This document shows, one piece after another, positions 1 through 64,000 of a DNA stretch of 64,000 nucleotides. The notes beneath the pieces are model-generated. The model searched no databases and had not been told where the DNA came from. It was given only the letters and a program-made list of their open reading frames with translations. Location: contig JASCNX010000002.1 in the NCBI GenBank assembly GCA_029968055.1, forward strand, positions 248,001-312,000, given 5' to 3'. Position numbers and translations under genes: made by a program. Each line of letters opens with the position of its first letter. Position 1 is the first letter of the stretch. This DNA is from Xenophilus aerolatus (GTDB lineage Bacteria; Pseudomonadota; Gammaproteobacteria; Burkholderiales; Burkholderiaceae_C).

Positions 1-117
1 TGCTGGGCAAGTGATGGCGCCATCGGCTTGCGGGTGAGCCGGAAGGGCCGCCGGCGCCGTCCGGCAGGCGCGTGAAGGCTGACCCGACCCACCGCCTTTC
101 GCGCCGCGCATCCCTCA

Positions 118-146
118 GGGGCCGCCTCCGGGCGGCCTTTTTCTTT
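118..146 (+). terminator. Intrinsic terminator of the gene upstream of the window
   Basis: A 7-bp perfect stem (GGCCGCC at 120-126 with GGCGGCC at 131-137, loop TCCG) is followed by five T, a C and three more T. It ends transcription of whatever lies left of the window. A frame ending Leu-Gly-Lys-stop at 3-14 could be the last codons of that gene; mnmE often follows yidC in related genomes, but this is too little sequence to name it. Confidence 0.8.
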
Positions 147-187
147 GGGTCCGCGCCGCCACCGCCTTTGCTGAAAGAATCGACGCC

Positions 188-1594
188 ATGCTCGCGCAGC
201 TGCAAGACCCCATCGCCGCCGTTGCCACCGCCCCCGGGCGCGGCGCGGTGGGCATCGTGCGCGTGTCGGGACGCGGACTGGCGTCCCTGGCCCAGGCGCT
301 GTGCGGCCGCATCCTGCGACCGCGCGAAGCCACCTACCTGCCTTTCCGGGACGCGGCCGGCGCCGCCATCGACCAGGGGCTCGCCCTGTGGTTTCCGGCG
401 CCGCACTCCTTCACCGGCGAGGACGTGCTCGAGCTGCAGGCGCACGGCGGGCCGGTGGTGCTTCAGCTGCTCCTGGCCCGCTGCCTGGAGGCGGCGGCCG
501 AGACCGACCCGGCCACGGGCCGCCCACGGCTGCAGGGCCTGCGCGTTGCGCAACCCGGCGAATTCAGCCAGCGCGCCTTCCACAACGGCAAGATCGACCT
601 GGCGCAGGCGGAGGCCATCGCCGACCTGATCGACGCCAGCACCGAAGCCGCGGCGCGCAGCGCGGGCCGCTCGCTCAGCGGCGCCTTCTCGCGCGAGATC
701 CATGCGCTGCGCGACGCGCTGATCCATCTGCGTATGCTGGTCGAGGCCACGCTCGACTTCCCGGAGGAAGACATCGACTTCCTCGAGCAGGCCGACGCGC
801 GCGGCCAGCTGCTGGCGCTGCAGCGGCAACTGCAATCCGTGCAGCAGCGCGCACGCCAGGGTGCCCTGCTGCGCGAAGGCATCAAGGTCGTCATCGCCGG
901 CCAGCCCAACGCGGGCAAGAGCTCGCTGCTCAACGCGCTCGCCGGCGCCGAGCTGGCGATCGTCAGCGCCATCGCCGGCACCACGCGCGACGTCGTGGCA
1001 CAGACCATCCAGATCCACGGCGTGCCGCTGCACATCGTCGACACCGCAGGCCTGCGCGAGAGCAGCGACGAGGTCGAGCGCATCGGCATCGCCCGCGCGT
1101 GGGGTCAGATCGAGGATGCCGATGCCCTGCTGCTGCTGCACGACCTGACGCGCGCACAGGAGCCCGACTACCGCAGGGCGGATGCGGCGATCCGCGACAG
1201 CCTGTCGGCGCGGCTGCCGCCCGGCGTGCCGGTGGTGGAGGTCTGGAACAAGGCGGACGCCGCGGCAGGCGTCGATGCCGGCGAGGGCCTGCGGCTGTCG
1301 GCGCGCACGGGCGACGGGATCGAGGCCTTGCGTCAGCGCCTGCTCGAGGTCGCGGGCTGGCAGGCCATGCCCGAAGGGCTGTACCTCGCCCGCGCCCGCC
1401 ATGTGCAGGCGCTGGGTCAGGTCGAGGAGCACCTGGCCCTCGCCATGTCTCACCTGGAGGCCGCATCGCCGCCGCTGGACCTTCTGGCCGAGGAGCTGCG
1501 TCTGGCCCAGAACGCCCTGAATGCCATCACCGGCGAGTTCGGGGCCGATGAACTGCTCGGTGTGATTTTTTCGCGTTTTTGTATTGGAAAGTAG
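188..1594 (+). CDS. mnmE: tRNA uridine-5-carboxymethylaminomethyl(34) synthesis GTPase MnmE
   Basis: MnmE acts with MnmG to put an aminomethyl-type group on C5 of wobble uridine 34 of several tRNAs, using methylene-tetrahydrofolate and GTP. The 468-residue product has the family's normal length and layout: an N-terminal folate-binding domain (about 1-120), a helical domain, and an inserted G domain. The G domain shows the P-loop GQPNAGKSS near residue 237, GTTRD near 264, DTAG near 285 and NKAD near 353. The protein ends in the diagnostic CIGK, whose Cys is the family's conserved C-terminal cysteine. The start ATG follows an intrinsic terminator, so the gene has its own promoter between 147 and 187. 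Housekeeping gene, high certainty. Confidence 0.97.
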
Positions 1595-1675
1595 CAAGAT
1601 TGCCCGAACAATGGGCCGGCTGTCCGGCGCCGCCGAACCGTCGCGCGTCAGAGCGCCAACAAGACCCCGTACACC

Positions 1676-2143
1676 ATGCCCGCCACCATCCAGGACCTCT
1701 GCCAGGCGATCGCCCAGAACACCAGCGACGACGCCTTTGCGCCGGCCCTGCAGACCGCGCAGTGGGAGGTGCTCGGCTCGTACCTGCAGCCCTTCGAGCT
1801 GGCGGCGGGACAGACGCTGATCGACGAGAACGCGCACGACCGCACGCTGTTCTTCATCGAGTCGGGCTCGGTCAGCGTGCATACGCTCAGCAGCAAGGGC
1901 GAGGTGCAGATCGCCATGCTCAATGCCGGCTCGGCCGTGGGTGAAGGTGCCTTCTTCTCGCGCCAGCCGCGTTCCGCCAGCGTGACGGCCGCGGCGTCCT
2001 GCCGGCTGTGGCGGCTCACGCCGTTGCGCTTCAGCGAAATGGCCAACCGCCAGCCGAGCATCGCGCTCGAACTCACGCTGGCCCTGGGCCTGGTGATGTC
2101 GCGCCGGCTGCGCAGCAAGTCGCGCCGGGTGGCGGTGACCTAG
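1676..2143 (+). CDS. Small cyclic-nucleotide-binding domain (Crp-type) protein
   Basis: The 155-residue protein is essentially one cNMP-binding beta-roll: a region around FELAAGQTLIDENAHDRTLF, a 'FFIESGSVSVHT' strand pair, and the phosphate-binding cassette region 'GSAVGEGAFFSRQPRSASV' near 80-98. There is no helix-turn-helix after it, so it is not a Crp/Fnr transcription factor; it is more likely a stand-alone sensor or partner protein. Cassettes of this type bind cAMP or c-di-GMP, but the ligand cannot be read from the sequence. It starts 81 bases after mnmE on the same strand; no clear Shine-Dalgarno is visible before the ATG. Confidence 0.8.
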   Translation: MPATIQDLCQAIAQNTSDDAFAPALQTAQWEVLGSYLQPFELAAGQTLIDENAHDRTLFFIESGSVSVHTLSSKGEVQIAMLNAGSAVGEGAFFSRQPRSASVTAAASCRLWRLTPLRFSEMANRQPSIALELTLALGLVMSRRLRSKSRRVAVT

Positions 2144-2281
2144 GCACCTCCAAGCCGCGTCGCCACGCGCAGCACCGCGATGGCTGCGCTGCCGGCCGGT
2201 TCGTGTAACAGCGGTCATTGAACGGGCGACAAGCCCGATCGGCCCGGCTACCATGTTACAAAGAGTAGTCGGAGGGCCCAA

Positions 2282-3154
2282 ATGCCTGTGGTATGCGCCG
2301 CGTGCGGCACCGAAAACCGCGAAGCCGCCAAGTTCTGTCGAGGCTGCGGCGCCCGGCTGGCTGGGGCCGCGCCTGCCACGGCCGGTGGAGAGTCGGCTTG
2401 GCCGGTCACCCAGCCCTCCGACCTGGGTGGCTCCGCGGCCGACGAGCGCACGGTGATCCTTCCGTCGCCGGCCGCGGCGTCGCGTCCTGCAGCGCCCGAC
2501 CCGGCGCCTGCCGCCCCCACCTCTGCCCCGCCCGTCCGTGCGCCCGCACCGGTGCCTCCGATGCCCGCTGCCGCACCAGCGTCCAAGGGGCCCTGGATGG
2601 CCGTGGGCGCGATCGCGCTGCTGCTGGTCGCCGGGGCCGGGGCGTTCTGGGTCTTCCGGAACAACGGCGAGGCGGCTCGGCCTGCTCCGGCGCCAGCGGC
2701 AGCAGGAGCCCCAGCGCCGGCGCCATTGGCGCCGCTTGCCCCGGCTCCGGAGCCGGCCGCGCCACAAGCTGCGGCCCTTCCGGAGCCCGCGCCCGCGCCT
2801 GTGCCGCCGCCCGAGCCGGCACCCGCCCCAACCGCGGCACCGGCGCCGACCCCCGCCCCCACCGTCGCGCCGCCGCCCGCCAAGCCCCGGCCGAAGAAGG
2901 AAGCGGCTGTGCCGGTGGTACCCAAGCCGCCGGTCGAGGTGCCGATCGCCGCACCGGTCGCCCCGCCACCGCCGCCACCCCCGCCGCCGCCGACCCCCGA
3001 GGCGGTCTGCGCGGGCCGCAACTTCATCGCGCGCGCGCAGTGCCTGGCCGCCGAGTGCGCCAAGCCGGCCCAGCGTTCCCATCCGCAGTGCGAGGCCGTG
3101 CGCCAGCAGCAGCGGCTGGAGGAAGAGAAGCGCAACCCGACCCTGGCGAACTGA
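2282..3154 (+). CDS. Zinc-ribbon, single-membrane-span, proline/alanine-rich protein
   Basis: The protein (290 residues) opens with a zinc ribbon, CAAC at 5-8 and CRGC at about 20-23. A low-complexity linker follows, then one membrane span near 103-125, then about 120 residues of Pro/Ala-rich sequence with a run of prolines, and a short C-terminal segment with four cysteines. This predicts a cytoplasmic ribbon tethered to the inner membrane with a long periplasmic stalk; the rigid stalk resembles TonB-like spacers in composition only. A good ribosome site (GGAGGG, 5 bases before ATG) fixes the start. The next gene encodes a second ribbon/membrane protein, so the two probably work together. 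Function unknown. Confidence 0.75.
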   Translation: MPVVCAACGTENREAAKFCRGCGARLAGAAPATAGGESAWPVTQPSDLGGSAADERTVILPSPAAASRPAAPDPAPAAPTSAPPVRAPAPVPPMPAAAPASKGPWMAVGAIALLLVAGAGAFWVFRNNGEAARPAPAPAAAGAPAPAPLAPLAPAPEPAAPQAAALPEPAPAPVPPPEPAPAPTAAPAPTPAPTVAPPPAKPRPKKEAAVPVVPKPPVEVPIAAPVAPPPPPPPPPPTPEAVCAGRNFIARAQCLAAECAKPAQRSHPQCEAVRQQQRLEEEKRNPTLAN

Positions 3155-3203
3155 GCGCTCCTTCATCGACCTGCACGCCACCCCACCCCCGAAAGCCCGT
3201 ACC

Positions 3204-4043
3204 GTGCGATGCGCCGCCTGCTCCGCCGAAGTCACCGAAGCCGCGCGCTTTTGTGACGCCTGCGGTGCGGCGGTCTACCAGCAGGCGCCCTCGATCCCAT
3301 CGCCGCCGGCGGACGACGCCGAAGGGGACGCCCGAGCGCCGCGCCGACGGCTCTGGCTGTGGCTGGGCATTCCGCTGACAGGCGCGGCTGTCGCGGGTGC
3401 GGCAGCCAGCCTGATGGCCGCCGCGCCGCCGAGCGTGAGCGCGGACCAGCTGGAAGACGCGCTGCGGGCGGCCATCGCCCAGGGTGATGGCCCGGGCCGC
3501 GACCCGATCTGCGTCGCCAACGGCCTGGCCTACGACGGCCAGCCCGTCAACGTGCAACTGGGCAACACGGGCACGCTGGCCTGGATGGACGCGCTGGCGG
3601 CGGCGGGGCTGTACGCGCCGGGCGAAGAGGCGCCGTCCGGCGGCGTGGCGTCGCAGGCCATCCGCACCTACTCGCCTCGGCCCGCGTTGGCCGACTGGAG
3701 CGGTGCGCGCCACCTGTGCGTGGCCCGGGGGGTGAAGCTCGAGGCGGTGCGCCGGGTCGGTACCGTCCAGTCGATGCGTTTTCGCGGCCAGGCCTATCCC
3801 GGCGTGGTGGCCGAGGTGGTGTGGACGCTGGACGGGCCCGCGCCGTGGCTGCGCGCCCCGGAGGTCGCGGCCGCCTTCGGTGCCGAACTGCCGAGTTGGC
3901 GAGGCGCTCGCTGGGAGGTCACGCCCGAGGGGTGGCGGCTCGTGCAGCGGCGCAATTTCTTCCTGAGCGGCACGCAGTGGCTGACCAGCGAATCGCTGGA
4001 GCGCGTGGCGGGCGCGACGCCGCGCGCCACCTTTGCGCCCTGA
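3204..4043 (+). CDS. Second zinc-ribbon membrane protein, unknown function
   Basis: I read this from a GTG at 3204, which places CAAC and CDAC of a zinc ribbon at the very N-terminus, as in the upstream neighbour; no in-frame ATG gives a complete ribbon. The 279-residue protein then has an acidic and basic linker, one membrane span near residues 55-80, and a C-terminal globular domain of about 190 residues with a probable disulphide pair (ICVAN, HLCVAR). I do not recognise the globular domain. The gene lies 49 bases after the other ribbon protein, so both are probably co-transcribed. The start codon is less certain than the reading frame. Confidence 0.65.
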   Translation: MRCAACSAEVTEAARFCDACGAAVYQQAPSIPSPPADDAEGDARAPRRRLWLWLGIPLTGAAVAGAAASLMAAAPPSVSADQLEDALRAAIAQGDGPGRDPICVANGLAYDGQPVNVQLGNTGTLAWMDALAAAGLYAPGEEAPSGGVASQAIRTYSPRPALADWSGARHLCVARGVKLEAVRRVGTVQSMRFRGQAYPGVVAEVVWTLDGPAPWLRAPEVAAAFGAELPSWRGARWEVTPEGWRLVQRRNFFLSGTQWLTSESLERVAGATPRATFAP

Positions 4044-4125
4044 TCGTCGCCTGCCATCGAAGTGATGGCCGTTCGCGCCCGTCCCTCGGGCCACATGCCG
4101 GAATGCCCGGGAGGCCGTTGGCCCC

Positions 4126-6111
4126 TCAGCCGCGCTGGAGCTTGTCGATGGCCAGGGCCAGCGCGCCCGGCTTGCCGGACAGCACGAGCGTGTCGCCGTC
4201 CGCCAGCACCGTGTCCTCACCGGGCTCGGCCGCCTGGCCGCCCTGCCGCCGCAGGGCCGCCACACGCACGCCCATCGCCTGCAGCGCCAACTGCGCCAGC
4301 GGCCGGCCGATGGCGCGGGCGCCGGCCGTCAGCGTGAAGCTGTCGAGCCGCTCGTGGTCGATCTCGTCCACGGTGTCGTCGTCGGCGCCGTGGAAATAGC
4401 CGCGCAGCAGGTTGTAGCGTGCGTCGCGCTGGTCCTGCACCACGCGGATCACGCGGCGCATCGGCACGCCGACCAGCGCCAGCGCATGGCTGGCCAGCAT
4501 GAGCGAACCCTCGATCGCCTCGGGCACCACCTCGGTGGCACCGGCGGCCTGCAGCTTCTCCAGGTCGTGGTCGTCCTGCGTGCGCACGATCACCGGCACC
4601 TGCGGCGCGTGCGCGCGGATGTTGGCCAGCACCTTGAGCGCGCCCGGCACGTCGAGGTAGGTGATGACGACGGCGCTGGCGCGCGCGAGACCGGCGGCCA
4701 TCAGCGCCTGCAGCCGCGCCGCGTCGCCGAAGACCACCGAGTCGCCCGCGGCGGCGGCCTGGCGCACACGGTCCGGGTCGAGGTCCAGCGCCATGTAGGG
4801 AATGCCTTCGCGTTCCAGCATGCGCGCCAGGTTCTGCCCGCAGCGCCCGTAGCCGCAGATGATCACGTGCTCGGCCGTGTTGATGGTCTTGCGCGCGATG
4901 CTGGTCATCTGTAGCGACTGCTGCATCCAGTCGCTGGCCACCAGCTTGCGCACGATGGCGTTGCTGTACATCACGATGAAGGGCGTGGCCAGCATCGAGA
5001 GGATCATCGACGCCAGCACCGGGTTGGCCAGCCAGGGCGGCAGCAGGCTGCGCTCCTGCGCCAGCGTGAGCAGCACGAAGCCGAATTCGCCGGCCTGTGC
5101 GAGGTACAGGCCGGTGCGCAGCGAGACGCCGGCCGTCGCGCCCAGCGCCCGCGCCAGCACCGTCACCAGCGCCAGCTTGAAAGCCAGCGGCAGCACCAGC
5201 AGCACCGCCACCAGGGCCCAGTGGTCCACCACGACGTGCCAGTCGAGCGACATGCCGATGGTGATGAAGAACAGCCCGAGCAGCACGTCGTGGAAGGCGC
5301 GGATGTCGGTCTCGACCTGGTGCTTGTATTCGGTCTCGGACACCAGCATGCCCGCGATGAAGGCGCCCAGCGCGAGCGACAGCCCGGCCAGCTCGGTCAG
5401 CCAGGCCAGGCCCAGTGTGACCAGCAGCAGGTTGAGCATGAACAGCTCCTCGCTGCGCCGCCGCGCGACCAGCGTGAGCCACCAGCGCATCACGCGCGGG
5501 CCGCCGTAGAGCAGCAGGCCCACCAGCGCCGTCGCCTTGAGCATCGCGATGCCGAGGTCCTTGATCAGTGTCTCGGGCGGCGCCCCGAGCGCGGGGATCA
5601 GCACCAGCAGCGGCACCACGGCCAGGTCCTGGAACAGCAGCACGCCCATCACGCGCCGGCCGTGCTCGCTCTCGAGCTCCAGCCGCTCGGCCATCAGCTT
5701 GACCACGATCGCGGTGCTGCTCATGGTCAGCGCCCCGGACAGCGCCAGCGCCGTCTGCCAGCCCAGCCGCCACTGCGGCGGCAGGAAGCGCGCCAGCACG
5801 AGCGCGCCCATCGTCGCGAGGCCCATCGTCAGCAGCACCTGCAGCAGCCCCAGCCCGAACACGTGCTTGCGCATGGCGCGCAGCTTGGGCAGGCTGAACT
5901 CCAGTCCGATCACGAACATCAGGAACACGACGCCGAACTCGCCCAGGTGCTGGATGCCCTCGTCGTTGTCGGCCAGCTTGAGCGCATGCGGGCCGATCAG
6001 CACGCCGGCCACCAGGTAGCCGAGCATCGGCGGCAGTTTGAGGGAGCGGCAGGCCACCACGCCCAGCACGGCGGCCAGCAGGTACAGCAGCGTAAGTTCG
6101 AAGGAGCTCAA
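4126..6111 (-). CDS. Monovalent cation:proton antiporter, CPA2 / KefB-KefC family
   Basis: A glutathione-gated-type potassium efflux or cation/proton antiporter of the inner membrane. The first 390 or so residues are a hydrophobic CPA2 exchanger domain with many spans, including the signature region 'GEFGVVFLMFVIGLEFSLP'. A Rossmann TrkA-N (RCK) domain follows with GYGRCGQNLA, and then a TrkA-C domain near the C-terminus, matching the usual length of about 600-660 residues. I chose a TTG start at 6111: it gives MSSFELTLLYLL and is preceded by GGAG at a 7-base spacing, whereas upstream in-frame sequence is low-complexity. It is divergent from kdsD. Whether it is KefB, KefC or a sodium/proton exchanger cannot be decided. 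Confidence 0.88.
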   Translation of the reverse strand: MSSFELTLLYLLAAVLGVVACRSLKLPPMLGYLVAGVLIGPHALKLADNDEGIQHLGEFGVVFLMFVIGLEFSLPKLRAMRKHVFGLGLLQVLLTMGLATMGALVLARFLPPQWRLGWQTALALSGALTMSSTAIVVKLMAERLELESEHGRRVMGVLLFQDLAVVPLLVLIPALGAPPETLIKDLGIAMLKATALVGLLLYGGPRVMRWWLTLVARRRSEELFMLNLLLVTLGLAWLTELAGLSLALGAFIAGMLVSETEYKHQVETDIRAFHDVLLGLFFITIGMSLDWHVVVDHWALVAVLLVLPLAFKLALVTVLARALGATAGVSLRTGLYLAQAGEFGFVLLTLAQERSLLPPWLANPVLASMILSMLATPFIVMYSNAIVRKLVASDWMQQSLQMTSIARKTINTAEHVIICGYGRCGQNLARMLEREGIPYMALDLDPDRVRQAAAAGDSVVFGDAARLQALMAAGLARASAVVITYLDVPGALKVLANIRAHAPQVPVIVRTQDDHDLEKLQAAGATEVVPEAIEGSLMLASHALALVGVPMRRVIRVVQDQRDARYNLLRGYFHGADDDTVDEIDHERLDSFTLTAGARAIGRPLAQLALQAMGVRVAALRRQGGQAAEPGEDTVLADGDTLVLSGKPGALALAIDKLQRG

Positions 6112-6256
6112 GCCGCGCTCCGCGGGCGGCGCGCGTGCCTGCCGTCCCGTGCGCGCCTCGCCGCAGCGGCGGCGGTCGGGCGGGGTGCATGGGGGGCGGG
6201 CATGGGCCGATCCTAGCAAGCGCCGTGCGCTTTCCGTGGGGGCACCGGCCGGTCGA

Positions 6257-6262
6257 TAAAAT
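6257..6262 (+). promoter_or_regulatory. -10-like hexamer 6 bases before kdsD start
   Basis: TAAAAT stands out in a very GC-rich context and ends 6 bases before the kdsD ATG. With usual -10 to start-site spacing, transcription would begin at or beside the A of the ATG, giving a leaderless message. No convincing -35 is visible, and there is no Shine-Dalgarno. Confidence 0.45.
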
Positions 6263-6268
6263 TCCGGC

Positions 6269-7255
6269 ATGAGTTCCCTGCCCCTCGATCCCGACGCCCT
6301 CATGGCGCGGGCCCGCGCCACGTTCGACATCGAGGCTGCGGCCGTGCTGGGCCTGAAGGCGCGCCTCGGTGAAGCCTTCGTCGAGGCGGTGCGCCGCATC
6401 CTCCAGGTGCGCGGCCGTGTGGTCGTGATGGGCATGGGCAAGAGCGGGCATGTCGGCCGCAAGATCGCCGCCACGCTGGCCTCCACCGGCACGCCGGCCA
6501 TGTTCGTCCACCCGGCCGAGGCCAGCCACGGCGACCTCGGGATGATCAAGACGGTGGACATCGTCATCGCCATCTCCAACAGCGGCGAAAGCGACGAGCT
6601 GGCCGCCATCCTCCCCGTGATCAAGCGCCAGGGCGTGCCGCTCATCGCGATGACGGGCGGCCTCAAATCCACCCTGGCGCGCCATGCCGACCTGGTGATC
6701 GACACCGGCGTCGACAAGGAGGCCTGTCCACTCAACCTCGCGCCCACCGCCAGCACCACCGCGCAGATGGCCATGGGCGATGCCCTGGCCGTGGCGCTGC
6801 TCGATGCGCGCGGCTTCGGCACCGAGGACTATGCGCGTTCGCACCCCGGCGGCGCCCTTGGCCGCAAGCTGCTCACGCACGTGAGCGACGTCATGCGCTC
6901 GGGCGACGCGGTGCCGCGTGTGTCGCCCACGGCCGGCATCACCGAACTGATGCGCGCCATGAGCAACCAGGGCTTCGGCGCCGCCGCCGTGATGGACGAC
7001 GCCGGCCGCGCCGCCGGCATCTTTACCGACGGCGACCTGCGCCGGCTCATCGAGGCCGGCGCCGACCTGCGCACGCCCACGGCCGCCGACGTCATGCACC
7101 GTAACCCGCGCACCGTGCGGGCCGACGCGCTGGCGGTCGAAGCTGCCGAGCTGATGGAGCAGCACGGCATCACGCGCTTGTTCGTGGTCGACGCCGAGGG
7201 CTGCCTCACGGGTGCGCTCAACACCACCGACCTGATGCGGGCCAAGGTCATCTGA
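6269..7255 (+). CDS. kdsD: D-arabinose-5-phosphate isomerase (KpsF/GutQ family)
   Basis: Converts D-ribulose 5-phosphate to D-arabinose 5-phosphate, the first step of Kdo synthesis for lipopolysaccharide. The 328-residue protein has an N-terminal SIS sugar-isomerase domain with 'GMGKSGHVGRKIAATLASTG' at about 54-73 and 'ISNSGESDE' near 105, followed by two CBS domains from about 205 to the end, as in the family. The stop codon overlaps the kdsC start (TGATG), so kdsD, kdsC and lptC form a translationally coupled operon for Kdo supply and LPS export. Confidence 0.95.
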   Translation: MSSLPLDPDALMARARATFDIEAAAVLGLKARLGEAFVEAVRRILQVRGRVVVMGMGKSGHVGRKIAATLASTGTPAMFVHPAEASHGDLGMIKTVDIVIAISNSGESDELAAILPVIKRQGVPLIAMTGGLKSTLARHADLVIDTGVDKEACPLNLAPTASTTAQMAMGDALAVALLDARGFGTEDYARSHPGGALGRKLLTHVSDVMRSGDAVPRVSPTAGITELMRAMSNQGFGAAAVMDDAGRAAGIFTDGDLRRLIEAGADLRTPTAADVMHRNPRTVRADALAVEAAELMEQHGITRLFVVDAEGCLTGALNTTDLMRAKVI

Positions 7256-7824
7256 TGGCCGGCACCCCCCAGGTCCCGGCGCAGCAGTTCGCCCCCGAGA
7301 CCCTGCTCGCCGCGCAGGGCGTGCGCGTCGCCTTCTTCGACGTCGACGGCGTGCTGACCGACGGCGGCGTGTACTTCAGCGAGGCCGGCGAGACGCTCAA
7401 GCGCTTCTCGATCCTTGATGGCTACGGCCTACAGATGCTGCGCCGCGCGGGCATCGTGCCGGCCGTCATCACGGGCCGCGATTCGAAGCCGCTGCGCGTG
7501 CGGCTGGAGGCACTGGGCATCGACCAGGTGCGCTACGGCACCACCGACAAGCTGCCCGCTGCGCAGGCCATGCTCGACGCGCTGGGCCTGGACTGGGCCC
7601 AGGCTGCCGCCATCGGGGACGACTGGCCGGACCTGCCCGTGCTGCGGCGGGTCGGCTTCGCCGCCGCGCCGGCCAATGCGCACGTCGAAGTGCGCGCGGC
7701 CGTGCACCACGTCACCTCGGCCGGCGGCGGCGAGGGCGCAGCGCGCGAGTTCTGCGACCTGCTGCTGATGGCCGGCGGGCACTATCGCCGGCTGCTCGAT
7801 GCGGCGCAGGGGGGGGTCGCATGA
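7255..7824 (+). CDS. kdsC: 3-deoxy-D-manno-octulosonate-8-phosphate phosphatase
   Basis: Removes phosphate from Kdo 8-phosphate to give Kdo. The 189-residue cytoplasmic enzyme is a small HAD phosphatase (C0 type, no cap) with the nucleophile motif FFDVDGVLTDGG near residues 25-36, a 'VITGRDS' motif II, and 'AAIGDDWPDLPVL' as the Mg-binding motif IV. Length and motifs agree with the family, which works as a tetramer. The ATG overlaps the kdsD stop by one base and its own stop overlaps the lptC ATG (ATGA). Confidence 0.94.
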   Translation: MAGTPQVPAQQFAPETLLAAQGVRVAFFDVDGVLTDGGVYFSEAGETLKRFSILDGYGLQMLRRAGIVPAVITGRDSKPLRVRLEALGIDQVRYGTTDKLPAAQAMLDALGLDWAQAAAIGDDWPDLPVLRRVGFAAAPANAHVEVRAAVHHVTSAGGGEGAAREFCDLLLMAGGHYRRLLDAAQGGVA

Positions 7825-8570
7825 GCCCCAGCCCCGCCGCTCCAAATGGGGCACGCGCCGCAGGCGAAGCCGAAGAGGCACCGATGAGCGCGTCGACACC
7901 GGCGGACACGGTCGAGGGGCGCCGCGAGCGCCTGGGCGGCGTGGCCCGGCTGCGCCAGGGCCTGGATCGCGCGAGCCTGTACCTGCCCATCATCCTCACC
8001 GGCGCGCTGGCGCTGGGCACCTACTGGCTCGTGCGCAATGCGCCGCGCCTGGTGCAGCCCACCGCCCGGCAGGCGCCCACGCACGAGCCCGACTTCTTCA
8101 TGCGCGGCTTCACGGTCAAGAACTTCCTGCCCAACGGCGAACTGCGCAGCGAGTTGTCGGGCAACGAGGGGCGGCACTACCCGGACACCGACACGCTCGA
8201 AGTCGACCAGGTGCGCGTGCGCTCGATCTCGCCCGAGGGCCTGGTCACGCACGCCACCGCCGACCGCGGGCTGTCCAACGGCGACGGCAGCGAGATCCAG
8301 CTCTTCGGCAATGCGGTGGTCATCCGCGACGCGACGGTCACGGCCAACGGGCGTTCGATGCCGCGGCTGGAGTTCCGCGGCGACTTCCTGCATGCCTTCG
8401 TCAACACCGAGCGCGTGAAGTCCAACAAGCCGGTGACGCTGATCCGGGGCTCGGACCGTTTCACGGCCGACTCGATGGATTACGACAACCTCAGCGGGGT
8501 CGCGAACCTCAACGGCCGCGTGCGCGGCCTGCTGGTGCCCTCGGCCGCGGCTGCGGGCGGCAAGCGCTGA
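7821..8570 (+). CDS. lptC: LPS export ABC transporter periplasmic protein LptC
   Basis: LptC is the bitopic inner-membrane subunit that passes LPS from LptB2FG to LptA. The 249-residue product has an unusually long cytoplasmic N-terminus (about 50 residues), one span near 53-72 (LYLPIILTGALALGTYWLV), and a beta-jellyroll periplasmic domain of the LptC/OstA type. An alternative ATG 21 codons in (7884) would give a more typical length, but the ATGA overlap with kdsC supports 7821. Related operons usually continue with lptA and lptB; here the next gene is an SDR enzyme and lptA/lptB are not in the window. Confidence 0.88.
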   Translation: MSPSPAAPNGARAAGEAEEAPMSASTPADTVEGRRERLGGVARLRQGLDRASLYLPIILTGALALGTYWLVRNAPRLVQPTARQAPTHEPDFFMRGFTVKNFLPNGELRSELSGNEGRHYPDTDTLEVDQVRVRSISPEGLVTHATADRGLSNGDGSEIQLFGNAVVIRDATVTANGRSMPRLEFRGDFLHAFVNTERVKSNKPVTLIRGSDRFTADSMDYDNLSGVANLNGRVRGLLVPSAAAAGGKR

Positions 8571-8588
8571 TCCGTGAGACCCCTGCCC

Positions 8589-9371
8589 ATGACGCGCACT
8601 GCACCCCTGGCCTTCATCACCGGCGCGTCCAGCGGCATCGGCCAGGCGCTGGCCGGGCGCTTCGCCGATGCCGGCTACCGCCTGGCCCTCGTGGCGCGGC
8701 GTACGGCCGAGATCGAATCCTGGGCCGAGGCCCGTGGGTTGAGCGCAGAAGCCTATCGGATCTACAGCGCCGACGTGGGCGTGATCGACAGCATCGTGGC
8801 CGCGGGCGCCGACTGCCTGGCCACCCAGGGCCTGCCCGACGTGGTGATCGCCAACGCCGGCATCAGCGTGGGCATCGACACCGCCGAGCGAGCCGATATC
8901 GACGTGATGGCGCAGACCTTCGCCATCAACAACATCGGGCTGGCAGCGACCTTCCACCCATTCGTTGCGGCCATGGTGCAGCGCGGCAGCGGACGGCTGG
9001 TGGGCATCGGCAGCGTGGCATCGATCCGCGGCCTGCCGGGCCATGGCGCCTACTGCGCCAGCAAGGCGGGCGTTGTTGCGTACTGCGAAAGCCTGCGTGG
9101 CGAATTGCGCCCCACGGGCGTGAAGGTCGTCACCCTCTGCCCCGGCTACATCGACACGCCGCTCACGCAGGGCAACCGATACGGCATGCCCTTCCTGATG
9201 CAGGCAGACGATTTCGCCGAGCAAGCCTTCCGCGCCGTCGAGGCGGGCGCCAGCTACCGGGTGATCCCATGGCAGATGGGCGTGGTCGCCAAAATCATGC
9301 GGCTGATGCCGAACGCCCTCTTCGACCGCGCCGTCCAGGGGCGTGCGCGAAAGAAGCGCAGCGGCGAATAG
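8589..9371 (+). CDS. Short-chain dehydrogenase/reductase
   Basis: A classical NAD(P)-dependent SDR. Visible motifs are the cofactor-binding TGASSGIG near residues 11-18, NAG near 89, a Ser at 'IGSVAS', and the catalytic YCASK (Tyr-x-x-x-Lys) near 151-155; 'PGYIDTPLT' is also typical. The substrate cannot be inferred. I use the ATG at 8589 because it starts just before the Rossmann strand; a GTG at 8574 is possible. It follows lptC by 18 bases and may be read through from the Kdo/LPS operon, but nothing in the family ties it to LPS. Confidence 0.88.
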   Translation: MTRTAPLAFITGASSGIGQALAGRFADAGYRLALVARRTAEIESWAEARGLSAEAYRIYSADVGVIDSIVAAGADCLATQGLPDVVIANAGISVGIDTAERADIDVMAQTFAINNIGLAATFHPFVAAMVQRGSGRLVGIGSVASIRGLPGHGAYCASKAGVVAYCESLRGELRPTGVKVVTLCPGYIDTPLTQGNRYGMPFLMQADDFAEQAFRAVEAGASYRVIPWQMGVVAKIMRLMPNALFDRAVQGRARKKRSGE

Positions 9372-9417
9372 CCGGGCAGCAGCGCCGTCGGCCTGGCGGC
9401 CGCGCGCGGACGGGTGA

Positions 9418-9446
9418 AAAGAAAAAGGCTCCCGAGGGAGCCTTTC
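9418..9446 (-). terminator. Intrinsic terminator of the RRM-protein gene
   Basis: A perfect inverted repeat (AAAGGCTCCC at 9424-9433 with GGGAGCCTTT at 9436-9445) reads on the minus strand as a stem followed by five T, a C and four T. It lies 25 bases past the stop of the RNA-binding protein gene. The short A/T flanks on both sides make it plausibly bidirectional, serving the SDR gene as well. Confidence 0.85.
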
Positions 9447-9470
9447 GTCTGGTCTGCGACCGGGGGCGGA

Positions 9471-10019
9471 TCAGTAGCCGCTGTTGCCGCCGCCGTAGCC
9501 ACCGCCACGGTTGCCACCACCGCCGCCGCCGCGCGGACCCGTGCCGTAGGGGCTGCGGAAGCTGCCGTCGTTGCCGCCGCCGCTCGCACCGCGGCCACCG
9601 CCGTAGCCACCACCGCCGCCGCTGCGGCCGCCGCCACCACCGCCACCGTAGCCACCGCCGCCGCCACCACCGTAGCCACCGCCGCCGCCACCACCGTAGC
9701 CGCCGCCGCCGCCACCGCCGTAGCCACCGCCGCCACCACCACCGTAGCCACCGCTGCGGGGCGGACGCGGCTCCATGGGACGTGCTTCGTTCACGACGAC
9801 GCTGCGACCGCCCAGGGGCTGGCCGTTCATGCCCTGGATGGCGGCCTGCGCCTCGGCATCGCTGCCCATTTCGACGAAACCGAAGCCCTTGGAGCGGCCG
9901 GTTTCACGTTCCATCATGACCTTGGCACTGGTCACGGCGCCGAACTGGCCGAAGGCTTGTTCGAGATCTCCGTCGCGCACCGAATAAGGCAGGTTGCCGA
10001 CGTACAGTTTGTTGCCCAT
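9471..10019 (-). CDS. Glycine-rich RNA-binding protein with one RRM
   Basis: A 182-residue protein with one N-terminal RNA-recognition motif: RNP2 (LYVGNL, residues 5-10) and RNP1 (KGFGFVEM, about 43-50). A C-terminal half of about 80 residues follows that is almost only Gly and Tyr, built of GGYGGGGGG-type repeats with some Arg. This is the architecture of cyanobacterial Rbp and plant glycine-rich RNA-binding proteins, and of proteobacterial cold-responsive RRM proteins. The ATG at 10019 begins directly before the RRM; GGAGT lies about 6 bases upstream. Likely roles are RNA chaperoning or cold adaptation, by family. The repeats are coding, not a CRISPR or satellite. Confidence 0.93.
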   Translation of the reverse strand: MGNKLYVGNLPYSVRDGDLEQAFGQFGAVTSAKVMMERETGRSKGFGFVEMGSDAEAQAAIQGMNGQPLGGRSVVVNEARPMEPRPPRSGGYGGGGGGGYGGGGGGGYGGGGGGGYGGGGGGGYGGGGGGGRSGGGGGYGGGRGASGGGNDGSFRSPYGTGPRGGGGGGNRGGGYGGGNSGY

Positions 10020-10278
10020 CACGGGACTCCTATGAACACTGAGAAAAAGCGATGGAGTCCCGAAAGCGAGGCGCGCATTGCGCACACCAGGCGAAACTGA
10101 CCGATCACCGAATCGCCCCGGCATTTCCGACCGAAGGCCCGACCATTATGGGTGATTTATTTCGGGCGCAACTAGGAATTTGCCCCGGCACAACGCCATG
10201 GTTGCATTTAGGCAAAGCGAGCGCACGCTTACATGGATGAATTCCTACATCGAACTGGCTATGGGTAAACCCGCAGGC
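10020..10278. other. Intergenic region between divergent RRM gene and riboswitch
   Basis: No coding sequence is convincing here. The left part must hold the promoter and leader of the RRM gene. The central part (about 10140-10260) is noticeably richer in A and T than the rest of the window, which fits a promoter region. The right part leads into the manganese riboswitch. Confidence 0.5.
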
Positions 10279-10284
10279 TAGAAT
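10279..10284 (+). promoter_or_regulatory. Probable -10 element of the riboswitch transcript
   Basis: TAGAAT (4 of 6 matches to consensus, including TA...T) lies 6 bases before the predicted transcript start at about 10291, which is exactly where the first riboswitch stem begins. A weak -35 candidate, TGGCTA at 10256-10261, has 17-base spacing. Confidence 0.5.
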
Positions 10285-10290
10285 CGCCAC

Positions 10291-10403
10291 CGTCATTGGG
10301 GAGTAGCCGCCTTCCGCTCGAGAAGGGTGTGCGTCAACAGACTTGTCCTGCGCCCCACGCAGGCATGGCGTACACAGTGAATCACCTGGCGAGACCATTG
10401 ACT
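10291..10403 (+). promoter_or_regulatory. yybP-ykoY manganese riboswitch aptamer
   Basis: The two hallmark segments of the yybP-ykoY (Mn2+) aptamer are present: GGGGAGTAGCC at about 10298-10308 and GGCGAGACC at about 10388-10396. They form the facing loops L1 and L3. The closing stem P1 can be drawn: 10292-10299 (GTCATTGG) with 10395-10402 (CCATTGAC), 7 of 8 pairs. The next gene is an UPF0016 family exporter, one of the known targets of this riboswitch class. Manganese is expected to stabilise the aptamer and turn on export. Identification is from consensus by eye; a covariance search would settle it. Confidence 0.88.
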
Positions 10404-10462
10404 GCGCAACTTCGGGATATGGCCGAAGGGTTGCGTGGTCAATTGCGTCCTTCGGCCGAGGA
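10404..10462 (+). promoter_or_regulatory. Expression platform of the manganese riboswitch
   Basis: Mutually exclusive hairpins are visible. Hairpin A pairs 10405-10415 with 10423-10435 and can extend outward by pairing 10397-10402 with 10438-10443, which steals the 3' half of P1. Hairpin B pairs 10421-10429 (GGCCGAAGG) with 10449-10457 (CCTTCGGCC). A third, short pairing CCTT (10449-10452) with GAGG (10458-10461) would hide the Shine-Dalgarno. Inferred logic: with Mn, P1 forms, B forms and the ribosome site is free; without Mn, extended A forms and CCTT masks GAGG. No T-run is present, so control is probably translational. Confidence 0.6.
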
Positions 10463-10473
10463 ACCCCGTCATC

Positions 10474-11034
10474 ATGGAAGCTTTTCTGGTTGCCACCGGC
10501 ATCGTCGCGCTGGCAGAAATGGGCGACAAGACCCAACTTCTCTCCCTCGTGCTCGCTGCACGTTTCCGCAAGCCCTGGCCGATCGTGCTGGGCATCTTCG
10601 CCGCCACCATCGTCAACCATGCGCTTGCCGGCGCCGTGGGCGCCTGGGTCACGCGCGCCCTCGGCCCCGACGTGCTGCGATGGATCCTCGGCATCTCCTT
10701 CATCGCCATGGCGATCTGGATGCTGATTCCCGACAAGCTGGACGACGAGGACACACCCAAGACCTCGCGCTTCGGCGTCTTCGGCACCACGCTGGTCGCC
10801 TTCTTCCTCGCCGAAATGGGCGACAAGACGCAGATCGCCACCGTGATGCTGGCCGCGCGCTTCACGCACGACTACCTGTGGGTCGTCGTCGGCACCACGC
10901 TGGGCATGATGCTGGCCAACGCGCCGGTGGTCTTCCTGGGCGAGCGCATCGTGCGCAAGGTGCCCATCAAGCTGGTGCACACCATCTCGGCCGTGATCTT
11001 CCTGGGCCTGGGCCTGCTGGCGCTCTTCGGCTAG
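10474..11034 (+). CDS. UPF0016/TMEM165-GDT1 family manganese exporter
   Basis: A 186-residue inner-membrane protein with about six spans arranged as two homologous halves, each with the family signature E-x-G-D-K-T: AEMGDKTQ near residues 14-21 and again near 114-121. Family members (Vibrio MneA, yeast Gdt1, human TMEM165) move Mn2+ or Ca2+; bacterial ones export manganese. The ATG at 10474 follows AGGA at 11 bases and places the first motif correctly. The preceding manganese riboswitch gives the regulation and strongly supports Mn2+ as substrate. A manganese importer, mntH, is also in the window at 60.8 kb. Confidence 0.93.
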
Positions 11035-11047
11035 GAACGCCCGCGCC

Positions 11048-11076
11048 CTGCCAATGGGCCAGGCGGGCGATATACT
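11048..11076 (+). promoter_or_regulatory. Sigma-70-type promoter of metX leader
   Basis: TATACT at 11071-11076 (5 of 6 to consensus) with CTGCCA at 11048-11053 (4 of 6) at 17-base spacing. Transcription would start near 11083, about 14 bases before the SAM-II aptamer. Confidence 0.6.
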
Positions 11077-11096
11077 GCCCGCTCCCTTCGGGGAGC

Positions 11097-11146
11097 AGCG
11101 CCGATTTGCTTCAGCTTGCGGGCGCTCAACAAATACAGCTAAAGAC
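11097..11146 (+). promoter_or_regulatory. SAM-II riboswitch
   Basis: The segment matches the SAM-II (SAM-alpha) H-type pseudoknot. The P1 stem is AGCGCC (11097-11102) with GGCGCT (11121-11126). CGATTTG follows P1, CTTGC precedes its 3' strand, and the 3' signature AAATACAGCTAAAG (11131-11144) carries the conserved GCTAAA. Order and spacing fit the known metX-linked SAM-II structure closely. SAM binding should shut off the methionine-synthesis genes downstream. The terminator immediately after supplies an expression platform. Confidence 0.88.
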
Positions 11147-11158
11147 GTCCACGGAATG

Positions 11159-11192
11159 ACCCGGCTCGTTTTTGGCGAGGCCGGGTTTTTTC
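11159..11192 (+). terminator. Riboswitch-associated intrinsic terminator
   Basis: CCCGGC(TCG) at 11160-11168 pairs with CGA-G-GCCGGG at 11176-11185 (one bulged G), followed by six T. It lies 13 bases after the SAM-II core and 87 bases before metX, so it most likely acts as the attenuator that stops transcription when SAM is bound. Confidence 0.82.
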
Positions 11193-11203
11193 ATTTTTCA
11201 CAT

Positions 11204-11276
11204 GCGCCCCCACGTTCGCTTCGTTCACTGCCCCCTGGGGGGGCGCTCAGCGCCCTTCGGGCGGCCGGGCGGCCGC
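11204..11276. repeat. GC-rich complex palindromic element before metX
   Basis: Between the attenuator and the metX ATG lies a dense block of nested inverted repeats (CCCCC/GGGGG, GGGCGCT-CAGCGCCC, GGCGGCCGGGCGGCC). The composition and arrangement resemble REP-type intergenic elements seen in Comamonadaceae, but only this copy is in the window, so the repeat status is my inference. Confidence 0.45.
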
Positions 11277-11278
11277 TG

Positions 11279-12412
11279 ATGTCTTTCGAGGTCGTTCCCC
11301 AATCGATGCATTTCGAAGCGCCGCTGCCGCTGCGCAGCGGGGCGTCGATCCGCGACTACTCGCTCGCCTACGAGACCTACGGCACGCTCAACGCCGACAG
11401 GAGCAACGCGGTGCTCGTGTGCCACGCGCTCAACGCCTCGCACCACGTCGCGGGCGTCTACGCGGGCCAGCCGAAATCCGAGGGTTGGTGGGACAACATG
11501 ATCGGCCCGGGCAAGTCGCTCGACACCGACCGTTTCTTCGTCATCGGCATCAACAACCTCGGCTCCTGCTTCGGCTCCACCGGCCCGATGCACACGAACC
11601 CCGACACCGGCCGCATCTACGGCGCCGACTTCCCGGTGGTCACCGTCGAGGACTGGGTCGATGCACAGGCCCGCCTGCTCGACGCGCTGGGCATCGACAC
11701 GCTCGCGGCCGTCATGGGCGGCAGCCTCGGCGGCATGCAGGCGCTCTCGTGGACCCTGCAATACCCCGACCGCGTGCGCCATGCCGCCGTGATCGCCAGC
11801 GCGCCCAACCTCAACGCCGAGAACATCGCCTTCAACGAGGTGGCGCGCCGCGCCATCGTGACCGACCCCGACTTCCACGGCGGCCACTTCTACGAGCACG
11901 GCGTGGTGCCCAAGCGCGGCCTGCGCATCGCCCGCATGATCGGCCACATCACGTACCTGAGCGACGACGTGATGAACCAGAAGTTCGGAAGGCAACTCAA
12001 GTCGGACGACCTGCGCTATTCGACCCAGGACATCGAGTTCCAGATCGAGAGCTACCTGCGCTACCAGGGCGACAAGTTCAGCGAGTACTTCGACGCCAAT
12101 ACCTATCTGCTCATCACTCGCGCGCTGGACTACTTCGACCCGGCCGGTGCGTACGGCGGCGACCTGCGCGCCGCCTTCGCGCGCGCCACGGCCAAGTTCC
12201 TGCTCGTGAGCTTCACCACCGACTGGCGCTTCTCGCCGGCGCGCAGCCGCGAGATCGTCAAGGCCCTGCTCGACAACCGCCGCAGCGTGAGCTACGCCGA
12301 GATCGACGCCCCGCACGGGCACGACGCCTTCCTGCTCGACGACGTGCGCTACCTCGGCGTGGTGCGCTCGTGGTTCGAGCGCATCGCGGCCGAACTGGGG
12401 GATGCAAGATGA
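11279..12412 (+). CDS. metX: Homoserine O-acyltransferase MetX
   Basis: Acylates homoserine at the start of methionine synthesis. The 377-residue alpha/beta hydrolase has the nucleophile elbow [13 protein letters not shown] near residues 145-157, the family block '[11 protein letters not shown]' near 93-103, the catalytic Asp in 'TTDWRFSP' near 316 and the His in 'PHGHDAF' near 349. MetX proteins use either acetyl-CoA or succinyl-CoA, and I cannot tell which here. The ATG at 11279 starts MSFEVVPQ just before conserved sequence; no Shine-Dalgarno is visible. Controlled by the upstream SAM-II riboswitch. Its stop overlaps the metW start (ATGA). Confidence 0.95.
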
Positions 12413-12996
12413 CCGGCGCCGACGTGCAGGACCCGATCGCCCGCCTCGTGCCCGAGGGCGCACGCGTGCTCGACCTCGGCTGCGGCGACGGCGCGCTGCT
12501 CCAGCGCCTGCAGCGCCAGCGCGGCTGCTCGGGCTACGGCGTCGAGATCGCCGACGGCAACGTGCTGCAATGCGTGCGCCGCGGCGTCGACGTGATCCAG
12601 CTCAACCTCGACGAGGGCCTGTCGATGTTCGAGGACGCGAGCTTCGACGTCGTGCTGCAGATCGACACCCTGCAGCACCTGCGCAATGCCGAAGTCATGC
12701 TGCGCGAGACGGCGCGCGTGGGCCGCTTCGGCATCGTCGCCTTTCCCAACTTCGCGCACTGGCCCAACCGCGTGAGCATCGCGCGCGGGCGCATGCCCGT
12801 CACGCGCCGCCTGCCCTACCAGTGGTACGACACGCCCAACATCCGTGTCGGCACCTTCAAGGATTTCGAGGTGCTCGCGCAACGCAACCGCCTGCGCATC
12901 CTCGACGCCTTCGGCCTTCAGGACGGGCGCGTGGTGCGCTGGCTGCCCAACGCGCGCGCGAGCACGGCGGTCTTCAAGTTCGAGCGGGCGGCCTGA
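12409..12996 (+). CDS. metW: Methionine biosynthesis protein MetW
   Basis: The 195-residue protein is a small class-I methyltransferase-fold protein with the SAM motif [11 protein letters not shown] near residues 20-30 and the family signature '[11 protein letters not shown]' near 113-123. MetW is the obligate partner of MetX in many proteobacteria, where the pair supports homoserine acylation and methionine synthesis; whether it methylates anything is unclear. Overlap of ATG with the metX TGA shows translational coupling and shared SAM-II control. Confidence 0.93.
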
Positions 12997-13010
12997 GGCC
13001 TGCTGCACCC

Positions 13011-13838
13011 ATGCCCCGCTTCGCTGCCAACCTTTCGTTGATGTACACCGAGCTGCCCTTCCTCGATCGCTTCGGGGCGGCCGCGAAGGATGGCTTTCGC
13101 GCCGTGGAGTACCTGTTCCCCTACGCCTGGCCCGCGGAGGAACTTGCCGCGCGGCTGCAGGCCCATGGCTTGGTGCAGGTCCTGTTCAATGCGCCGCCGG
13201 GTGGCACCACCACCGAGTCGATCGCCGACGCGTGGGACCGGGGCTCGCGTGGCACGGCGAGCGTGCCGGGCCGCGAGGCGGAGTTCCGCGACGGCGTGCT
13301 GCGCGCCCTGGACTATGCGGCGGCCCTCGATTGCCCGCGCGTTCACCTGATGGCCGGCCTGCTCGATCCGGCGGGGTCGCGCGAGCGGGCTGCCGAGGTC
13401 TATCGAGAGAACCTGCGATGGGCCGCGGCCGAGGCGGCGAAGGCGGGCCGCGACGTGCTGATCGAGCCGATCAACACGCGCGATGTGCCGGGCTTCTTCC
13501 TGAACCGGCAGGACGAGGCGCATGCGACCGTGCAGGCGGTGGGCGCGCCCAACCTCAAGGTGCAGATGGATCTGTACCACTGCCAGATCGTCGAGGGCGA
13601 CGTGGCGATGAAGATCCGCCAGTACCTGCCGACCGGCCGCGTGGGCCACTTCCAGATCGCCGGGGTGCCGCAGCGGCACGAACCCGACGTGGGTGAACTG
13701 CATCACCCGTATCTCTTCGAGGTCATCGACGAGGTGGCGGCGGGCTGCGGCTGGGAGGGCTTCATCGGCTGCGAGTACCGCCCGCGTGGCGGCACGAGCG
13801 AGGGGCTGGGGTGGGCGCGTGAGTGGCTGGGGGATTGA
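13011..13838 (+). CDS. Hydroxypyruvate isomerase family (Hyi/OtnI-type) protein
   Basis: A 275-residue xylose-isomerase-like TIM barrel. The start [20 protein letters not shown] is characteristic of the Hyi family, as are '[15 protein letters not shown]' near 146-160 and '[16 protein letters not shown]' near the C-terminus; each carries a metal- and substrate-binding Glu. Hyi interconverts hydroxypyruvate and tartronate semialdehyde; the closely related OtnI acts on 2-oxo-tetronate phosphate. No glyoxylate-carboligase or otnK gene adjoins, so the substrate stays open. It starts 14 bases after metW and may share its transcript. Confidence 0.85.
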
Positions 13839-13890
13839 CTCGTCCACCTGGGCTGAACCCGGCCGGCGGCCGCGCTCACCCAACCAAGAC

Positions 13891-14874
13891 TCAGAGCTCG
13901 TTCCCACAACGCCTGCAATAGTGCGCGTCCGCCGCGTGCCCATCGCTGCCGCATTCCTCGCAAACCCGCGTCGAGGACGGCGCTGAGGCCGCTGCCGCCG
14001 TGTGCTCGGCCACTGCGCGCGCCACGCGCAGCGTCCGGTCCTGCAGCCGTCGTTGCGCGCTCATCTCGGCCGTCACTATGCCGGTCGGCACCGCCAGCAC
14101 CCCCCAGCCCGAAAGCATCATCACCGACGCGATCAGGCGGCCCAGGTCGCTCTTGGGCACGATGTCGCCGAAGCCCACCGTCGTCATCGTCGACACCGCC
14201 CAGTACATCGCGATCGGGATGCTCGTGAACCCGTGCGCCGGCCCCTCGATCACGTACATCAGCGTGCCGGCCACCAGCACGATCATCAGCACGAAGCCCA
14301 GGAACACCGTGATCTTGCGCCGGCTCGCCACCATCGCCATGGCCAGCGCGCGGTACTCGTGCGCGTAGCGCGAGAGCTTGAAGATGCGAAACACCCGCAG
14401 CAGCCGCAGCACCCGCACGTCGATCAGCGCGCCCAGCGACGGCTCCAGCGCCACCAGGTAGGTCGGCAGCAGCGCCAGCAGGTCGATCACGCCGTAGAAG
14501 CTGCGCGCATAGCGCCACGGCCTGTCCACGCAGGCCAGCCGTGCCAGGTACTCCAGCGTGAAGGCGGCCGTGAAGATCCATTCGACGCGATGCAGCAGTG
14601 CGCCTTGCGCCTCGCGAGCCGCGGCCACGCTGTCGAGCATGACCACGGTCACGCTCGACAGGATCACGGCGATCAGGAGCAAGTCGAAGGCCCGACCTGC
14701 ACGGGTCTCCGACTCGAAGATCACCGTGAACAGCCGCCGGCGCCAGCCGCCCGCGGGCTTGCCGAAGCGCTCGTCGGCGGCACGGTCGTCGAACATGCCG
14801 GGAATGTCGTCGGCATGGACCGGGTGGTCGGTGGCGCGCTCGTGCGCCGGAAGCAAATCGTTGGGCTGCGGCAT
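13891..14874 (-). CDS. Voltage-gated-type potassium channel with C-terminal zinc ribbon
   Basis: A 327-residue ion-channel protein. It has about 60 cytoplasmic residues, then six membrane segments. S4 is clear (RVLRLLRVFRIFKLSRY, with an Arg every third or fourth position). The pore loop carries the filter TTVGFGD, so potassium selectivity is likely. After S6 comes a basic helix and then, at the extreme C-terminus, a zinc ribbon (CEEC ... CRRC). S1-S6 plus filter agree with bacterial Kv-like channels; the ribbon is an uncommon add-on. Start MPQPNDLL at 14874 is preferred over upstream in-frame codons because those lie in non-conserved sequence. It is convergent with the gene to its left and divergent from the YigZ-like gene. 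Confidence 0.9.
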   Translation of the reverse strand: MPQPNDLLPAHERATDHPVHADDIPGMFDDRAADERFGKPAGGWRRRLFTVIFESETRAGRAFDLLLIAVILSSVTVVMLDSVAAAREAQGALLHRVEWIFTAAFTLEYLARLACVDRPWRYARSFYGVIDLLALLPTYLVALEPSLGALIDVRVLRLLRVFRIFKLSRYAHEYRALAMAMVASRRKITVFLGFVLMIVLVAGTLMYVIEGPAHGFTSIPIAMYWAVSTMTTVGFGDIVPKSDLGRLIASVMMLSGWGVLAVPTGIVTAEMSAQRRLQDRTLRVARAVAEHTAAAASAPSSTRVCEECGSDGHAADAHYCRRCGNEL

Positions 14875-14956
14875 GATCGGAACCTTTCTGGCCGCGAGCC
14901 CGACACCGGGTGCGGCGACGCCATTGTTCCGCGTCGCGCGGCATGCCTGCCTTTCC

Positions 14957-15538
14957 ATGCCCCACACCCTCGCCGCACCGGCGACCGCCGAACTGCTGCT
15001 GCGCAAGAGCCGCTTCATCGCCTGCGTGCAGCCGGTGCCCGACCGCGCCGCCGCGCAGGCCATCGTCGCCGCGCTGCGGGCCGGGCACCCGGGTGCCGCG
15101 CACGTCTGCTGGGCGCTGATGGCCGGCGGCCAGTCGGCCGCGGTGGACGACGGCGAGCCCAGCGGCACCGCCGGCCGGCCCATGCTGGAGGTGCTGCGCC
15201 ACCACGACCTCGAGGGCGTGCTGGCCACGGTCGTGCGCTATTTCGGTGGCATCAAGCTGGGCGCCGGCGGCCTGGTGCGGGCGTACACCGACAGCGTGGC
15301 CCAGGCCCTTCAGCAAGCGCAGGTCGTGCCGCTGCAGCGCCTGCAGACGCTGTGCTGCGCCGTGCCCTATGCCTTCGAGGGCGCCGTTCGGCGCGAACTC
15401 GCGGCGGCACAGGCTGTCCTGCGCGAGGTGTCGCACGGCACGCTGGTCGAGTTGCGCTTCGACGTCCCCGAGGCCGGGTCCGCCGATCTGGTGCGACGCA
15501 TCGATGACCTGGCGCAAGGCCGCTCCGCATGGCGCTGA
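14957..15538 (+). CDS. IMPACT/YigZ family protein
   Basis: The 193-residue protein matches YigZ: an N-terminal UPF0029/Impact domain with KSRFIACVQPV near 15-25, the signature 'DDGEPSGTAGRPMLEVL' near 65-81, and 'VVRYFGGIKLGAGGLVRAY' near 94-112. A smaller C-terminal ferredoxin-like domain (DUF1949) follows. The eukaryotic homologue IMPACT modulates Gcn2 signalling; bacterial members bind RNA or ribosomes by structural inference and lack a settled function. Start ATG at 14957 gives MPHTLAAP directly before the domain. Divergent from the channel gene. Confidence 0.9.
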   Translation: MPHTLAAPATAELLLRKSRFIACVQPVPDRAAAQAIVAALRAGHPGAAHVCWALMAGGQSAAVDDGEPSGTAGRPMLEVLRHHDLEGVLATVVRYFGGIKLGAGGLVRAYTDSVAQALQQAQVVPLQRLQTLCCAVPYAFEGAVRRELAAAQAVLREVSHGTLVELRFDVPEAGSADLVRRIDDLAQGRSAWR

Positions 15539-15687
15539 TCGCCCGCAGCGCCTGCCACCGGCTCTCCACGCAGCCAAAAGTACGCGTATGGCCGCAAAGG
15601 CTTGGATTTGGTTACCGATCTTTCCCAATGAAGTGCGGCGCGGGCGTGAGCGCTCCCTACGATGGCCGTTTTCCCGAGGAGCTCCCA

Positions 15688-16236
15688 TTGGCATCGCAAT
15701 CCCCCTTTTTCGGCAAGCGTGACCGCGACACCGACAGCCTGACCTCCCGCCCCGCACCGCTCGTCGGCAGCGGCACCAACCTGTCGGGCACGCCCGTGAA
15801 TCCCTCGTCCCTCACCACCACCACCAGCGCGGCCACCGCCAGCAGCAGCGCACCGGCCAAGGAAGGCGGCAGCAAGCTCACCGTCGGCCCCAATATCAAG
15901 CTCAAGGGCGTCGAGATCACCGATTGCGACACGCTGGTCGTCGAGGGCATCGTCGAGGCCACCATGGACTCGCGCGTGATCCAGATCGCCGAGCAGGGCT
16001 CCTTCAAGGGCTCGGTGGCCATCGACATCGCGGAGATCCGCGGCGTGTTCGACGGCGACCTCACGGCGCGCGAGAAGCTCGTGATCCATGCCACCGGCAA
16101 GGTCACCGGGAAGATCCGCTACGGCAAGATCGTCATCGAGGAGGGCGGCCAGCTCTCCGGCGAGATCAGCGTCGGCACCGGCGGCAGCAGCGCCAGCAAC
16201 GACAGCAAGCCCGCGCCGCTGCAAGCCGCGGCGTGA
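15688..16236 (+). CDS. Bactofilin (polymer-forming cytoskeletal protein)
   Basis: A 182-residue protein whose C-terminal 110 or so residues form the DUF583/bactofilin right-handed beta-helix. This is visible as short strands with hydrophobic residues repeated at turns ('LVVEGIVEATMDS', 'FKGSVAIDIAEIRGVFDGDL', 'KVTGKIRYGKIVIEEGGQLSGEI'). The N-terminus (about 65 residues) is disordered and Ser/Thr-rich. Bactofilins self-polymerise at the membrane and organise cell-wall enzymes and shape. I chose a TTG start at 15688 because GAGGAG lies exactly 6 bases before it; an in-frame ATG 20 codons upstream (15628) has no ribosome site. A terminator follows inside the neighbouring gene. Confidence 0.9.
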   Translation: MASQSPFFGKRDRDTDSLTSRPAPLVGSGTNLSGTPVNPSSLTTTTSAATASSSAPAKEGGSKLTVGPNIKLKGVEITDCDTLVVEGIVEATMDSRVIQIAEQGSFKGSVAIDIAEIRGVFDGDLTAREKLVIHATGKVTGKIRYGKIVIEEGGQLSGEISVGTGGSSASNDSKPAPLQAAA

Positions 16237-16243
16237 CGCAGGC

Positions 16244-17026
16244 TCACTGAGCCTCTTTGGCGGGCGTCCAGCCCAGGCGCTTCAACAAGGCGCCGGCCGC
16301 AGCCGGCGCTTTTTCCTTTGCGCCGTTGATGAAGAACACATAGGTCGGACGCCGGGCCGCCCAGCCCTGCGTGCGCTCGGCCCATGCATCGAGCGCCTTG
16401 GGCGCGTAGCCGGCCGCCAGCTTGGCATCGGCCATCATCAGCCGCGCATAGGCCACCGGGCCTTCGGGCTCCTCGAAGGACGGAAACTTGTCGGCGTCGG
16501 TGAACACCGTCGACACACCGTACTGCGCTGCCAGCGCGCGGTACTCGTCCAGCAGGAAGCTCGGGTGCCGCACGTCCATCACGTGCTGCAGCGCGCGGCT
16601 GCCTTCCCTTTTCGGCAGCAGCGCGAGAAAGGCCTCGAAGTCCTCCGGTTCGAAGGCCTTGGTCGGCATGAACTGCCACACGATCGGCCCGAGCTTGTCG
16701 CCCAGCTCGGCGATCCCGCTGTCGACGAAGCGCGCGATGGATTCCTTCGCCGTGCCCAGTACCTTGCGGTTGGTGGCGAAGCGGTTCGCCTTGAGCGAGA
16801 ACACGAAGCCGTCGGGCGTCTCGTCGGCCCACTTGCGAAAGGTCGGCGGCTTGAAGGTGCTGTAGTAGGTGCCGTTGACCTCGATGGCCGTGAGCTGGCG
16901 GCTGGCGTACTGCAGTTCCTTCGTCTGTGCGAGGCCCTTCGGATAGAAGTTGTCGCGCCAGGGCTCGTAGGTCCAGCCGCCGATGCCGACGCGCACGGGG
17001 TGGGGTTTCTTTGAAGTGGTGGCCAT
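16244..17026 (-). CDS. DUF72 (YecE-like) family protein
   Basis: A 260-residue TIM-barrel-like DUF72 protein. Typical features are the N-terminal 'VGIGGWTYEPWRDNFYP' near 12-28, 'NGTYYS' near 51, 'FVFSLKANRF' near 75-84 and 'VMDVRHPSF' near 149-157. The family is widespread (E. coli YecE) and has no established biochemical activity; structural similarity to endonuclease-IV-like barrels is often noted. Start ATG at 17026 gives MATTSKKPHPV. The 5' side abuts a fold-back repeat that separates it from the divergent M20 peptidase gene. Confidence 0.87.
   Translation of the reverse strand: MATTSKKPHPVRVGIGGWTYEPWRDNFYPKGLAQTKELQYASRQLTAIEVNGTYYSTFKPPTFRKWADETPDGFVFSLKANRFATNRKVLGTAKESIARFVDSGIAELGDKLGPIVWQFMPTKAFEPEDFEAFLALLPKREGSRALQHVMDVRHPSFLLDEYRALAAQYGVSTVFTDADKFPSFEEPEGPVAYARLMMADAKLAAGYAPKALDAWAERTQGWAARRPTYVFFINGAKEKAPAAAGALLKRLGWTPAKEAQ
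16290..16314 (+). terminator. Bactofilin terminator embedded in the convergent DUF72 gene
   Basis: A perfect 8-bp stem (GCGCCGGC at 16290-16297 with GCCGGCGC at 16302-16309, loop CGCA) is followed by five T. It lies 53 bases past the bactofilin stop and inside the 3' coding part of the convergent DUF72 gene, where it encodes an Ala/Pro-rich stretch. Confidence 0.75.
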
Positions 17027-17039
17027 GAATGCGGAGTTC

Positions 17040-17159
17040 CGGACGCAGAGGCCGCAAAGGTTACGCAGAAGTCGCCGAGGACGACAGTGGAAATTTCTGG
17101 ATTCCCTTCTGCGCCCTCTGCGAGACCTCTGCGGCCTCTGCGTTCGGCTGCCCGCTTTC
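17040..17159. repeat. Fold-back 'GCAGAGG' intergenic repeat, copy 1
   Basis: Left arm 17043-17060 and right arm 17126-17143 are inverse complements with one mismatch (units of GCAGAGG/CCTCTGC). The right end continues CCTCTGCGTTCGGCT-GCCCGCT (17135-17156), which is identical in copy 2 at 57.56 kb. About 120 bp, no coding capacity: a MITE- or REP-like palindromic unit between divergent genes. Confidence 0.85.
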
Positions 17160-17213
17160 AAGGCCATTCCAACCGGCGCAGAATTGCCCTTTGCCCAGCG
17201 GAGATTGCCCCCG

Positions 17214-18716
17214 ATGAACGCCCCCCTGCACCGCGAAATCCCGGCCGGCCTGCTCGATGCCGATCGTGCCCTGGCCGATGTGTCCTCGACATGGGACGGC
17301 GACATCGTGCGCCAGCTCACCGACTACATCGCCATCCCCGCCAAGTCGCCCGGCTTCGACAAGGAGTGGGCCGAGCATGGCTATCTGGAGACGGTGCTGC
17401 GCAACGCCGCTCAATGGGTCGAGGCGCAGAAGGTCGAAGGCCTGACGCTGGAGATCGTGCGCCTCGAAGGCCGCACCCCGGTGCTCTACTTCGAGGTGCC
17501 GGCCACCGGCACGTCGATGACCGACACGGTGCTCATGTACGGCCACCTCGACAAGCAGCCCGAGTTCACCGGCTGGCGCAACGACCTCGGCCCCTGGACG
17601 CCCAAGTACGAAAACGGCCTGCTCTACGGCCGTGGCGGCGCCGACGACGGCTACGCGGTCTATGCCAGCATCGCGGCGGTGCAGGCACTCAAGGCGCAGG
17701 GCGCGGCGCATCCGCGCATCGTGGGCCTGATCGAGACCTGCGAGGAATCCGGCTCCTACGACCTGCTGCCGTATGTCGATGCGCTGCGCACCCGGCTGGG
17801 CAACGTGGCGCTGGTGATCTGCCTCGACTCCGGCGCCGGCAACTACGACCAGCTGTGGCTCACCACCTCGCTGCGCGGCCTGGCCGGCGGCACGCTGAAG
17901 GTGGAGATCCTCACCGAGGGCGTGCATTCGGGCGATGCCTCGGGCCTGGTGCCCTCGAGCTTTCGCATCATGCGGCAGGTGCTCGACCGGCTCGAGGACA
18001 GCAAGACGGGGCGCCTGCTGCCCGCCAGCTTCCACTGCGAGGTCCCGCCCGACCGGCTCGCGCAGGCGCAGGCCACCGCCGCCATCCTGGGCGAGGAGGT
18101 CTACAAGCGCTTCCCCTGGGCGCACTGGGACTGCGGTGGCTCCACCGCCTTCGCGCTGCCCACCACCACCGACCCCGTCGAGGCGCTCATCAACCGCACC
18201 TGGAAGCCGACGCTGAGCGTGACGGGCGCCGAGGGCTTCCCGGCGCTCAAGGATGCGGGCAACGTGCTGCGGCCCTACACCGCCTTCAAGCTCTCGTTGC
18301 GCCTGCCACCGCTGGTCGACGCGGCGAGCGTGATGGCCGAACTCAAGACCCTGCTGGAGGACAACGCGCCCTATCAAGCCAAGGTCACCTTCGACGGCAA
18401 CGGTGCGGCCACCGGCTGGAACGCGCCGACCATCGTGCCGTGGTTCGAGCGTGCACTGAACGCCGCCAGCCAGGCGCATTTCGGCGCGCCCTGCGGCTAC
18501 ATCGGCCAGGGCGGCACGATCCCGCTCATGAACATGCTCAGCGAGGGCTTCCCGAAGGCGCAGATGATGGTCTGCGGCGTGCTCGGCCCCAAGAGCAACG
18601 CGCACGGGCCCAACGAGTTCCTGCACGTGCCCTACGCGAAGAAGCTCACCGCCGCGGTGGCGGAGGTCATCGCCGCGCTGCCCGCCACGGCCACCGCCGA
18701 GGCGCCGGCCGCCTGA
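17214..18716 (+). CDS. M20 family metallopeptidase (dipeptidase/ArgE-DapE type)
   Basis: A 500-residue di-zinc amidohydrolase. Visible ligands and motifs: LMYGHLDKQP near 100-109 (first His and Asp), LYGRGGADDGY near 137-147 (bridging Asp), 'IETCEESGS' near 172-180 (catalytic Glu pair), and HGPNEFLH near the C-terminus (last His). The inserted dimerisation domain lies between about 215 and 370. No signal peptide, so cytoplasmic. The length and 'HLDKQPEFTGW' style resemble carnosinase-like and large M20 dipeptidases; the real substrate is unknown. Start ATG at 17214 follows the fold-back repeat, with GGAGATTG just upstream. Confidence 0.9.
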   Translation: MNAPLHREIPAGLLDADRALADVSSTWDGDIVRQLTDYIAIPAKSPGFDKEWAEHGYLETVLRNAAQWVEAQKVEGLTLEIVRLEGRTPVLYFEVPATGTSMTDTVLMYGHLDKQPEFTGWRNDLGPWTPKYENGLLYGRGGADDGYAVYASIAAVQALKAQGAAHPRIVGLIETCEESGSYDLLPYVDALRTRLGNVALVICLDSGAGNYDQLWLTTSLRGLAGGTLKVEILTEGVHSGDASGLVPSSFRIMRQVLDRLEDSKTGRLLPASFHCEVPPDRLAQAQATAAILGEEVYKRFPWAHWDCGGSTAFALPTTTDPVEALINRTWKPTLSVTGAEGFPALKDAGNVLRPYTAFKLSLRLPPLVDAASVMAELKTLLEDNAPYQAKVTFDGNGAATGWNAPTIVPWFERALNAASQAHFGAPCGYIGQGGTIPLMNMLSEGFPKAQMMVCGVLGPKSNAHGPNEFLHVPYAKKLTAAVAEVIAALPATATAEAPAA

Positions 18717-18733
18717 CGGAGGTGCAGCCGTTC

Positions 18734-18757
18734 CTCGCCGGCAGAGCCGCCGGCGAG
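18734..18757 (+). terminator. Stable hairpin after the M20 gene
   Basis: CTCGCCGGC (18734-18742) pairs perfectly with GCCGGCGAG (18749-18757) 17 bases after the M20 stop. No T-run follows, so it may end or protect the message (Rho-dependent 3' end) rather than act as a classic terminator. Confidence 0.4.
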
Positions 18758-18864
18758 CATGCATCGCAGGCCTGACTCGGCGCGCACCAGTGACCGCATC
18801 GGGCGCGGGATGCGCTCGCAGAATGAGCGCGGCCTGACCGGATGCTGGGGCGCTTGCCCCAAAG

Positions 18865-18881
18865 CCAAATGAAGTATTTGG
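18865..18881. promoter_or_regulatory. Palindrome upstream of the JmjC-like gene
   Basis: CCAAAT-GAAGT-ATTTGG is a perfect 6+6 palindrome in an otherwise GC-rich spacer, 67 bases before the start at 18949. A second hairpin, GGGGC-GCTT-GCCCC, sits just left at 18847-18860. A repressor operator is a reasonable guess; no regulator is adjacent. Confidence 0.4.
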
Positions 18882-18948
18882 TACTCGTCGTGCGCAGAAT
18901 CTCCACACCGGCCCGCGTCTGCGACGTGCGGCCGATGCAGGAGATTCC

Positions 18949-19938
18949 ATGCTCGACACGGCCAGATACCACGACGCCACGCGCCGCACCGCACCCGTTG
19001 GCCTGATCGACCTGGCCGAACGCACGCCCTGGGCCCAGCTCGACGAAGCCGCCTTCGCGTTCCGGCACCGGCTGGCCGAGCATCCGCTGTTCACGCTCGA
19101 ACGGCTGGCCGACCTGTCTTCACAGGTGCTCGACCGGCCCGACATTTCGCGTGCGTTCCGCGGGGCCGACCTCCAACTGCCGCGGGCCGAGCTCAAACGC
19201 CGCATGCGCAACAGCATCCTGGGGGTGGAGAACAACGGGCTGTGGCTGTCGCTGCACTACCTCGACGAAGTGGACCCGGCCTACGAGCGCCTTTTCGACC
19301 AGCTCATGGCCGACATCGAGGACCTGGCGGGCGTGCCGGTTCGCGAGCGCATGCACTGGGGCAGCATGTCGGTGTTCATGAACGCGCCGGGCCTGCAGGT
19401 GCCCTACCACTTCGACCACGAGACCAACTTCCTCATGCAGATCCGAGGCGAGAAATCCGTGCGCCTGTACCCCAAGGGCCGCGCCACCCTGTGCGAGGAG
19501 GAGATCGAGGACTTCTACCGCTCCAACGCGCTGGCCGGCCGCTACCGCGACGAGCTGGCCGAAGCCGGCACGCTCTTCACGCTCACGCCCGGCGTCGGCG
19601 TGCACCATCCGCCGCTCGCGCCGCACCTCATCCGCAACGGCCGCGAGGTCTCGGTCAGCCTCGCGATCTACTACGTGATGAGCGAGATGGAATACCGCGC
19701 GCGGGTCTACCAGGTCAATTTCTGCATGCGCAAGATGGGCCTGCATCCACGCCCGCCGGGCGAATCGGCCTGGGTCGACGCGGCCAAGGAGCGGCTCATC
19801 CGCGCGCTGTCGATGTCGCACCCGCGCACGCACGACGAGATGCTGTACTCCGGCATCCAGCGCCTCATGGCACCGGCCCGCATGGCGCGTGCGCTGGGCC
19901 GCTGCGTGCGCGGTGCCCTCCACCCGGCCAGCGCCTGA
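18949..19938 (+). CDS. JmjC/cupin-like Fe(II) oxygenase family protein
   Basis: A 329-residue protein with a cupin/JmjC-type double-stranded beta-helix. The likely metal triad is His-x-Asp in 'YHFDHETNFLMQIRGEKSVRLYP' (residues about 154-176) and the distal His in 'GVGVHHPPLAPH' near 222-233. The layout is like aspartyl-hydroxylase and FIH-type 2-oxoglutarate oxygenases, including the basic 'RGEKSVRLYP' strand often used for 2-oxoglutarate binding. Substrate unknown; bacterial members are sometimes peptide or ribosomal-protein hydroxylases. The start is supported by GGAGATT 5 bases before ATG. Monocistronic between the M20 gene and a convergent MFS gene. Confidence 0.8.
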   Translation: MLDTARYHDATRRTAPVGLIDLAERTPWAQLDEAAFAFRHRLAEHPLFTLERLADLSSQVLDRPDISRAFRGADLQLPRAELKRRMRNSILGVENNGLWLSLHYLDEVDPAYERLFDQLMADIEDLAGVPVRERMHWGSMSVFMNAPGLQVPYHFDHETNFLMQIRGEKSVRLYPKGRATLCEEEIEDFYRSNALAGRYRDELAEAGTLFTLTPGVGVHHPPLAPHLIRNGREVSVSLAIYYVMSEMEYRARVYQVNFCMRKMGLHPRPPGESAWVDAAKERLIRALSMSHPRTHDEMLYSGIQRLMAPARMARALGRCVRGALHPASA

Positions 19939-19947
19939 TCGGCGGGC

Positions 19948-21147
19948 TCAGCCCGCCGCGCGCCGGGCGGGCGCGGCCGGCGCCAGGCGCAGCCACAGCA
20001 GTGCCGCGCCGATCAGCGCCACCGGCAGCAGCGCGCCGAGGTTCAGCCACTGCCAGCCGCGCGAGGTGACCAGCACGCCGGCGGTGAAGGAGGTCAGCGC
20101 CAGCGTCGCGAAAAGGCAAAAGCTCATGAAGGCCTGTGCGCGCTCCTTTTCCTCGGGGCGGTAGCTGTCCAGCGCCAGCGTGGTGCTGCCGGTGAAGAGG
20201 AAGTTCCAGCCCACGCCCAGCAGGAAGAGCGCGACCTGGAAGTGGTGCAGGTCCGCACCCGAGAGCGCCACACCCACGCAGCCCAGGTTGAGCGCCAGGC
20301 CCGCCGCCATCACCGGCAGCGCGCCCAGCCGGCGTATCAGGTGGCCGGTGAAGAAGCCCGGCGCGAACATGCCGACCACGTGCCACTGCAGCACGAAGGC
20401 GGCATCCGCGAAAGGCAGGCCGCACACCTGCATCGCCAGCGGCGTGGCCGTCATCAGCAGGTTCATCACGCCGAAGGCGAGCGCGCCGCCGAAGCAGGCG
20501 ACGACGAAGGCGGGTTGCCGCAGCAGCTCGCGCAGCGATCGGCCCTGCGCCTGGCCGGCGCCCAAGGCCGGCGGCGACGGGAAGCGGATGAAGGACATGG
20601 CCAGCATCGAAACCAGTGCCACGCCCGCCAGCGCGACGTAGGCGCCGGCGAAGGGCAGCGGCAGCCAGTCGCGCGTGAGCGCGGCGAGGTTGGGCCCGAC
20701 CACCGCGCCGACCAGCCCTCCGGCCATCAGCAGCGACACGGCCTTCTCGCGCCAGGCCGGCGCCACCAGCTCGGCCGCGGCGAAGCGGTACAGCGTGCCG
20801 TTGGCGCTGTAGTAGCCGGCCACCACGGTCGCCAGGCACACGCCGGCGAAGCTGTGCACCCACACGGCGGCGGCAGCGCCCAGTGCCGACACGAAGGCCA
20901 CGGCCAGCCCGAGCTGGAAGGAGCCGCGTCGCCCCCAGCGCCGCTGCGAGCGTGCCACCAGCCCCGTCGACAGTGCGCCGCCGAGCACGTAGCCCATGAT
21001 GGGCAGCGTCGCCATCCAGGCCTGCGGCGCGAGCGCCAGCCCGACCAGGCCGTTGATGGCGATGAAGGTGATGTTGTTGACGAGGTAGAGCGACTGGCAG
21101 ATCACCAGCAGCCCGAGTTGGGCATTCATGCCGCGGTTGTACGCCAT
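19948..21147 (-). CDS. Major facilitator superfamily transporter
   Basis: A 399-residue inner-membrane protein with about 12 spans in two halves of six, and the MFS loop signature 'LVARSQRRWGRRGSF' between spans 2 and 3. Substrate cannot be inferred; general drug/metabolite:proton antiporter-like. I chose the ATG at 21147 (MAYNRGMNAQLG), though ATGs at 21168 and 21129 are also possible. It lies 27 bases downstream of the DUF937 gene and is likely co-transcribed with it. Confidence 0.85.
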   Translation of the reverse strand: MAYNRGMNAQLGLLVICQSLYLVNNITFIAINGLVGLALAPQAWMATLPIMGYVLGGALSTGLVARSQRRWGRRGSFQLGLAVAFVSALGAAAAVWVHSFAGVCLATVVAGYYSANGTLYRFAAAELVAPAWREKAVSLLMAGGLVGAVVGPNLAALTRDWLPLPFAGAYVALAGVALVSMLAMSFIRFPSPPALGAGQAQGRSLRELLRQPAFVVACFGGALAFGVMNLLMTATPLAMQVCGLPFADAAFVLQWHVVGMFAPGFFTGHLIRRLGALPVMAAGLALNLGCVGVALSGADLHHFQVALFLLGVGWNFLFTGSTTLALDSYRPEEKERAQAFMSFCLFATLALTSFTAGVLVTSRGWQWLNLGALLPVALIGAALLWLRLAPAAPARRAAG

Positions 21148-21174
21148 CGCCCCGTCCGCGGCCGGCACCGGCGG

Positions 21175-21636
21175 CTATCGCTGTTGCAGCAGTCCGCTGA
21201 GCGAGGAGAGCAGGTCGTCGTGGTTGCCCAGGCCCTGGGCCGGCATCTGGCCGTGCGGCGTCAGGCGGTCGATCAGCTGGGGCAGCAGCGCCGCCAGCAG
21301 CGGCAGCAGGGTCTGCGCGTTCATGCCCAGCTTCTGCGCCAGGCCCGACACGATGTCGCTGCCCAGCACGTCGCCGAGCTGGCCGCCGGAGATCGGCGCG
21401 TTCTCGCCGCGGCCGATCCAGGAGCCGATGACGTCGCCCAGGCCCGCCTGTTCGAACTTGCCGATCAGGCCGCCGAGCCCGCCCTGGGCGCCGTTGCTGG
21501 CCAGCAGGCCGCCCAGTGCGCCTGCGAGGCCACCCAGGTCGCCGAGGCCACCGGGTCCGCCCGGCGCGCCCTGCGGCTGCTGTTGTTGCAGGGCGCCGCC
21601 GAGCACCTGGCCGAGAACCGAATCGAGCAGACCCAT
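21175..21636 (-). CDS. DUF937 / YidB-like protein
   Basis: A 153-residue protein starting MGLLDSVLGQVLGG, typical of YidB/DUF937. A Gln/Gly/Pro-rich linker follows (QQQQPQGAPGG, then GGLGDLGGLAG repeats), and then the conserved region 'GLGDVIGSWIGRGENAPIS' with 'LGSDIVSGLAQKLGM' and the paired 'LLPLLAALLPQLIDRLTPHG'. The fold is a helical bundle with no known activity. AAAGGAACG 4-10 bases before the ATG at 21636 fixes the start. Confidence 0.88.
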   Translation of the reverse strand: MGLLDSVLGQVLGGALQQQQPQGAPGGPGGLGDLGGLAGALGGLLASNGAQGGLGGLIGKFEQAGLGDVIGSWIGRGENAPISGGQLGDVLGSDIVSGLAQKLGMNAQTLLPLLAALLPQLIDRLTPHGQMPAQGLGNHDDLLSSLSGLLQQR

Positions 21637-21734
21637 GGTCGTTCCTTTGTGTGTGACTGAGCCGGCCATTGTTGAGCAGCCGTGTGGCCGGCTCAAGCCC
21701 GGCGTCGATGACCGCTCGGGGCGATCGTGACGGA

Positions 21735-23096
21735 CTACTTGGCGCGGGGCGGCCGTTTCTCAAGCAGCGGTTGCGTCACGCCCTGCACGCCCACCAGGCC
21801 CAGCACCGTGACCAGCGAGTTCTGCGCGCCCTTCCAGGCGTCGGTCACGTCGATCCACTCGCTCATCGCGTGGAAGCCGCCGGTCTTGCCGCCGCCGCCG
21901 ACGATGATGGCCGGGATGCCGAGGGACATCGGCACGTTGGCATCGGTGCTCGCGCCCGAGAGCAGCGTCTTGTGGCCGAAGGAGGCGTTGGCGCGCGTGG
22001 CGGCTTCCACGATCACCGAGTCCGGCGGGGTCTTGCCGCCCGGCCGGTCGCCGATCAGCTTGCTGCTCACGCTCAGCGTGCTCACGTTCCAGCGGCGGTT
22101 CTCCTCCACCACCGCCTCGTCGATGGCGGCCAGGATCTTCTTCTCGGTCTCCAGCAGCGGCTCCATCTGGTCGGAGCGGATGTCCACCGCCATCTTCGCC
22201 TCGGGCGCGATGGTGTTGACCGAGGTGCCACCGCTGACCGTGCCGACGGTGAAGGTGGTCTTGGGGAAGCTCGGCGTCTTCACTTCGGCGATCTTCGCGA
22301 TCGCGCGGCCCATGCCGTGGATCGCGCTGGGCACCTGGCCGAAGGCGCCGTAGCTGTGGCCGCCCGGGCCCTTGAAAGTGACTTCGTAGCGGTGGCTGCC
22401 GGTGCCGAGGATGAGCACGCTGCCGTCCGGCGCCGGCTCCAGGCCCACCATGCCGTCGATGTCGAGGTGGTCGGCGAAGATGCGCTTCATGCCGCGCAGG
22501 TTGCCCAGCTCCTCCTCGCCGACGTTGCCGACGAAAAGCAGGTCGCCCACCGTCTGGATGTTGTGGTCGTTCAGCACCTTCAGCCAGGACAGCAGCACGG
22601 CCAGCCCGCGCGTGTCGTCGGAGATGCCGGGGGCCGCGAGCTTGCCATTGCCCAGGTCCTTGACCTTCACGTCGGTGCCGGCCGGGAACACCGTGTCGAG
22701 ATGCGCCGAAACCAGCAGCTTGGGCCCGTTTCCCGTGCCCTTGCGCAAGCCGACCACGTTGCCCTCGGCGTCGATCTTCGCGTCGGCCAGGCCCAGCGCC
22801 TTCATGCGCGCGAGAAAGGCTTCGGCGCGCTTGTGTTCCTTGAAGGGCGGCGCCTCGATCTCGGTGAGCATCCTGAGGTCGTCGATCGAGCGCTCGTGGT
22901 CGGCCTTCACCGCCTCGAGCAGTTGCTGCACCTGCGACGCCGACAGCAGCTGCGTGTAGGCCTGGTCCACGGCGGGGCGGACCTGCGCGGGCGTGGGTGC
23001 GACGGCGCTGAAGGTCTGGGCCTGCACGGCACCCGTGCCGAGGACGGCGACTGCCAGGGCGAGGGTCGGGAAGAGGGGGCGCGGCAACTGGGGCAT
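21735..23096 (-). CDS. Exported M20 family peptidase (peptidase T-like)
   Basis: A 453-residue protein with a clear Sec signal peptide (hydrophobic core LFPTLALAVAVLG, cleavage after VQA near residue 25). The mature part is an M20 di-zinc peptidase: 'LLVSAHLDTVFPAG' (first His/Asp), 'GISDDTRGLAVLL' (bridging Asp), 'VGNVGEEELGNLRG' (catalytic Glu) and a terminal 'GGFHAMSEWIDV' His. It resembles the peptidase T/PepD branch, but with a periplasmic address, suggesting peptide scavenging. Start MPQLPRPLFP at 23096. Divergent from the LysR gene at 23223, which may control it. Confidence 0.9.
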   Translation of the reverse strand: MPQLPRPLFPTLALAVAVLGTGAVQAQTFSAVAPTPAQVRPAVDQAYTQLLSASQVQQLLEAVKADHERSIDDLRMLTEIEAPPFKEHKRAEAFLARMKALGLADAKIDAEGNVVGLRKGTGNGPKLLVSAHLDTVFPAGTDVKVKDLGNGKLAAPGISDDTRGLAVLLSWLKVLNDHNIQTVGDLLFVGNVGEEELGNLRGMKRIFADHLDIDGMVGLEPAPDGSVLILGTGSHRYEVTFKGPGGHSYGAFGQVPSAIHGMGRAIAKIAEVKTPSFPKTTFTVGTVSGGTSVNTIAPEAKMAVDIRSDQMEPLLETEKKILAAIDEAVVEENRRWNVSTLSVSSKLIGDRPGGKTPPDSVIVEAATRANASFGHKTLLSGASTDANVPMSLGIPAIIVGGGGKTGGFHAMSEWIDVTDAWKGAQNSLVTVLGLVGVQGVTQPLLEKRPPRAK

Positions 23097-23222
23097 ATCG
23101 GGCTCGGCGATGGAAAGGGTTGTCGGTGCGCGCGGGCGTGCTGGCACGGGCGGCCGCACATTGTTGGGCCGCCGGTGCCGGCGCGCTCTGCTTTAATCTT
23201 CAGCGCCGTCAGTTTTTCTTAC

Positions 23223-24200
23223 ATGCGCCGCCACATCCCCACCACCCGTGCCCTGCTCGTCCTCGATGCCGTGGCCCGCCACCGCGGCGTCGGCAAGGCG
23301 GCCGAGGAACTGTGCCTCACGCACAGCGCCGTGAGCCAGCAGCTGCGCCAGCTCGAGGCGCAACTCGGGGTGCGGCTGGTGCAGCGCACGGCGCGCGGCT
23401 CGGCGCTCACCGACGCGGGCCGCCGCTACCACGCTCAGATCGCGGGCGACCTGCTGCGCCTGGAGAACCACACGCTGGAGGCGATGGCGCAGCGCCCCGA
23501 CGGCACGCGCCTGCTGGTGGGTGCGGTGCCGGTCTTCGCCGAACGCTGGCTGGTGCCCCGCCTGCCCGCCTTCGCCGCATTGCAGCCGGCCTGCAGCCTG
23601 CACCTGCAGGTTTTCCCGACGCAGATCTACATGGAGGAGCCGGCCTTCGACGTGGCGGTGCAGTACGACGACGCGGTGTGGGCGGGCGCGCAGGCGCGGT
23701 CGCTGATGGCCGAAACCTGCGTGGTGGCGAGCGCGCCGGGCTCGCGCTGGCAGCGCGCGGTGGCGCGCGGGGACTTCCGCGACGTGCCGCTGCTGCAGCT
23801 GAGCTCGCGGCTGGGCGCCTGGGAGGCCTGGTTCGACGGGGCCGGCATCGCGCGCCGGCCGATGCACGCCGGCAGCGGGCACCGCTTCGACCTGTTCTCG
23901 ATGCTCGTCGAGGCGGTGCGTGCCGACCTGGGCGTGGGCTTGGTGCCGCGCTACTGCATCGAGCGCGAGTTGCGCGCCGGCGAGCTGGTGCAGGCGCACG
24001 GCCACGAGGGCCGTAGCCCACGCGGCTACAGCGTGTTCGTGGCGCCCCACAAGGTCGGCGATGCGCTGGTGGAGGCTTTCGCGGCCTGGCTGGCGGCGTC
24101 GGCCGCCGGGGATCAGGCGGGGAGCGCCAGCAGTCCCACGAGCGCCGCAAGAGCGGCCGTCTCCGCCCGCAGGACCCGGGGACCCAGCGTCACGGCCTGA
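23223..24200 (+). CDS. LysR-type transcriptional regulator (GcvA-like)
   Basis: A 325-residue LTTR: the N-terminal winged HTH has 'GVGKAAEELCLTHSAVSQQLRQLE' in residues about 22-45, followed by a linker helix and a co-inducer domain ending with 'VFVAPHKVGDALVEAFAAWL'. 'HSAVSQQLRQLE' is GcvA-subgroup style. The last 29 codons run 88 bases into the convergent rsmE gene and have low-complexity Ser/Ala/Arg content, so the C-terminal tail is probably an extension into antisense sequence. It is divergent from the exported M20 peptidase, a likely target. A TTTAAT hexamer lies about 25 bases upstream. Confidence 0.9.
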   Translation: MRRHIPTTRALLVLDAVARHRGVGKAAEELCLTHSAVSQQLRQLEAQLGVRLVQRTARGSALTDAGRRYHAQIAGDLLRLENHTLEAMAQRPDGTRLLVGAVPVFAERWLVPRLPAFAALQPACSLHLQVFPTQIYMEEPAFDVAVQYDDAVWAGAQARSLMAETCVVASAPGSRWQRAVARGDFRDVPLLQLSSRLGAWEAWFDGAGIARRPMHAGSGHRFDLFSMLVEAVRADLGVGLVPRYCIERELRAGELVQAHGHEGRSPRGYSVFVAPHKVGDALVEAFAAWLAASAAGDQAGSASSPTSAARAAVSARRTRGPSVTA

Positions 24201-24838
24201 AAGCCACGCGCGAGCGCGGCCGCTTCTTCCTGGGCGTTGAGCCCGCCCTCGGGGCCGCTCAACACCGTGATGGCGGCCGCGCCAGCGGCCGTGCTGACGT
24301 GCAAGGCCTTGGCATCCGGCGCGAAGGCCAGCAGCAACCGCGCGCCGCCCACCTCGGGCAGCGTCGCCATCCAAGCGTCGAAACCCAGCGGCGCATGCAC
24401 CGGCGGCACGCGGTTGCGGCCGCACTGTTCGCAGGCGGCAATGGCCACCGCCTGCCAGTGGGCGCGCTTCTTCTCGGCCCGTTCGCCGGCCAGGCGCAGC
24501 ACGCCATGGGCCGTCACCAGAGGCTGGATGCTGGCCGCGCCCAGCTCGGCCGCCTTCTCGACCAGCCAGTCCATGCGCTCGTTGGCCGGCATGCCGACCG
24601 CCAGGTGCACGGCCTTCGGGGCCTCGCGTTCCACGGGGTCGTGGGCGCCGATCTGCACCTGCACGTCGCTGCGGCCCATGCGCTCGATGGTTGCCGCGTA
24701 CTCGCCGCCGCGGCCGTCGAAGAGGGTGAGTGCCTCACCCGGCTGCATGCGCAGCACCTGCACATGGCGCGCGGCGCCGGCCGGCAGGGCCAGCGACTGG
24801 CCGGTGCTCAGGGCTTCGGGGCAATGGATGCGCGGCAT
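24113..24838 (-). CDS. rsmE: 16S rRNA (uracil(1498)-N3)-methyltransferase RsmE
   Basis: Methylates U1498 of 16S rRNA using SAM. The 241-residue protein has the N-terminal PUA-like part (HVQVLRMQPGEALTLFDGRG near 25-44) and a C-terminal SPOUT trefoil-knot domain with 'EKAAELGAASIQPLVT' near 93-108, 'EQCGRNRVPPV' near 133-143, and the SAM knot 'VLSGPEGGLNAQEE' and 'LGPRVLRAETAAL' near the end. Start MPRIHCPEAL at 24838. Its 3' end overlaps the LysR gene on the other strand. Confidence 0.95.
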   Translation of the reverse strand: MPRIHCPEALSTGQSLALPAGAARHVQVLRMQPGEALTLFDGRGGEYAATIERMGRSDVQVQIGAHDPVEREAPKAVHLAVGMPANERMDWLVEKAAELGAASIQPLVTAHGVLRLAGERAEKKRAHWQAVAIAACEQCGRNRVPPVHAPLGFDAWMATLPEVGGARLLLAFAPDAKALHVSTAAGAAAITVLSGPEGGLNAQEEAAALARGFQAVTLGPRVLRAETAALAALVGLLALPA

Positions 24839-24904
24839 GGCGACTGCAATGAGATCAATGCGCCCGAACCGGGCGGGCAAGGCGGGCCGGTTCGGCGGGC
24901 CAGT

Positions 24905-26029
24905 TCACATCCGGCCGAAGGCGTAGCCGGTTGCGGCCTCGGTGCCCTCGACCTGGTCGAGCAGCCGCAGCAACGGCGTCAGCTCGCGGTAGCGGCCGGC
25001 GGTGGCGCGGATGTAGGCGATGAAGCGCGGCGTGTCGGCCAGGTACCTGGGCTTGGCGTCGCGCAGCGTGAGGCGGGCGAAGATGCCGGCCACCTTCAGG
25101 TGCCGCTGCAGGCCCATCCACTCCACGGCGCGGTAGAAGTCGCCGAAGTCCTCGTCGACCGGCAGCCCCGCCTTGCGCGCGGCCTGCCAGTAGCGCACGG
25201 TGATGTCGATGACGAAATCCTCGTCCCAGCTGAGGAACGCATCGCGCATCAGGCTGGCGATGTCGTAGGTGATGGGGCCGTAGACCGCGTCCTGGAAATC
25301 CAGCACACCCAGGGCATCGCCGTTCACCATCAGGTTGCGCGGCATGAAGTCGCGGTGCACGTACACGGGGGCCGCGCGCAGGTTCTGTTCGACGATCAGT
25401 GCGAAGGTCTTGTCCAGCGTCTCCTTCAGCTTGCCCTCGACCGCGACGCCGCGGTACTTGGCGAGGTACCAGTCGGGAAAGAGTTGCAGCTCGCGCCGCA
25501 GCAGCGCGGCATCGTAGGGCGGCAGCACGCCGGGCTTGGAGGCGAGCTGCCAGCGGATCAACGCGTCGAGTGCCTGTTCGTAGCGCGGCCGGTTGGCCTC
25601 GGCGTTGTCGCGGTCGATGCGGTCCAGCAGCGTCTGCCGGCCCAGGTCGTCCAGCAGCATGAAGCCCTGGGGCTCGTCCCAGGCGAGCACCTCGGGCGCG
25701 GTCACGCCGGCTTCGCGCATCAGCGCGGCCACTTTCACGAAGGGACGGCTGTCCTCCTTGTCGGGCGGCGCGTCCATCACGATGCGCGCCAGTCCCGGCG
25801 TGGTGGTGTCGACGCGCAGGTAGCGGCGGAAGCTGGCATCGGCCGAGGCCAGCTGCACGGTCCCGGGCCGCAGTCCCTGCGCCGGCCCGATCGTGTCGAG
25901 CCAGTGCGCGAAGGCCTTTGCGCGGGCGGGATCGGCCCAGGCGACGGGCGCGGCGGTGGAGGGGGCCGGCGACCCGCCCGGCAGGCTCGGTCGTTCAGGG
26001 CCGGCGGCCGGGGGCAAAGGGGCTGTCAT
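24905..26029 (-). CDS. amgK: N-acetylmuramate/N-acetylglucosamine anomeric kinase AmgK-like
   Basis: A 374-residue aminoglycoside-phosphotransferase-fold kinase. The catalytic loop is VHRDFMPRNLMV near 226-237 (Asp base) and the metal motif 'VLDFQDAVYGPITYD' near 245-259. Position beside lptD matches AmgK of Pseudomonas and betaproteobacteria, which phosphorylates MurNAc at C1 so that MurU can make UDP-MurNAc in cell-wall recycling; that path also bypasses fosfomycin. MurU usually sits next to amgK; here the MurU-like gene is at 54.1 kb. A TAGAAT hexamer ends 11 bases before the ATG on this strand (26041-26046). Confidence 0.85.
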   Translation of the reverse strand: MTAPLPPAAGPERPSLPGGSPAPSTAAPVAWADPARAKAFAHWLDTIGPAQGLRPGTVQLASADASFRRYLRVDTTTPGLARIVMDAPPDKEDSRPFVKVAALMREAGVTAPEVLAWDEPQGFMLLDDLGRQTLLDRIDRDNAEANRPRYEQALDALIRWQLASKPGVLPPYDAALLRRELQLFPDWYLAKYRGVAVEGKLKETLDKTFALIVEQNLRAAPVYVHRDFMPRNLMVNGDALGVLDFQDAVYGPITYDIASLMRDAFLSWDEDFVIDITVRYWQAARKAGLPVDEDFGDFYRAVEWMGLQRHLKVAGIFARLTLRDAKPRYLADTPRFIAYIRATAGRYRELTPLLRLLDQVEGTEAATGYAFGRM

Positions 26030-26172
26030 GGATAATCTCGATTCTACAAATCCGCCCTGCGCTGCAGGCTTGCGGCCGCTGGCGGAGCCCGCAGTGCCCG
26101 GCCCCTGACGCTTCGCATCGCGCAGGGCCGGCCTGCGTGGCCCCTTCGACCCAAGATTGCCGTTCCGTACCG

Positions 26173-28665
26173 ATGCCTGATCCGAACCGAGCGCCCCGGC
26201 CGCGGTATCTGCCGCCGCTGCCTCTGGCGCTGCTGACGCTCGCCGTGTTGCACGCGCACGGCGCCTGGGCCCAGGCGGGCGGCGAAGCGGAGGCGCCGCT
26301 GGTGCTCAAGCGCACGCCGATGCTGGCCGAGACCATTCCGCCGGCCGAGCGCGCCCAGCGCCCCAGCATCGTCGAGGGCGACCGCGTGTCGGGCCGCCCC
26401 GACCTCGAGACCATCGTCGAAGGCAACGCGTCGCTGCGCCGCGGCGACACGGTGATCCACGCCGACCGGCTGGAGTACTACCAGCCCGACGATCTGGCCA
26501 AGGCCACCGGCAACGTGCGCGTGAACCAGGCCGGGAACGTCTACGAAGGCCCGCAGCTCGAACTCAAGGTCGAGACCTTCGAGGGCTTCTTCAACAACGT
26601 GCGCTACAAGCTGCTGGCCACCGGCGCCCACGGCGAGGCCGAGCGCGTCGACTTCGTCGATGCCGACCGCGCCATCGCGCGCCGCGCCACCTACACCACC
26701 TGCCGCCGCGAGGACTACCCGGGCTGGATGCCCGCGTGGTTCCTGAGCGCCGCCAACCTGCGCACCGACAACGAAGAGAACGTCGGCACGGCCGAGAACG
26801 TCAAGCTCAGCTTCATGGGCGTGAGCACGCCCACGATCCCGAGCGTGAGCTTTCCGCTGAACAACGAGCGCAAGAGCGGCTTCCTGCCGCCCACGATCGG
26901 CATGGACAGCGTGAACGGCCTCGAACTCGCGCTGCCGTACTACTGGAACATCGCCCCCAACCGGGACGCCACCTTTACCCCCACGGTGATGAGCAAGCGC
27001 GGCATCAACGTGGCCAACGAGTTCCGCTTCCTCGAGAAGGACTACAGCGGCGAGGTGCGGCTGGATTACATGCCCGACGACAAGCTGCGCAACCGCGACC
27101 GCTGGGGCCTGTGGGGCAAGTACCGGCAGAAATTCGATGCCCCCGCCATCGGGCTGGATTCGCTCAACCTCAACCTGGACGCCAACCGCGTCAGCGACGA
27201 CGACTACTGGCGCGACTTCACCCGCACGCCCTCGCTGATCACGCGCCTGCTGCCGATCGACGGCTCCCTGAACTGGAGCAAGGGCGACTGGAGCGGCCAG
27301 GTGCGCGCGCTGTCCTACCAGACGCTGCAGTACTCGGCGTCGCCGATCGTGCCGCCCTACGACCGGCTGCCGCAGCTCACGGCCAACTACGCCAAGTACG
27401 ACTGGAACGGCCTCGACTTCTCGCTGAACACCGACTTCACGCGCTTTCGCGCACGCACCGAAGAGCAGGGTCAGCCCAACGGCGACCGCGCCTATGCGCT
27501 GGCCAGCCTGAGCCGCCCCTTCACGACGCCCGGCGCGTACATCACGCCCAAGGTGCAGCTGCATGCCACGAGCTACCAGCTCGATGGCCCGATGTCCGAT
27601 GGCCGCACCTCGGCCACCCGCACCGTGCCGACCTTCAGCCTCGACAGCGGCATGACCTTCGAGCGTGACGTGAACCTGTTCGGCAAGGCCTTCCGCCAGA
27701 CGCTGGAGCCGCGCGCCTTCTACGTCTACACGCCCTACCGCGACCAGAGCCGGCTGCCGGTGTACGACACGGCGGCCAACGATTTCAGCTTCGCCACGCT
27801 GTTCACCGAGAACGAGTTCTCGGGCGCCGACCGGGTGTCGTCCACCAACGCCCTCACCCTGGGCCTCACTTCGCGGCTGCTCGATCCCGACAGCGGGGCC
27901 GAGCTGGCGCGCTTCGGCATCGCGCAGCGGCGGCGCTTCTCCGACCAGCGCGTGACCATGCCGACGCTGACCAACGTCGTCGACGGCACGACCATCACCA
28001 CGGCAGGCACCCTGCCCGTGACCGAGCGCTCCAGCGACCTGATGCTCGGCGCGCAGGTCAACCTCAGCCCCAAGTGGAGCCTGGACACGACGGTCCAGTA
28101 CAACCCCGACGACCGGCGTTCCAACCGCAGCACCATCACGGCGCGCTACACACCAGGGCCCTACCGCACGCTGAGCGTGTCGTACCGCTATCAGGCCGAC
28201 CGCATCTCGCCCAACGGCGCGGGCAACGAGTCGATCGACCTGGGCTGGCAGTGGCCGTTGAACGACCTGTGGGGCGACAAGGGCCAGGACCTCGGCCCCG
28301 GCCGCGGCCAGGGCGGCGGGCGCTGGTACGCGGTGGGCCGGCTCAACTACAGCCTGCGCGACAAGCCCTCGTCGTTCAATTCCCTCGGACGCCCGGTGTA
28401 TGCCAGCGCCGGCGACCGGCCGGGGGTGACCGATGCGATCATCGGCTTCGAATACGACGGCTGCTGCTACATCGGCCGCGTCGTGCTGGAGAAGACCAGC
28501 ACCGGCCTGGCCACGTCGACCAAGCGGATCATGTTCCAGCTGGAGTTCCTGGGCTTCTCCAGCCTGGGCTCCAGCCCCATGCAGACCTTGCGGCTCAACG
28601 TGCCGCGCTACCAGCCGCTGCGCTCGCCCATCCCGGCGCCGAGCCGCTTCACCAACTACGACTGA
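26173..28665 (+). CDS. lptD: LPS-assembly outer-membrane protein LptD
   Basis: LptD with LptE inserts LPS into the outer leaflet. The 830-residue product has a signal peptide ([19 protein letters not shown], cleaved near 34) and an N-terminal OstA/LptA-like jellyroll (about 80-210). A large 26-strand beta-barrel follows, with the usual aromatic/charged alternation. A Cys near 176 and a Cys-Cys pair near residues 763-764 (DGCCYIGRV) correspond to the conserved disulphide partners; the extra N-terminal Cys of E. coli LptD is absent. Start ATG at 26173 places the signal peptide properly. First gene of lptD-surA-rsmA. Confidence 0.95.
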
Positions 28666-28689
28666 GTTCGCCCGAGCAAGGACATCGCC

Positions 28690-30123
28690 ATGAACTTCCT
28701 GCGTTCCACCCTCGCGCTGGCCTGTGCGGCCGCGCTGGCGACCACCGCCGTGGCCCAGACCCAGCGCGCGCAACAGCCGCGCACGCAGCGCCCCATGGGC
28801 ATCACCGACATCATGCGCGCCGGGCCCGTGATCGCCGTGCCGCCTGCCGATGCGCGGCCGCCTGCGGCGCCGCAGGGGCAGCGTGCCGCCGAGTTCATCG
28901 TCGCGCTGGTCAATTCCGAGCCCATCACCAACACCGAGGTGCAAAAGCGCATCGACCGCGTGATGCAGGACGGCAATCCCGAAATCGAGCGCATGCCGCG
29001 GGCGCAGCTGGCCAGGCAGGTGCTGGAGCAGCTGATCTCCGAACGGGCCCAGCTGCAGCTGGCCAAGGAACAGGGCGTGCGGGTCGACGACACGGCCGTC
29101 GATCAGGGCATCGCCGTGGTGGCGCGCCAGAACAACCTGAGCGTCGCGGAACTTCAGCAACGGATCGCGCAGGCCGGCCTGTCGCGCGACGAATTCCGCG
29201 CCAATGTGCGCAACCAGCTGCTGCTCACCCGGTTGCGCGAGCGCGAGCTGGAGTCGAAGGTCAAGGTCACCGACGCCGAGGTCGACCAGTTCCTGCGCGA
29301 CCAGCGCGGCGGAGCCAACGCCCCCGGCGCCCAGGACATCAACCTGGCCCAGGTGCTGGTGGCCGTGCCCGAGAACGCAAGCGCCTCCCAGCTGGCGACG
29401 CTGCAGAAGCGCGCGCAGGACATCGCCCGCCGCGCACGGGCCGGCGAAGACTTCGCCAAGCTCGCCGCCGAGGCGTCGGACGCGCCCGACGCGCGCAACA
29501 GCGGTGGCGCGCTGGGCCTGCGCAATGCCGACCGTTATCCGCCCCTGTTCGTCGAGAGCACGCAATCGACCCCCGTGGGCGGCGTCGCGGGCCCGGTGCG
29601 CTCGGGCGCCGGCTTCCACGTGATCAAGGTGCTCGCGCGCGAACGGGCGAACGCCGGCGCCGACGGCGTGGTGACGCAGACGCAGGTGCGGCATATCCTG
29701 ATCCGTCCCGACGGCAACCGCACGCCCGAACAGGTCGTGGCCCTGCTCAACGACTACAAACGCCGCATCCAGAGCGGCACGACCGACTTCGCCACGCTGG
29801 CACGCGACCAGTCGCAGGACACCGGCAGCGCCCGCAACGGCGGCGAATTGGGCTGGACGGTGCCGGGCACCTTCGTGCCCGAGTTCGAGGACGCGATGAG
29901 CCGCCTGCAGCCGGGCCAGATCAGCGACCCCATCAGCACGCGATTCGGCGTGCACCTGATCCAGGTGGAAGCGCGCCGCGACGCCAAGCTCAACCCCGAG
30001 GAACTGCGCACCGCCGCCCGCAATGCGCTGCGCGACAAGAAGATGGACGACGCCTACGAGTCCTGGGCCCAGGAAGTGCGCAACCGCGCCTACGTCGAGC
30101 TGCGCGAGCCGCCGCAGTCCTGA
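28690..30123 (+). CDS. surA: Periplasmic peptidyl-prolyl isomerase/chaperone SurA
   Basis: SurA escorts outer-membrane proteins, LptD included, across the periplasm. The 477-residue protein has a signal peptide (cleavage after TAVAQ near 24), a SurA N-terminal chaperone domain (about 72-210), and two parvulin domains, near 215-320 and 335-440 (the second carries '[10 protein letters not shown]' and '[18 protein letters not shown]'). A C-terminal helix follows. It is slightly longer than E. coli SurA because of a Pro/Ala-rich leader. Twenty-four bases after lptD; AAGGACATCGCC precedes the ATG. Confidence 0.95.
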
Positions 30124-30131
30124 CCGCGCAC

Positions 30132-30914
30132 ATGAAGGCGCACGCGCCGCGCAAGCGCTTCGGCCAGCACTTCCTGTCCGACGGCGCGATCATCGATGCG
30201 ATCGTGCGCGAGATCGCGCCGAAGGCGGGCGACCCCATGGTCGAGATCGGCCCCGGCCTGGCGGCGCTCACGCAACCGCTGGTCGAACGCCTGGGTCGGC
30301 TCACCGTGATCGAACTCGACCGCGACCTCGCCGCCCGCCTGCGCGGCCATGCGCAGCTCGACGTGGTGGAGTCCGACGTGCTCAAGGTCGACTTCGGCGC
30401 CCTGGCCGACCGGCTCGCGGGTGCGGGCGCCGGCCTTCCGACGCTTCGCGTGGTGGGCAACCTGCCCTACAACATCTCGACGCCCATCCTGTTCCACCTG
30501 CTGCGCTGGGCGGACCGCGTGGCCGACCAGCACCTCATGCTGCAGAAGGAAGTGATCGATCGCATGGTGGCGGCGCCGGCCACGGCCGACTATGGCCGGC
30601 TGTCGGTGATGCTGCAGTGGCGCTATGCGATGGAGAACATCCTGTTCGTGCCGCCGGGCAGCTTCGAGCCGCCGCCGCGCGTGGACAGCGCGGTGGTGCG
30701 CATGGTGCCGCGTGCCGATCCGGCGGCGGTCGACGTCGCGCACCTGGAAGCGCTGGTCCAGTTGGCCTTCAGCCAGCGCCGAAAGCTGCTGCGCCACACG
30801 CTCGGCCGGTGGCTCGAGGCGCGGCACTTCGGCGGGACCTTCGACACCCAGCGCCGTGCCGAGGAAGTGCCGGTCTCGGAGTACATCGCGCTGGCACAGG
30901 CCACCGCCGCCTGA
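30132..30914 (+). CDS. rsmA: 16S rRNA (adenine(1518)/(1519)-N6)-dimethyltransferase RsmA
   Basis: Also called KsgA: dimethylates two adjacent adenines in helix 45 of 16S rRNA, a late quality step of 30S assembly. The 260-residue protein starts [17 protein letters not shown] (family N-terminal motif), has the SAM motif '[12 protein letters not shown]' near 37-48, and the catalytic NLPYNIST near 112-119. Eight bases after surA. In many proteobacteria pdxA lies between surA and rsmA; it is missing here. A strong terminator follows. Confidence 0.96.
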
Positions 30915-30934
30915 GCCGCCGCCTTCGCGCAGGC

Positions 30935-30965
30935 AAAAAAAAAGCCCGTCGTCGACGGGCTTTTT
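30935..30965 (+). terminator. Bidirectional terminator after rsmA
   Basis: GCCCGTC (30944-30950) and GACGGGC (30954-30960) form a perfect stem flanked by nine A on the left and five T on the right, so it can stop transcription from rsmA and from the minus-strand genes that end near 30985. Confidence 0.92.
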
Positions 30966-30984
30966 CACAGGGGCCGCGCCGTGT

Positions 30985-31218
30985 TCAGGCGGCGGCCAGC
31001 CAGTAGGTGCTGTTGAAGGGGCTGCTCATGCGCAGCGCCAGCGGGGACACATCCACCAGCTTGTCGGTCGGCATCTTCTCCGCCGCGGGATCCGCGTTCA
31101 GGTCGATGCCATCCAGGGGCGCGGGTTGCGCGCTGTGGGCACCCTGGATCTGGGCCTCGTTGGCCCGTTCTGCTTGGCCGGCTTGTGCAGAACGGGCTAC
31201 AGAAAAGAATAGAAGCAC
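30985..31218 (-). CDS. Possible 77-residue hypothetical protein after barstar
   Basis: This frame opens with GTG at 31218, overlapping the last 22 bases of the barstar gene in another frame, and stops just before the terminator. The N-terminal third is low-complexity, but the last 45 codons show the GC-rich third positions of real genes and end 'SSPFNSTYWLAAA'. It could be a translationally coupled small protein or a remnant. An internal ATG at 31074 is an alternative start. No family recognised. Confidence 0.35.
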   Translation of the reverse strand: MLLFFSVARSAQAGQAERANEAQIQGAHSAQPAPLDGIDLNADPAAEKMPTDKLVDVSPLALRMSSPFNSTYWLAAA

Positions 31219-31616
31219 CGGAAGGGCACCTTGCGGTCCCCCCAGTAGTCCGAGGCGTCGCGGAAGATGTCCAGGAGCTGCTCGCGCGCTTCCTTGTCGA
31301 ACTTGGCGTTGGCCGGGATCTGCTCGAGCACCACGACGAAGCCCGGCTGCGGGCCCGATTTGTGCAAGGGATCGGTCATGCAGTCGTACAGCGCATCGAA
31401 GTTCTTGCCGAAGTGCGCCGGGAAGGTGAATTGCTGCGCGATCAGGTCGAGCACGTCCTGCTTGCTCTGGGCATTCGCCAGGTTGGCATAGAGGAAATGC
31501 TGGCCCGACGCATGGGCTGCCTCCTGAAGGTCGCTGACGCGAAAGGCCCGAATCGACTGAACGATGTTGGGCCGAACGCCACGAAGGGACTGATTCATCT
31601 CCGCTGTTCTTTCCAT
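31197..31616 (-). CDS. Barstar-family RNase inhibitor
   Basis: A 139-residue intracellular inhibitor. The barstar core is recognisable as 'FPAHFGKNFDALYDCMTD', matching the barstar helix and loop that plug the RNase active site (barstar NWDALWDCLTG). 'GFVVVLEQI' and 'WGDRKVPFRCFY' form the flanking strands. An N-terminal extension of about 40 residues precedes the core. ATGs at 31616 and 31598 are both possible; I use 31616. It lies 59 bases downstream of the secreted RNase gene on the same strand and protects the cytoplasm from it. Confidence 0.9.
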   Translation of the reverse strand: MERTAEMNQSLRGVRPNIVQSIRAFRVSDLQEAAHASGQHFLYANLANAQSKQDVLDLIAQQFTFPAHFGKNFDALYDCMTDPLHKSGPQPGFVVVLEQIPANAKFDKEAREQLLDIFRDASDYWGDRKVPFRCFYSFL

Positions 31617-31675
31617 GGTGATCAAAACTTCTCCCGAACGCGTGGGTGCGTCACCCCTGCCTGTGCGATCGTCCA

Positions 31676-32089
31676 TCATGGAACGATCTTCCTGAAACTT
31701 GCGTAATGGTCCGCCGTGTACCAGCACGCCTGCGGCGTCGTCGGCGGCCCGCCGCACACGATGCGACGCGCACCGCGCGTGCGGGCACCGGGCGTGTCCA
31801 CGGTGTATTCGCGGTAGTGCCCACGCCGCTCGCGCGGAAGCAGGCGCTCCCGGTTGCCGAACACGGTGCCGTCCTTGTCATGCCGGAACGGCCCGCCGTC
31901 GAAGATCGCGCGGTACGTTGTCTGACCCTGGAGAGGCAATTGCGACAGCGCGATCGTCTCGTCGCGGTCCGGGAATTCCCGGGCTTGGACGGACTGGCTC
32001 GGCCCCAGAACCCCACCGAGGGCCGCCACGAAAACGCCAGTGAGCGCAAACTTGGAGACTTTGGACGAGATCGAGGCGGCAAACGCCAT
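31676..32089 (-). CDS. Secreted barnase/RNase Sa-type ribonuclease
   Basis: A 137-residue guanyl-preferring microbial RNase (N1/T1/U2 superfamily) with a Sec signal peptide (core ALTGVFVAALGGVLG, cleavage after VQA near 36). The mature part has 'GTVFGNRERLLP' near 74-85 and catalytic Glu94 in HYREYTV. Arg108/Arg109 lie in GARRIVCGG, His128 in TADHYASF, and Cys112 and Cys122 can bond as in RNase Sa relatives. All residues needed for catalysis are present, so the enzyme should be active. The barstar gene follows directly. Role: extracellular nutrient RNase or antibacterial toxin. Confidence 0.92.
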   Translation of the reverse strand: MAFAASISSKVSKFALTGVFVAALGGVLGPSQSVQAREFPDRDETIALSQLPLQGQTTYRAIFDGGPFRHDKDGTVFGNRERLLPRERRGHYREYTVDTPGARTRGARRIVCGGPPTTPQACWYTADHYASFRKIVP

Positions 32090-32124
32090 GAAGGCACCGA
32101 ATGCTGTGGACGCGGGGACCAGAA

Positions 32125-32142
32125 TTGCGGGTTAACCCGCAA
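32125..32142. promoter_or_regulatory. 18-bp perfect palindrome upstream of the RNase gene
   Basis: TTGCGGGTTAACCCGCAA is a perfect 18-bp palindrome 35 bases before the RNase start. Position and symmetry suit a dimeric repressor operator overlapping the promoter; no T-run follows, so it is not a terminator. Confidence 0.55.
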
Positions 32143-32175
32143 ATTCAAGCCCGCCAGTGTGCCCGAGGCATGCCC

Positions 32176-32211
32176 AAAAAGCAAGCGCCTGCCCAAGAAT
32201 TGAGCAGGCGC
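32176..32211 (-). terminator. Terminator of maeB
   Basis: On the minus strand, GCGCCTGC and GCAGGCGC (32211-32204 and 32192-32185) form an 8-bp stem followed by TTGC and five T, 52 bases past the maeB stop. It insulates the RNase/barstar pair from maeB. Confidence 0.75.
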
Positions 32212-32262
32212 CTGGCGGGTGGCGTGGTGCGCTAAGTTAGCGCACGCTGTCGAAAAAAGCGA

Positions 32263-34596
<2,334 letters not shown>

Positions 34597-34809
34597 GGAA
34601 CTGGCTCCTGAAGCCGATGGTGCGTGGCCCGCCGCGGGCCCGCCCAGGGCGCTGTTTTAGAGGGGCGCCGATTTTAGACCTCGGTCGCAAAGGCGACTGG
34701 GGCGGCATAGTTCGCATGGCCGATGCACGGCGGCGCCGCGGTGCGCCGCGCCGCTGCCCGGTATGGCAATATCCCGCGCTCGACAACCCGACCGACGAGG
34801 AGAGTGGAC

Positions 34810-35856
34810 ATGGCCCTGATGGATTTCATCAAGAAGCAGTTCATCGACATCATCCAGTGGACGGAGACCGGCGACGGCACGCTCGCCTGGCGCTTCCCCA
34901 TGCAGGAGATGGAGATCCAGAACGGCGCCTCGCTCACGGTGCGCGAGTCGCAGATGGCCGTCTTCGTCAACGAAGGCCAGGTGGCCGACGTGTTCGGTCC
35001 GGGCATGTACAAGCTGACGACGCAGACGCTGCCCGTCCTCACCTACCTCAAGAACTGGGACAAGCTATTCGAGTCGCCCTTCAAGAGCGACGTCTACTTC
35101 TTCAGCACGCGCCAGCAGGTCGACCAGAAGTGGGGCACGCCGCAGCCCATCACCATCCGCGACAAGGACTTCGGCGCCGTTCGGCTGCGCGCCTTCGGCA
35201 ACTACGCCTTCCGCATCGCCGACCCGAAGCTCTTCCACACCGAGATCTCGGGCACGCGCGACACCTACACCGTGGCCGACCTCGACGGGCAGTTGCGCGG
35301 CCTGGTGCTGCAGAACATCAGCACCGCCATCGCGGCCAGCGGCGTGCCCTTCCTCGACCTGGCGGCCAACCAGATCGAGTTCGCCAAGGCCCTTGCGGCG
35401 CAGCTGAACCCCGAGTTCGGCAAGCTGGGCATCAGGCTCGAGACCATCACCGTCCAGAACGTCTCGCTGCCCGAGGAACTGCAGAAGGTCCTCGACCAGA
35501 AGATCGGCATGGGCATGGTCGGCAACGACATGGGCAAGTTCATGCAATACCAGACCGCGCAGGCGATTCCCAAGTTCGCCGAGGGCGCGGCCGGCGGCGG
35601 CGGCATCGCGGGCGACGCCATGGGGCTGGGCGCCGGCGTGGCGCTGGGCCAGGTGCTGGCGCAGAACCTGCAGCAGGGCCTGAACCCCAACGCCGCCGCG
35701 CAGGCGGCCGTGGCTGCCACGGCACCGGCCGCCACCGTGAGCCCGAACGATGTCATGGCCACGCTCGAAAAGCTGGGCGAGCTCAAGACCAAGGGCATCC
35801 TCACCCAGGAAGAGTTCGACGCCAAGAAGGCCGAGCTGCTCAAGAAACTCGTCTGA
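34810..35856 (+). CDS. SPFH-domain protein with C-terminal SHOCT motif
   Basis: A 348-residue cytoplasmic protein of the YdjI-like SPFH (band 7/flotillin-related, 'virion core protein') branch: no membrane span, SPFH fold in about 25-240. A Gly/Ala/Gln-rich linker (about 255-310) leads to a C-terminal SHOCT motif ('LEKLGELKTKGILTQEEFDA' near 322-341). SPFH proteins assemble into membrane-associated rings or cages; SHOCT is a short oligomerisation module common in membrane-stress proteins. GGAGAGTGGAC precedes the ATG. It heads the 34.8-41 kb gene string. Confidence 0.85.
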   Translation: MALMDFIKKQFIDIIQWTETGDGTLAWRFPMQEMEIQNGASLTVRESQMAVFVNEGQVADVFGPGMYKLTTQTLPVLTYLKNWDKLFESPFKSDVYFFSTRQQVDQKWGTPQPITIRDKDFGAVRLRAFGNYAFRIADPKLFHTEISGTRDTYTVADLDGQLRGLVLQNISTAIAASGVPFLDLAANQIEFAKALAAQLNPEFGKLGIRLETITVQNVSLPEELQKVLDQKIGMGMVGNDMGKFMQYQTAQAIPKFAEGAAGGGGIAGDAMGLGAGVALGQVLAQNLQQGLNPNAAAQAAVAATAPAATVSPNDVMATLEKLGELKTKGILTQEEFDAKKAELLKKLV

Positions 35857-35957
35857 GCCGCCCGCTGCCATGTTGTCGATCGCGGCCTGCGCCCGCTGCA
35901 CGGGCGCTGCGGCCCCGCAACGCTTGAAACTCCGGCCGGCCGCGCCGTGCCTGCGCC

Positions 35958-37448
35958 ATGGCTGAGCCGGGCGGCACGCAACGCGTCTACCGTGCGCCCT
36001 GTCCCGGCTGCGGTGCGCCGGTCGAGTTCCGCTCGGCGCAGTCGGCCTTCGCCGTCTGCCCCTATTGCCAGAGCACCGTGGTGCGCCAGGGCGAGCAGCT
36101 CGCGCGCATCGGGAAGATGGCAGAGCTGTTCGACGACTTCAGCCCGCTGCAGCTCTTTGCCACGGGCCGCATCCAGGACAAGGCCTTCACCCTCGTCGGG
36201 CGTCTGCAGTACGCCTACGAGGGCGGCCGCTGGACCGAATGGGTGGCCCAGATCAACGGCACCGAGGACCGCACCGGCGTCCTGAGCGAGGACAACGGCG
36301 CCTACGTCTTCTCGCTGCCCTATGCGCTGCAGCAGCCCGCGCCGCCCGCAGACCAGTTGCGCGTGGGCGCCACCCACACCTTCAACGGGCAGGGCTACAC
36401 CGTCGCGTCCAACGAGGAAGTGAAGCTGGTGTCGGCGCAGGGCGAGCTGCCCCGACTGCCAGAACTCGGCAAGCCCTTCCGCGTCGTCGAACTGCGCAAC
36501 GAGAAGGGCCTGGTCCTGAGCCTGGACTACGACTCGGCCCCGCCGACGGCCTACCTGGGCCGCTCGGTGGAGCTGGACGACCTGAAGATGGCCGGGCTGC
36601 GCGACGAGTCCGCCAAGGAAGAGAAAGGCCGCGGCTTCGCGTGCCCCCACTGCGGCTCGCCGGTCACGCTCAACTTCGCCGACAGCAAGAGCGTCACCTG
36701 CCCGTCGTGCAAGAGCATCATCGACACCAGCGCCGGGATCGGCGGGGAGCTGAAGTACGCCACCCAGAACGAGCCGGTGCAGCCCCTCATCGCGCTGGGC
36801 ACGCCCGGCACGCTGCAGGGCGCGCAGTGGCAGGTGGTCGGCTTCCAGCACCGCATGGGCCAGGAGCCCGGCGACGACGAGCAGTTCGGCTGGGACGAAT
36901 ACCTGCTCTACAACCGAAAGCGCGGCTTCAGCTTCCTGGTCGATGCGAGCGACGGCTGGAGCATGGTCAAGCCCGCGACCGGCGCACCGGTCGTCTCCGA
37001 CGGCGGCCAGACGGCGCGCTACCTCGGCCGCACCTACCGGCAGAAGTACGCCTACGAGGCCGAGACCACCTATGTCGCCGGCGAGTTCTACTGGCAGGTG
37101 CAGCGCGGCCAGAAGACCAGCAACCGCGACTACGGCGAGCCCAAGGGCGGCCTGCTGTCGATGGAACGCAGCGCCAACGAGCTAACCTGGTCCTACGGCA
37201 GCCGCATCGACAGCAACGCCGTGGCGGCGGCGTTCAAGCTCGATGCGAAGAAGGACATGTTCAAGCGCGCCGATGCGTTGCCGGTCAGTGCCGCGTCCAG
37301 CCTGGGCTGCGGCACCATCATCCTCATCGTCGTGGTGATCGTCATCCTGCTGATCATCCTGTCCACCTGCTCGAGTTCGTCGGGCAGCGGCTACCGCAGC
37401 TCGGGCGGCTCCTACGGGGGCTATTCGAGCGGCGGGGGCCACAAGTAG
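35958..37448 (+). CDS. Zinc-ribbon / DUF4178 membrane protein
   Basis: A 496-residue protein with an N-terminal zinc ribbon (CPGCG ... CPYCQ, about 15-37), a beta-rich DUF4178-type domain, a second zinc ribbon (CPHCG ... CPSCK, about 231-256), and another DUF4178-type domain (about 275-440). One membrane span (IILIVVVIVILLIILS) follows near 455-470, then a Ser/Gly/Tyr-rich tail. It is thus a tail-anchored cytoplasmic protein. DUF4178 has no known biochemistry but recurs beside DUF350 and spermidine-synthase-like genes. 101 bases after the SPFH gene. Confidence 0.85.
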   Translation: MAEPGGTQRVYRAPCPGCGAPVEFRSAQSAFAVCPYCQSTVVRQGEQLARIGKMAELFDDFSPLQLFATGRIQDKAFTLVGRLQYAYEGGRWTEWVAQINGTEDRTGVLSEDNGAYVFSLPYALQQPAPPADQLRVGATHTFNGQGYTVASNEEVKLVSAQGELPRLPELGKPFRVVELRNEKGLVLSLDYDSAPPTAYLGRSVELDDLKMAGLRDESAKEEKGRGFACPHCGSPVTLNFADSKSVTCPSCKSIIDTSAGIGGELKYATQNEPVQPLIALGTPGTLQGAQWQVVGFQHRMGQEPGDDEQFGWDEYLLYNRKRGFSFLVDASDGWSMVKPATGAPVVSDGGQTARYLGRTYRQKYAYEAETTYVAGEFYWQVQRGQKTSNRDYGEPKGGLLSMERSANELTWSYGSRIDSNAVAAAFKLDAKKDMFKRADALPVSAASSLGCGTIILIVVVIVILLIILSTCSSSSGSGYRSSGGSYGGYSSGGGHK

Positions 37449-37487
37449 CGCCCCCGCGTACACCCAACCTTCCACCGGAGAGACCGC

Positions 37488-37709
37488 ATGCCGAAAATCG
37501 AATGGCTCCAGCCCATGGCGATCCTGGGCACCTTGCTGTATGCCCTGATCGGCGTGGCGATCTTCTGGATCGCCTTCATCGTCATCGACAAGATCACCCC
37601 CTACGACCTGTGGGGCGAGATCGTCGAGAAGCACAACAAGGCCCTGGCCATGGTGGTGGCGGCCATGTGCCTGGGCATCAGCATCATCGTCGCCGCAGCG
37701 ATCCATTGA
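37488..37709 (+). CDS. DUF350 small inner-membrane protein
   Basis: Seventy-three residues, two membrane spans (about 11-33 and 52-71) around a short loop, starting MPKIEWLQPMA. It matches one half-unit of DUF350, the family of E. coli YjfL, whose operon also holds PspA-like and glutathionylspermidine-synthase-like genes. GGAGAGACCGC before the ATG is a good ribosome site. 39 bases after the DUF4178 gene, so the same operon. Confidence 0.85.
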   Translation: MPKIEWLQPMAILGTLLYALIGVAIFWIAFIVIDKITPYDLWGEIVEKHNKALAMVVAAMCLGISIIVAAAIH

Positions 37710-37736
37710 AGGTGGCCGGCGCCGGCCACCCCGGAG

Positions 37737-37797
37737 CCGTTCACGCTGAGCCTGTCGAAGCGCCGCGCCAGGGCTTCGACAGGCTCAGCCCGAACGG
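37737..37797. repeat. Dispersed inverted repeat (25-bp arms)
   Basis: Arms 37737-37761 and 37773-37797 are inverse complements with two mismatches (core GAGCCTGTCGAAGC / GCTTCGACAGGCTC) and an 11-base loop. This GCTTCGACAGGCTCAGC unit is a familiar dispersed intergenic palindrome in many proteobacteria. It sits between the DUF350 and SpeE-like genes and could trim or terminate the operon message. Confidence 0.85.
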
Positions 37798-37813
37798 TTG
37801 AGGGCTCCTTGCC

Positions 37814-39397
37814 ATGAACAAACCCCTCGCGCCGCCGGTCGACGCGGCCGCACTGCCTGCTGCGCCCGCCCGCCGCGCGGGCCCCTCCCCCGTCGCCATC
37901 GCCCTGCTCGCCAGCGTCTTCGTCGTCGCCGCCTGCGGGCTGGTTTACGAGCTGAGCGCGGCGGCGCTCAGCTCGTACCTGCTGGGCGACTCGGTGCTGC
38001 AGTTCAGCACCATCATCGGCACCTACCTGTTCGCCATGGGCGTGGGCTCGTGGCTGTCGCGCTACTTCGAGCGCCAGCTGCCCGCGCACTTCCTGCGCAT
38101 CGAGCTCATGGTCGCCCTCGTCGGCGGCTTCCTGCCGGCGCTGCTCTTCATCGCCAACGCCTACGTGCCGGGCGCCTTCCGCCTGCTGCTGTACGGCCTC
38201 GTGGTCGTGGTCGGCACGCTGGTGGGGCTGGAGATTCCGCTGGTCATGCGCATCCTTCGGCGCGACATCGTGCTCAAGGACCTGGTCTCGCAGGTGCTGA
38301 CCTTCGACTACCTCGGTGCGCTGGCCGTGTCGGTGGCCTTCCCGCTGCTGCTGGTGCCGCAGCTGGGCATGATCCGCACCGGGCTGCTCTTCGGCCTCAT
38401 GAACGCCGCCGTGGGCGCCTGGGCGCTGTGGCTGTTCCGGCACGAGCTGCGGCGCCTCGGTGCGCACGCGTTGGCCTGCATGCTCGCGCTGGCAGCGCTC
38501 GCGGCCGCCTTCGCCTTCGCGGACCGCATCACGACCCTGGCCGAAGACAAGTTCTACCAGGACCGCATCGTCTTTGCCGCCACCTCGCCCTACCAGCGCA
38601 TCGTGGTGACGCGGGGCAGCGCCGGGCACCGCCTGTTCCTCAACGGCAACTTGCAGTTCGCCGAGCGCGACGAGTACCGCTACCACGAGGCGCTGGTGCA
38701 CCCCGCCATGGCTGCCCACGGCGCACCGAAGAAGGTGGCCGTGCTCGGCGGCGGCGACGGCATGGCCGTGCGCGAGATCCTCCGGTACCCGTCGGTGGAA
38801 TCGGTGACGCTGGTCGAGCTCGATCCGAACATGACCAAACTGTTCACCGCGCACGAGACGCTGGCCGCGCTCAACGGCCACTCGCTCTCCTCGCCCAAGG
38901 TGAAGGTCGTCAACGCCGATGCGTTCAAGTGGTTGCAGGAGGCAGACGACCTTTTCGACGTCATCGTCGTCGACTTCCCCGACCCCACCAACTTCGCCAT
39001 CGGCAAGCTCTACACCAACAGCTTCTACGCCCTGCTCGACCGCCGCCTGGCCGCCAGCGGCTACGCCGTGATCCAGACCACCTCGCCACTGGTGGCGCGC
39101 AAGAGCTTCTGGACCGTGGCGCAGACCATCGAGTCCGTCGGCCTCGTGGCCACGCCCTACCACGCGCACGTGCCGAGCTTCGGCGAGTGGGGCTACGTCA
39201 TCGCCAGCCGTCGCCCCTGGCGCCGGCCCGACGCGCTGCCGGCGGGCCTGCGCTTCCTCACGGCCGACACGCTGCCCCTGCTCTTCGACTTCCCCAAGGA
39301 CATGGCCCGCGTGCCGGCCGAGGTGAACCGGCTGTCGAACCAGGTGCTGGTCACGACCTACGAGCAGGAGTGGGGCAAGGTCGGGGTCACGCATTGA
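37814..39397 (+). CDS. Membrane-fused spermidine-synthase-like aminopropyltransferase
   Basis: A 527-residue protein in two parts. The N-terminal 235 or so residues hold about seven membrane spans. The C-terminal 290 residues are a spermidine-synthase fold with the decarboxy-SAM binding motif 'VAVLGGGDGMAVREIL' near 307-322, 'LVELDPNMTKLF' near 335-346, and 'VIVVDFPDPTNFAIGKLY' near 384-401 (catalytic Asp). The SpeE fold suggests it moves an aminopropyl or similar group from decarboxylated SAM; the membrane part suggests a membrane or envelope substrate. Often annotated simply as polyamine aminopropyltransferase. Followed 7 bases later by the FAD gene. Confidence 0.87.
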   Translation: MNKPLAPPVDAAALPAAPARRAGPSPVAIALLASVFVVAACGLVYELSAAALSSYLLGDSVLQFSTIIGTYLFAMGVGSWLSRYFERQLPAHFLRIELMVALVGGFLPALLFIANAYVPGAFRLLLYGLVVVVGTLVGLEIPLVMRILRRDIVLKDLVSQVLTFDYLGALAVSVAFPLLLVPQLGMIRTGLLFGLMNAAVGAWALWLFRHELRRLGAHALACMLALAALAAAFAFADRITTLAEDKFYQDRIVFAATSPYQRIVVTRGSAGHRLFLNGNLQFAERDEYRYHEALVHPAMAAHGAPKKVAVLGGGDGMAVREILRYPSVESVTLVELDPNMTKLFTAHETLAALNGHSLSSPKVKVVNADAFKWLQEADDLFDVIVVDFPDPTNFAIGKLYTNSFYALLDRRLAASGYAVIQTTSPLVARKSFWTVAQTIESVGLVATPYHAHVPSFGEWGYVIASRRPWRRPDALPAGLRFLTADTLPLLFDFPKDMARVPAEVNRLSNQVLVTTYEQEWGKVGVTH

Positions 39398-39404
39398 ACG
39401 CCCC

Positions 39405-41042
39405 ATGACCTTGCGCCGCCGCGATTTCATCGGCGCCTCCGCCGGCACACTGGCGCTGGCCGGCTGCGAGTCGCGCCCGCCCATCGACGGCGGCTTCACC
39501 GGCATCGACGTCGCGCGCGGCCATGCCTGGCGCGACGGCGCGGGCCGGGGGGCCGCGCCGGCCGAAACGCGGCGCACGCGTGTGCTGATCGCCGGGGCCG
39601 GTGTGGCCGGGCTGGCCGCCGCGCGGGCGCTGCGCCTGGCCGGCACCGAGGACTTCGTGCTGCTCGAGCTGGAAGACGGCGCCGGCGGCAACGCCCGCGG
39701 CGGCCGCTTGCACGACATCGCCTGCCCGCTGGGTGCGCACTACCTGCCGACGCCCGGCGATGCTGCGCACGAGGTGCAGGACCTGCTCGAGGAACTGGGC
39801 CTGCGCCGCCGCGTCGCCGGCCGCTGGGAATACGACGAGCGGCACCTGTGCCACAGCCCGCAGGAGCGCCTCTTCTTCCGCGGCGAGTGGCAGGACGGCC
39901 TGCTGCCGCTGCATGGGGTGGCCGCCGGCACGCTGGCCCAGTACCACCGCTTCGCGCAGCGCGTCGAGGCGCTGCAGCGCGAGGCGCACTTCACCATCCC
40001 GGCCTTCCGCGCGCCAGTGACGACCGCCGCCGTGGCGCTGGATGCCGAGCCCTTCGCCGCCTGGCTGGCGCGCGAGGGCCTGGACGACCCGCAGCTGCGC
40101 TGGTACCTCGACTACTGCTGCCGCGACGACTACGGCGCCGGCGTCGCGCATGTCTCGGCCTGGGCCGGCATCCACTACTTCGCGAGCCGCCACGGCTTCC
40201 ATCCGCCGGGCGACGACGGCGCGGACGGCGAGCGCGAGGCGGTGCTGACCTGGCCCGAAGGCAACGGCTGGCTCACGCAGCGCCTGGCCGCGCCCCTGGG
40301 CGAGCGACTGCGCGCCGGCCACGCGGTGCTGCGCATCGCCGAGGTGCGGCACGGCGTCGAGGTCGACGCCTGGGATGCCGCCGCGCGGCGCGTCGTGCGC
40401 TGGCAGGCCGAGCGCTGCATCGTCGCGCTGCCCGCCTTCATCGCGGCACGCGTGGTCGAGCAGGCGCCGGACTTCCTGCGGCGGGCCGCCGCGGGCTTGC
40501 AGTACGCGCCGTGGCTGGTGGCCAACGTGCACCTGCGCGCGCCGCTGCAGGACCGGCCCGGCGCCGCGCCGAGCTGGGACAACGTGGTCTACGGCAGCCG
40601 CGGCCTGGGCTACGTCGATGCGCGCCACCAGACGCTGGACCCGACGCCGCGCGCCACGGTGGTCAGCTGGTACCGGCCGCTCGGCCCCAGCGGCTTCGAC
40701 GGCGCCACCGCGGCCGAGGGGCGCCGCCGCCTGCTCGACGCGCCCTGGAGCGCCTGGCGCGACGAACTGCTGGCCGAGCTGTCGGCGCCGCATCCCGACC
40801 TGGCCGACGTCGCGACGCGCATCGACATCACGCGCTACGGCCATGCGATGGCGATCCCCACGCCGGGGCTGGCGAGCCGAATCGGCCATTTGCGCCTGTC
40901 CCGTGGGCGCGGGCAGCCGTCCGAAGAGGAACAGCCGGCCCCGATCGCCGGTCGGATCACCTTCGCCCATGCCGACTGGGCCGGCTACTCCATCTTCGAA
41001 GAGGCCTTCACGCGCGGACATCTGGCGGGCTCGGCGGCCTGA
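39405..41042 (+). CDS. Tat-exported FAD-dependent amine-oxidase-like protein
   Basis: A 545-residue protein with a twin-arginine signal (RRRDFIG at 4-10) that ends LALAGC, a lipobox, so a Tat-exported lipoprotein is predicted. The mature part has the FAD-binding 'VLIAGAGVAGLAAARALRL' near 59-77 and 'LLELEDGAGGNARGG', and a C-terminal 'ITFAHADWAGYSIFEEAF' typical of flavin amine oxidases/protoporphyrinogen-oxidase-like proteins. Immediately after the SpeE-like gene, so a polyamine-derived substrate is an attractive but unproved idea. Convergent with the aldo/keto reductase gene. Confidence 0.85.
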   Translation: MTLRRRDFIGASAGTLALAGCESRPPIDGGFTGIDVARGHAWRDGAGRGAAPAETRRTRVLIAGAGVAGLAAARALRLAGTEDFVLLELEDGAGGNARGGRLHDIACPLGAHYLPTPGDAAHEVQDLLEELGLRRRVAGRWEYDERHLCHSPQERLFFRGEWQDGLLPLHGVAAGTLAQYHRFAQRVEALQREAHFTIPAFRAPVTTAAVALDAEPFAAWLAREGLDDPQLRWYLDYCCRDDYGAGVAHVSAWAGIHYFASRHGFHPPGDDGADGEREAVLTWPEGNGWLTQRLAAPLGERLRAGHAVLRIAEVRHGVEVDAWDAAARRVVRWQAERCIVALPAFIAARVVEQAPDFLRRAAAGLQYAPWLVANVHLRAPLQDRPGAAPSWDNVVYGSRGLGYVDARHQTLDPTPRATVVSWYRPLGPSGFDGATAAEGRRRLLDAPWSAWRDELLAELSAPHPDLADVATRIDITRYGHAMAIPTPGLASRIGHLRLSRGRGQPSEEEQPAPIAGRITFAHADWAGYSIFEEAFTRGHLAGSAA

Positions 41043-41070
41043 AAGGGAGCAGATCGCCAGCGCCAGGGCC

Positions 41071-42144
41071 CTAGCCCGGCGTGCCGACGCGCACCTGCGT
41101 GCCGCCGAAGATGTTGTTGCGCGGCACCGGCAGCTTCATGAAGTCGTGCGGGAAGCCCAGCGGCACCGCGCTCGCCGCGTCCAGCCGGCGCAGGTCCGCC
41201 TCGCCCAGGCGCAACTCGAGCGTGCCCAGGTTGTCCTCGAACTGTGCCGCCGTGCGCGCGCCGACGATGGGGATCGCACCGCGTCCCGGCCGCTGCAGCA
41301 GCCAAGCCAGCGCCACCTGTGCCGGTGAACGGTCCAGCGCCCGCGCGACGGCCTTCACCTCGTCGGCGATGTCCAGGTTGCGTTCGCTGAGCATGTCGTG
41401 CGTCAGCGCCACCTGCTGGCGCGTGCCCGTCACGCCCGGCGCATCGCGGTCGCCCTGTGCCAGCGCGGTGCGGTCGTACTTGCCCGCCAGCACGCCCATG
41501 CCCAGCGGCGACCAGGCGGTCACGCCCATGCCCAGCGCCTCGGCCATGGGCACCAGGTCGCGCTCCACCGTGCGCTGCACCAGGCTGTACTCGAGCTGCA
41601 GCGCCACCAGCGGTGTCCAGCCGCGCAGGTCGGCCAGCGTCTGCATGCGCGCCGCCTGCCAGGCCGGCGTGTCGGAGATGCCGGCGTACAGCACCTTGCC
41701 GGCGCGCACCAGGTCGTCGAAGCCGCGCATCACCTCCTCCACCGGCGTGGTGCCGTCCCAGATGTGCAGGTACAGGAGATCGATGTAGTCCGTGTCCAGG
41801 CGCTTGAGGCTCGCTTCCACTGCGCGCACCAGGCTCTTGCGGTGGTTGCCGCCGCCGTTGGGGTCGCCGGGGTGCAGGTTCAGCGAGTACTTGGTCGCCA
41901 GCACCAGCCGGTCGCGCCGGCCGGCGGCGAAGCGGCCCAGCAGCGCTTCGCTGCTGCCGCCGGTGTAGAAGTTGGCGGTGTCGACGAAGTTGCCGCCGCG
42001 CTCGACATACAGGTCGAAGATGCGCCGCGCCTCGGCCTCGTCGGCGCCCCAGCCCCAGTCGGTGCCGAAGGTCATCGCGCCCAATGCCAGCGGGCTCACG
42101 CGCAGGCCGCTGCGGCCCAAGGTCAGGTAGTTGGTCAGTGCCAT
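41071..42144 (-). CDS. Aldo/keto reductase
   Basis: A 357-residue NADPH-dependent (beta/alpha)8 oxidoreductase. The catalytic tetrad is visible: Asp and Tyr in 'FVDTANFYTGG' near 53-63, Lys in 'LATKYSLN', and His in 'DLLYLHIWDGTTP' near 122-134. The C-terminal cofactor loop 'IPIVGARTAAQFEDNLG' is near 294-310. It is of the AKR11/12-like type (E. coli YajO relatives); substrate unknown. Divergent from the LysR gene at 42265, which is its likely regulator. Confidence 0.92.
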   Translation of the reverse strand: MALTNYLTLGRSGLRVSPLALGAMTFGTDWGWGADEAEARRIFDLYVERGGNFVDTANFYTGGSSEALLGRFAAGRRDRLVLATKYSLNLHPGDPNGGGNHRKSLVRAVEASLKRLDTDYIDLLYLHIWDGTTPVEEVMRGFDDLVRAGKVLYAGISDTPAWQAARMQTLADLRGWTPLVALQLEYSLVQRTVERDLVPMAEALGMGVTAWSPLGMGVLAGKYDRTALAQGDRDAPGVTGTRQQVALTHDMLSERNLDIADEVKAVARALDRSPAQVALAWLLQRPGRGAIPIVGARTAAQFEDNLGTLELRLGEADLRRLDAASAVPLGFPHDFMKLPVPRNNIFGGTQVRVGTPG

Positions 42145-42251
42145 GGTCCGGTCTTTCGTGAAGAAGAAGTCAACAGTCGATGGCTCGAAGTTAGGGCAAC
42201 GATTCAGCGGGAAAAAGCCCCGAAGGCCGCATGCGTCTTGAAGCCGCACTT

Positions 42252-42257
42252 CATAAT
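42252..42257 (+). promoter_or_regulatory. -10-like hexamer 7 bases before LysR start
   Basis: CATAAT (5 of 6 to consensus) ends 7 bases before the ATG at 42265, with no Shine-Dalgarno between. This predicts a leaderless message for the LysR gene. Confidence 0.45.
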
Positions 42258-42264
42258 TGGCCGC

Positions 42265-43188
42265 ATGTCGCCCGAGCTGCTTCCCGCCATCGCGGCCTTT
42301 GCGCAGGTGGCGCGGCATGCCAGCTTCACCCGGGCGGCGGCGCACCTGGGCGTGTCGCCCTCGGCGCTGTCGCAGACGGTGCGCACGCTCGAAGGCCGGC
42401 TCGGCGTGCGGCTGCTGGACCGCAGCACGCGCCGCGTCGGCCTCACCGAGCTGGGCCGCCAGTTCCTCGACGCGGCGGCGCCCGGCCTGGCGCAACTCGC
42501 GCAGGCGGTGGACGGCCTGGACGAGCGGCGCGACCTGCCGGCCGGCGTGCTGCGGCTGAACCTCTCCAGCGTGGCGGCGCACGTGCTGCTGGTGCCGCAT
42601 CTGGCGGACTTCGCTGCAGCCCATCCGGGCGTCACGCTCGAGCTGCATTGCGACAACCGCCTGCTGGACCTGGTGGACGGCGGCTTCGACGCGGGCATCC
42701 GCCTGGGCGAAAGCCTGGCGCAGGACGTGGTGGCGGTGCCCTTCGGAGGGCCGCAGCGGCTGGTGTGCTTCGCTGCGCCGGGCTATCTGGCATCCCGCCC
42801 TGCGCCGCGCAGCCCCGCGGAGTTGAAGGACCACGCCTGCGTCAACATCCGCCTGACGGCCGGCGGCGTGTACCGGTGGGAATTCGCGCAGGCCGGCCGC
42901 GTGTTCGAGATGGCGGTGCAGGGGCCGCTCGTGGCCAACGACAACGGCGTGCTGATCGCCGCCGTGCGCGCCGGCGCGGGCATCGGCTGTGCGTTCGAGG
43001 GCGAGGTGCGTCGCGACTTCGAGGCCGGCACGCTGGTGCCGTTGCTGAGCCGCTGGTGGGCACGGTTCCCCGGCTTCCACCTCTACCACCCGAGCCGCGC
43101 CCAGATGCCGCGCAAGCTGCGCGCCTTCATCGATTTCATGCAGCCGCGGCTGCGCGACGACGTGCCGCCAGCCGGCACGCGCGGCTGA
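42265..43188 (+). CDS. LysR-type transcriptional regulator
   Basis: A 307-residue LTTR. The HTH is 'ASFTRAAAHLGVSPSALSQTVRTLEGRLG' in residues about 19-47, followed by the linker helix and a substrate-binding domain ('GFDAGIRLGESLAQDVVAVP' near 137-156). It belongs to the subgroup often found divergent from a reductase, with the PxxL-type 'RLLDRSTRRVGLTELG'. The divergent aldo/keto reductase gene is the probable target; the 120-base spacer holds both promoters. Confidence 0.92.
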   Translation: MSPELLPAIAAFAQVARHASFTRAAAHLGVSPSALSQTVRTLEGRLGVRLLDRSTRRVGLTELGRQFLDAAAPGLAQLAQAVDGLDERRDLPAGVLRLNLSSVAAHVLLVPHLADFAAAHPGVTLELHCDNRLLDLVDGGFDAGIRLGESLAQDVVAVPFGGPQRLVCFAAPGYLASRPAPRSPAELKDHACVNIRLTAGGVYRWEFAQAGRVFEMAVQGPLVANDNGVLIAAVRAGAGIGCAFEGEVRRDFEAGTLVPLLSRWWARFPGFHLYHPSRAQMPRKLRAFIDFMQPRLRDDVPPAGTRG

Positions 43189-43206
43189 CGCGCCGGCGCC
43201 AGCGTC

Positions 43207-44739
43207 TCAGACGACCGACGCGGCCGCCGCCTCCGTGGGCAGGTGTGCATGCCGGTCGTCCGGCGGCGCCGTGACGATCGAATCGAGCGCCGGCACGGCG
43301 GGCCGCAGCCGGGCGATGTCGGGTCGCGGGCGGCGCAGCGTCTGGTCGGCCGCGAAGGCCGATTCCATGGCCTGCGCCGCGCCCAGCAGCGCGAGGTCGC
43401 CGCGGAAGCGCCCGGTCACCTGCAGTCCGAAGGGCATGCCCTGCGGGTCGACGCCGCAGGGCAGCGTGATCGACGGGTGAGTGGTCAGCGTGACCACGTA
43501 GGTCAGCGCCAGCCAGCGGTAGTAGTTGGCCTGCGGCCGGCCGTCGATCTCGGCCGCGAAGGGCTGCGTCCACGGGAAGGGCGAGACCGGCGTGGTCGGC
43601 GAGAGCACGAGGTCGTAGCCCTCGAACACCTTCTGGAAGCGGGCCAGGATGCGCGTCTGCTCCGTCTGCGCCCAGGCGCTGTCCAGCAGGCTCATCGTCG
43701 CGCCCATCTCGTAGTTGGCGCGCGGGTTGGGTCCCAGGCTGGACGGGTCGCGCTCGTAGGCCTCGCGCATGCCGGCGACGAAGGCCTCGGCGCGCAGCAC
43801 GTCGAAGCAGCGGTGCACGTCCTGCGGCGCACCGAGGTCGATGCGCACCTCGTCGCAGGCCGCGAACAGGCCCGACATCGCGGCCATGCGCGCGTGCATC
43901 GTGCGGCGGATGGCCGGGTCCACGTCGCACAGGCCGAAGTCCTCGGTCCAGGCCACGCGCAGGCGCGAGAGGTCGACCTCCCCAGGCCGCAGGAAGGCCA
44001 TCGCATCGAGCGGATGGCTCAGCGGGTCGCCGGGGTGCGCGCCAGCGCTGGCGGCCAGCTGCAGGCAGGCATCGGCCACGTCGCGGCCCATCGGCCCGAC
44101 GACCGAGATCGGCGACCAGCCCAGCGGCTTGCGCACGCTCGGCACCACCCCCGGCGAGGGCCGGAAGCCCACGACGCCGCACTTGGCGGCCGGAATGCGC
44201 AGCGAGCCCCCCGTGTCCGAGCCGGTGGCCAGCGGCAGCAGGTCCAGCGCCAGCGCCGCCGCCGAGCCGCCGGAAGAGCCGCCGGCGTTGAGGTTCGGAT
44301 CGAACGGGTTGCCGGTCGCACCCCACACCGGGTTGCGGCTGTTGGCGCCCGCGCCCATCTCGGGCACGTTGGTCTTGCCGACCACGACGGCGCCGGCGGC
44401 GCGCAGCCGCCGAACCAGCTCGATGTCCTGCGCCGGCACATGGTTGCGCAGGCTGGGCGTGCCCATGGTGGACAGCAGCCCGGCGGTGGGCTCCAGGTCC
44501 TTCACGCCCAGCGGCAGGCCGTGCAGCAGGCCCAGCGGCTCGCCGCGCATCACGGCCTGCTCGGCGGCCCGTGCCTCGGCGCGCGCGCGCTCGTAGCAGG
44601 TGGCGGTGACGGCGTTGACGAAGGGGTTGAGCCGCTCGATGCGCGCGATGCAGGCTTCGAGCAGCTCGACCGGCGAGAGCTGGCGTGCGCCGATCAGGCG
44701 GCGCAGCTCGACGGCGGAGGTTTCGACGAGGTCTGCCAC
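43207..44739 (-). CDS. Amidase (amidase-signature family)
   Basis: A 510-residue AS-family hydrolase with a Ser-cisSer-Lys triad. Lys is in 'LPLGVKDLEPTAG' near 78-90, and the two Ser are in 'NAGGSSGGSAAALALDLLP' and 'TGSDTGGSLRIPAA' near 151-186. Family members cleave amides or glutamine in tRNA amidotransferases; this one is a metabolic amidase of unknown substrate. I use a GTG start at 44739, three bases after the stop of the upstream Bug gene, with GGCGGA 6 bases before; a TTG at 44745 overlapping that stop is also possible. Co-transcribed with the Bug gene. Confidence 0.9.
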   Translation of the reverse strand: MADLVETSAVELRRLIGARQLSPVELLEACIARIERLNPFVNAVTATCYERARAEARAAEQAVMRGEPLGLLHGLPLGVKDLEPTAGLLSTMGTPSLRNHVPAQDIELVRRLRAAGAVVVGKTNVPEMGAGANSRNPVWGATGNPFDPNLNAGGSSGGSAAALALDLLPLATGSDTGGSLRIPAAKCGVVGFRPSPGVVPSVRKPLGWSPISVVGPMGRDVADACLQLAASAGAHPGDPLSHPLDAMAFLRPGEVDLSRLRVAWTEDFGLCDVDPAIRRTMHARMAAMSGLFAACDEVRIDLGAPQDVHRCFDVLRAEAFVAGMREAYERDPSSLGPNPRANYEMGATMSLLDSAWAQTEQTRILARFQKVFEGYDLVLSPTTPVSPFPWTQPFAAEIDGRPQANYYRWLALTYVVTLTTHPSITLPCGVDPQGMPFGLQVTGRFRGDLALLGAAQAMESAFAADQTLRRPRPDIARLRPAVPALDSIVTAPPDDRHAHLPTEAAAASVV

Positions 44740-44741
44740 CG

Positions 44742-45767
44742 TCAATCCGCCCGGATGTCCGCGCGCTGCGCCACCGCGCGCATCAGCGGCAGCTCGCTCT
44801 CGATCTGCGCCAGCGAGGCCGCAGCCCCGGCAAAGGCGGGCTCGGCGCCCTGCGCCTGCAGCGCGGCCTTGGCCGCGGGCGTGGCGACGATCTTCGCCAC
44901 CGTCTTCTCGAGACGCTCGCGCACCGGCGCGGGCGTGCCCTTGGGCGCCACCAGCATGATCCAGGTGTCGGCGTCGATGTCCTTGTAGCCGGCCTCGGCG
45001 AAGGTGGGCACGTCGGGCAGCTGCGAGGAGCGCTTGGCGGTGGTCACGGCGATGGCCTTCACCTTGCCGGCCTTGAGCTGCGGAATGGCCGCGGTGACGG
45101 TGTCGACCGAGAAGGGCACCTGCCCGCCGATGAGGTCGGTCATCGCCGGTGCGCTGCCCTTGTAGGGCACGTGCATGAGCTTGGCGCCCACCGCGTGCAG
45201 CACGATCTCGCCGGTGAAGTGCGAGGTGGTCCCGGCGCCGAAGGAGGCGTACGCGTACTTGTCGGGCGTGGCCTTGATGGCGGCGACGAACTCCTTGACG
45301 TTGTTGACCGGCACGTCCTTGTTGGCCAGCACGATCAGCGGGATGCGCGCCACGATCGCGATCGGGTCGAAGCTCTTGAGCGTGTCGTAGGGCAGGTTGC
45401 TGCGGATGGCCGGGTTGGCGGTGAAGGTCGAGCCCGAGCCGAGGAACAGCGTGTAGCCGTCGGCCGGCGACTTGGCCACCAGCCCGGCGGCGATGGCGGT
45501 GCCGGCACCGGGGCGGTTGTCGATGATGACCGGCTGGCCCAGTTCGTCCGACAGCCGCTGCCCGACCAGGCGCCCGATGACGTCGGCACTGCCGCCCGGC
45601 GGGAAGGGGATGACCAGCGTGATCGGCTTGGCGGGCCAGGCCGGCTGCGCCGATGCCATGCCCGGCAGTGCGAGGCCCGCCGTGGCGAACAGGCCGGCCA
45701 CCGCCAGTGCGAAGGCGCGGCGGCGCGCTCGCATCGCGGCGGTGGGAATGGGGGGCGTGGACTTCAT
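44742..45767 (-). CDS. Bug-family (TctC-type) tripartite tricarboxylate-transporter solute-binding protein
   Basis: A 341-residue periplasmic binding protein with a signal peptide (FALAVAGLFATAGLALPG, cleavage after ASA near 40). The mature start 'WPAKPITLVIPFPPGGSADVIGR' is the Bug hallmark, followed by 'VIIDNRPGAGTAIAA' and 'HVPYKGSAPAMTDLIGGQV'. Bug proteins bind carboxylates, amino acids or amides; no TctA/TctB membrane partners adjoin, as is common for orphan Bug proteins in this group. The amidase overlap suggests an amide or carboxylate substrate. Divergent from its probable LysR regulator. Confidence 0.93.
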   Translation of the reverse strand: MKSTPPIPTAAMRARRRAFALAVAGLFATAGLALPGMASAQPAWPAKPITLVIPFPPGGSADVIGRLVGQRLSDELGQPVIIDNRPGAGTAIAAGLVAKSPADGYTLFLGSGSTFTANPAIRSNLPYDTLKSFDPIAIVARIPLIVLANKDVPVNNVKEFVAAIKATPDKYAYASFGAGTTSHFTGEIVLHAVGAKLMHVPYKGSAPAMTDLIGGQVPFSVDTVTAAIPQLKAGKVKAIAVTTAKRSSQLPDVPTFAEAGYKDIDADTWIMLVAPKGTPAPVRERLEKTVAKIVATPAAKAALQAQGAEPAFAGAAASLAQIESELPLMRAVAQRADIRAD

Positions 45768-45848
45768 GGCAGGGCACCTTTCGACGACGACATCGGTCCA
45801 TGCTAGAAACGCGCCTGCCGTGCAGCAAGCACAAGGTTCATAAAGTTT

Positions 45849-45867
45849 CGTTGCCCGAACGGCAACG
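45849..45867. promoter_or_regulatory. LysR-type box 1 between Bug and lysR
   Basis: CGTTGCC-CGAAC-GGCAACG: 7-bp arms with a 5-base spacer, containing a T-N11-A LysR box (T45852 to A45864). It lies 17 bases before the LysR start and 81 bases from the Bug start. A second, related site occurs at 46848. Confidence 0.65.
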
Positions 45868-45883
45868 CAGCGCCCACGCAGCC

Positions 45884-46840
45884 ATGCCCGCCGCCCGTTC
45901 CCGTTCACGCACGACCGCCCGACGTACCTTCGACCAGCGCGTGCTGCAGGAGGTGGCGTTGCGCTATTTCCTGGAGGTGGCACGCGCCGGTTCGGTCACC
46001 GAGGCCGCGGCGCGGCTGGAGGTGGCGCCCTCGGCCGTCAGCCGCCAGATCGGGCGGCTCGAGCGCGAACTCGACACCCTGCTTTTCGAGCGCCGTGCGC
46101 GGGGCATGGCGCTCAACTCGGCCGGCGAGCTGCTGGCCGCGCACGCGCGGCGCGCGTGGCTCGACATCGAGCGCGTGGCCGACGACATCCTCGCCCTGCG
46201 CGGCCTGCGCCAGGGCGAGGTCCGCGTGGCGGCCACCGAAGGCTTCGCGTACGAGTTCCTGCCCGCGCTGGTGGCGCAGTTCCAGGCGCGCTGCCCGGGC
46301 ATCCACTTCACGCTCGACATGTGCGTGCAGCGCGAGGTGGCGCGGCGCGTGCGGGAAGGCATCGCCGACATCGGCGTGACGGTGAGTCTGAGTTCCGAGC
46401 GCGGCCTCAATGTCGAACTGCGCCATCCGGCGCCCGTGCTCGCCATCGTCGCGCCGGGCCACCCGCTGGCCACGCGACGCCAGGTCTCGCTCGCCCAGGT
46501 GGTGGCGCATCCGCTGGCGCTGCCCGCGGGCACGTCCACGCTGCGCCAGCTGCTCGACATCAGCTGCAGCCGGCAGGGCCTGCCGCTGGAGCCCGTCATC
46601 ACCAGCGACCACCTCTACCCGCTCATCCAGTACGCGGCCTGCACCCGCGCCGTGACCTTCTGCGGCGAACTCGCGCTGCGCCAGCAACTGCACAACCGCA
46701 GCATCGTGGCGATCCCGCTGCGCGACCGCGAGATGAACGAGCGCCACTTCGAGGTCCAGACCATGGCCGGGCGCCACCTGCCCGATGCGGCGCGCGCCTT
46801 CATCGACCACCTGCGCGAGACACTGGCGCGCGAAGGATGA
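45884..46840 (+). CDS. LysR-type transcriptional regulator of the Bug/amidase group
   Basis: A 318-residue LTTR with a short basic N-terminal extension, then the HTH 'GSVTEAAARLEVAPSAVSRQIGRLERELD' in residues about 40-68 and a co-inducer domain with 'MCVQREVARRVREGIADIGV' near 147-166. It is of the CbbR/GltC-like general type. Flanked on both sides by matching palindromes (45849 and 46848), which suggests that it controls both the Bug-amidase operon to its left and the FAD oxidoreductase to its right, as well as itself. Confidence 0.92.
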   Translation: MPAARSRSRTTARRTFDQRVLQEVALRYFLEVARAGSVTEAAARLEVAPSAVSRQIGRLERELDTLLFERRARGMALNSAGELLAAHARRAWLDIERVADDILALRGLRQGEVRVAATEGFAYEFLPALVAQFQARCPGIHFTLDMCVQREVARRVREGIADIGVTVSLSSERGLNVELRHPAPVLAIVAPGHPLATRRQVSLAQVVAHPLALPAGTSTLRQLLDISCSRQGLPLEPVITSDHLYPLIQYAACTRAVTFCGELALRQQLHNRSIVAIPLRDREMNERHFEVQTMAGRHLPDAARAFIDHLRETLAREG

Positions 46841-46847
46841 GGCCGCC

Positions 46848-46872
46848 TTGCGTTGCCCGATGCGCAACGCAA
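46848..46872. promoter_or_regulatory. LysR-type box 2 between lysR and the FAD oxidoreductase
   Basis: TTGCGTTGC-N7-GCAACGCAA: perfect 9-bp arms. It shares the core CGTTGCCCGA with box 1 and contains a T-N11-A box (T46854 to A46866). It starts 7 bases after the lysR stop, in position to activate the downstream gene. Confidence 0.65.
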
Positions 46873-46949
46873 CATTCGACCTGCGCGATCGCTGCGTGGC
46901 GGGGCCTGCCGAATAATCCGGCCATCGTCGTCCCTGCCTCGCCGCCGCC

Positions 46950-47060
46950 ATGTCGCAAGCGCCCGCACTTCCCTTTTTCGAGTCCCGCCGCGTGGGCGAG
47001 CCGGTGCCTCTTTCCGGCGCACGGCGAGCGCTGACCGTGGTCGCGAGCGGGGCGCGATGA
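46950..47060 (+). CDS. Possible 36-residue leader peptide
   Basis: ATG at 46950 opens 36 codons (starting MSQAPALPFFESRRVG) whose stop overlaps the start of the FAD oxidoreductase gene as ATGA, the arrangement used for translational coupling. No ribosome site is visible and no family is recognised, so it could be a coupling leader, a gene remnant, or chance. Confidence 0.25.
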   Translation: MSQAPALPFFESRRVGEPVPLSGARRALTVVASGAR

Positions 47061-48304
47061 GCCGCAGCGTGCTCGTGCTGGGCGCCGGCATGGTCGGCAC
47101 CTGCACCGCCGTGCACCTGGCGATGCGCGGCCACGCGGTGGTGCTGGTCGACCGGCGCGCACCCGGGCGCGAGACCTCGTACGGCAACGCCGGCATCATC
47201 CAGCGCGAGGCGGTGGCGCCCTATGCCTTTCCGCGCAGCATGGCCAAACTGGCCCGCGTGGCGTTCAAGCGCGGCGCCGACGTCAACTACCACCTGGGGG
47301 CCCTGCCCCAGGTGGCCGGCGGGCTGGCGCGCTACTGGCGCAACTCGGGCGCGGCCCGCTATCCCGCCATCGCCGAGGCCTATGCGCGCCTCATCGCCCA
47401 TGCGACCGACGAGCACGCGCCGCTGATCGCCGCCGCCGGCGCCGACGACCTGGTCCAACGCGAAGGCTATCTGCACGTCTTCCGCGATGCGGGCTCGATG
47501 GACCTGGCGGCGGCCGAGGCGCGGGCGCTCTCGAGCCGCCACGGCCTGCGCACCGACCTGCTCGACGCTGCCGCGCTGGCCGCGGCGGAGCCCGCGCTGC
47601 GCACGCGCCTGGCCGGCGCGATCCACTGGCGCGACCCGTGGAGCGTGAGCGATCCGGGCGAACTGGTCGCGCGCTATGCGGCGCACTTCCAGCGCCTGGG
47701 CGGCACGCTGGCCACAGGGGACGCGTCGACGCTGCGGCAGACCGCGACCGGCTGGGCCGTGCAGACCGCCGGCGGCCCGCTCGACGCCGAGCACGCGGTG
47801 CTCGCCCTGGGCCCCTGGGCCGATGCGCTGCTGCGACCGATGGGCTACCGGCTGCCGCTGTTCGTCAAGCGCGGCTACCACCGGCACTACCGCGGCGGCA
47901 TGGCGCCGCGCCTGCCGCTCTACGACGTCGGCCGTGGCCTCGTGATCGCGCCCATGCAGCGTGGAGTGCGCATCACCACCGGCGCCGAGTTCGCCCGCCA
48001 GGACGCACCCGCCACGCCCTGGCAACTGGGCCGTGCCGAAGCCCATGCCCGCGAACTGCTCGAGCTGCCCGAGCCGGTGGAGGCCCAGCCCTGGCTCGGC
48101 GCGCGGCCCTGCACGGCGGACATGAAACCCGTCATCGGTCCCGCACCGCGCCATCGCGGCCTGTGGTTCAACTTCGGGCATGCGCACCAGGGCTTCACGC
48201 TCGGCCCCGTGAGCGGGCGGCTGCTGGCCGAACTGATCGACGGCGAGGCACCCGTGGTCGATCCCGCGCCCTATTCGGCCCGGCGTTTCATGCGCCACGG
48301 CTAG
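47057..48304 (+). CDS. FAD-dependent oxidoreductase, D-amino-acid dehydrogenase (DadA)-like
   Basis: A 415-residue DAO-family flavoprotein. FAD-binding 'SVLVLGAGMVGTCTAVHLAMRGH' is at residues 4-26, followed by 'DRRAPGRETSYGNAGIIQ' (DadA-type) near 33-50 and the C-terminal 'WFNFGHAHQGFTLGPVSGRLLAELI' near 373-397. It probably oxidises a D-amino acid or related amine and feeds electrons to the membrane, by family. ATG at 47057 overlaps a tiny upstream frame. The LysR-type palindrome at 46848 and the amidase/Bug genes beyond suggest one pathway: take up, hydrolyse and oxidise an amide or amino-acid derivative. Confidence 0.88.
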   Translation: MSRSVLVLGAGMVGTCTAVHLAMRGHAVVLVDRRAPGRETSYGNAGIIQREAVAPYAFPRSMAKLARVAFKRGADVNYHLGALPQVAGGLARYWRNSGAARYPAIAEAYARLIAHATDEHAPLIAAAGADDLVQREGYLHVFRDAGSMDLAAAEARALSSRHGLRTDLLDAAALAAAEPALRTRLAGAIHWRDPWSVSDPGELVARYAAHFQRLGGTLATGDASTLRQTATGWAVQTAGGPLDAEHAVLALGPWADALLRPMGYRLPLFVKRGYHRHYRGGMAPRLPLYDVGRGLVIAPMQRGVRITTGAEFARQDAPATPWQLGRAEAHARELLELPEPVEAQPWLGARPCTADMKPVIGPAPRHRGLWFNFGHAHQGFTLGPVSGRLLAELIDGEAPVVDPAPYSARRFMRHG

Positions 48305-48400
48305 CACCTGTCGCAAGGCGCGCGGCCGCCCGGTCCGGACGGCCGTGCGTTCGGCGGGGCTTCCATGGACGATCGGCTCCGTCGACCGGACACTACCGCC

Positions 48401-50398
48401 ATGCAAGCAACGAGCATGGTCAGGGCGCTGGTGGTGGCAGGCATGGCACTGGCAGCCAGCGTGGGTGGCGGCCATCCGGGGATGCCGATGCGCCTGGCCG
48501 CGGCCCAGGCCGCCGAGGTGGCATCGACGACGACGGCCCCGGCCCAGGCCGGGCGAAGCGCCGGCGCGGCAGGGGCGGCCAGCCCGGCACCGGGACCTTC
48601 CTTCAACGTCGACGACGCAGCGGCCTACCGCGCGATGGCCGCCGCCATGGGCCAGGCCGCGGGCATCGAGTACCGCTACGGCCCGGCGGCCGCGGCCTAC
48701 GGCCGGACCGGCAACGGCGGCCTGCCCACCTGGCCGCGGCGCGCCGACCAGGCCTTCGGGTCCGATCGCAACGGCGGCCCGCGTGCCTGCGACCCGGTCG
48801 CCTGCGGCACCTGGCAGCTGGGCGCATGGAGCAACGAGGTCGGGGACTTCTCCTCCAACGTGGGGCACGTGGCCTACATCCCCGACGATCCCGCGCAGCG
48901 CGTGGGCGTGGCCGGCCTGGCCATCAGCTCGGTCAGCAATTCGGTCTTCTCGCAGCGGCCGGAACTGATGTGGGTCTATTACGGGAGTGGCGTCGACGAG
49001 ATCAACGCACAGGCCTACCGCCGTGCCGGTGCGCGGCTCGGCAACCCGGTGGCCGTGGCCCGATGCCCGGGCCGGCCGGGCTGGTGCATGAACAGCCTGA
49101 TGGTGTTCGACAGCGGCTTCATCGGCACGGCGCAGGCCAACACCTCGACCAACAGGGCCAGCGCGCAGCTGGCGCCGGGCAAGGTGCCCACGGCCGTGGC
49201 GCTGACCAACAGCAACGAGTTCGCGCTCATCACCGTGTGGGACACGGTCAGGCTGCGCGGCGAGGTGGCCGTCGTGGCACTGGCCGGCCTGTGCGACGGC
49301 TGCACGCCGGACAAGCCGGCCTCGCCCACCTCCTGGTGGGGGGAGTGGAAAGGGCTGTACCCCGGGCTGCCCAACCTCGGCAACACGGCGTACATGAAGG
49401 TGCTGGGCTATGTGCCGCTGCCCGCGGACATGAAGGCGCCCACGGACATCTCCGTCACCACCGGCGTGAGCCGCGAGGCTTACCTGCCGGCCGGCGTGCC
49501 GGGCCGCGAAACCACCTACGACCTGCCGCTGAGCAGTGCGGCCCACCGTGCGACCTTCAAGTCCGGCGGGCGCAACTACAACAGTTACGCCAAGGGCGGC
49601 GTGGCCGTGGTGAGCTCCAAGTCCGAACAGAAGGTGGCCTTCCTGGACCTGCGCCCGCTGTTCGCGTACTACCAGAGCATGTACTTCGGCAGCGACTCGG
49701 ACTACAGCGTCACGACCTCGGTGGGCCCGGCCGACTCGCAATGGCCGCGCACCTTCGCCGGCGCCCCGGCGCAGACGCCCACGGTCATCAAGACGGTGTC
49801 GATGGCCAACCGGCCCACGGCGGTGAAGGCCTACGCCTGGGGCAGCAACCGCCGCGCCTGGGTGGCCACGCAGGATGGGCAGCTGCACATCTTCAACCTG
49901 GGCGACTACCCCACGGCCGGCAGCGGCTCGGCCTCGAGCATCGTGGAAGTCGGTGCGGTGGCGGTGGGGCGCAACCCCACGGGCATCGCGCTGGTCAAGG
50001 AGAAGGCCGGCAACGCGGTGTACCCGGACATCACCCGCGAGGTGATCGTCACCTCGCGCGGGGACCGGCAGCTGCAGTGGGTGCGCTTTGCCGGCGACGG
50101 CAACAGCGGCTCGGTGGTGCGCACGCTCAAGGACACGCGGCTGGTGGACCCGATCGCAGCGGAGGACACGGACAACCACGGGGCCGAGTCGTACGTGGTC
50201 TCGGTGGCCGACTACGGCGGGCGCGCGCTGCGCAACTACCGCTACGGGCCGGTGATCATGCACAACTACGGCGGCAGCGCCTGCGGTGCGCCCAACGGCT
50301 GCGGCATGGGCAGCGGCAACGGCGACCCCTTCGAGTACGGCGGCGAATTCGCCCTGCCGGGCGGGCCCTTCCAGGTCAGCTCCGGCAACATTCCCTGA
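48401..50398 (+). CDS. Exported propeller-like protein of unknown function, paralogue 1
   Basis: About 665 residues with a Sec-type hydrophobic leader (VRALVVAGMALAASVGGG) and a low-complexity Ala/Thr stretch. Then follow about 590 residues of beta-rich sequence with YncE-like blades: 'KVPTAVALTNSNEFALITVWD', 'RPTAVKAYAWGSNRRAWVAT-DGQLHIFNLG', 'NPTGIALVKE'. The phrase x-P-T-A-V ... VAT-DG recurs, as in seven-bladed propellers, though I cannot assign a named family. Paired cysteines (CDPVACG, CPGRPGWC, CDGCTP, CGAPNGCG) fit an oxidising compartment. Start codon uncertain (48365, 48401 or 48416). Its close paralogue lies beyond pepP. Confidence 0.75.
   Translation: MQATSMVRALVVAGMALAASVGGGHPGMPMRLAAAQAAEVASTTTAPAQAGRSAGAAGAASPAPGPSFNVDDAAAYRAMAAAMGQAAGIEYRYGPAAAAYGRTGNGGLPTWPRRADQAFGSDRNGGPRACDPVACGTWQLGAWSNEVGDFSSNVGHVAYIPDDPAQRVGVAGLAISSVSNSVFSQRPELMWVYYGSGVDEINAQAYRRAGARLGNPVAVARCPGRPGWCMNSLMVFDSGFIGTAQANTSTNRASAQLAPGKVPTAVALTNSNEFALITVWDTVRLRGEVAVVALAGLCDGCTPDKPASPTSWWGEWKGLYPGLPNLGNTAYMKVLGYVPLPADMKAPTDISVTTGVSREAYLPAGVPGRETTYDLPLSSAAHRATFKSGGRNYNSYAKGGVAVVSSKSEQKVAFLDLRPLFAYYQSMYFGSDSDYSVTTSVGPADSQWPRTFAGAPAQTPTVIKTVSMANRPTAVKAYAWGSNRRAWVATQDGQLHIFNLGDYPTAGSGSASSIVEVGAVAVGRNPTGIALVKEKAGNAVYPDITREVIVTSRGDRQLQWVRFAGDGNSGSVVRTLKDTRLVDPIAAEDTDNHGAESYVVSVADYGGRALRNYRYGPVIMHNYGGSACGAPNGCGMGSGNGDPFEYGGEFALPGGPFQVSSGNIP
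49607..50157 (+). repeat. 551-bp identical tract shared with 53245-53795 (copy A)
   Basis: Aligned at a constant offset of 3638 bases, these 551 bases are identical to the second paralogue, synonymous sites included. Flanking parts of the two genes differ at many positions. First differences are at 49606 and 50158. Confidence 0.9.
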
Positions 50399-50453
50399 GA
50401 ACACCGCCTGCGAGGCGCCGGGCAGCGCGCAGGCGCGCCCGGTCCTCGCCGCG

Positions 50454-51839
50454 TCAGTCGCGCATCAGCGCCTCGATCTCGTCGGCGTGCACCGGCACGC
50501 CGCGCGTGATCAGTTCGCAACCGTTCTCGGTGACGATGGCGTCGTCCTCGATGCGGATGCCGATGTGGTGGAACTGCTCGGGCACGCCCTCGGCGGGCCG
50601 CACGTACAGGCCCGGCTCGATGGTCAGCACCATGCCCGGCTGCAGGATGCGGCTGGGCCGGTTCTTGATGAGCTCGCCCGACAGCGGGTCCTTGCGTTCG
50701 CTGACCTCGCCCACCTGCGTGGGTTCGACGTAGCTGCCGCAATCGTGCACGTCCATGCCCAGCCAGTGGCCGGTGCGGTGCATGTAGAACTGGAAGTAGC
50801 TGCGGTTGTCGATCACGTCCTGCACCGAGCCCACCTTGTTGGCGTCGAGCAGGCCCAGGTCGAGCAGGCCCTGTGCCAGCACCTTCACGGTCGCCTCGTG
50901 CGGGTCGTTGAAGCGCTGGCCGGCACGCGTCGCCGCCACGGCGGCGTCCTGGCTCGCCAGCACCAGGTCGTACAGGGCGCGCTGCGGCCCGGTGAACCGG
51001 CCGTCGGCCGGGAAGGTGCGCGTGATGTCGCTCGCGTAGCCGTCGAGTTCGCAGCCGGCGTCGATCAGCACCAGCTCGCCGGCGCGCACCGGGGCCGCGT
51101 CGGCGCGGTAGTGCAGCACGCAGGCGTTGGCGCCCGCGGCGACGATCGAACCGTAGGCCGGGTATTGCGAGCCACCGAGCCGGAATTCGTGCAGCAGCTC
51201 GGCGTCCAGGTGGTATTCGCGCACCTCCTGGCCGGCGCGCAGCATGCGGGCCGAGGTCTTCATCGCGCGGACGTGGGCGCGTGCGCTGATGTCGGCCGCG
51301 CGGCGCATGACGTCCTGCTCGTGGGCGTCCTTGACCAGGCGCATCTCGTCGAGCGGACCGCACAGGTCGCGCTGCTGCTCGGGGCACAGCGCGCCGAAGC
51401 GCACGCGGGCACGCACCTTCTGCAGCCAGCCGTCCACGCGCGTCTCGAGTCCAGCGTGCGTGGCGAAGGGGTACCACACGGTGCCGCGGTTCTCCAGCAG
51501 GCGGGGCAGGGCGCTGTCGAGCGTGGCGACGGAGAAGGCTTCGTCGACGCCGAGCACGCCCGGTGCCGCCTCGGGACCGAGCCGGTAGCCGTCCCAGATC
51601 TCGCGTTCCAGGTCCTTGGGGGCGCAGAACAAGGTGGCACGTCCGTCCCCGGCCAGCACCAGCCAGGCATTCGGCTCGGTGAAGCCGGTGAGGTAATAGA
51701 AGTAGCTGTCGTGCCGGTACAGGAAGTCCGTGTCGCGGTTGCGCGGCTGCTCGGGGGCGGTGGGCACGATCGCGATGCCGTCGGGGCCGAGCTGGGCCGC
51801 CAGGCGGGCGCGGCGTTGTGCATGGAGGGCGCTGGTCAT
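50454..51839 (-). CDS. pepP: Xaa-Pro aminopeptidase (M24B, aminopeptidase P)
   Basis: Removes the N-terminal residue from peptides with proline in second position. The 461-residue enzyme has the N-terminal creatinase-like domain ('TDFLYRHDSYFYYLTGFTEP' near 37-56) and a pita-bread catalytic domain. The Mn ligands visible are: Asp pair in 'LIDAGCELDGYASDITRTFP' near 262-281, His in 'HRTGHWLGMDVHD' near 355-367, and Glu in 'VLTIEPGLYV' and 'IRIEDDAIVTENG'. Cytoplasmic. Start at 51839 follows a -10-like TATAGT by 6 bases. Sits between two direct-repeat paralogues. Confidence 0.95.
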   Translation of the reverse strand: MTSALHAQRRARLAAQLGPDGIAIVPTAPEQPRNRDTDFLYRHDSYFYYLTGFTEPNAWLVLAGDGRATLFCAPKDLEREIWDGYRLGPEAAPGVLGVDEAFSVATLDSALPRLLENRGTVWYPFATHAGLETRVDGWLQKVRARVRFGALCPEQQRDLCGPLDEMRLVKDAHEQDVMRRAADISARAHVRAMKTSARMLRAGQEVREYHLDAELLHEFRLGGSQYPAYGSIVAAGANACVLHYRADAAPVRAGELVLIDAGCELDGYASDITRTFPADGRFTGPQRALYDLVLASQDAAVAATRAGQRFNDPHEATVKVLAQGLLDLGLLDANKVGSVQDVIDNRSYFQFYMHRTGHWLGMDVHDCGSYVEPTQVGEVSERKDPLSGELIKNRPSRILQPGMVLTIEPGLYVRPAEGVPEQFHHIGIRIEDDAIVTENGCELITRGVPVHADEIEALMRD

Positions 51840-51845
51840 GGACCC

Positions 51846-51851
51846 ACTATA
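51846..51851 (-). promoter_or_regulatory. -10-like hexamer 6 bases before pepP start
   Basis: TATAGT on the minus strand (5 of 6 to consensus) is separated from the pepP ATG by 6 bases. No Shine-Dalgarno is present, so a leaderless transcript is predicted. Confidence 0.5.
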
Positions 51852-51966
51852 CGTACGTAACAACTCGACCGCATTTCCACAACGCCTCGGAAAACATTTG
51901 CAATGATGTTTGCCTGTAGGACGAGAGCCAATGTACAAATAGTCATTTAGAACTTCGATATGTAGG

Positions 51967-54036
51967 ATGAAAGTAATAAAGCTTGGAGGGATCCTCGTGG
52001 TCGCCAGCGCAGTTCTGGTGGCTTGTGGCGGCGGCGGTGGTGGTGGCGGAGGAGGTGGAATCGGCCTGGCGGCGCTGGCGCCCGCCAGCGCGCCTGCTGC
52101 TTCGGACCCGGCCGCGGGCGGTGGCAGCACCGCGACCGGCGCGTCGTCCCCGTCCTCCACGGGAACAGGCTCGAGTTCGGGCGGGGGAAGTGGCACCGGC
52201 GCAACTGCGCCCGGCGGTCCCGATCCCGTGACTGGCGGCACGACCACCGTCGACGCGGCCAGCTACCGCACCGTGGCAGCGGCCATGGGCAAGGCCGGCG
52301 GCATCGACTACCGTTACGGACCGGCTCCGTCGGCCTATGGCACCACGGACAACAGCGGCGTGCCGAGCTGGTTCAAACGCAACGACAACGCTTTCGTGTC
52401 CGATCGCAACGGCGGGCAGCGCCCGTGCGATCCGCAGCTGGCCTGCGGCACCTGGCAGGTCGGCGCATGGAGCAACACGGTCGGCGACTTCTCGTCGAAC
52501 AGCGGCCACGTGGCGTTCATCCCCGATGTGCCGGCGCAGCGCGTGGGCGTGGCCGACCTGGCCATCAGCTCCGTCAGCAACGCGGTCTTCTCGCAGCGCC
52601 CCGAGCTGAAATGGGTGTACTACGGCGCCGGGCTCGACGAGCTCAACGGTGCGTCGTACCGCCAGAGTGGCGCCGCGGTCGGCAACCCGGTCGGCGTGGC
52701 GCGGTGCCTGGGCCGGCCCGGCTGGTGCATGAACAGCCTGATGGTGTTCGACAGCGGCTTCATCGGCTCGGCGCAGACCAACACCTCGACCAACAAGGCC
52801 AGCGCCCAGCTGGCGACGGGCAAGGTGCCCACGGCCGTGGCGGTGAGCAACAGCAACGAGTTCGCGTTCATCACCGTGTGGGACACGGTCAACCTGCGCG
52901 GCGAGGTGGCCGTGGTCGCGCTGGCGGGCCTGTGCGAAGGCTGTACGCCGAGCAACCCCGGCGCATCGGACTTCTGGGGCGAGTGGCGCGGCCTGTACCC
53001 GGGCCTGCCCAACCTCGGCAACACGGCGTACATGAAGGTGCTGGGCTACATCCCGCTGCCTGCGGACATGAAGGCGCCCACGGACATCTCCGTCACCACC
53101 GGCGTGAGCCGTGACGCCTACCTGCCGGCGGGCATTCCCGGGCGGGAGTCGACCGGCGACCTGCCGCTGAGCAGCGCGACCAACCGTGCGACCTTCAAGT
53201 CGGGCGGGCGCAACTACAACAGCTACGCCAAGGGCGGCGTGGCGGTGGTGAGCTCCAAGTCCGAACAGAAGGTGGCCTTCCTGGACCTGCGCCCGCTGTT
53301 CGCGTACTACCAGAGCATGTACTTCGGCAGCGACTCGGACTACAGCGTCACGACCTCGGTGGGCCCGGCCGACTCGCAATGGCCGCGCACCTTCGCCGGC
53401 GCCCCGGCGCAGACGCCCACGGTCATCAAGACGGTGTCGATGGCCAACCGGCCCACGGCGGTGAAGGCCTACGCCTGGGGCAGCAACCGCCGCGCCTGGG
53501 TGGCCACGCAGGATGGGCAGCTGCACATCTTCAACCTGGGCGACTACCCCACGGCCGGCAGCGGCTCGGCCTCGAGCATCGTGGAAGTCGGTGCGGTGGC
53601 GGTGGGGCGCAACCCCACGGGCATCGCGCTGGTCAAGGAGAAGGCCGGCAACGCGGTGTACCCGGACATCACCCGCGAGGTGATCGTCACCTCGCGCGGG
53701 GACCGGCAGCTGCAGTGGGTGCGCTTTGCCGGCGACGGCAACAGCGGCTCGGTGGTGCGCACGCTCAAGGACACGCGGCTGGTGGACCCGATCGCGGCGG
53801 AGGACACGGACAACCACGGAGCCGAGTCGTACGTGGTCTCGGTGGCCGACTACGGCGGGCGCGCGCTGCGCAACTACCGCTACGGGCCGGTGATCATGCA
53901 CAACTATGGCGGCAGTGCGTGCGGCTCGGCCAACGGCTGCGGCATGGGCAGCGGCAACAACGACGCCTTCGAGTACGGCGGCGAATTCGCGCTGCCCGGC
54001 GGCGCCTTCCAGGTCACCTCGGCCAACATCCCCTGA
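51967..54036 (+). CDS. Lipoprotein with propeller-like domain, paralogue 2
   Basis: A 689-residue paralogue of the 48.4-kb gene. It begins with a lipoprotein signal (ILVVASAVLVAC, lipobox Val-Ala-Cys near 18-21), then eleven Gly and a long Ser/Thr/Gly/Ala linker up to about residue 90, then the same propeller-like domain with the same cysteine pairs. So paralogue 2 is lipid-anchored and paralogue 1 is not obviously so. The first codons and the 127-base spacer before it are strikingly A/T-rich compared with the rest of the window. Function unknown. Confidence 0.8.
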   Translation: MKVIKLGGILVVASAVLVACGGGGGGGGGGGIGLAALAPASAPAASDPAAGGGSTATGASSPSSTGTGSSSGGGSGTGATAPGGPDPVTGGTTTVDAASYRTVAAAMGKAGGIDYRYGPAPSAYGTTDNSGVPSWFKRNDNAFVSDRNGGQRPCDPQLACGTWQVGAWSNTVGDFSSNSGHVAFIPDVPAQRVGVADLAISSVSNAVFSQRPELKWVYYGAGLDELNGASYRQSGAAVGNPVGVARCLGRPGWCMNSLMVFDSGFIGSAQTNTSTNKASAQLATGKVPTAVAVSNSNEFAFITVWDTVNLRGEVAVVALAGLCEGCTPSNPGASDFWGEWRGLYPGLPNLGNTAYMKVLGYIPLPADMKAPTDISVTTGVSRDAYLPAGIPGRESTGDLPLSSATNRATFKSGGRNYNSYAKGGVAVVSSKSEQKVAFLDLRPLFAYYQSMYFGSDSDYSVTTSVGPADSQWPRTFAGAPAQTPTVIKTVSMANRPTAVKAYAWGSNRRAWVATQDGQLHIFNLGDYPTAGSGSASSIVEVGAVAVGRNPTGIALVKEKAGNAVYPDITREVIVTSRGDRQLQWVRFAGDGNSGSVVRTLKDTRLVDPIAAEDTDNHGAESYVVSVADYGGRALRNYRYGPVIMHNYGGSACGSANGCGMGSGNNDAFEYGGEFALPGGAFQVTSANIP
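53245..53795 (+). repeat. 551-bp identical tract shared with 49607-50157 (copy B)
   Basis: Second member of the identical tract inside paralogue 2, in direct orientation. Recombination between the copies would delete pepP and leave one fused propeller gene. Confidence 0.9.
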
Positions 54037-54063
54037 GCCTGGCCGCGGCCGGGCGGCCGCCGG

Positions 54064-54795
54064 TCAGCGCTGGAGCTGCGCGAGCCGCTCCGGCGTGCCG
54101 ACATCGGTCCAGCGGCCGGTGTACAGCTCGGCGGTGATGCGGCCGTCGTCCATGGCGGCCCGCAGGATCGGCGCCAGCGCCGCCCGCGCACCGTCCGGGT
54201 TGCCCGGTGCGATGCTGCAGTACGGCGGCGCGAACAGCGCGGCGCGGTACAGGCCGATGGTCGAGAAGGTGTAGCGCGGCACGCCGGCGTCGGCCGGCAC
54301 GTTGCGCGCCCGGCCGTCCTCGCACAGGCCGAAGTCGCCCTTCGGGTTGTGCGCCGGATTGGGCACCAGCCACAGATGAGCCAGCGCATCGCCCGCCCGA
54401 AAGCGGGCCATCGCTGCCGGCTCGAAGCGGAAGTCCGGCGCGAACACATCGCCGGCCGCCACCCAGAACACATCGTTGAGCAGGGGCAGGGCGCGCACGA
54501 TGCCGCCGGCCGTCTCCAGCGCGCCGCCATAGTCGCGGCCCTCGTCGGAGTAGGCGATCGCCAGCGCGCCGTGCCCGTCCCATGCGGCCTGTGGGCCGAA
54601 ATGGCTCGAAATCTGCTCGCCGAGCCAGGCGGTGTTGACCACCAGCCGCGTGACGCCGCCGGCGGCCAGCGCCTCCATCGGCCATTGCATCAGCGGCTTG
54701 CCGTGCACCGGCAGCAGCGGCTTGGGTGTGTGGTCGGTCAGCGGCCGCATGCGCTCGCCGCGGCCCGCGGCCAGCACCATGGCGGCGGCGCGCAT
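54064..54795 (-). CDS. murU: Nucleotidyltransferase, MurU-like (NTP_transferase family)
   Basis: A sugar-1-phosphate nucleotidyltransferase of about 243 residues with the signature 'MVLAAGRGERMRPLTDHTPK' near the N-terminus, 'KPLLPVHGKPLMQW' and an Asp of 'VAAGDVFAPDF'. Size and motifs match MurU, which makes UDP-MurNAc from MurNAc-1-phosphate in cell-wall recycling; a general mannose-1-phosphate guanylyltransferase-like label is also possible. Start at 54795 avoids overlap with speD; 54810 is an alternative. Its functional partner amgK is at 24.9 kb. Confidence 0.78.
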   Translation of the reverse strand: MRAAAMVLAAGRGERMRPLTDHTPKPLLPVHGKPLMQWPMEALAAGGVTRLVVNTAWLGEQISSHFGPQAAWDGHGALAIAYSDEGRDYGGALETAGGIVRALPLLNDVFWVAAGDVFAPDFRFEPAAMARFRAGDALAHLWLVPNPAHNPKGDFGLCEDGRARNVPADAGVPRYTFSTIGLYRAALFAPPYCSIAPGNPDGARAALAPILRAAMDDGRITAELYTGRWTDVGTPERLAQLQR

Positions 54796-54799
54796 CCCC

Positions 54800-55189
54800 T
54801 CAGCCGGCATGCGCGGGAACCCGGCCGCGGTGCAAGGCCTGGCGGACCGTCTCGCCGGGCGCGAACAGCGCCACCAGCATGTCGAGCAGCGCCTGCGCCT
54901 TGGCGGAATGGTCGCCGCCGAAGTTGCACACGTACACGTCCAGCGTCACGGCCCGGCGTTCGGGCCACGTGTGCACGCACAGGTGCGATTCGGCCAGCAG
55001 CACCGTTGCCGTCACGCCGCCGGGGCCCTCGGCCGTGTCGGGAAAGCGATGGAAGAGCTCGCCCACCGGCTGCAGGCCGGCATGTCGGACGGCGGCCGCA
55101 CAGTGGGCGCCCAGCGCCTGGGCGTCGACCAGCCAGCGCGGTGCGCAATGGCAGTCGTGGAGGTCGGCGGTGAGGTGCAGGCCCTGCAT
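54800..55189 (-). CDS. speD: S-adenosylmethionine decarboxylase proenzyme
   Basis: Makes decarboxylated SAM, the aminopropyl donor for spermidine. The 129-residue proenzyme is of the short prokaryotic (class 1B) type and self-cleaves before Ser68 in 'LLAESHLCVHTWPE' to form the pyruvoyl group; 'LDVYVCNFG' carries the conserved Cys. The start MQGLHLTADLHDC at 55189 follows a TAGAGT hexamer by 7 bases. Co-directional with and 4 bases from the murU-like gene. Together with the SpeE-like enzyme at 37.8 kb it is the only polyamine gene in the window. Confidence 0.93.
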   Translation of the reverse strand: MQGLHLTADLHDCHCAPRWLVDAQALGAHCAAAVRHAGLQPVGELFHRFPDTAEGPGGVTATVLLAESHLCVHTWPERRAVTLDVYVCNFGGDHSAKAQALLDMLVALFAPGETVRQALHRGRVPAHAG

Positions 55190-55196
55190 GCCGCGG

Positions 55197-55202
55197 ACTC
55201 TA
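55197..55202 (-). promoter_or_regulatory. -10-like hexamer 7 bases before speD start
   Basis: TAGAGT on the minus strand, 4 of 6 to consensus, ends 7 bases before the speD ATG; no ribosome site between. Compatible with a leaderless start. Confidence 0.35.
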
Positions 55203-55307
55203 GCAGCCCACCGGCGTCGGGCCGCCCGCGCGGTGCGGACGGGTGGCAATACGCCATGTCCGCGCGGGGTCCGGCGGGCCTTGCCGGCTGCGCTTCACCC
55301 CGCTCGC

Positions 55308-55313
55308 TAAAAT
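55308..55313 (+). promoter_or_regulatory. Probable -10 element of tkt
   Basis: TAAAAT in a GC-rich context, 40 bases before the transketolase ATG. The -35 is not clear (TTGCCG at 55281 has a 21-base spacer). Confidence 0.45.
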
Positions 55314-55353
55314 TGAGGGCTCTTCCCCCTTTCCCCCTCCCCGAAAGCCACCG

Positions 55354-57453
55354 ATGGCCAACCAAGCCTTGATGGCCAACGCGATCCGCGCGTTGGCAAT
55401 GGACGCTGTTCAACAAGCCAACTCCGGCCACCCCGGCGCCCCGATGGGCATGGCCGAAATGGCCGTCGCACTGTGGGGGGAGCACCTGCGCTACAACCCG
55501 GCCAACCCGCACTGGTTCGACCGCGACCGCTTCATCCTGTCGAACGGCCATGCCTCCATGCTGCAGTACGCCGTGCTGCACCTCACGGGCTACGACCTGC
55601 CCATCGACGAGATCAAGAACTTCCGCCAGCTGCACAGCAAGACGGCGGGCCATCCGGAAGTGGACGTCACCCCCGGCGTGGAAACCACCACCGGCCCGCT
55701 GGGCCAGGGCATCACCAACGCCGTGGGCTTCGCGCTGGCCGAGAAGCTATTGGCCGCCGAGTTCAACCGCCCGGGCCATGCCATCGTCGACCACCACACC
55801 TACGCCTTCCTGGGCGACGGTTGCCTGATGGAAGGCATCAGCCACGAAGCCTGCGCGCTGGCCGGCGCCTGGAAGCTCAACAAGCTGGTTGCCCTGTACG
55901 ACGACAACGGCATCAGCATCGACGGGCAGGTCAAGCCCTGGTTCATCGACCACACCGCCGAGCGCTTCAAGGCCTACGAGTGGAACGTGATCGGCCCGAT
56001 CGACGGCAACAGCGTCAAGGCCGTGTCGGACGCCATCGCCAAGGCGAAGAAGTCCGAAGACAAGCCGACGCTCATCATCTGCAAGACCACGATCGGCAAG
56101 GGCAGCCCGAACCGCGCCGGCACCGCCAAGGCCCACGGCGAGGCGCTCGGCCCCGACGAGATCAAGCTCACGCGCGAAGCCCTCGGCTGGACCGAGCCGC
56201 CCTTCGTCGTGCCGCAGGCCGTCTACGACGACTGGAACCATCGCGCCGCCGGTGCGAAGGTCGAGGCCGAATGGGACGACCGCTTCGCTGCCTACATCGC
56301 CGCCTACCCGAAGCTGGCCGACGAGTTCACGCGCCGCATGAAGGGCGAACTGCCGGCCGACTTTCACCAGGTCGCGTTCGACACCATCGTGGCGGCCCAC
56401 AGCAAGGGCGAGACCGTCGCCAGCCGCAAGGCCAGCCAGCTCGCGCTGGAAGCCTTCACCGCCGCCCTGCCCGAGATGCTCGGCGGCAGCGCCGACCTCA
56501 CCGGCTCCAACCTCACCAACACGAAGAGCACCGCCGCCCTGCGCTTCGATGCCAAGACCGGCGCCGTGGTCATGAACGTGCCCGCGGTGGAGGCCAAGCA
56601 CGGTGCCGAGGACGAGTCCAAGCCCGACGCGGCCGCCGACACGCCGCAGGGCGTCATCGGCCGCCACATCAACTACGGCGTGCGCGAGTTCGGCATGGCC
56701 GCCGTCATGAACGGCATCGCGCTGCATGGCGGCTACATCCCCTACGGCGGCACCTTCCTGACCTTCAGCGACTACAGCCGCAACGCCATCCGCATGGCCG
56801 CGCTGATGAAGCGTCGCGTGATCCACGTCTTCACGCACGATTCCATCGGCCTGGGCGAGGACGGCCCGACGCACCAGTCGATCGAGCACGCCGCGTCGCT
56901 GCGCCTCATTCCCAACCTCGACGTCTGGCGCCCGTCGGACACGGCCGAAACGGCCGTGGCCTGGGCCGTGGCGCTGCAGAACCAGTCGCGCCCCACCGCG
57001 CTGCTGCTGTCGCGCCAGAACATCGCCTACTCGCCCAAGAGCGACCTGAGCGACATCGCCAAGGGCGCCTACGTGCTGGCCGAGCCCGAGGCCGTCGGCC
57101 TGAGAGCCAAGAAGACGGCCGCCATCATCATCGCGACCGGCTCCGAAGTGCCGCTGGCGCTGGCCGCGCAGAAGCTGCTGGCCGCCAAGAAGATCGCGGT
57201 GCGCGTGGTGTCGATGCCCTCGACCACCACCTTCGACCGCCAGGACGTCGGCTACAAGAAGGCCGTGCTGCCCAAGAAGATCCCGCGCATCGCCGTCGAG
57301 ATGGGCTGCACCGGCGGCTGGTGGAAGTACGGCGTGTCGGCCGTCGTCGGCATCGACACGTATGGCGAATCGGCGCCCGCGCCCCTGCTGTTCAAGCACT
57401 TCGGCTTCACGCCCGAGAACGTCGCGGCGACCGTGGAAGCGGTGTTGGCTTGA
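55354..57453 (+). CDS. tkt: Transketolase
   Basis: Thiamine-diphosphate enzyme of the pentose phosphate and Calvin routes that moves two-carbon units between sugar phosphates. The 699-residue protein starts 'ANAIRALAMDAVQQANSGHPGAPMGMA', has 'DRFILSNGHASML' near 49-61, the TPP/Mg motif 'AFLGDGCLMEGISHEA' near 150-165, and 'THDSIGLGEDGPTHQ' near 493-507. An insert near residues 413-433 (VEAKHGAEDESKPDAAADTP) is longer than in E. coli. Followed by a fold-back repeat and gapA, so sugar-phosphate metabolism genes are clustered. Confidence 0.97.
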   Translation: MANQALMANAIRALAMDAVQQANSGHPGAPMGMAEMAVALWGEHLRYNPANPHWFDRDRFILSNGHASMLQYAVLHLTGYDLPIDEIKNFRQLHSKTAGHPEVDVTPGVETTTGPLGQGITNAVGFALAEKLLAAEFNRPGHAIVDHHTYAFLGDGCLMEGISHEACALAGAWKLNKLVALYDDNGISIDGQVKPWFIDHTAERFKAYEWNVIGPIDGNSVKAVSDAIAKAKKSEDKPTLIICKTTIGKGSPNRAGTAKAHGEALGPDEIKLTREALGWTEPPFVVPQAVYDDWNHRAAGAKVEAEWDDRFAAYIAAYPKLADEFTRRMKGELPADFHQVAFDTIVAAHSKGETVASRKASQLALEAFTAALPEMLGGSADLTGSNLTNTKSTAALRFDAKTGAVVMNVPAVEAKHGAEDESKPDAAADTPQGVIGRHINYGVREFGMAAVMNGIALHGGYIPYGGTFLTFSDYSRNAIRMAALMKRRVIHVFTHDSIGLGEDGPTHQSIEHAASLRLIPNLDVWRPSDTAETAVAWAVALQNQSRPTALLLSRQNIAYSPKSDLSDIAKGAYVLAEPEAVGLRAKKTAAIIIATGSEVPLALAAQKLLAAKKIAVRVVSMPSTTTFDRQDVGYKKAVLPKKIPRIAVEMGCTGGWWKYGVSAVVGIDTYGESAPAPLLFKHFGFTPENVAATVEAVLA

Positions 57454-57468
57454 GCATCGAATACGGAC

Positions 57469-57575
57469 AGCCGAACGCAGAGGACGCAGAGATCACGCAG
57501 AGAGCGCAGAAGAACAGCCATGAAAAGGTTTTTTCTGCGTCCTCTGCGAATCCTTGGCGACCTCTGCGTTCGGCT
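57469..57575. repeat. Fold-back 'GCAGAGG' intergenic repeat, copy 2
   Basis: Terminal inverted repeats are perfect over 15 bases: AGCCGAACGCAGAGG (57469-57483) and CCTCTGCGTTCGGCT (57561-57575). The right end shares at least 22 bases with copy 1 at 17.1 kb. About 107 bp, non-coding, between tkt and gapA. Confidence 0.88.
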
Positions 57576-57606
57576 GCCCGCTCCCGCATTTAGGTTTTCA
57601 AACTGA

Positions 57607-58620
<1,014 letters not shown>

Positions 58621-58642
58621 GCTGCGACCCTGCGACGACAAA

Positions 58643-58669
58643 AACGCGCCCCCCGGGGCGCGTTTTTTT
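58643..58669 (+). terminator. gapA intrinsic terminator
   Basis: AACGCGCCCC (58643-58652) and GGGGCGCGTT (58655-58664) form a strong GC stem followed by seven T, 23 bases after the gapA stop. Confidence 0.92.
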
Positions 58670-58794
58670 ATGCGCGCGCGACGGCCCGCAGCCACGCGGC
58701 GGGCGCTCCTACGGGGGCAGCCTGTGCGGGCCGGCACGTCCTGGCCGGGCGCGGTGCCCATCATGCATTTCACTTGTTCCACACGGAGACCCGC

Positions 58795-58872
58795 ATGAAA
58801 TCCATCGTCCTCTGGCTGCTCGGCGTTCCTGTCAGCGTCATCATCCTGCTCAAGCTCTTCGGCGTGTTCTAA
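58795..58872 (+). CDS. 25-residue single-span membrane peptide
   Basis: ATG at 58795 opens 25 codons, almost all one hydrophobic helix: MKSIVLWLLGVPVSVIILL then KLFGVF. GGAGA lies 6 bases before the ATG. The N-terminal Lys, a central Leu-Gly-Val-Pro and the Ile/Leu run recall short 'LLGVPxxIIIL' membrane peptides that I have seen annotated in proteobacteria. The gene is alone in the 369-base gap between gapA and the response regulator; the rest of that gap holds the gapA terminator and no other signal. Confidence 0.7.
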   Translation: MKSIVLWLLGVPVSVIILLKLFGVF

Positions 58873-58989
58873 GCTCGGCGCGGACCGCGCGCGCCCTGTC
58901 GGTCGGCGGTTTCAGGGGTCTGGCGCGCGCGTCATGGCCGTCGGCGGGTCCGGTGCGTACACTGCCGCCACAGTCGCCCGGTACGCTGC

Positions 58990-59382
58990 ATGGCCCTGCT
59001 GACCTTTCTTGTCGAAGACAACCCGACCATCCGGGACAACCTCATTCCCACGCTCGCCGACCTGGCGGACGCGCCCGTGGTGGGCGTGGCCGAGACGGAG
59101 GCCCAGGCCAAGGCGTGGCTGCGCGAGCATGGCGACCTGTGGCACCTGGCGGTGATCGACCTATTTCTGCGCGAAGGCTCGGGCCTGGGCGTGCTCAATG
59201 CCTGCAACCCGCGGCGCGCGCACCAGCGCGTGGTGGTGCTGACCAACTACGCCACGCCCGACATCCGCGCGCGCTGCCTGTCGCTGGGTGCCGACGCGGT
59301 GTTCGACAAGTCGAACGAGCTGGACGCCTTCTTCGACTACTGCAGCCAGGACCGGCCCTCGCAGATGGCGCCGCTGGCGTGA
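58990..59382 (+). CDS. Stand-alone response-regulator receiver protein
   Basis: A 130-residue receiver domain without an output domain: acidic pair Glu9/Asp10, phospho-acceptor Asp57 (AVIDLFL), Thr85 (VVLTNY) and Lys107 (VFDKSNE), all in place. It therefore should accept phosphate and act by protein interaction, as CheY or Spo0F do. No histidine kinase adjoins. A possible -10 (TACACT) lies about 30 bases upstream. Confidence 0.9.
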   Translation: MALLTFLVEDNPTIRDNLIPTLADLADAPVVGVAETEAQAKAWLREHGDLWHLAVIDLFLREGSGLGVLNACNPRRAHQRVVVLTNYATPDIRARCLSLGADAVFDKSNELDAFFDYCSQDRPSQMAPLA

Positions 59383-59390
59383 GCCCCGCG

Positions 59391-59978
59391 CTAGGCGGGG
59401 GTACCGGCCTCCCGGCGCACATGGTGGATCTGGTGCGACGCGATGCGCCATTGCCCGTCGGTCTCGAGCACCACCGTCTGGGTGCTGGCCCATCGTTCGG
59501 GATGCGGCATGCCCGAATGGAAGATGGCGCCCTCCATCATCACGATGCAGGTGTCCGGCGCCGGATGGCTGACCTGCCGCTCCTGCACCGCCATGCGCAG
59601 GCCGGGCATGGCCGCACGCTCGCGCGCGAAGGCAGCGCGCAGGTCGGCGTGGCCGCGGTGGCACGCCCCGACGGGGGTGACGAGCGTCGCCCCGGGGGTG
59701 AAGTAGCGCATGTGCAGGTCCATCCGGTCGTCGAGCCACGCCTGCAGGCTCTCGTCGATGACGCGCAGCACGGCCTGCTCGGGCAGCACCCGTTCGGGAT
59801 CGACCTCGCGACGTTCGACCCAGTGGCTGCCGGGGCCGAAGAGTTCGTTGCCCAGCGCCTCGATGGAACCGCAGTCCTCGACGGCTTCGGCCGTGGCCTC
59901 GACCCATTCGCCGTACAGCAGCACGTCCTGGTGGAAATGCTTCACGCGGGGGCCGCGACAGACCCGGACCTGCTTCAT
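59391..59978 (-). CDS. NTF2/SnoaL-like domain protein
   Basis: A 195-residue protein with a C-terminal NTF2/SnoaL-like cone fold (about 75-190; '[29 protein letters not shown]', 'WRIASHQIHHV') preceded by 70 residues with two His and several acidic residues. Such folds serve as small enzymes or ligand-binding domains; the function here is unknown. I choose the ATG at 59978 because GGGAGAC sits 6-12 bases before it. Convergent with the response-regulator gene and divergent from the glycosylase gene. Confidence 0.72.
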   Translation of the reverse strand: MKQVRVCRGPRVKHFHQDVLLYGEWVEATAEAVEDCGSIEALGNELFGPGSHWVERREVDPERVLPEQAVLRVIDESLQAWLDDRMDLHMRYFTPGATLVTPVGACHRGHADLRAAFARERAAMPGLRMAVQERQVSHPAPDTCIVMMEGAIFHSGMPHPERWASTQTVVLETDGQWRIASHQIHHVRREAGTPA

Positions 59979-60088
59979 CGTTTTGTCTCCCATGGTGGCG
60001 CCACCGTTGCGCATGCAATCCCATCCACGCGCGGACCTTCATCGGGGTCCGCCGCGCCGGGCAGGATACTCCTCGGCGGAGGCCCGGC

Positions 60089-60685
60089 ATGACGGGCGAG
60101 CGGCTGGCCGGCGTAGATTTCAACCGCCCGTCCGAGGACGTGGCGCGCGCCCTGATCGGCGTCACCGTGCTGGTCGACGGCGTCGGCGGCCGCATCGTCG
60201 AGACCGAGGCCTACGACCGCGACGATGCGGCCTCGCACACCTACGGCGGGCCCACGCTGCGCAACGCCGCCATGTTCGGGCCGGCCGGCCGCGCCTACGT
60301 GTACCGGTCGTACGGCATCCACTGGTGCCTCAACTTCGTCTGTCGCGAGGAGGGCCATGGCGCCGGGGTGCTGATCCGCGCGCTGGAGCCCACGCACGGC
60401 CTGGCCACGATGCGCCGCCGGCGCGGCGTGGAGGACGCACGCCTGCTGGCCGCGGGCCCGGGCCGTGTCGGGCAGGCGCTGGGCGTGGATGCCAGCTTCA
60501 ACGGCCACCGGCTCGACGCGCCGCCCTTCGAACTGCTGGCCGCCCAGGCCGCGCCGCCCGTGCTCGTGCAGGTGGGCCCGCGCATCGGCATCAGCAAGGC
60601 CGTGGAGATGCCCTGGCGCTTCGGCGAGCAGGGCTCGCGCTTCCTGAGCCGGCCCTTCCCGGGCGCGGCGCGCCGCGGCCGCTGA
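60089..60685 (+). CDS. DNA-3-methyladenine glycosylase, AAG/MPG family
   Basis: Removes alkylated purines in base-excision repair. The 198-residue enzyme has the MPG-family blocks 'GGRIVETEAYDRDDAASHTYGG' near 33-54 (catalytic Glu in ETEAY), 'RNAAMFGPAGRAYVYRSYGIHWCLN' near 58-82, and 'LLAAGPGRVGQALGV' near 119-133. Size and motifs agree with bacterial Mpg. GGCGGAGG about 10 bases upstream gives the ribosome site. Confidence 0.93.
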   Translation: MTGERLAGVDFNRPSEDVARALIGVTVLVDGVGGRIVETEAYDRDDAASHTYGGPTLRNAAMFGPAGRAYVYRSYGIHWCLNFVCREEGHGAGVLIRALEPTHGLATMRRRRGVEDARLLAAGPGRVGQALGVDASFNGHRLDAPPFELLAAQAAPPVLVQVGPRIGISKAVEMPWRFGEQGSRFLSRPFPGAARRGR

Positions 60686-60733
60686 GCATTTCGACGCCGG
60701 ATCGGCTGGCCGCGCGGAGGACGGGCACCGCCA

Positions 60734-60750
60734 GCTATCAAAACAATAGC
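60734..60750. promoter_or_regulatory. A/T-rich palindrome upstream of mntH
   Basis: GCTAT-CAAAACA-ATAGC is a 5+5 palindrome 46 bases before the mntH ATG in an unusually A/T-rich patch. It could be an operator for a manganese or iron regulator, or part of a dispersed TATCAAAA-type intergenic motif. Confidence 0.35.
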
Positions 60751-60795
60751 GATTTTCAAGCCGGCGCTGCCACGTCGCTCCTATCATCGGCATCG

Positions 60796-62118
60796 ATGTA
60801 CCGCCTGCCCCGTACTGCCACCGCGCCGTTCTGCCCATCCGAAGTCAAGGGCAGCGTGGCAGTCGATCCGGGCCTGCCGCTGTGGAAGAAGCTGCTGCGA
60901 TTCGCGGGGCCGGGCCTGCTGGTGTCGGTGGGCTACATGGACCCCGGCAACTGGGCCACCGACATCGAAGCCGGCTCGCGCTTCGGCTACGGGCTGCTCT
61001 TCGTGGTGCTGCTGGCCAGCCTGGCCGCCATGCTGCTGCAGACCCTGTGCGTGCGCCTGGGCCTGGTGGCCGGCAAGGACCTGGCGCGTGCCTGCCGCGA
61101 CCACTACGGCCGGCGCACCAACCGCTTCCTCTGGCTGGGCGCCGAACTGGCCATCGTGGCGTGCGACCTGGCCGAGGTGCTGGGCAGCGCGCTGGCGCTG
61201 CACCTGCTCTTCGGCGTGTCGATTCCGGTCGGCATCGCCATCACGGCCTTCGACACGCTGCTGATCCTGGGCCTGCAGGGCGCGGGCTTCCGCCGCGTGG
61301 AGGCGATCGTGCTCGCCCTGGTCACAACCATCGCCGGCTGCTTCGTGGTCGAGCTGGCGATGTCGCAGCCCAACTGGTTCGGCGTCGCGATGGGCTTCGC
61401 GCCCAGCCTGGAGCGGCTGCAGCAGCCGGGCGCGCTGTACCTGGCCATCGGCATCGTCGGCGCCACGGTGATGCCGCACAACCTGTACCTGCATTCGTCG
61501 ATCGTGCAGACGCGGCTGGTGGCGAAGACCGAGGCCGCCAAGCGCGAGGCCGTCACCCTGGGCACGCTCGACGCGGTGATCTCGCTCACGCTGGCGCTGT
61601 TCGTCAACGCCGCGATCCTCATCCTGGCCGCCAGCGCCTTCCATGGCAGCGGGCACCGCGAGGTGGCCGACATCGCGGACGCCTACCGCCTCATCGAGCC
61701 CATCGTCGGCAGCGCGCTGGCGGCCACGCTCTTCGGCATCGCGCTGCTCGCGTCGGGGCAGAGCTCCACCTTCACCGGCACCATCGCGGGCCAGATCATC
61801 ATGGAGGGCTTCCTCGACCTGAAGATCCCCTGCTGGCAGCGGCGCCTGATCACGCGTGCGCTGGCGCTGGTGCCGGCCTTCGTCGGCGTCTGGTGGTTCG
61901 GCGACGGCGGCGTGGGCAAGATGCTGGTGCTCAGCCAGGTGGTGCTGAGCTTCCAGTTGCCCTTCGCGATCTGGCCGTTGATCCGCTTCACCAGCGACCG
62001 CGCGCTGATGGGCGATTTCGCCAACGGCCCGGTGCTGCGCGCGGTGGCCTGGGCGCTGTTCGGCACCATCGGCGCCGCCAACGTGTGGCTGGTGGCCTCG
62101 GTGCTGGGCGGCTTCTAG
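60796..62118 (+). CDS. mntH: Nramp-family divalent metal importer MntH
   Basis: Proton-coupled Mn2+ (and Fe2+) uptake across the inner membrane. The 440-residue protein has about 11 spans, the span-1 metal-binding motif DPGNWATD near 55-62, and the span-6 'GATVMPHNLYLHSSIV' near 224-239 (Met-Pro-His), plus the Nramp transport signature region 'GLLASGQSSTFTGTIAGQ'-like near 315-332. All key residues are present. With the riboswitch-controlled UPF0016 exporter it gives the window both arms of manganese balance. Confidence 0.95.
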   Translation: MYRLPRTATAPFCPSEVKGSVAVDPGLPLWKKLLRFAGPGLLVSVGYMDPGNWATDIEAGSRFGYGLLFVVLLASLAAMLLQTLCVRLGLVAGKDLARACRDHYGRRTNRFLWLGAELAIVACDLAEVLGSALALHLLFGVSIPVGIAITAFDTLLILGLQGAGFRRVEAIVLALVTTIAGCFVVELAMSQPNWFGVAMGFAPSLERLQQPGALYLAIGIVGATVMPHNLYLHSSIVQTRLVAKTEAAKREAVTLGTLDAVISLTLALFVNAAILILAASAFHGSGHREVADIADAYRLIEPIVGSALAATLFGIALLASGQSSTFTGTIAGQIIMEGFLDLKIPCWQRRLITRALALVPAFVGVWWFGDGGVGKMLVLSQVVLSFQLPFAIWPLIRFTSDRALMGDFANGPVLRAVAWALFGTIGAANVWLVASVLGGF

Positions 62119-62124
62119 GGCGGC

Positions 62125-62598
62125 TCAGCGTGGCGCGTGGCGCGTCACCACCGCCGACATCAGGCGCGCGGCCTTCTGCAGGAAGGCGAACTCCTCGTCC
62201 GACAGCGTGCGCTCGGCAGTGTCGAAGTGGCACAGCGTGCCGAAGAGGCCGCCGTGGTCGTCCACCAGCGGCACGCCGTGGTAGGCGCCCATCACGCCCT
62301 GGTAGCGGTGGCCGTCCAGGCGCGCATCCTGCGCCGTGCACTCGGTGCGGAACTGCCCGTCGCGCAGCACGAACTGGCAGAAGCTGTCCTCGAAAGGCAC
62401 CGAGGCGAGGAACTCGGGCCGCACCTCGCCGGCCTTGTCGAACAGGTCGAGGTTGACCAGCGTGTCCTGGTGCACCCGGTAGGCGGCGGTGTAGCGATGC
62501 GGCACGCGCGCGTTGAGGAAGCGCAGGCCCCCGGCCAGGCCCTCGCGCTGGAGCGCCGTACGCAGCGGGTCGAGGGTGGCGAAGATGGAGGAGGACAT
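62125..62598 (-). CDS. GAF-domain protein
   Basis: A 157-residue single GAF domain: 'FEDSFCQFVLRDGQFRTECTAQDARL' and 'VPLVDDHGGLFGTLCHFD' are the typical fourth and fifth strands of GAF2-like sensors. It has no output domain. Two conserved-looking Cys (FCQF, LCHFD) could bind a small ligand or be redox-active. Its 3' end faces mntH only 6 bases away. Confidence 0.82.
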   Translation of the reverse strand: MSSSIFATLDPLRTALQREGLAGGLRFLNARVPHRYTAAYRVHQDTLVNLDLFDKAGEVRPEFLASVPFEDSFCQFVLRDGQFRTECTAQDARLDGHRYQGVMGAYHGVPLVDDHGGLFGTLCHFDTAERTLSDEEFAFLQKAARLMSAVVTRHAPR

Positions 62599-62672
62599 CG
62601 GCCGCGATTGTCGCGGTTCGCCGGCCGGCGCGCGTCAGTGCGCTTCGCCAGTTGCGGGCGCGGCCGGGCGCT

Positions 62673-63200
62673 TCAGGCCGCCGCGGCCTCGCCGCGCGCG
62701 CTGCGCGACGCCGGCAGGCTGAAGGCGCCGGGTTGCACGTCGGCCGTGGCCAGCTTGATCTTGCGCGAGAGCTCGTCGAAGTGCTGGAGCTTGAAGTCGA
62801 TCACGTCCAGGGCTTCGGCCGAGGCCTTGAGCTGCGCCTGCACGCGCGTGCGGTGCGCCTCGAGCAGGGCCCGGCGCGCCTCGGCCGTGGCGTCGCCCTG
62901 CGCCGCCAGCGCCAGGTAGGTGCGGATCTCGGCCAGCGGCATGTCGGTGGCCCGCATGCGCGCGACGAAGCTCAGCGTCAGCAGGTCCTGCGGGCCGTAG
63001 TGGCGCCGCCGGCCCGCATCACGCGGCGGCGCCAGCAGGGCCATGCGCTCGTAGTAGCGCAGGGTGTCGGGGGACATCCCGGTCGCGCGCGACACCTGGC
63101 CGATGGTCATGTGCAGCAGCGGGGAGGGGTTGACGCCACCCGACGGCGAGGCGCCGACAGGCAGGGCGGAGGCGTTGCAGGGGGCGAGGGAAGAGGTCAT
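62673..63200 (-). CDS. MerR-family transcriptional regulator
   Basis: A MerR regulator: HTH 'MTIGQVSRATGMSPDTLRYYER' at residues 31-52, wing 'PPRDAGRRRHYGPQDL', and a long dimerisation helix; no cysteine cluster in the C-terminal part, so it is not a metal sensor of the CueR type. It resembles regulators of oxidoreductase genes. The start at 63200 gives a 30-residue extension, but that ATG lies 6 bases after the -10 of the MerR-type promoter, so a leaderless start is credible; 63110 is the alternative. Confidence 0.9.
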   Translation of the reverse strand: MTSSLAPCNASALPVGASPSGGVNPSPLLHMTIGQVSRATGMSPDTLRYYERMALLAPPRDAGRRRHYGPQDLLTLSFVARMRATDMPLAEIRTYLALAAQGDATAEARRALLEAHRTRVQAQLKASAEALDVIDFKLQHFDELSRKIKLATADVQPGAFSLPASRSARGEAAAA

Positions 63201-63206
63201 GCCCCC

Positions 63207-63237
63207 ATGCTAGGAGTTGGAGTGCACTCCAGGTCAA
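63207..63237 (-). promoter_or_regulatory. MerR-type promoter with operator in a 19-bp spacer
   Basis: On the minus strand, TTGACC (63237-63232) and TAGCAT (63212-63207) are separated by exactly 19 bp, the over-long spacer typical of MerR targets. The spacer contains the perfect 14-bp palindrome TGGAGTGCACTCCA (63218-63231). Autoregulation is the simple reading. Confidence 0.8.
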
Positions 63238-63269
63238 GCGAAAAATGCGGTTGGCGCCGCGCGTGGGCC

Positions 63270-64000
63270 TCAGGCCAGGGCGTCCTCGCGCCGCCCGTCC
63301 GGATGGCGGGCGAAGCGCGCCGGGTCGCGTCCGTGCACCGGCGCATGGTCGGGCCAGGGCCAGCCGCCGAACTGGGTGCGGCGGTAGTCGTTCATGGCCT
63401 GCATGATCTCGGCCTGCGTGTTCATCACGAACGGGCCGTACTGCGCCACCGGCTCGCCGATCGGGCGGCCCTGCAGCAGCAGGAACTCGCCCTCCGCCGC
63501 ATCGCCGTTCACCAGCTCGACCGGCACGTCGGCCCGCAGGGCGATGGCCGCCGGCCCCTGCACCGCCTGGCCGCCGACCGTCACCTGCTGGCCCTTGAAG
63601 AAGTACAGCGTGCGCCGGGTGCCCTCGCCCGCGGCGGCCGGCAGCGTCCAGCGCGCGCCGGGGTCCATGCGCAGCGTCCAGATGGCGACGTCCGAGTCCG
63701 CCTGCGCGGCCCACGAATCGGGCGGTGGCGCCAGCGGATCGATCGGCGCGGCGCCATCGGCCTCCGGCCGCAGCCGGCCGGCGACCACGCTCACGTCGGT
63801 GCGGCGGCCGTCGGCGTCGGTGGCCGCGAGACGCGGAATGCGGTCGGCCCAGAACATGGTGAAGTGCGGTTCCACCATCTTGTTGCGCGCCGGCAGGTTC
63901 AGCCAGATCTGGAACAGCTCCAGCGGGTTGCCGGCCTCCTGGTCGAGCAGCGGGAACATCTCCGAATGCTGGATGCCGCGGCCGGCGGTGAGCCACTGCA
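63270..64000 (-). CDS. Pirin family protein, 5' end outside the window
   Basis: The frame is open to the window edge and reads 'QWLTAGRGIQHSEMFPLLD', the pirin motif that carries metal-binding His, so the visible 243 residues lack the N-terminal part with the first metal ligands. The bicupin fold continues with 'NLPARNKMVEPHFTMFW' (another metal-site region) and a C-terminal cupin with 'GEPVAQYGPFVMNTQAEI'. Pirins are iron-binding bicupins; some are quercetinases. An internal ATG at 63959 is not the true start. Upstream of, and on the same strand as, the MerR gene. Confidence 0.93.
   Translation of the reverse strand, partial: QWLTAGRGIQHSEMFPLLDQEAGNPLELFQIWLNLPARNKMVEPHFTMFWADRIPRLAATDADGRRTDVSVVAGRLRPEADGAAPIDPLAPPPDSWAAQADSDVAIWTLRMDPGARWTLPAAAGEGTRRTLYFFKGQQVTVGGQAVQGPAAIALRADVPVELVNGDAAEGEFLLLQGRPIGEPVAQYGPFVMNTQAEIMQAMNDYRRTQFGGWPWPDHAPVHGRDPARFARHPDGRREDALA

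Follow-up and report, generated by a model that had tools for sequence, protein, structure and literature searches.

What does an aminopropyltransferase do when it is built into a membrane protein and its gene stands beside those of an SPFH protein and an exported flavoprotein? In a 64,000-nucleotide stretch of Xenophilus aerolatus DNA (hereafter, the window) this question is raised by five genes at positions 34810-41042, which a preliminary description had interpreted as a system in which an aminopropyl or polyamine group is attached at the membrane and then oxidised outside. AdoMet decarboxylase, the enzyme normally read as a sign of spermidine synthesis, is encoded by a single-copy gene of this genome, speD, which lies in the same window about 14 kb from the cassette. 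Its ATG start is probably at 55189, and the enzyme is presumably the one that provides the aminopropyl donor.

Gene content of the cassette

The five co-directional genes named in the preliminary description were confirmed in position and strand, and family searches with Pfam and NCBIfam back each name (Table 1). The first protein matches Band_7_1 (263 bits) and SHOCT (34 bits), the second DUF4178 (113 bits) and the third DUF350 (53 bits), while the membrane SpeE matches Spermine_synth (129 bits) and the FAD protein NAD_binding_8 (43 bits). The palindrome in the 104-bp gap between the DUF350 and SpeE genes is a repeat found genome-wide, and because it splits these two genes a single five-gene transcript is only putative. 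Two papers retrieved for DUF350 (PMC12816370 and PMC12730115) were set aside, since the term there is DUF3509.

Table 1. Features of the cassette and the donor-enzyme gene, in window coordinates
Feature	Position	Strand	Basis and remarks
SPFH (Band_7_1) protein with C-terminal SHOCT	34810..35856	+	Pfam; no clear membrane span
DUF4178 protein	35958..37448	+	two CxxC/CxxC zinc-ribbon-like sets, two predicted beta barrels, one C-terminal span, Gly/Ser tail
DUF350 protein, single two-span unit, 73 aa	37488..37709	+	Pfam
REP-like palindrome in the DUF350-SpeE gap	37735..37797		70 half-sites in genome
Membrane SpeE (NF002956)	37814..39397	+	seven hydrophobic segments, then spermidine-synthase-like domain
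SpeE aminopropyltransferase-like domain, residues 248-527	38555..39394	+	donor-pocket and catalytic residues kept; predicted extracytoplasmic
FAD protein, Tat-type, lipobox-bearing, SpdH-like	39405..41042	+	fold model and sequence alignments
SpeD, S-adenosylmethionine decarboxylase	54800..55249	-	sole PF02675 match in genome; motif LAESHLCVHTWPE

The DUF4178 protein had been described as carrying a double zinc ribbon. Its two four-cysteine sets (C15/18/34/37 and C229/232/248/251) proved invariant in 40 aligned proteins (alignment A4, the window plus 39 one-gene forms, with split two-gene forms left out), but the zinc-ribbon Pfam matches fall below their cut-offs. The structure prediction proposed for this protein gave a model (pLDDT 80.7, pTM 0.71) with two beta barrels at residues ~69-204 and ~283-417, and the single span lies at ~451-470. 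Foldseek returned no match to the model at E <= 0.001 and the best VIA hit, obtained with the whole model and both barrels together, reached Z 4.0; for the predicted structure these searches identify no relative and do not establish a new fold.

The membrane SpeE keeps the donor pocket and has a changed acceptor loop

The membrane SpeE scores 693 bits against NF002956 (cut-off 472), and it also passes the fused MFS/spermidine synthase family NF037959 at a far lower 41.2 bits (cut-off 40), from which it differs by having seven hydrophobic segments rather than a 12-span MFS part. To judge its active site we used an alignment of 18 rows, corresponding to 17 distinct membrane forms because the window appears twice, against 10 cytoplasmic SpeE. 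Residues Y290, H291, D315, D337, D369, D387, D390 and Q421 are kept in all 17 distinct membrane forms, and the five aspartates among them answer the concern, raised with the preliminary description, that the decarboxylated SAM (dcSAM) pocket might be lacking. By alignment, then, the dcSAM-binding and catalytic residues are common to the membrane and cytoplasmic enzymes, whereas the acceptor loop is changed: it reads PSFGEWG here, with Phe456 in 17/17 membrane forms where 10/10 cytoplasmic ones have Tyr, and His450 is fixed in the membrane forms. Together with the seven-segment membrane part that precedes the domain, a part that soluble cytoplasmic SpeE does not have, this loop argues against normal soluble spermidine synthesis as the only role of the protein.

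A simpler explanation would be that the membrane SpeE faces the cytoplasm as the lineage's synthase of spermidine or another free polyamine, and that the exported FAD protein degrades polyamines outside, as SpdH does. The genome encodes no other convincing SpeE, the catalytic residues of this one are intact, NF002956 carries the name polyamine aminopropyltransferase, and the FAD protein shows a likeness to SpdH (see below). We nevertheless hold this explanation to be quite unlikely, given an acceptor loop that differs at positions fixed throughout the distinct membrane forms, a charge bias that places the SpeE domain outside, and some genomes (G030, G036 and G041) that have a cytoplasmic-type SpeE match beside the membrane one. 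A 2019 study, moreover, is reported to have detected neither spermidine nor complementation.

Predicted topology of the membrane SpeE

Lys plus Arg amount to 9.09 in loops 2, 4 and 6 against 0.40 in loops 1, 3 and 5 (80/80 SpeE sequences), and segment 7, with values above 1.6 in 71 of the 80, roughly matches segments 3-6 in hydrophobicity and precedes a stretch of net negative charge. With segment 7 taken as a full crossing, these loop charges predict that the transferase domain is outside, on the same side as the FAD enzyme. The earlier proposal of attachment at the membrane followed by oxidation outside is thus partly recast: the FAD protein does look exported, but the transferase domain is itself predicted outside, and therefore both steps may take place there. 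The membrane part would then have to pass dcSAM through. To our knowledge, no enzyme acting on dcSAM has been described from outside the cytoplasm, and in an open-access word search on the membrane topology of aminopropyltransferases no title stood out among the matches listed, which is not proof of absence.

Cysteine content was also considered as a sign of an extracytoplasmic SpeE and was rejected. The membrane SpeE domain contains 0.18% cysteine and cytoplasmic SpeE 1.05% (based on the 17 membrane and 10 cytoplasmic sequences left by a 60% redundancy filter; of 40 cytoplasmic stretches, 9 yielded no clean frame and were dropped), but the control fails, with values of 0.40% for SPFH, 0.20-0.30% for the DUF4178 barrels and 0.98% for the exported FAD protein.

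Alternatively, the transferase could modify a lipid head group or a lipoprotein amine from the cytoplasmic side, with segment 7 not crossing fully and the product being flipped out before oxidation. Since dcSAM is made in the cytoplasm, such an arrangement would have its donor at hand; the invariant E46, E140, R146 and D165 of the membrane part could hold a head group, and DUF350 or some other protein could act as the flippase. The hydrophobicity of segment 7 and the negative charge after it speak for a complete crossing, and we consider the cytoplasmic-face arrangement unlikely.

Likeness of the FAD protein to SpdH, a flavocytochrome spermidine dehydrogenase

The N-terminus of the FAD protein (MTLRRRDF...LALAGC) has the form of a Tat-like signal with a lipobox, whose cysteine is present in 29 of 36 rows of alignment A2 (the window plus 35 of 56 loci). 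Start sites in A2 were picked near the RR motif and its invariant Arg5 is therefore biased, but most FAD-protein N-termini show the motif when cut ahead of GxGxxG without any choice of start. The fold model (pLDDT 90.1) has putrescine oxidase, monoamine oxidase and SpdH as nearby solved folds, so that the exported amine-oxidase-like flavoprotein of the preliminary description holds as a prediction. Superposition gave Z 26.4, rmsd 4.7 and 458 aligned residues with SpdH (7d9j), and Z 28.6, rmsd 3.4 and 417 aligned residues with MAO-A (2bxr). In the structural alignment the protein is about 16% identical to SpdH, and MAO and putrescine oxidase score slightly higher; among the best 50 structure matches, only SpdH entries align with the model from residue 28 on.

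The likeness to SpdH extends to two histidines, His40 (codon 39522-39524) and His480 (codon 40842-40844), invariant in 36/36 family rows, which fall on the heme b ligands His54 and His562 of SpdH in both MAFFT and hhalign alignments, as sequence positions only and with SpdH residues counted by hand. D242 falls on the position of SpdH D282 in two alignments, through SpdH homologues that have Glu there, and the position of SpdH Tyr443 is not Tyr in the family; Asp282 and Tyr443 are the residues mutated in 7D9I and 7D9J. The SpdH alignment was settled with two genome homologues, L249, scoring 496 bits against SpdH, and L251, sharing 57% identity with L249, which came from two genomes out of a search of ten candidate stretches; L252 was a truncated copy of L251 and the others were other flavoproteins. 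No further SpdH homologue was found in 151 genomes of the class at E 1e-60. Against solved sequences, a profile of the FAD-protein C-terminus found nothing useful, and one of the N-terminus found only other amine oxidases and flavoproteins (best 60 of 79).

In summary, the FAD protein shares with P. aeruginosa SpdH (7D9F-7D9J) a twin-arginine leader, an amine-oxidase fold as modelled, histidines at both heme b ligand positions and, tentatively, an aspartate at the D282 position, and a heme is predicted as probable. It departs from that enzyme in not keeping Tyr443, in being mostly lipobox-anchored and in having its gene tied to a membrane SpeE.

Conservation and co-occurrence

The neighbourhood comparison suggested with the preliminary description was carried out as a collection scan of 80 loci, and the gene order extends well beyond close relatives, recurring in Burkholderiales, Acidobacteria and Gemmatimonadetes. 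All five genes share a strand in 43 of the 80 loci, from several phyla, and speD lies inside the operon, after the SPFH gene, in nine of those loci. Near the membrane SpeE, DUF350 was found in 67 loci and DUF4178 in 70. Locus sets L081-L146 and L147-L226 overlap (L147, L148 and L153 with G009, G013 and G003); two further alignments, each including the window, drew on 25 of 66 loci (A1) and 54 of 80 (A3).

Among related genomes the FAD family accompanies the membrane SpeE closely, being present in 32/34 genomes with the latter and in 0/26 without it. Across Pseudomonadota, with at most 3 candidates scored per genome, the counts were 13/44 with membrane SpeE and 0/354 without; the family was thus not found in 31 of the 44, and oxidation is therefore not essential to the core. 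An AdoMet decarboxylase (AdoMetDC) of either class occurs in 41/44 Pseudomonadota genomes with membrane SpeE as compared to 68/354 without; neither class was found in the other 3, two of which are listed as 99-100% complete.

Relation to published PspA-linked operons

Part of this neighbourhood has been published (PMC11237479), so that the cluster type, as far as the relevant passages of that paper go, is already known. They describe a 7TM-spermine synthase with DUF350, DUF4178 and a lipoprotein in a PspA-CesT/Tir operon (e.g. AAN56744, AAN56746 and AAN56747), and a Band-7/SHOCT variant whose DUF350-linked operons include AdoMetDC and polyamine oxidase. They also propose aminopropylation of other substrates, tied to membrane dynamics. 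Compared with the first operon as presented there, the cassette shares the membrane SpeE, DUF350 and a DUF4178-annotated gene, but has SPFH-SHOCT instead of PspA, DUF2170/CesT and such a lipoprotein gene, a single short DUF350 unit and an added SpdH-like FAD protein. With the second it shares Band-7, SHOCT, AdoMetDC and an oxidase; that variant, in the paper's account, belongs to an ATP-grasp (glutathionylspermidine-synthetase-like) group and its Band-7 protein has two spans, whereas here the SPFH protein has no clear span, a membrane SpeE is present and Pfam finds no ATP-grasp gene among the cassette genes. The Bacillus subtilis ydj operon, as outlined in the same source, likewise combines a band-7 protein with YdjG, which has two zinc ribbons and a span, but includes PspA and a TPM-domain partner, and aminopropyl genes are not mentioned in that outline.

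The preliminary description had noted that PspA is missing, and this extends to the whole genome, where no PspA_IM30 match was obtained at E 0.001 (the control was positive in 9/14). Cluster HMMs for PspA, DUF2170-type and CesT proteins found none in the 80 loci of the collection scan, while in the first locus set (67) they found 16, 15 and 4, respectively; AdoMetDC lies near some gamma-type loci.

These relatives with PspA and DUF2170, or with CesT-like partners, suggest another explanation, in which the cluster serves mainly as an envelope-stress scaffold of the PSP type, and its SpeE and SpeD sense or regulate polyamine or SAM status and are not modifying enzymes. Monitoring of polyamine concentration or aminopropylation is among the proposals in the pertinent part of PMC11237479, and the SPFH protein and its zinc-ribbon, tail-anchored partner look structural. 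However, SpeE keeps full catalytic residue sets, the co-occurrence of the FAD enzyme is close to perfect in related genomes, and this genome yielded no PspA; we regard this explanation as very unlikely.

What the cassette adds to the published picture is the link of the FAD protein to membrane SpeE and its likeness to SpdH, the altered acceptor loop and the predicted outside position of the transferase domain. An open-access word search on aminopropyl lipids gave no title that stood out among the matches listed, which again does not prove absence.

A candidate envelope aminopropylation module

Our preferred reading, tentative and with slightly less than an even chance of being right, is a membrane-scaffolded module that aminopropylates an envelope amine and includes a dedicated SpdH-like oxidoreductase. 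SpeD would make dcSAM in the cytoplasm, and SpeE would move the aminopropyl group onto an amine of, or at, the inner membrane or periplasm, not (or not only) onto putrescine. The FAD protein, Tat-exported and usually lipid-anchored, would oxidise the new secondary amine and pass electrons to a predicted heme b site, a reaction that may either remove the tag or mature it. The SPFH-SHOCT, tail-anchored DUF4178 and DUF350 proteins would hold the enzymes together, in the place that PspA and its partner occupy in gammaproteobacterial relatives.

A bolder version, which we think somewhat unlikely, is that the seven-span protein carries dcSAM over the inner membrane, perhaps in exchange for the by-product, and delivers it to a periplasmic transferase domain of its own, which would tag an envelope amine there; the SpdH-like flavocytochrome would then remove or mature the tag, with electrons reaching the respiratory chain, and envelope charge would be set and reset at the outer face.

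The module makes three checkable predictions, namely the membrane side on which SpeE works, the presence of heme in the FAD protein and the use of an acceptor amine that is not putrescine, and an aminopropylated product has a simple mass signature. In related genomes, AdoMet decarboxylase mostly follows a membrane protein that is accompanied by an exported oxidoreductase dedicated to it. Should an envelope component indeed be aminopropylated and the tag oxidised, this would be a new bacterial means of setting envelope charge.

Gene order of the cassette and its surroundings

The five genes of the cassette are co-directional, as the preliminary description held, and lie between minus-strand genes for malic enzyme (a phosphotransacetylase fusion) and an RNase with a barstar-like inhibitor on the left, and for an aldo/keto reductase on the right. 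The clusters of this RNase and of the inhibitor are both present again in 10 of 67 related loci. The REP-like palindrome (RNA fold -57.1 kcal/mol, z -8.2) has a half-site found 70 times in the genome, and 0 times in the reversed reading; because this repeat separates DUF350 from SpeE, a single transcript for the cassette is putative only.

Positions of the cassette and of other features in the window
Feature	Position	Strand	Remark
Secreted-type RNase (PF00545) and barstar-like inhibitor (PF01337)	31197-32089	-	adjacent genes
SPFH with SHOCT	within 34810-41042	+	
DUF4178 protein	within 34810-41042	+	
DUF350	within 34810-41042	+	73 residues
REP-like palindrome	37735-37797		two 17-bp inverted arms; between DUF350 and SpeE
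Membrane SpeE	within 34810-41042	+	NF002956, 693 bits (cut-off 472)
FAD-binding protein	within 34810-41042	+	
Nucleotidyl transferase	54064-54810		11-base overlap with end of speD; transketolase on other strand
AdoMet decarboxylase SpeD	54800-55249	-	single copy in genome

Comparison of neighbourhoods revealed a conserved unit whose layout extends beyond close relatives, with locus counts that are lower bounds because many loci are contig ends. A first set comprised 67 loci, the window and 66 neighbourhoods retrieved around membrane SpeE; of these, 61 contain DUF350, 39 DUF4178, 35 the FAD family, 30 SPFH and 23 SpeD. A collection scan, of which we took the best 80 of 522 confirmed loci, ranked by match to the window's SpeE and so biased toward its type, gave DUF4178 in 70, DUF350 and FAD in 67 each, SPFH in 51 and SpeD in 38; a few genomes belong to both sets. 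The five genes share a strand in 43 of these best 80, comprising 32 with the window's order, 9 with SpeD after SPFH (all titled acidobacterial or gemmatimonadete) and 2 that begin with DUF350 and end with SpeD. Titles among the loci include Xenophilus, Variovorax, Acidovorax, Corallococcus, Leptospiraceae, Acidobacteria and Gemmatimonadetes. DUF350 measures about 70, 132-143 or about 280-300 residues across L081-L226 (both sets), apparently 1, 2 or 4 two-span units.

A second layout, in gammaproteobacterial-type loci, combines a lipoprotein-like gene, DUF350 (about 300 residues), SpeE, DUF2170, PspA and more genes. An HMM from these partner genes detected PspA in 16/67 loci of the first set and in 0/80 of the best 80 of 522. 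The stated absence of PspA here was borne out, no match being found in the genome with a search whose control rang in 9/14.

Membrane SpeE keeps its donor pocket and is predicted to face outward

The SpeE domain aligns with aminopropyltransferases of known structure, at up to 117 bits. Comparison of 17 distinct membrane forms with 10 non-redundant cytoplasmic SpeE stretches showed that Y290, H291, D315, D337, D369, D387, D390 and Q421, which we take to be the donor pocket and catalytic residues of known structures, are kept in 17/17 membrane forms, so that by sequence the dcSAM pocket presupposed by the preliminary description is present. The acceptor loop is changed: membrane forms have Phe456 where all 10 cytoplasmic forms have Tyr, a fixed His450, Thr423 for Gly, and an invariant Trp459 at a site that is Met or Trp in the cytoplasmic forms. 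This combination fits an enzyme using the same donor as cytoplasmic SpeE but another acceptor.

Seven hydrophobic segments were identified in the membrane part. Across 80 distinct sequences (alignments A1 and A3, drawn from the two locus sets), loops 2, 4 and 6 carry a mean of 9.09 K+R per sequence versus 0.40 for loops 1, 3 and 5, and the even loops are richer in 80/80; by the positive-inside rule loops 2, 4 and 6 would be cytoplasmic, and the catalytic domain past segment 7 is predicted outside. Segment 7 exceeds a Kyte-Doolittle value of 1.6 in 71/80 sequences and segment 2, the weakest, in 9/80 only, and the sidedness of the loops flanking segment 7 is independent of segment 2. No statement on this topology was found in the literature searched, including the available part of PMC11237479.

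The FAD protein resembles spermidine dehydrogenase

The AlphaFold2 model of the FAD protein (pLDDT 90.1, pTM 0.90) had putrescine oxidases, monoamine oxidases and Pseudomonas aeruginosa spermidine dehydrogenase (SpdH) as best Foldseek matches. VIA aligned it with MAO-A 2bxr (Z 28.6, rmsd 3.4, 417 aligned), putrescine oxidase 2yg3 (Z 28.1, rmsd 3.4, 421 aligned) and SpdH 7d9j (Z 26.4, rmsd 4.7, 458 aligned); among the 50 matches listed, only with SpdH did the alignment start at residue 28, as against 53-58 for the others. According to the parts of the reports available, SpdH is a flavocytochrome with a surface heme b on His54 and His562 (PMC12564564) and a predicted twin-arginine leader (PMC11107197). 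We aligned the FAD family with an SpdH side of two sequences, including the homologue in the fetched stretch L249 (496 bits to 7d9i), by hhalign (probability 98.9%, E 2e-17, 505 columns). In both the MAFFT and the hhalign alignment, two histidines invariant in the family, His40 (GHxLR) and His480 (GHAM), fall on the positions of SpdH His54 and His562, respectively (SpdH numbers counted by hand), which leads us to predict an FAD plus heme b dehydrogenase. Asp242 falls on SpdH Asp282, where both SpdH homologues aligned have Glu. The protein is like SpdH in predicted fold, leader and histidines, but unlike it in that the Tyr443 position is not Tyr. The leader has a twin-arginine motif, which fits the proposed Tat export, and a lipobox Cys, which fits the probable lipid anchor, is present in 29/36 aligned forms; the titles of the loci of the other 7 are Acidobacteria-type, Gemmatimonas-type or Leptospiraceae.

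Co-occurrence with membrane SpeE and the donor supply

SpeD makes dcSAM, the aminopropyl donor, and the window's copy bears ESHLCVHTWPE, presumably the proenzyme cleavage motif. Only the cassette SpeE (132 bits) is a convincing spermidine-synthase match in the genome; another site, matched over 86/186 positions, scored 23.0 bits, barely above the Pfam cut-off of 22.9.

Membrane SpeE occurs in 34/60 relatives (fragmentary in G042, split in G019). The FAD family (E 1e-50) was found in 32 of these 34 versus 0/26 without membrane SpeE, the misses being G042 and G034 (65% complete), and SpeD in 31/34 (absent from G034, G035 and G042) versus 4/26, all four showing a cytoplasmic-type SpeE match; as the genomes are related, Fisher p-values on co-occurrence overstate independence. 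Among 398 Pseudomonadota genomes, 44 have membrane SpeE above cut-off, and 41 of these have an AdoMetDC (class 1 in 33, eukaryote-like class 2 in 8 further) versus 68/354 without membrane SpeE; the exceptions are G096, G116 and G227 (71% complete). Class 2 AdoMetDC occurs in 9/398 (G358, G220, G272, G345, G372, G374, G384, G396, G415), 8 of them with membrane SpeE. In several genomes (e.g. G374, G396, G415) AdoMetDC adjoins a cytoplasmic-type SpeE and may there serve both SpeE forms. With up to 3 candidates per genome scored, the FAD family reached at least 484 bits in 13/398, every one among the 44, the next match scoring 45.7 bits.

DUF4178 and the scaffold

The DUF4178 protein has two zinc-ribbon-like sets and one C-terminal span. 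Structure prediction, a check proposed in the preliminary description, gave two predicted beta barrels, for which structure searches found no solved relative. In longer forms (loci L200, L202, L207, L208, L213, L218) two hydrophobic segments flank an additional conserved stretch, DNNWLGL...SWSEG; since the HMM of cluster C48, a separate protein from another SpeE type, matches in 24/80 loci (best 46 bits), stretch and protein are probably the same domain, occurring either fused or on its own. In many loci (L196, L199, L203, L206, others) two separate genes, of about 210 and 430-450 residues, take the place of a single DUF4178 gene.

Relation to known operons and proposed mechanism

Li et al. 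2019 reportedly described a setting in which AdoMetDC neighbours a membrane-SpdSyn fusion and DUF350, with no spermidine and no complementation. That work is cited by PMC11237479, whose available part describes operons of 7TM-spermine synthase, DUF350, DUF4178 and PspA-CesT/Tir, and a Band-7/SHOCT variant that includes AdoMetDC and polyamine oxidase. It proposes that polyamines or aminopropylation are linked to membrane dynamics; operons of this kind, and the idea of aminopropylation, are therefore already in print. The SPFH and DUF4178 pair is reminiscent of band-7 and YdjG in the B. subtilis ydj operon (PMC11237479). New, to the extent of the searches made, are the complete SPFH-SpeD-DUF4178-DUF350-SpeE-FAD operon, the tight pairing of the FAD protein with membrane SpeE, the predicted outside-facing topology and the putative SpdH-like heme site.

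SpdH cuts spermidine beside its secondary amine, as the available part of PMC7576179 states, and this would be the type of bond that SpeE makes. The cassette probably works as follows: SpeD would supply dcSAM, membrane SpeE would add its aminopropyl group to an envelope amine, at a guess phosphatidylethanolamine, and the SpdH-like enzyme would oxidise the resulting secondary amine and pass electrons to the predicted heme, at a site that SPFH, DUF4178 and DUF350 would organise.
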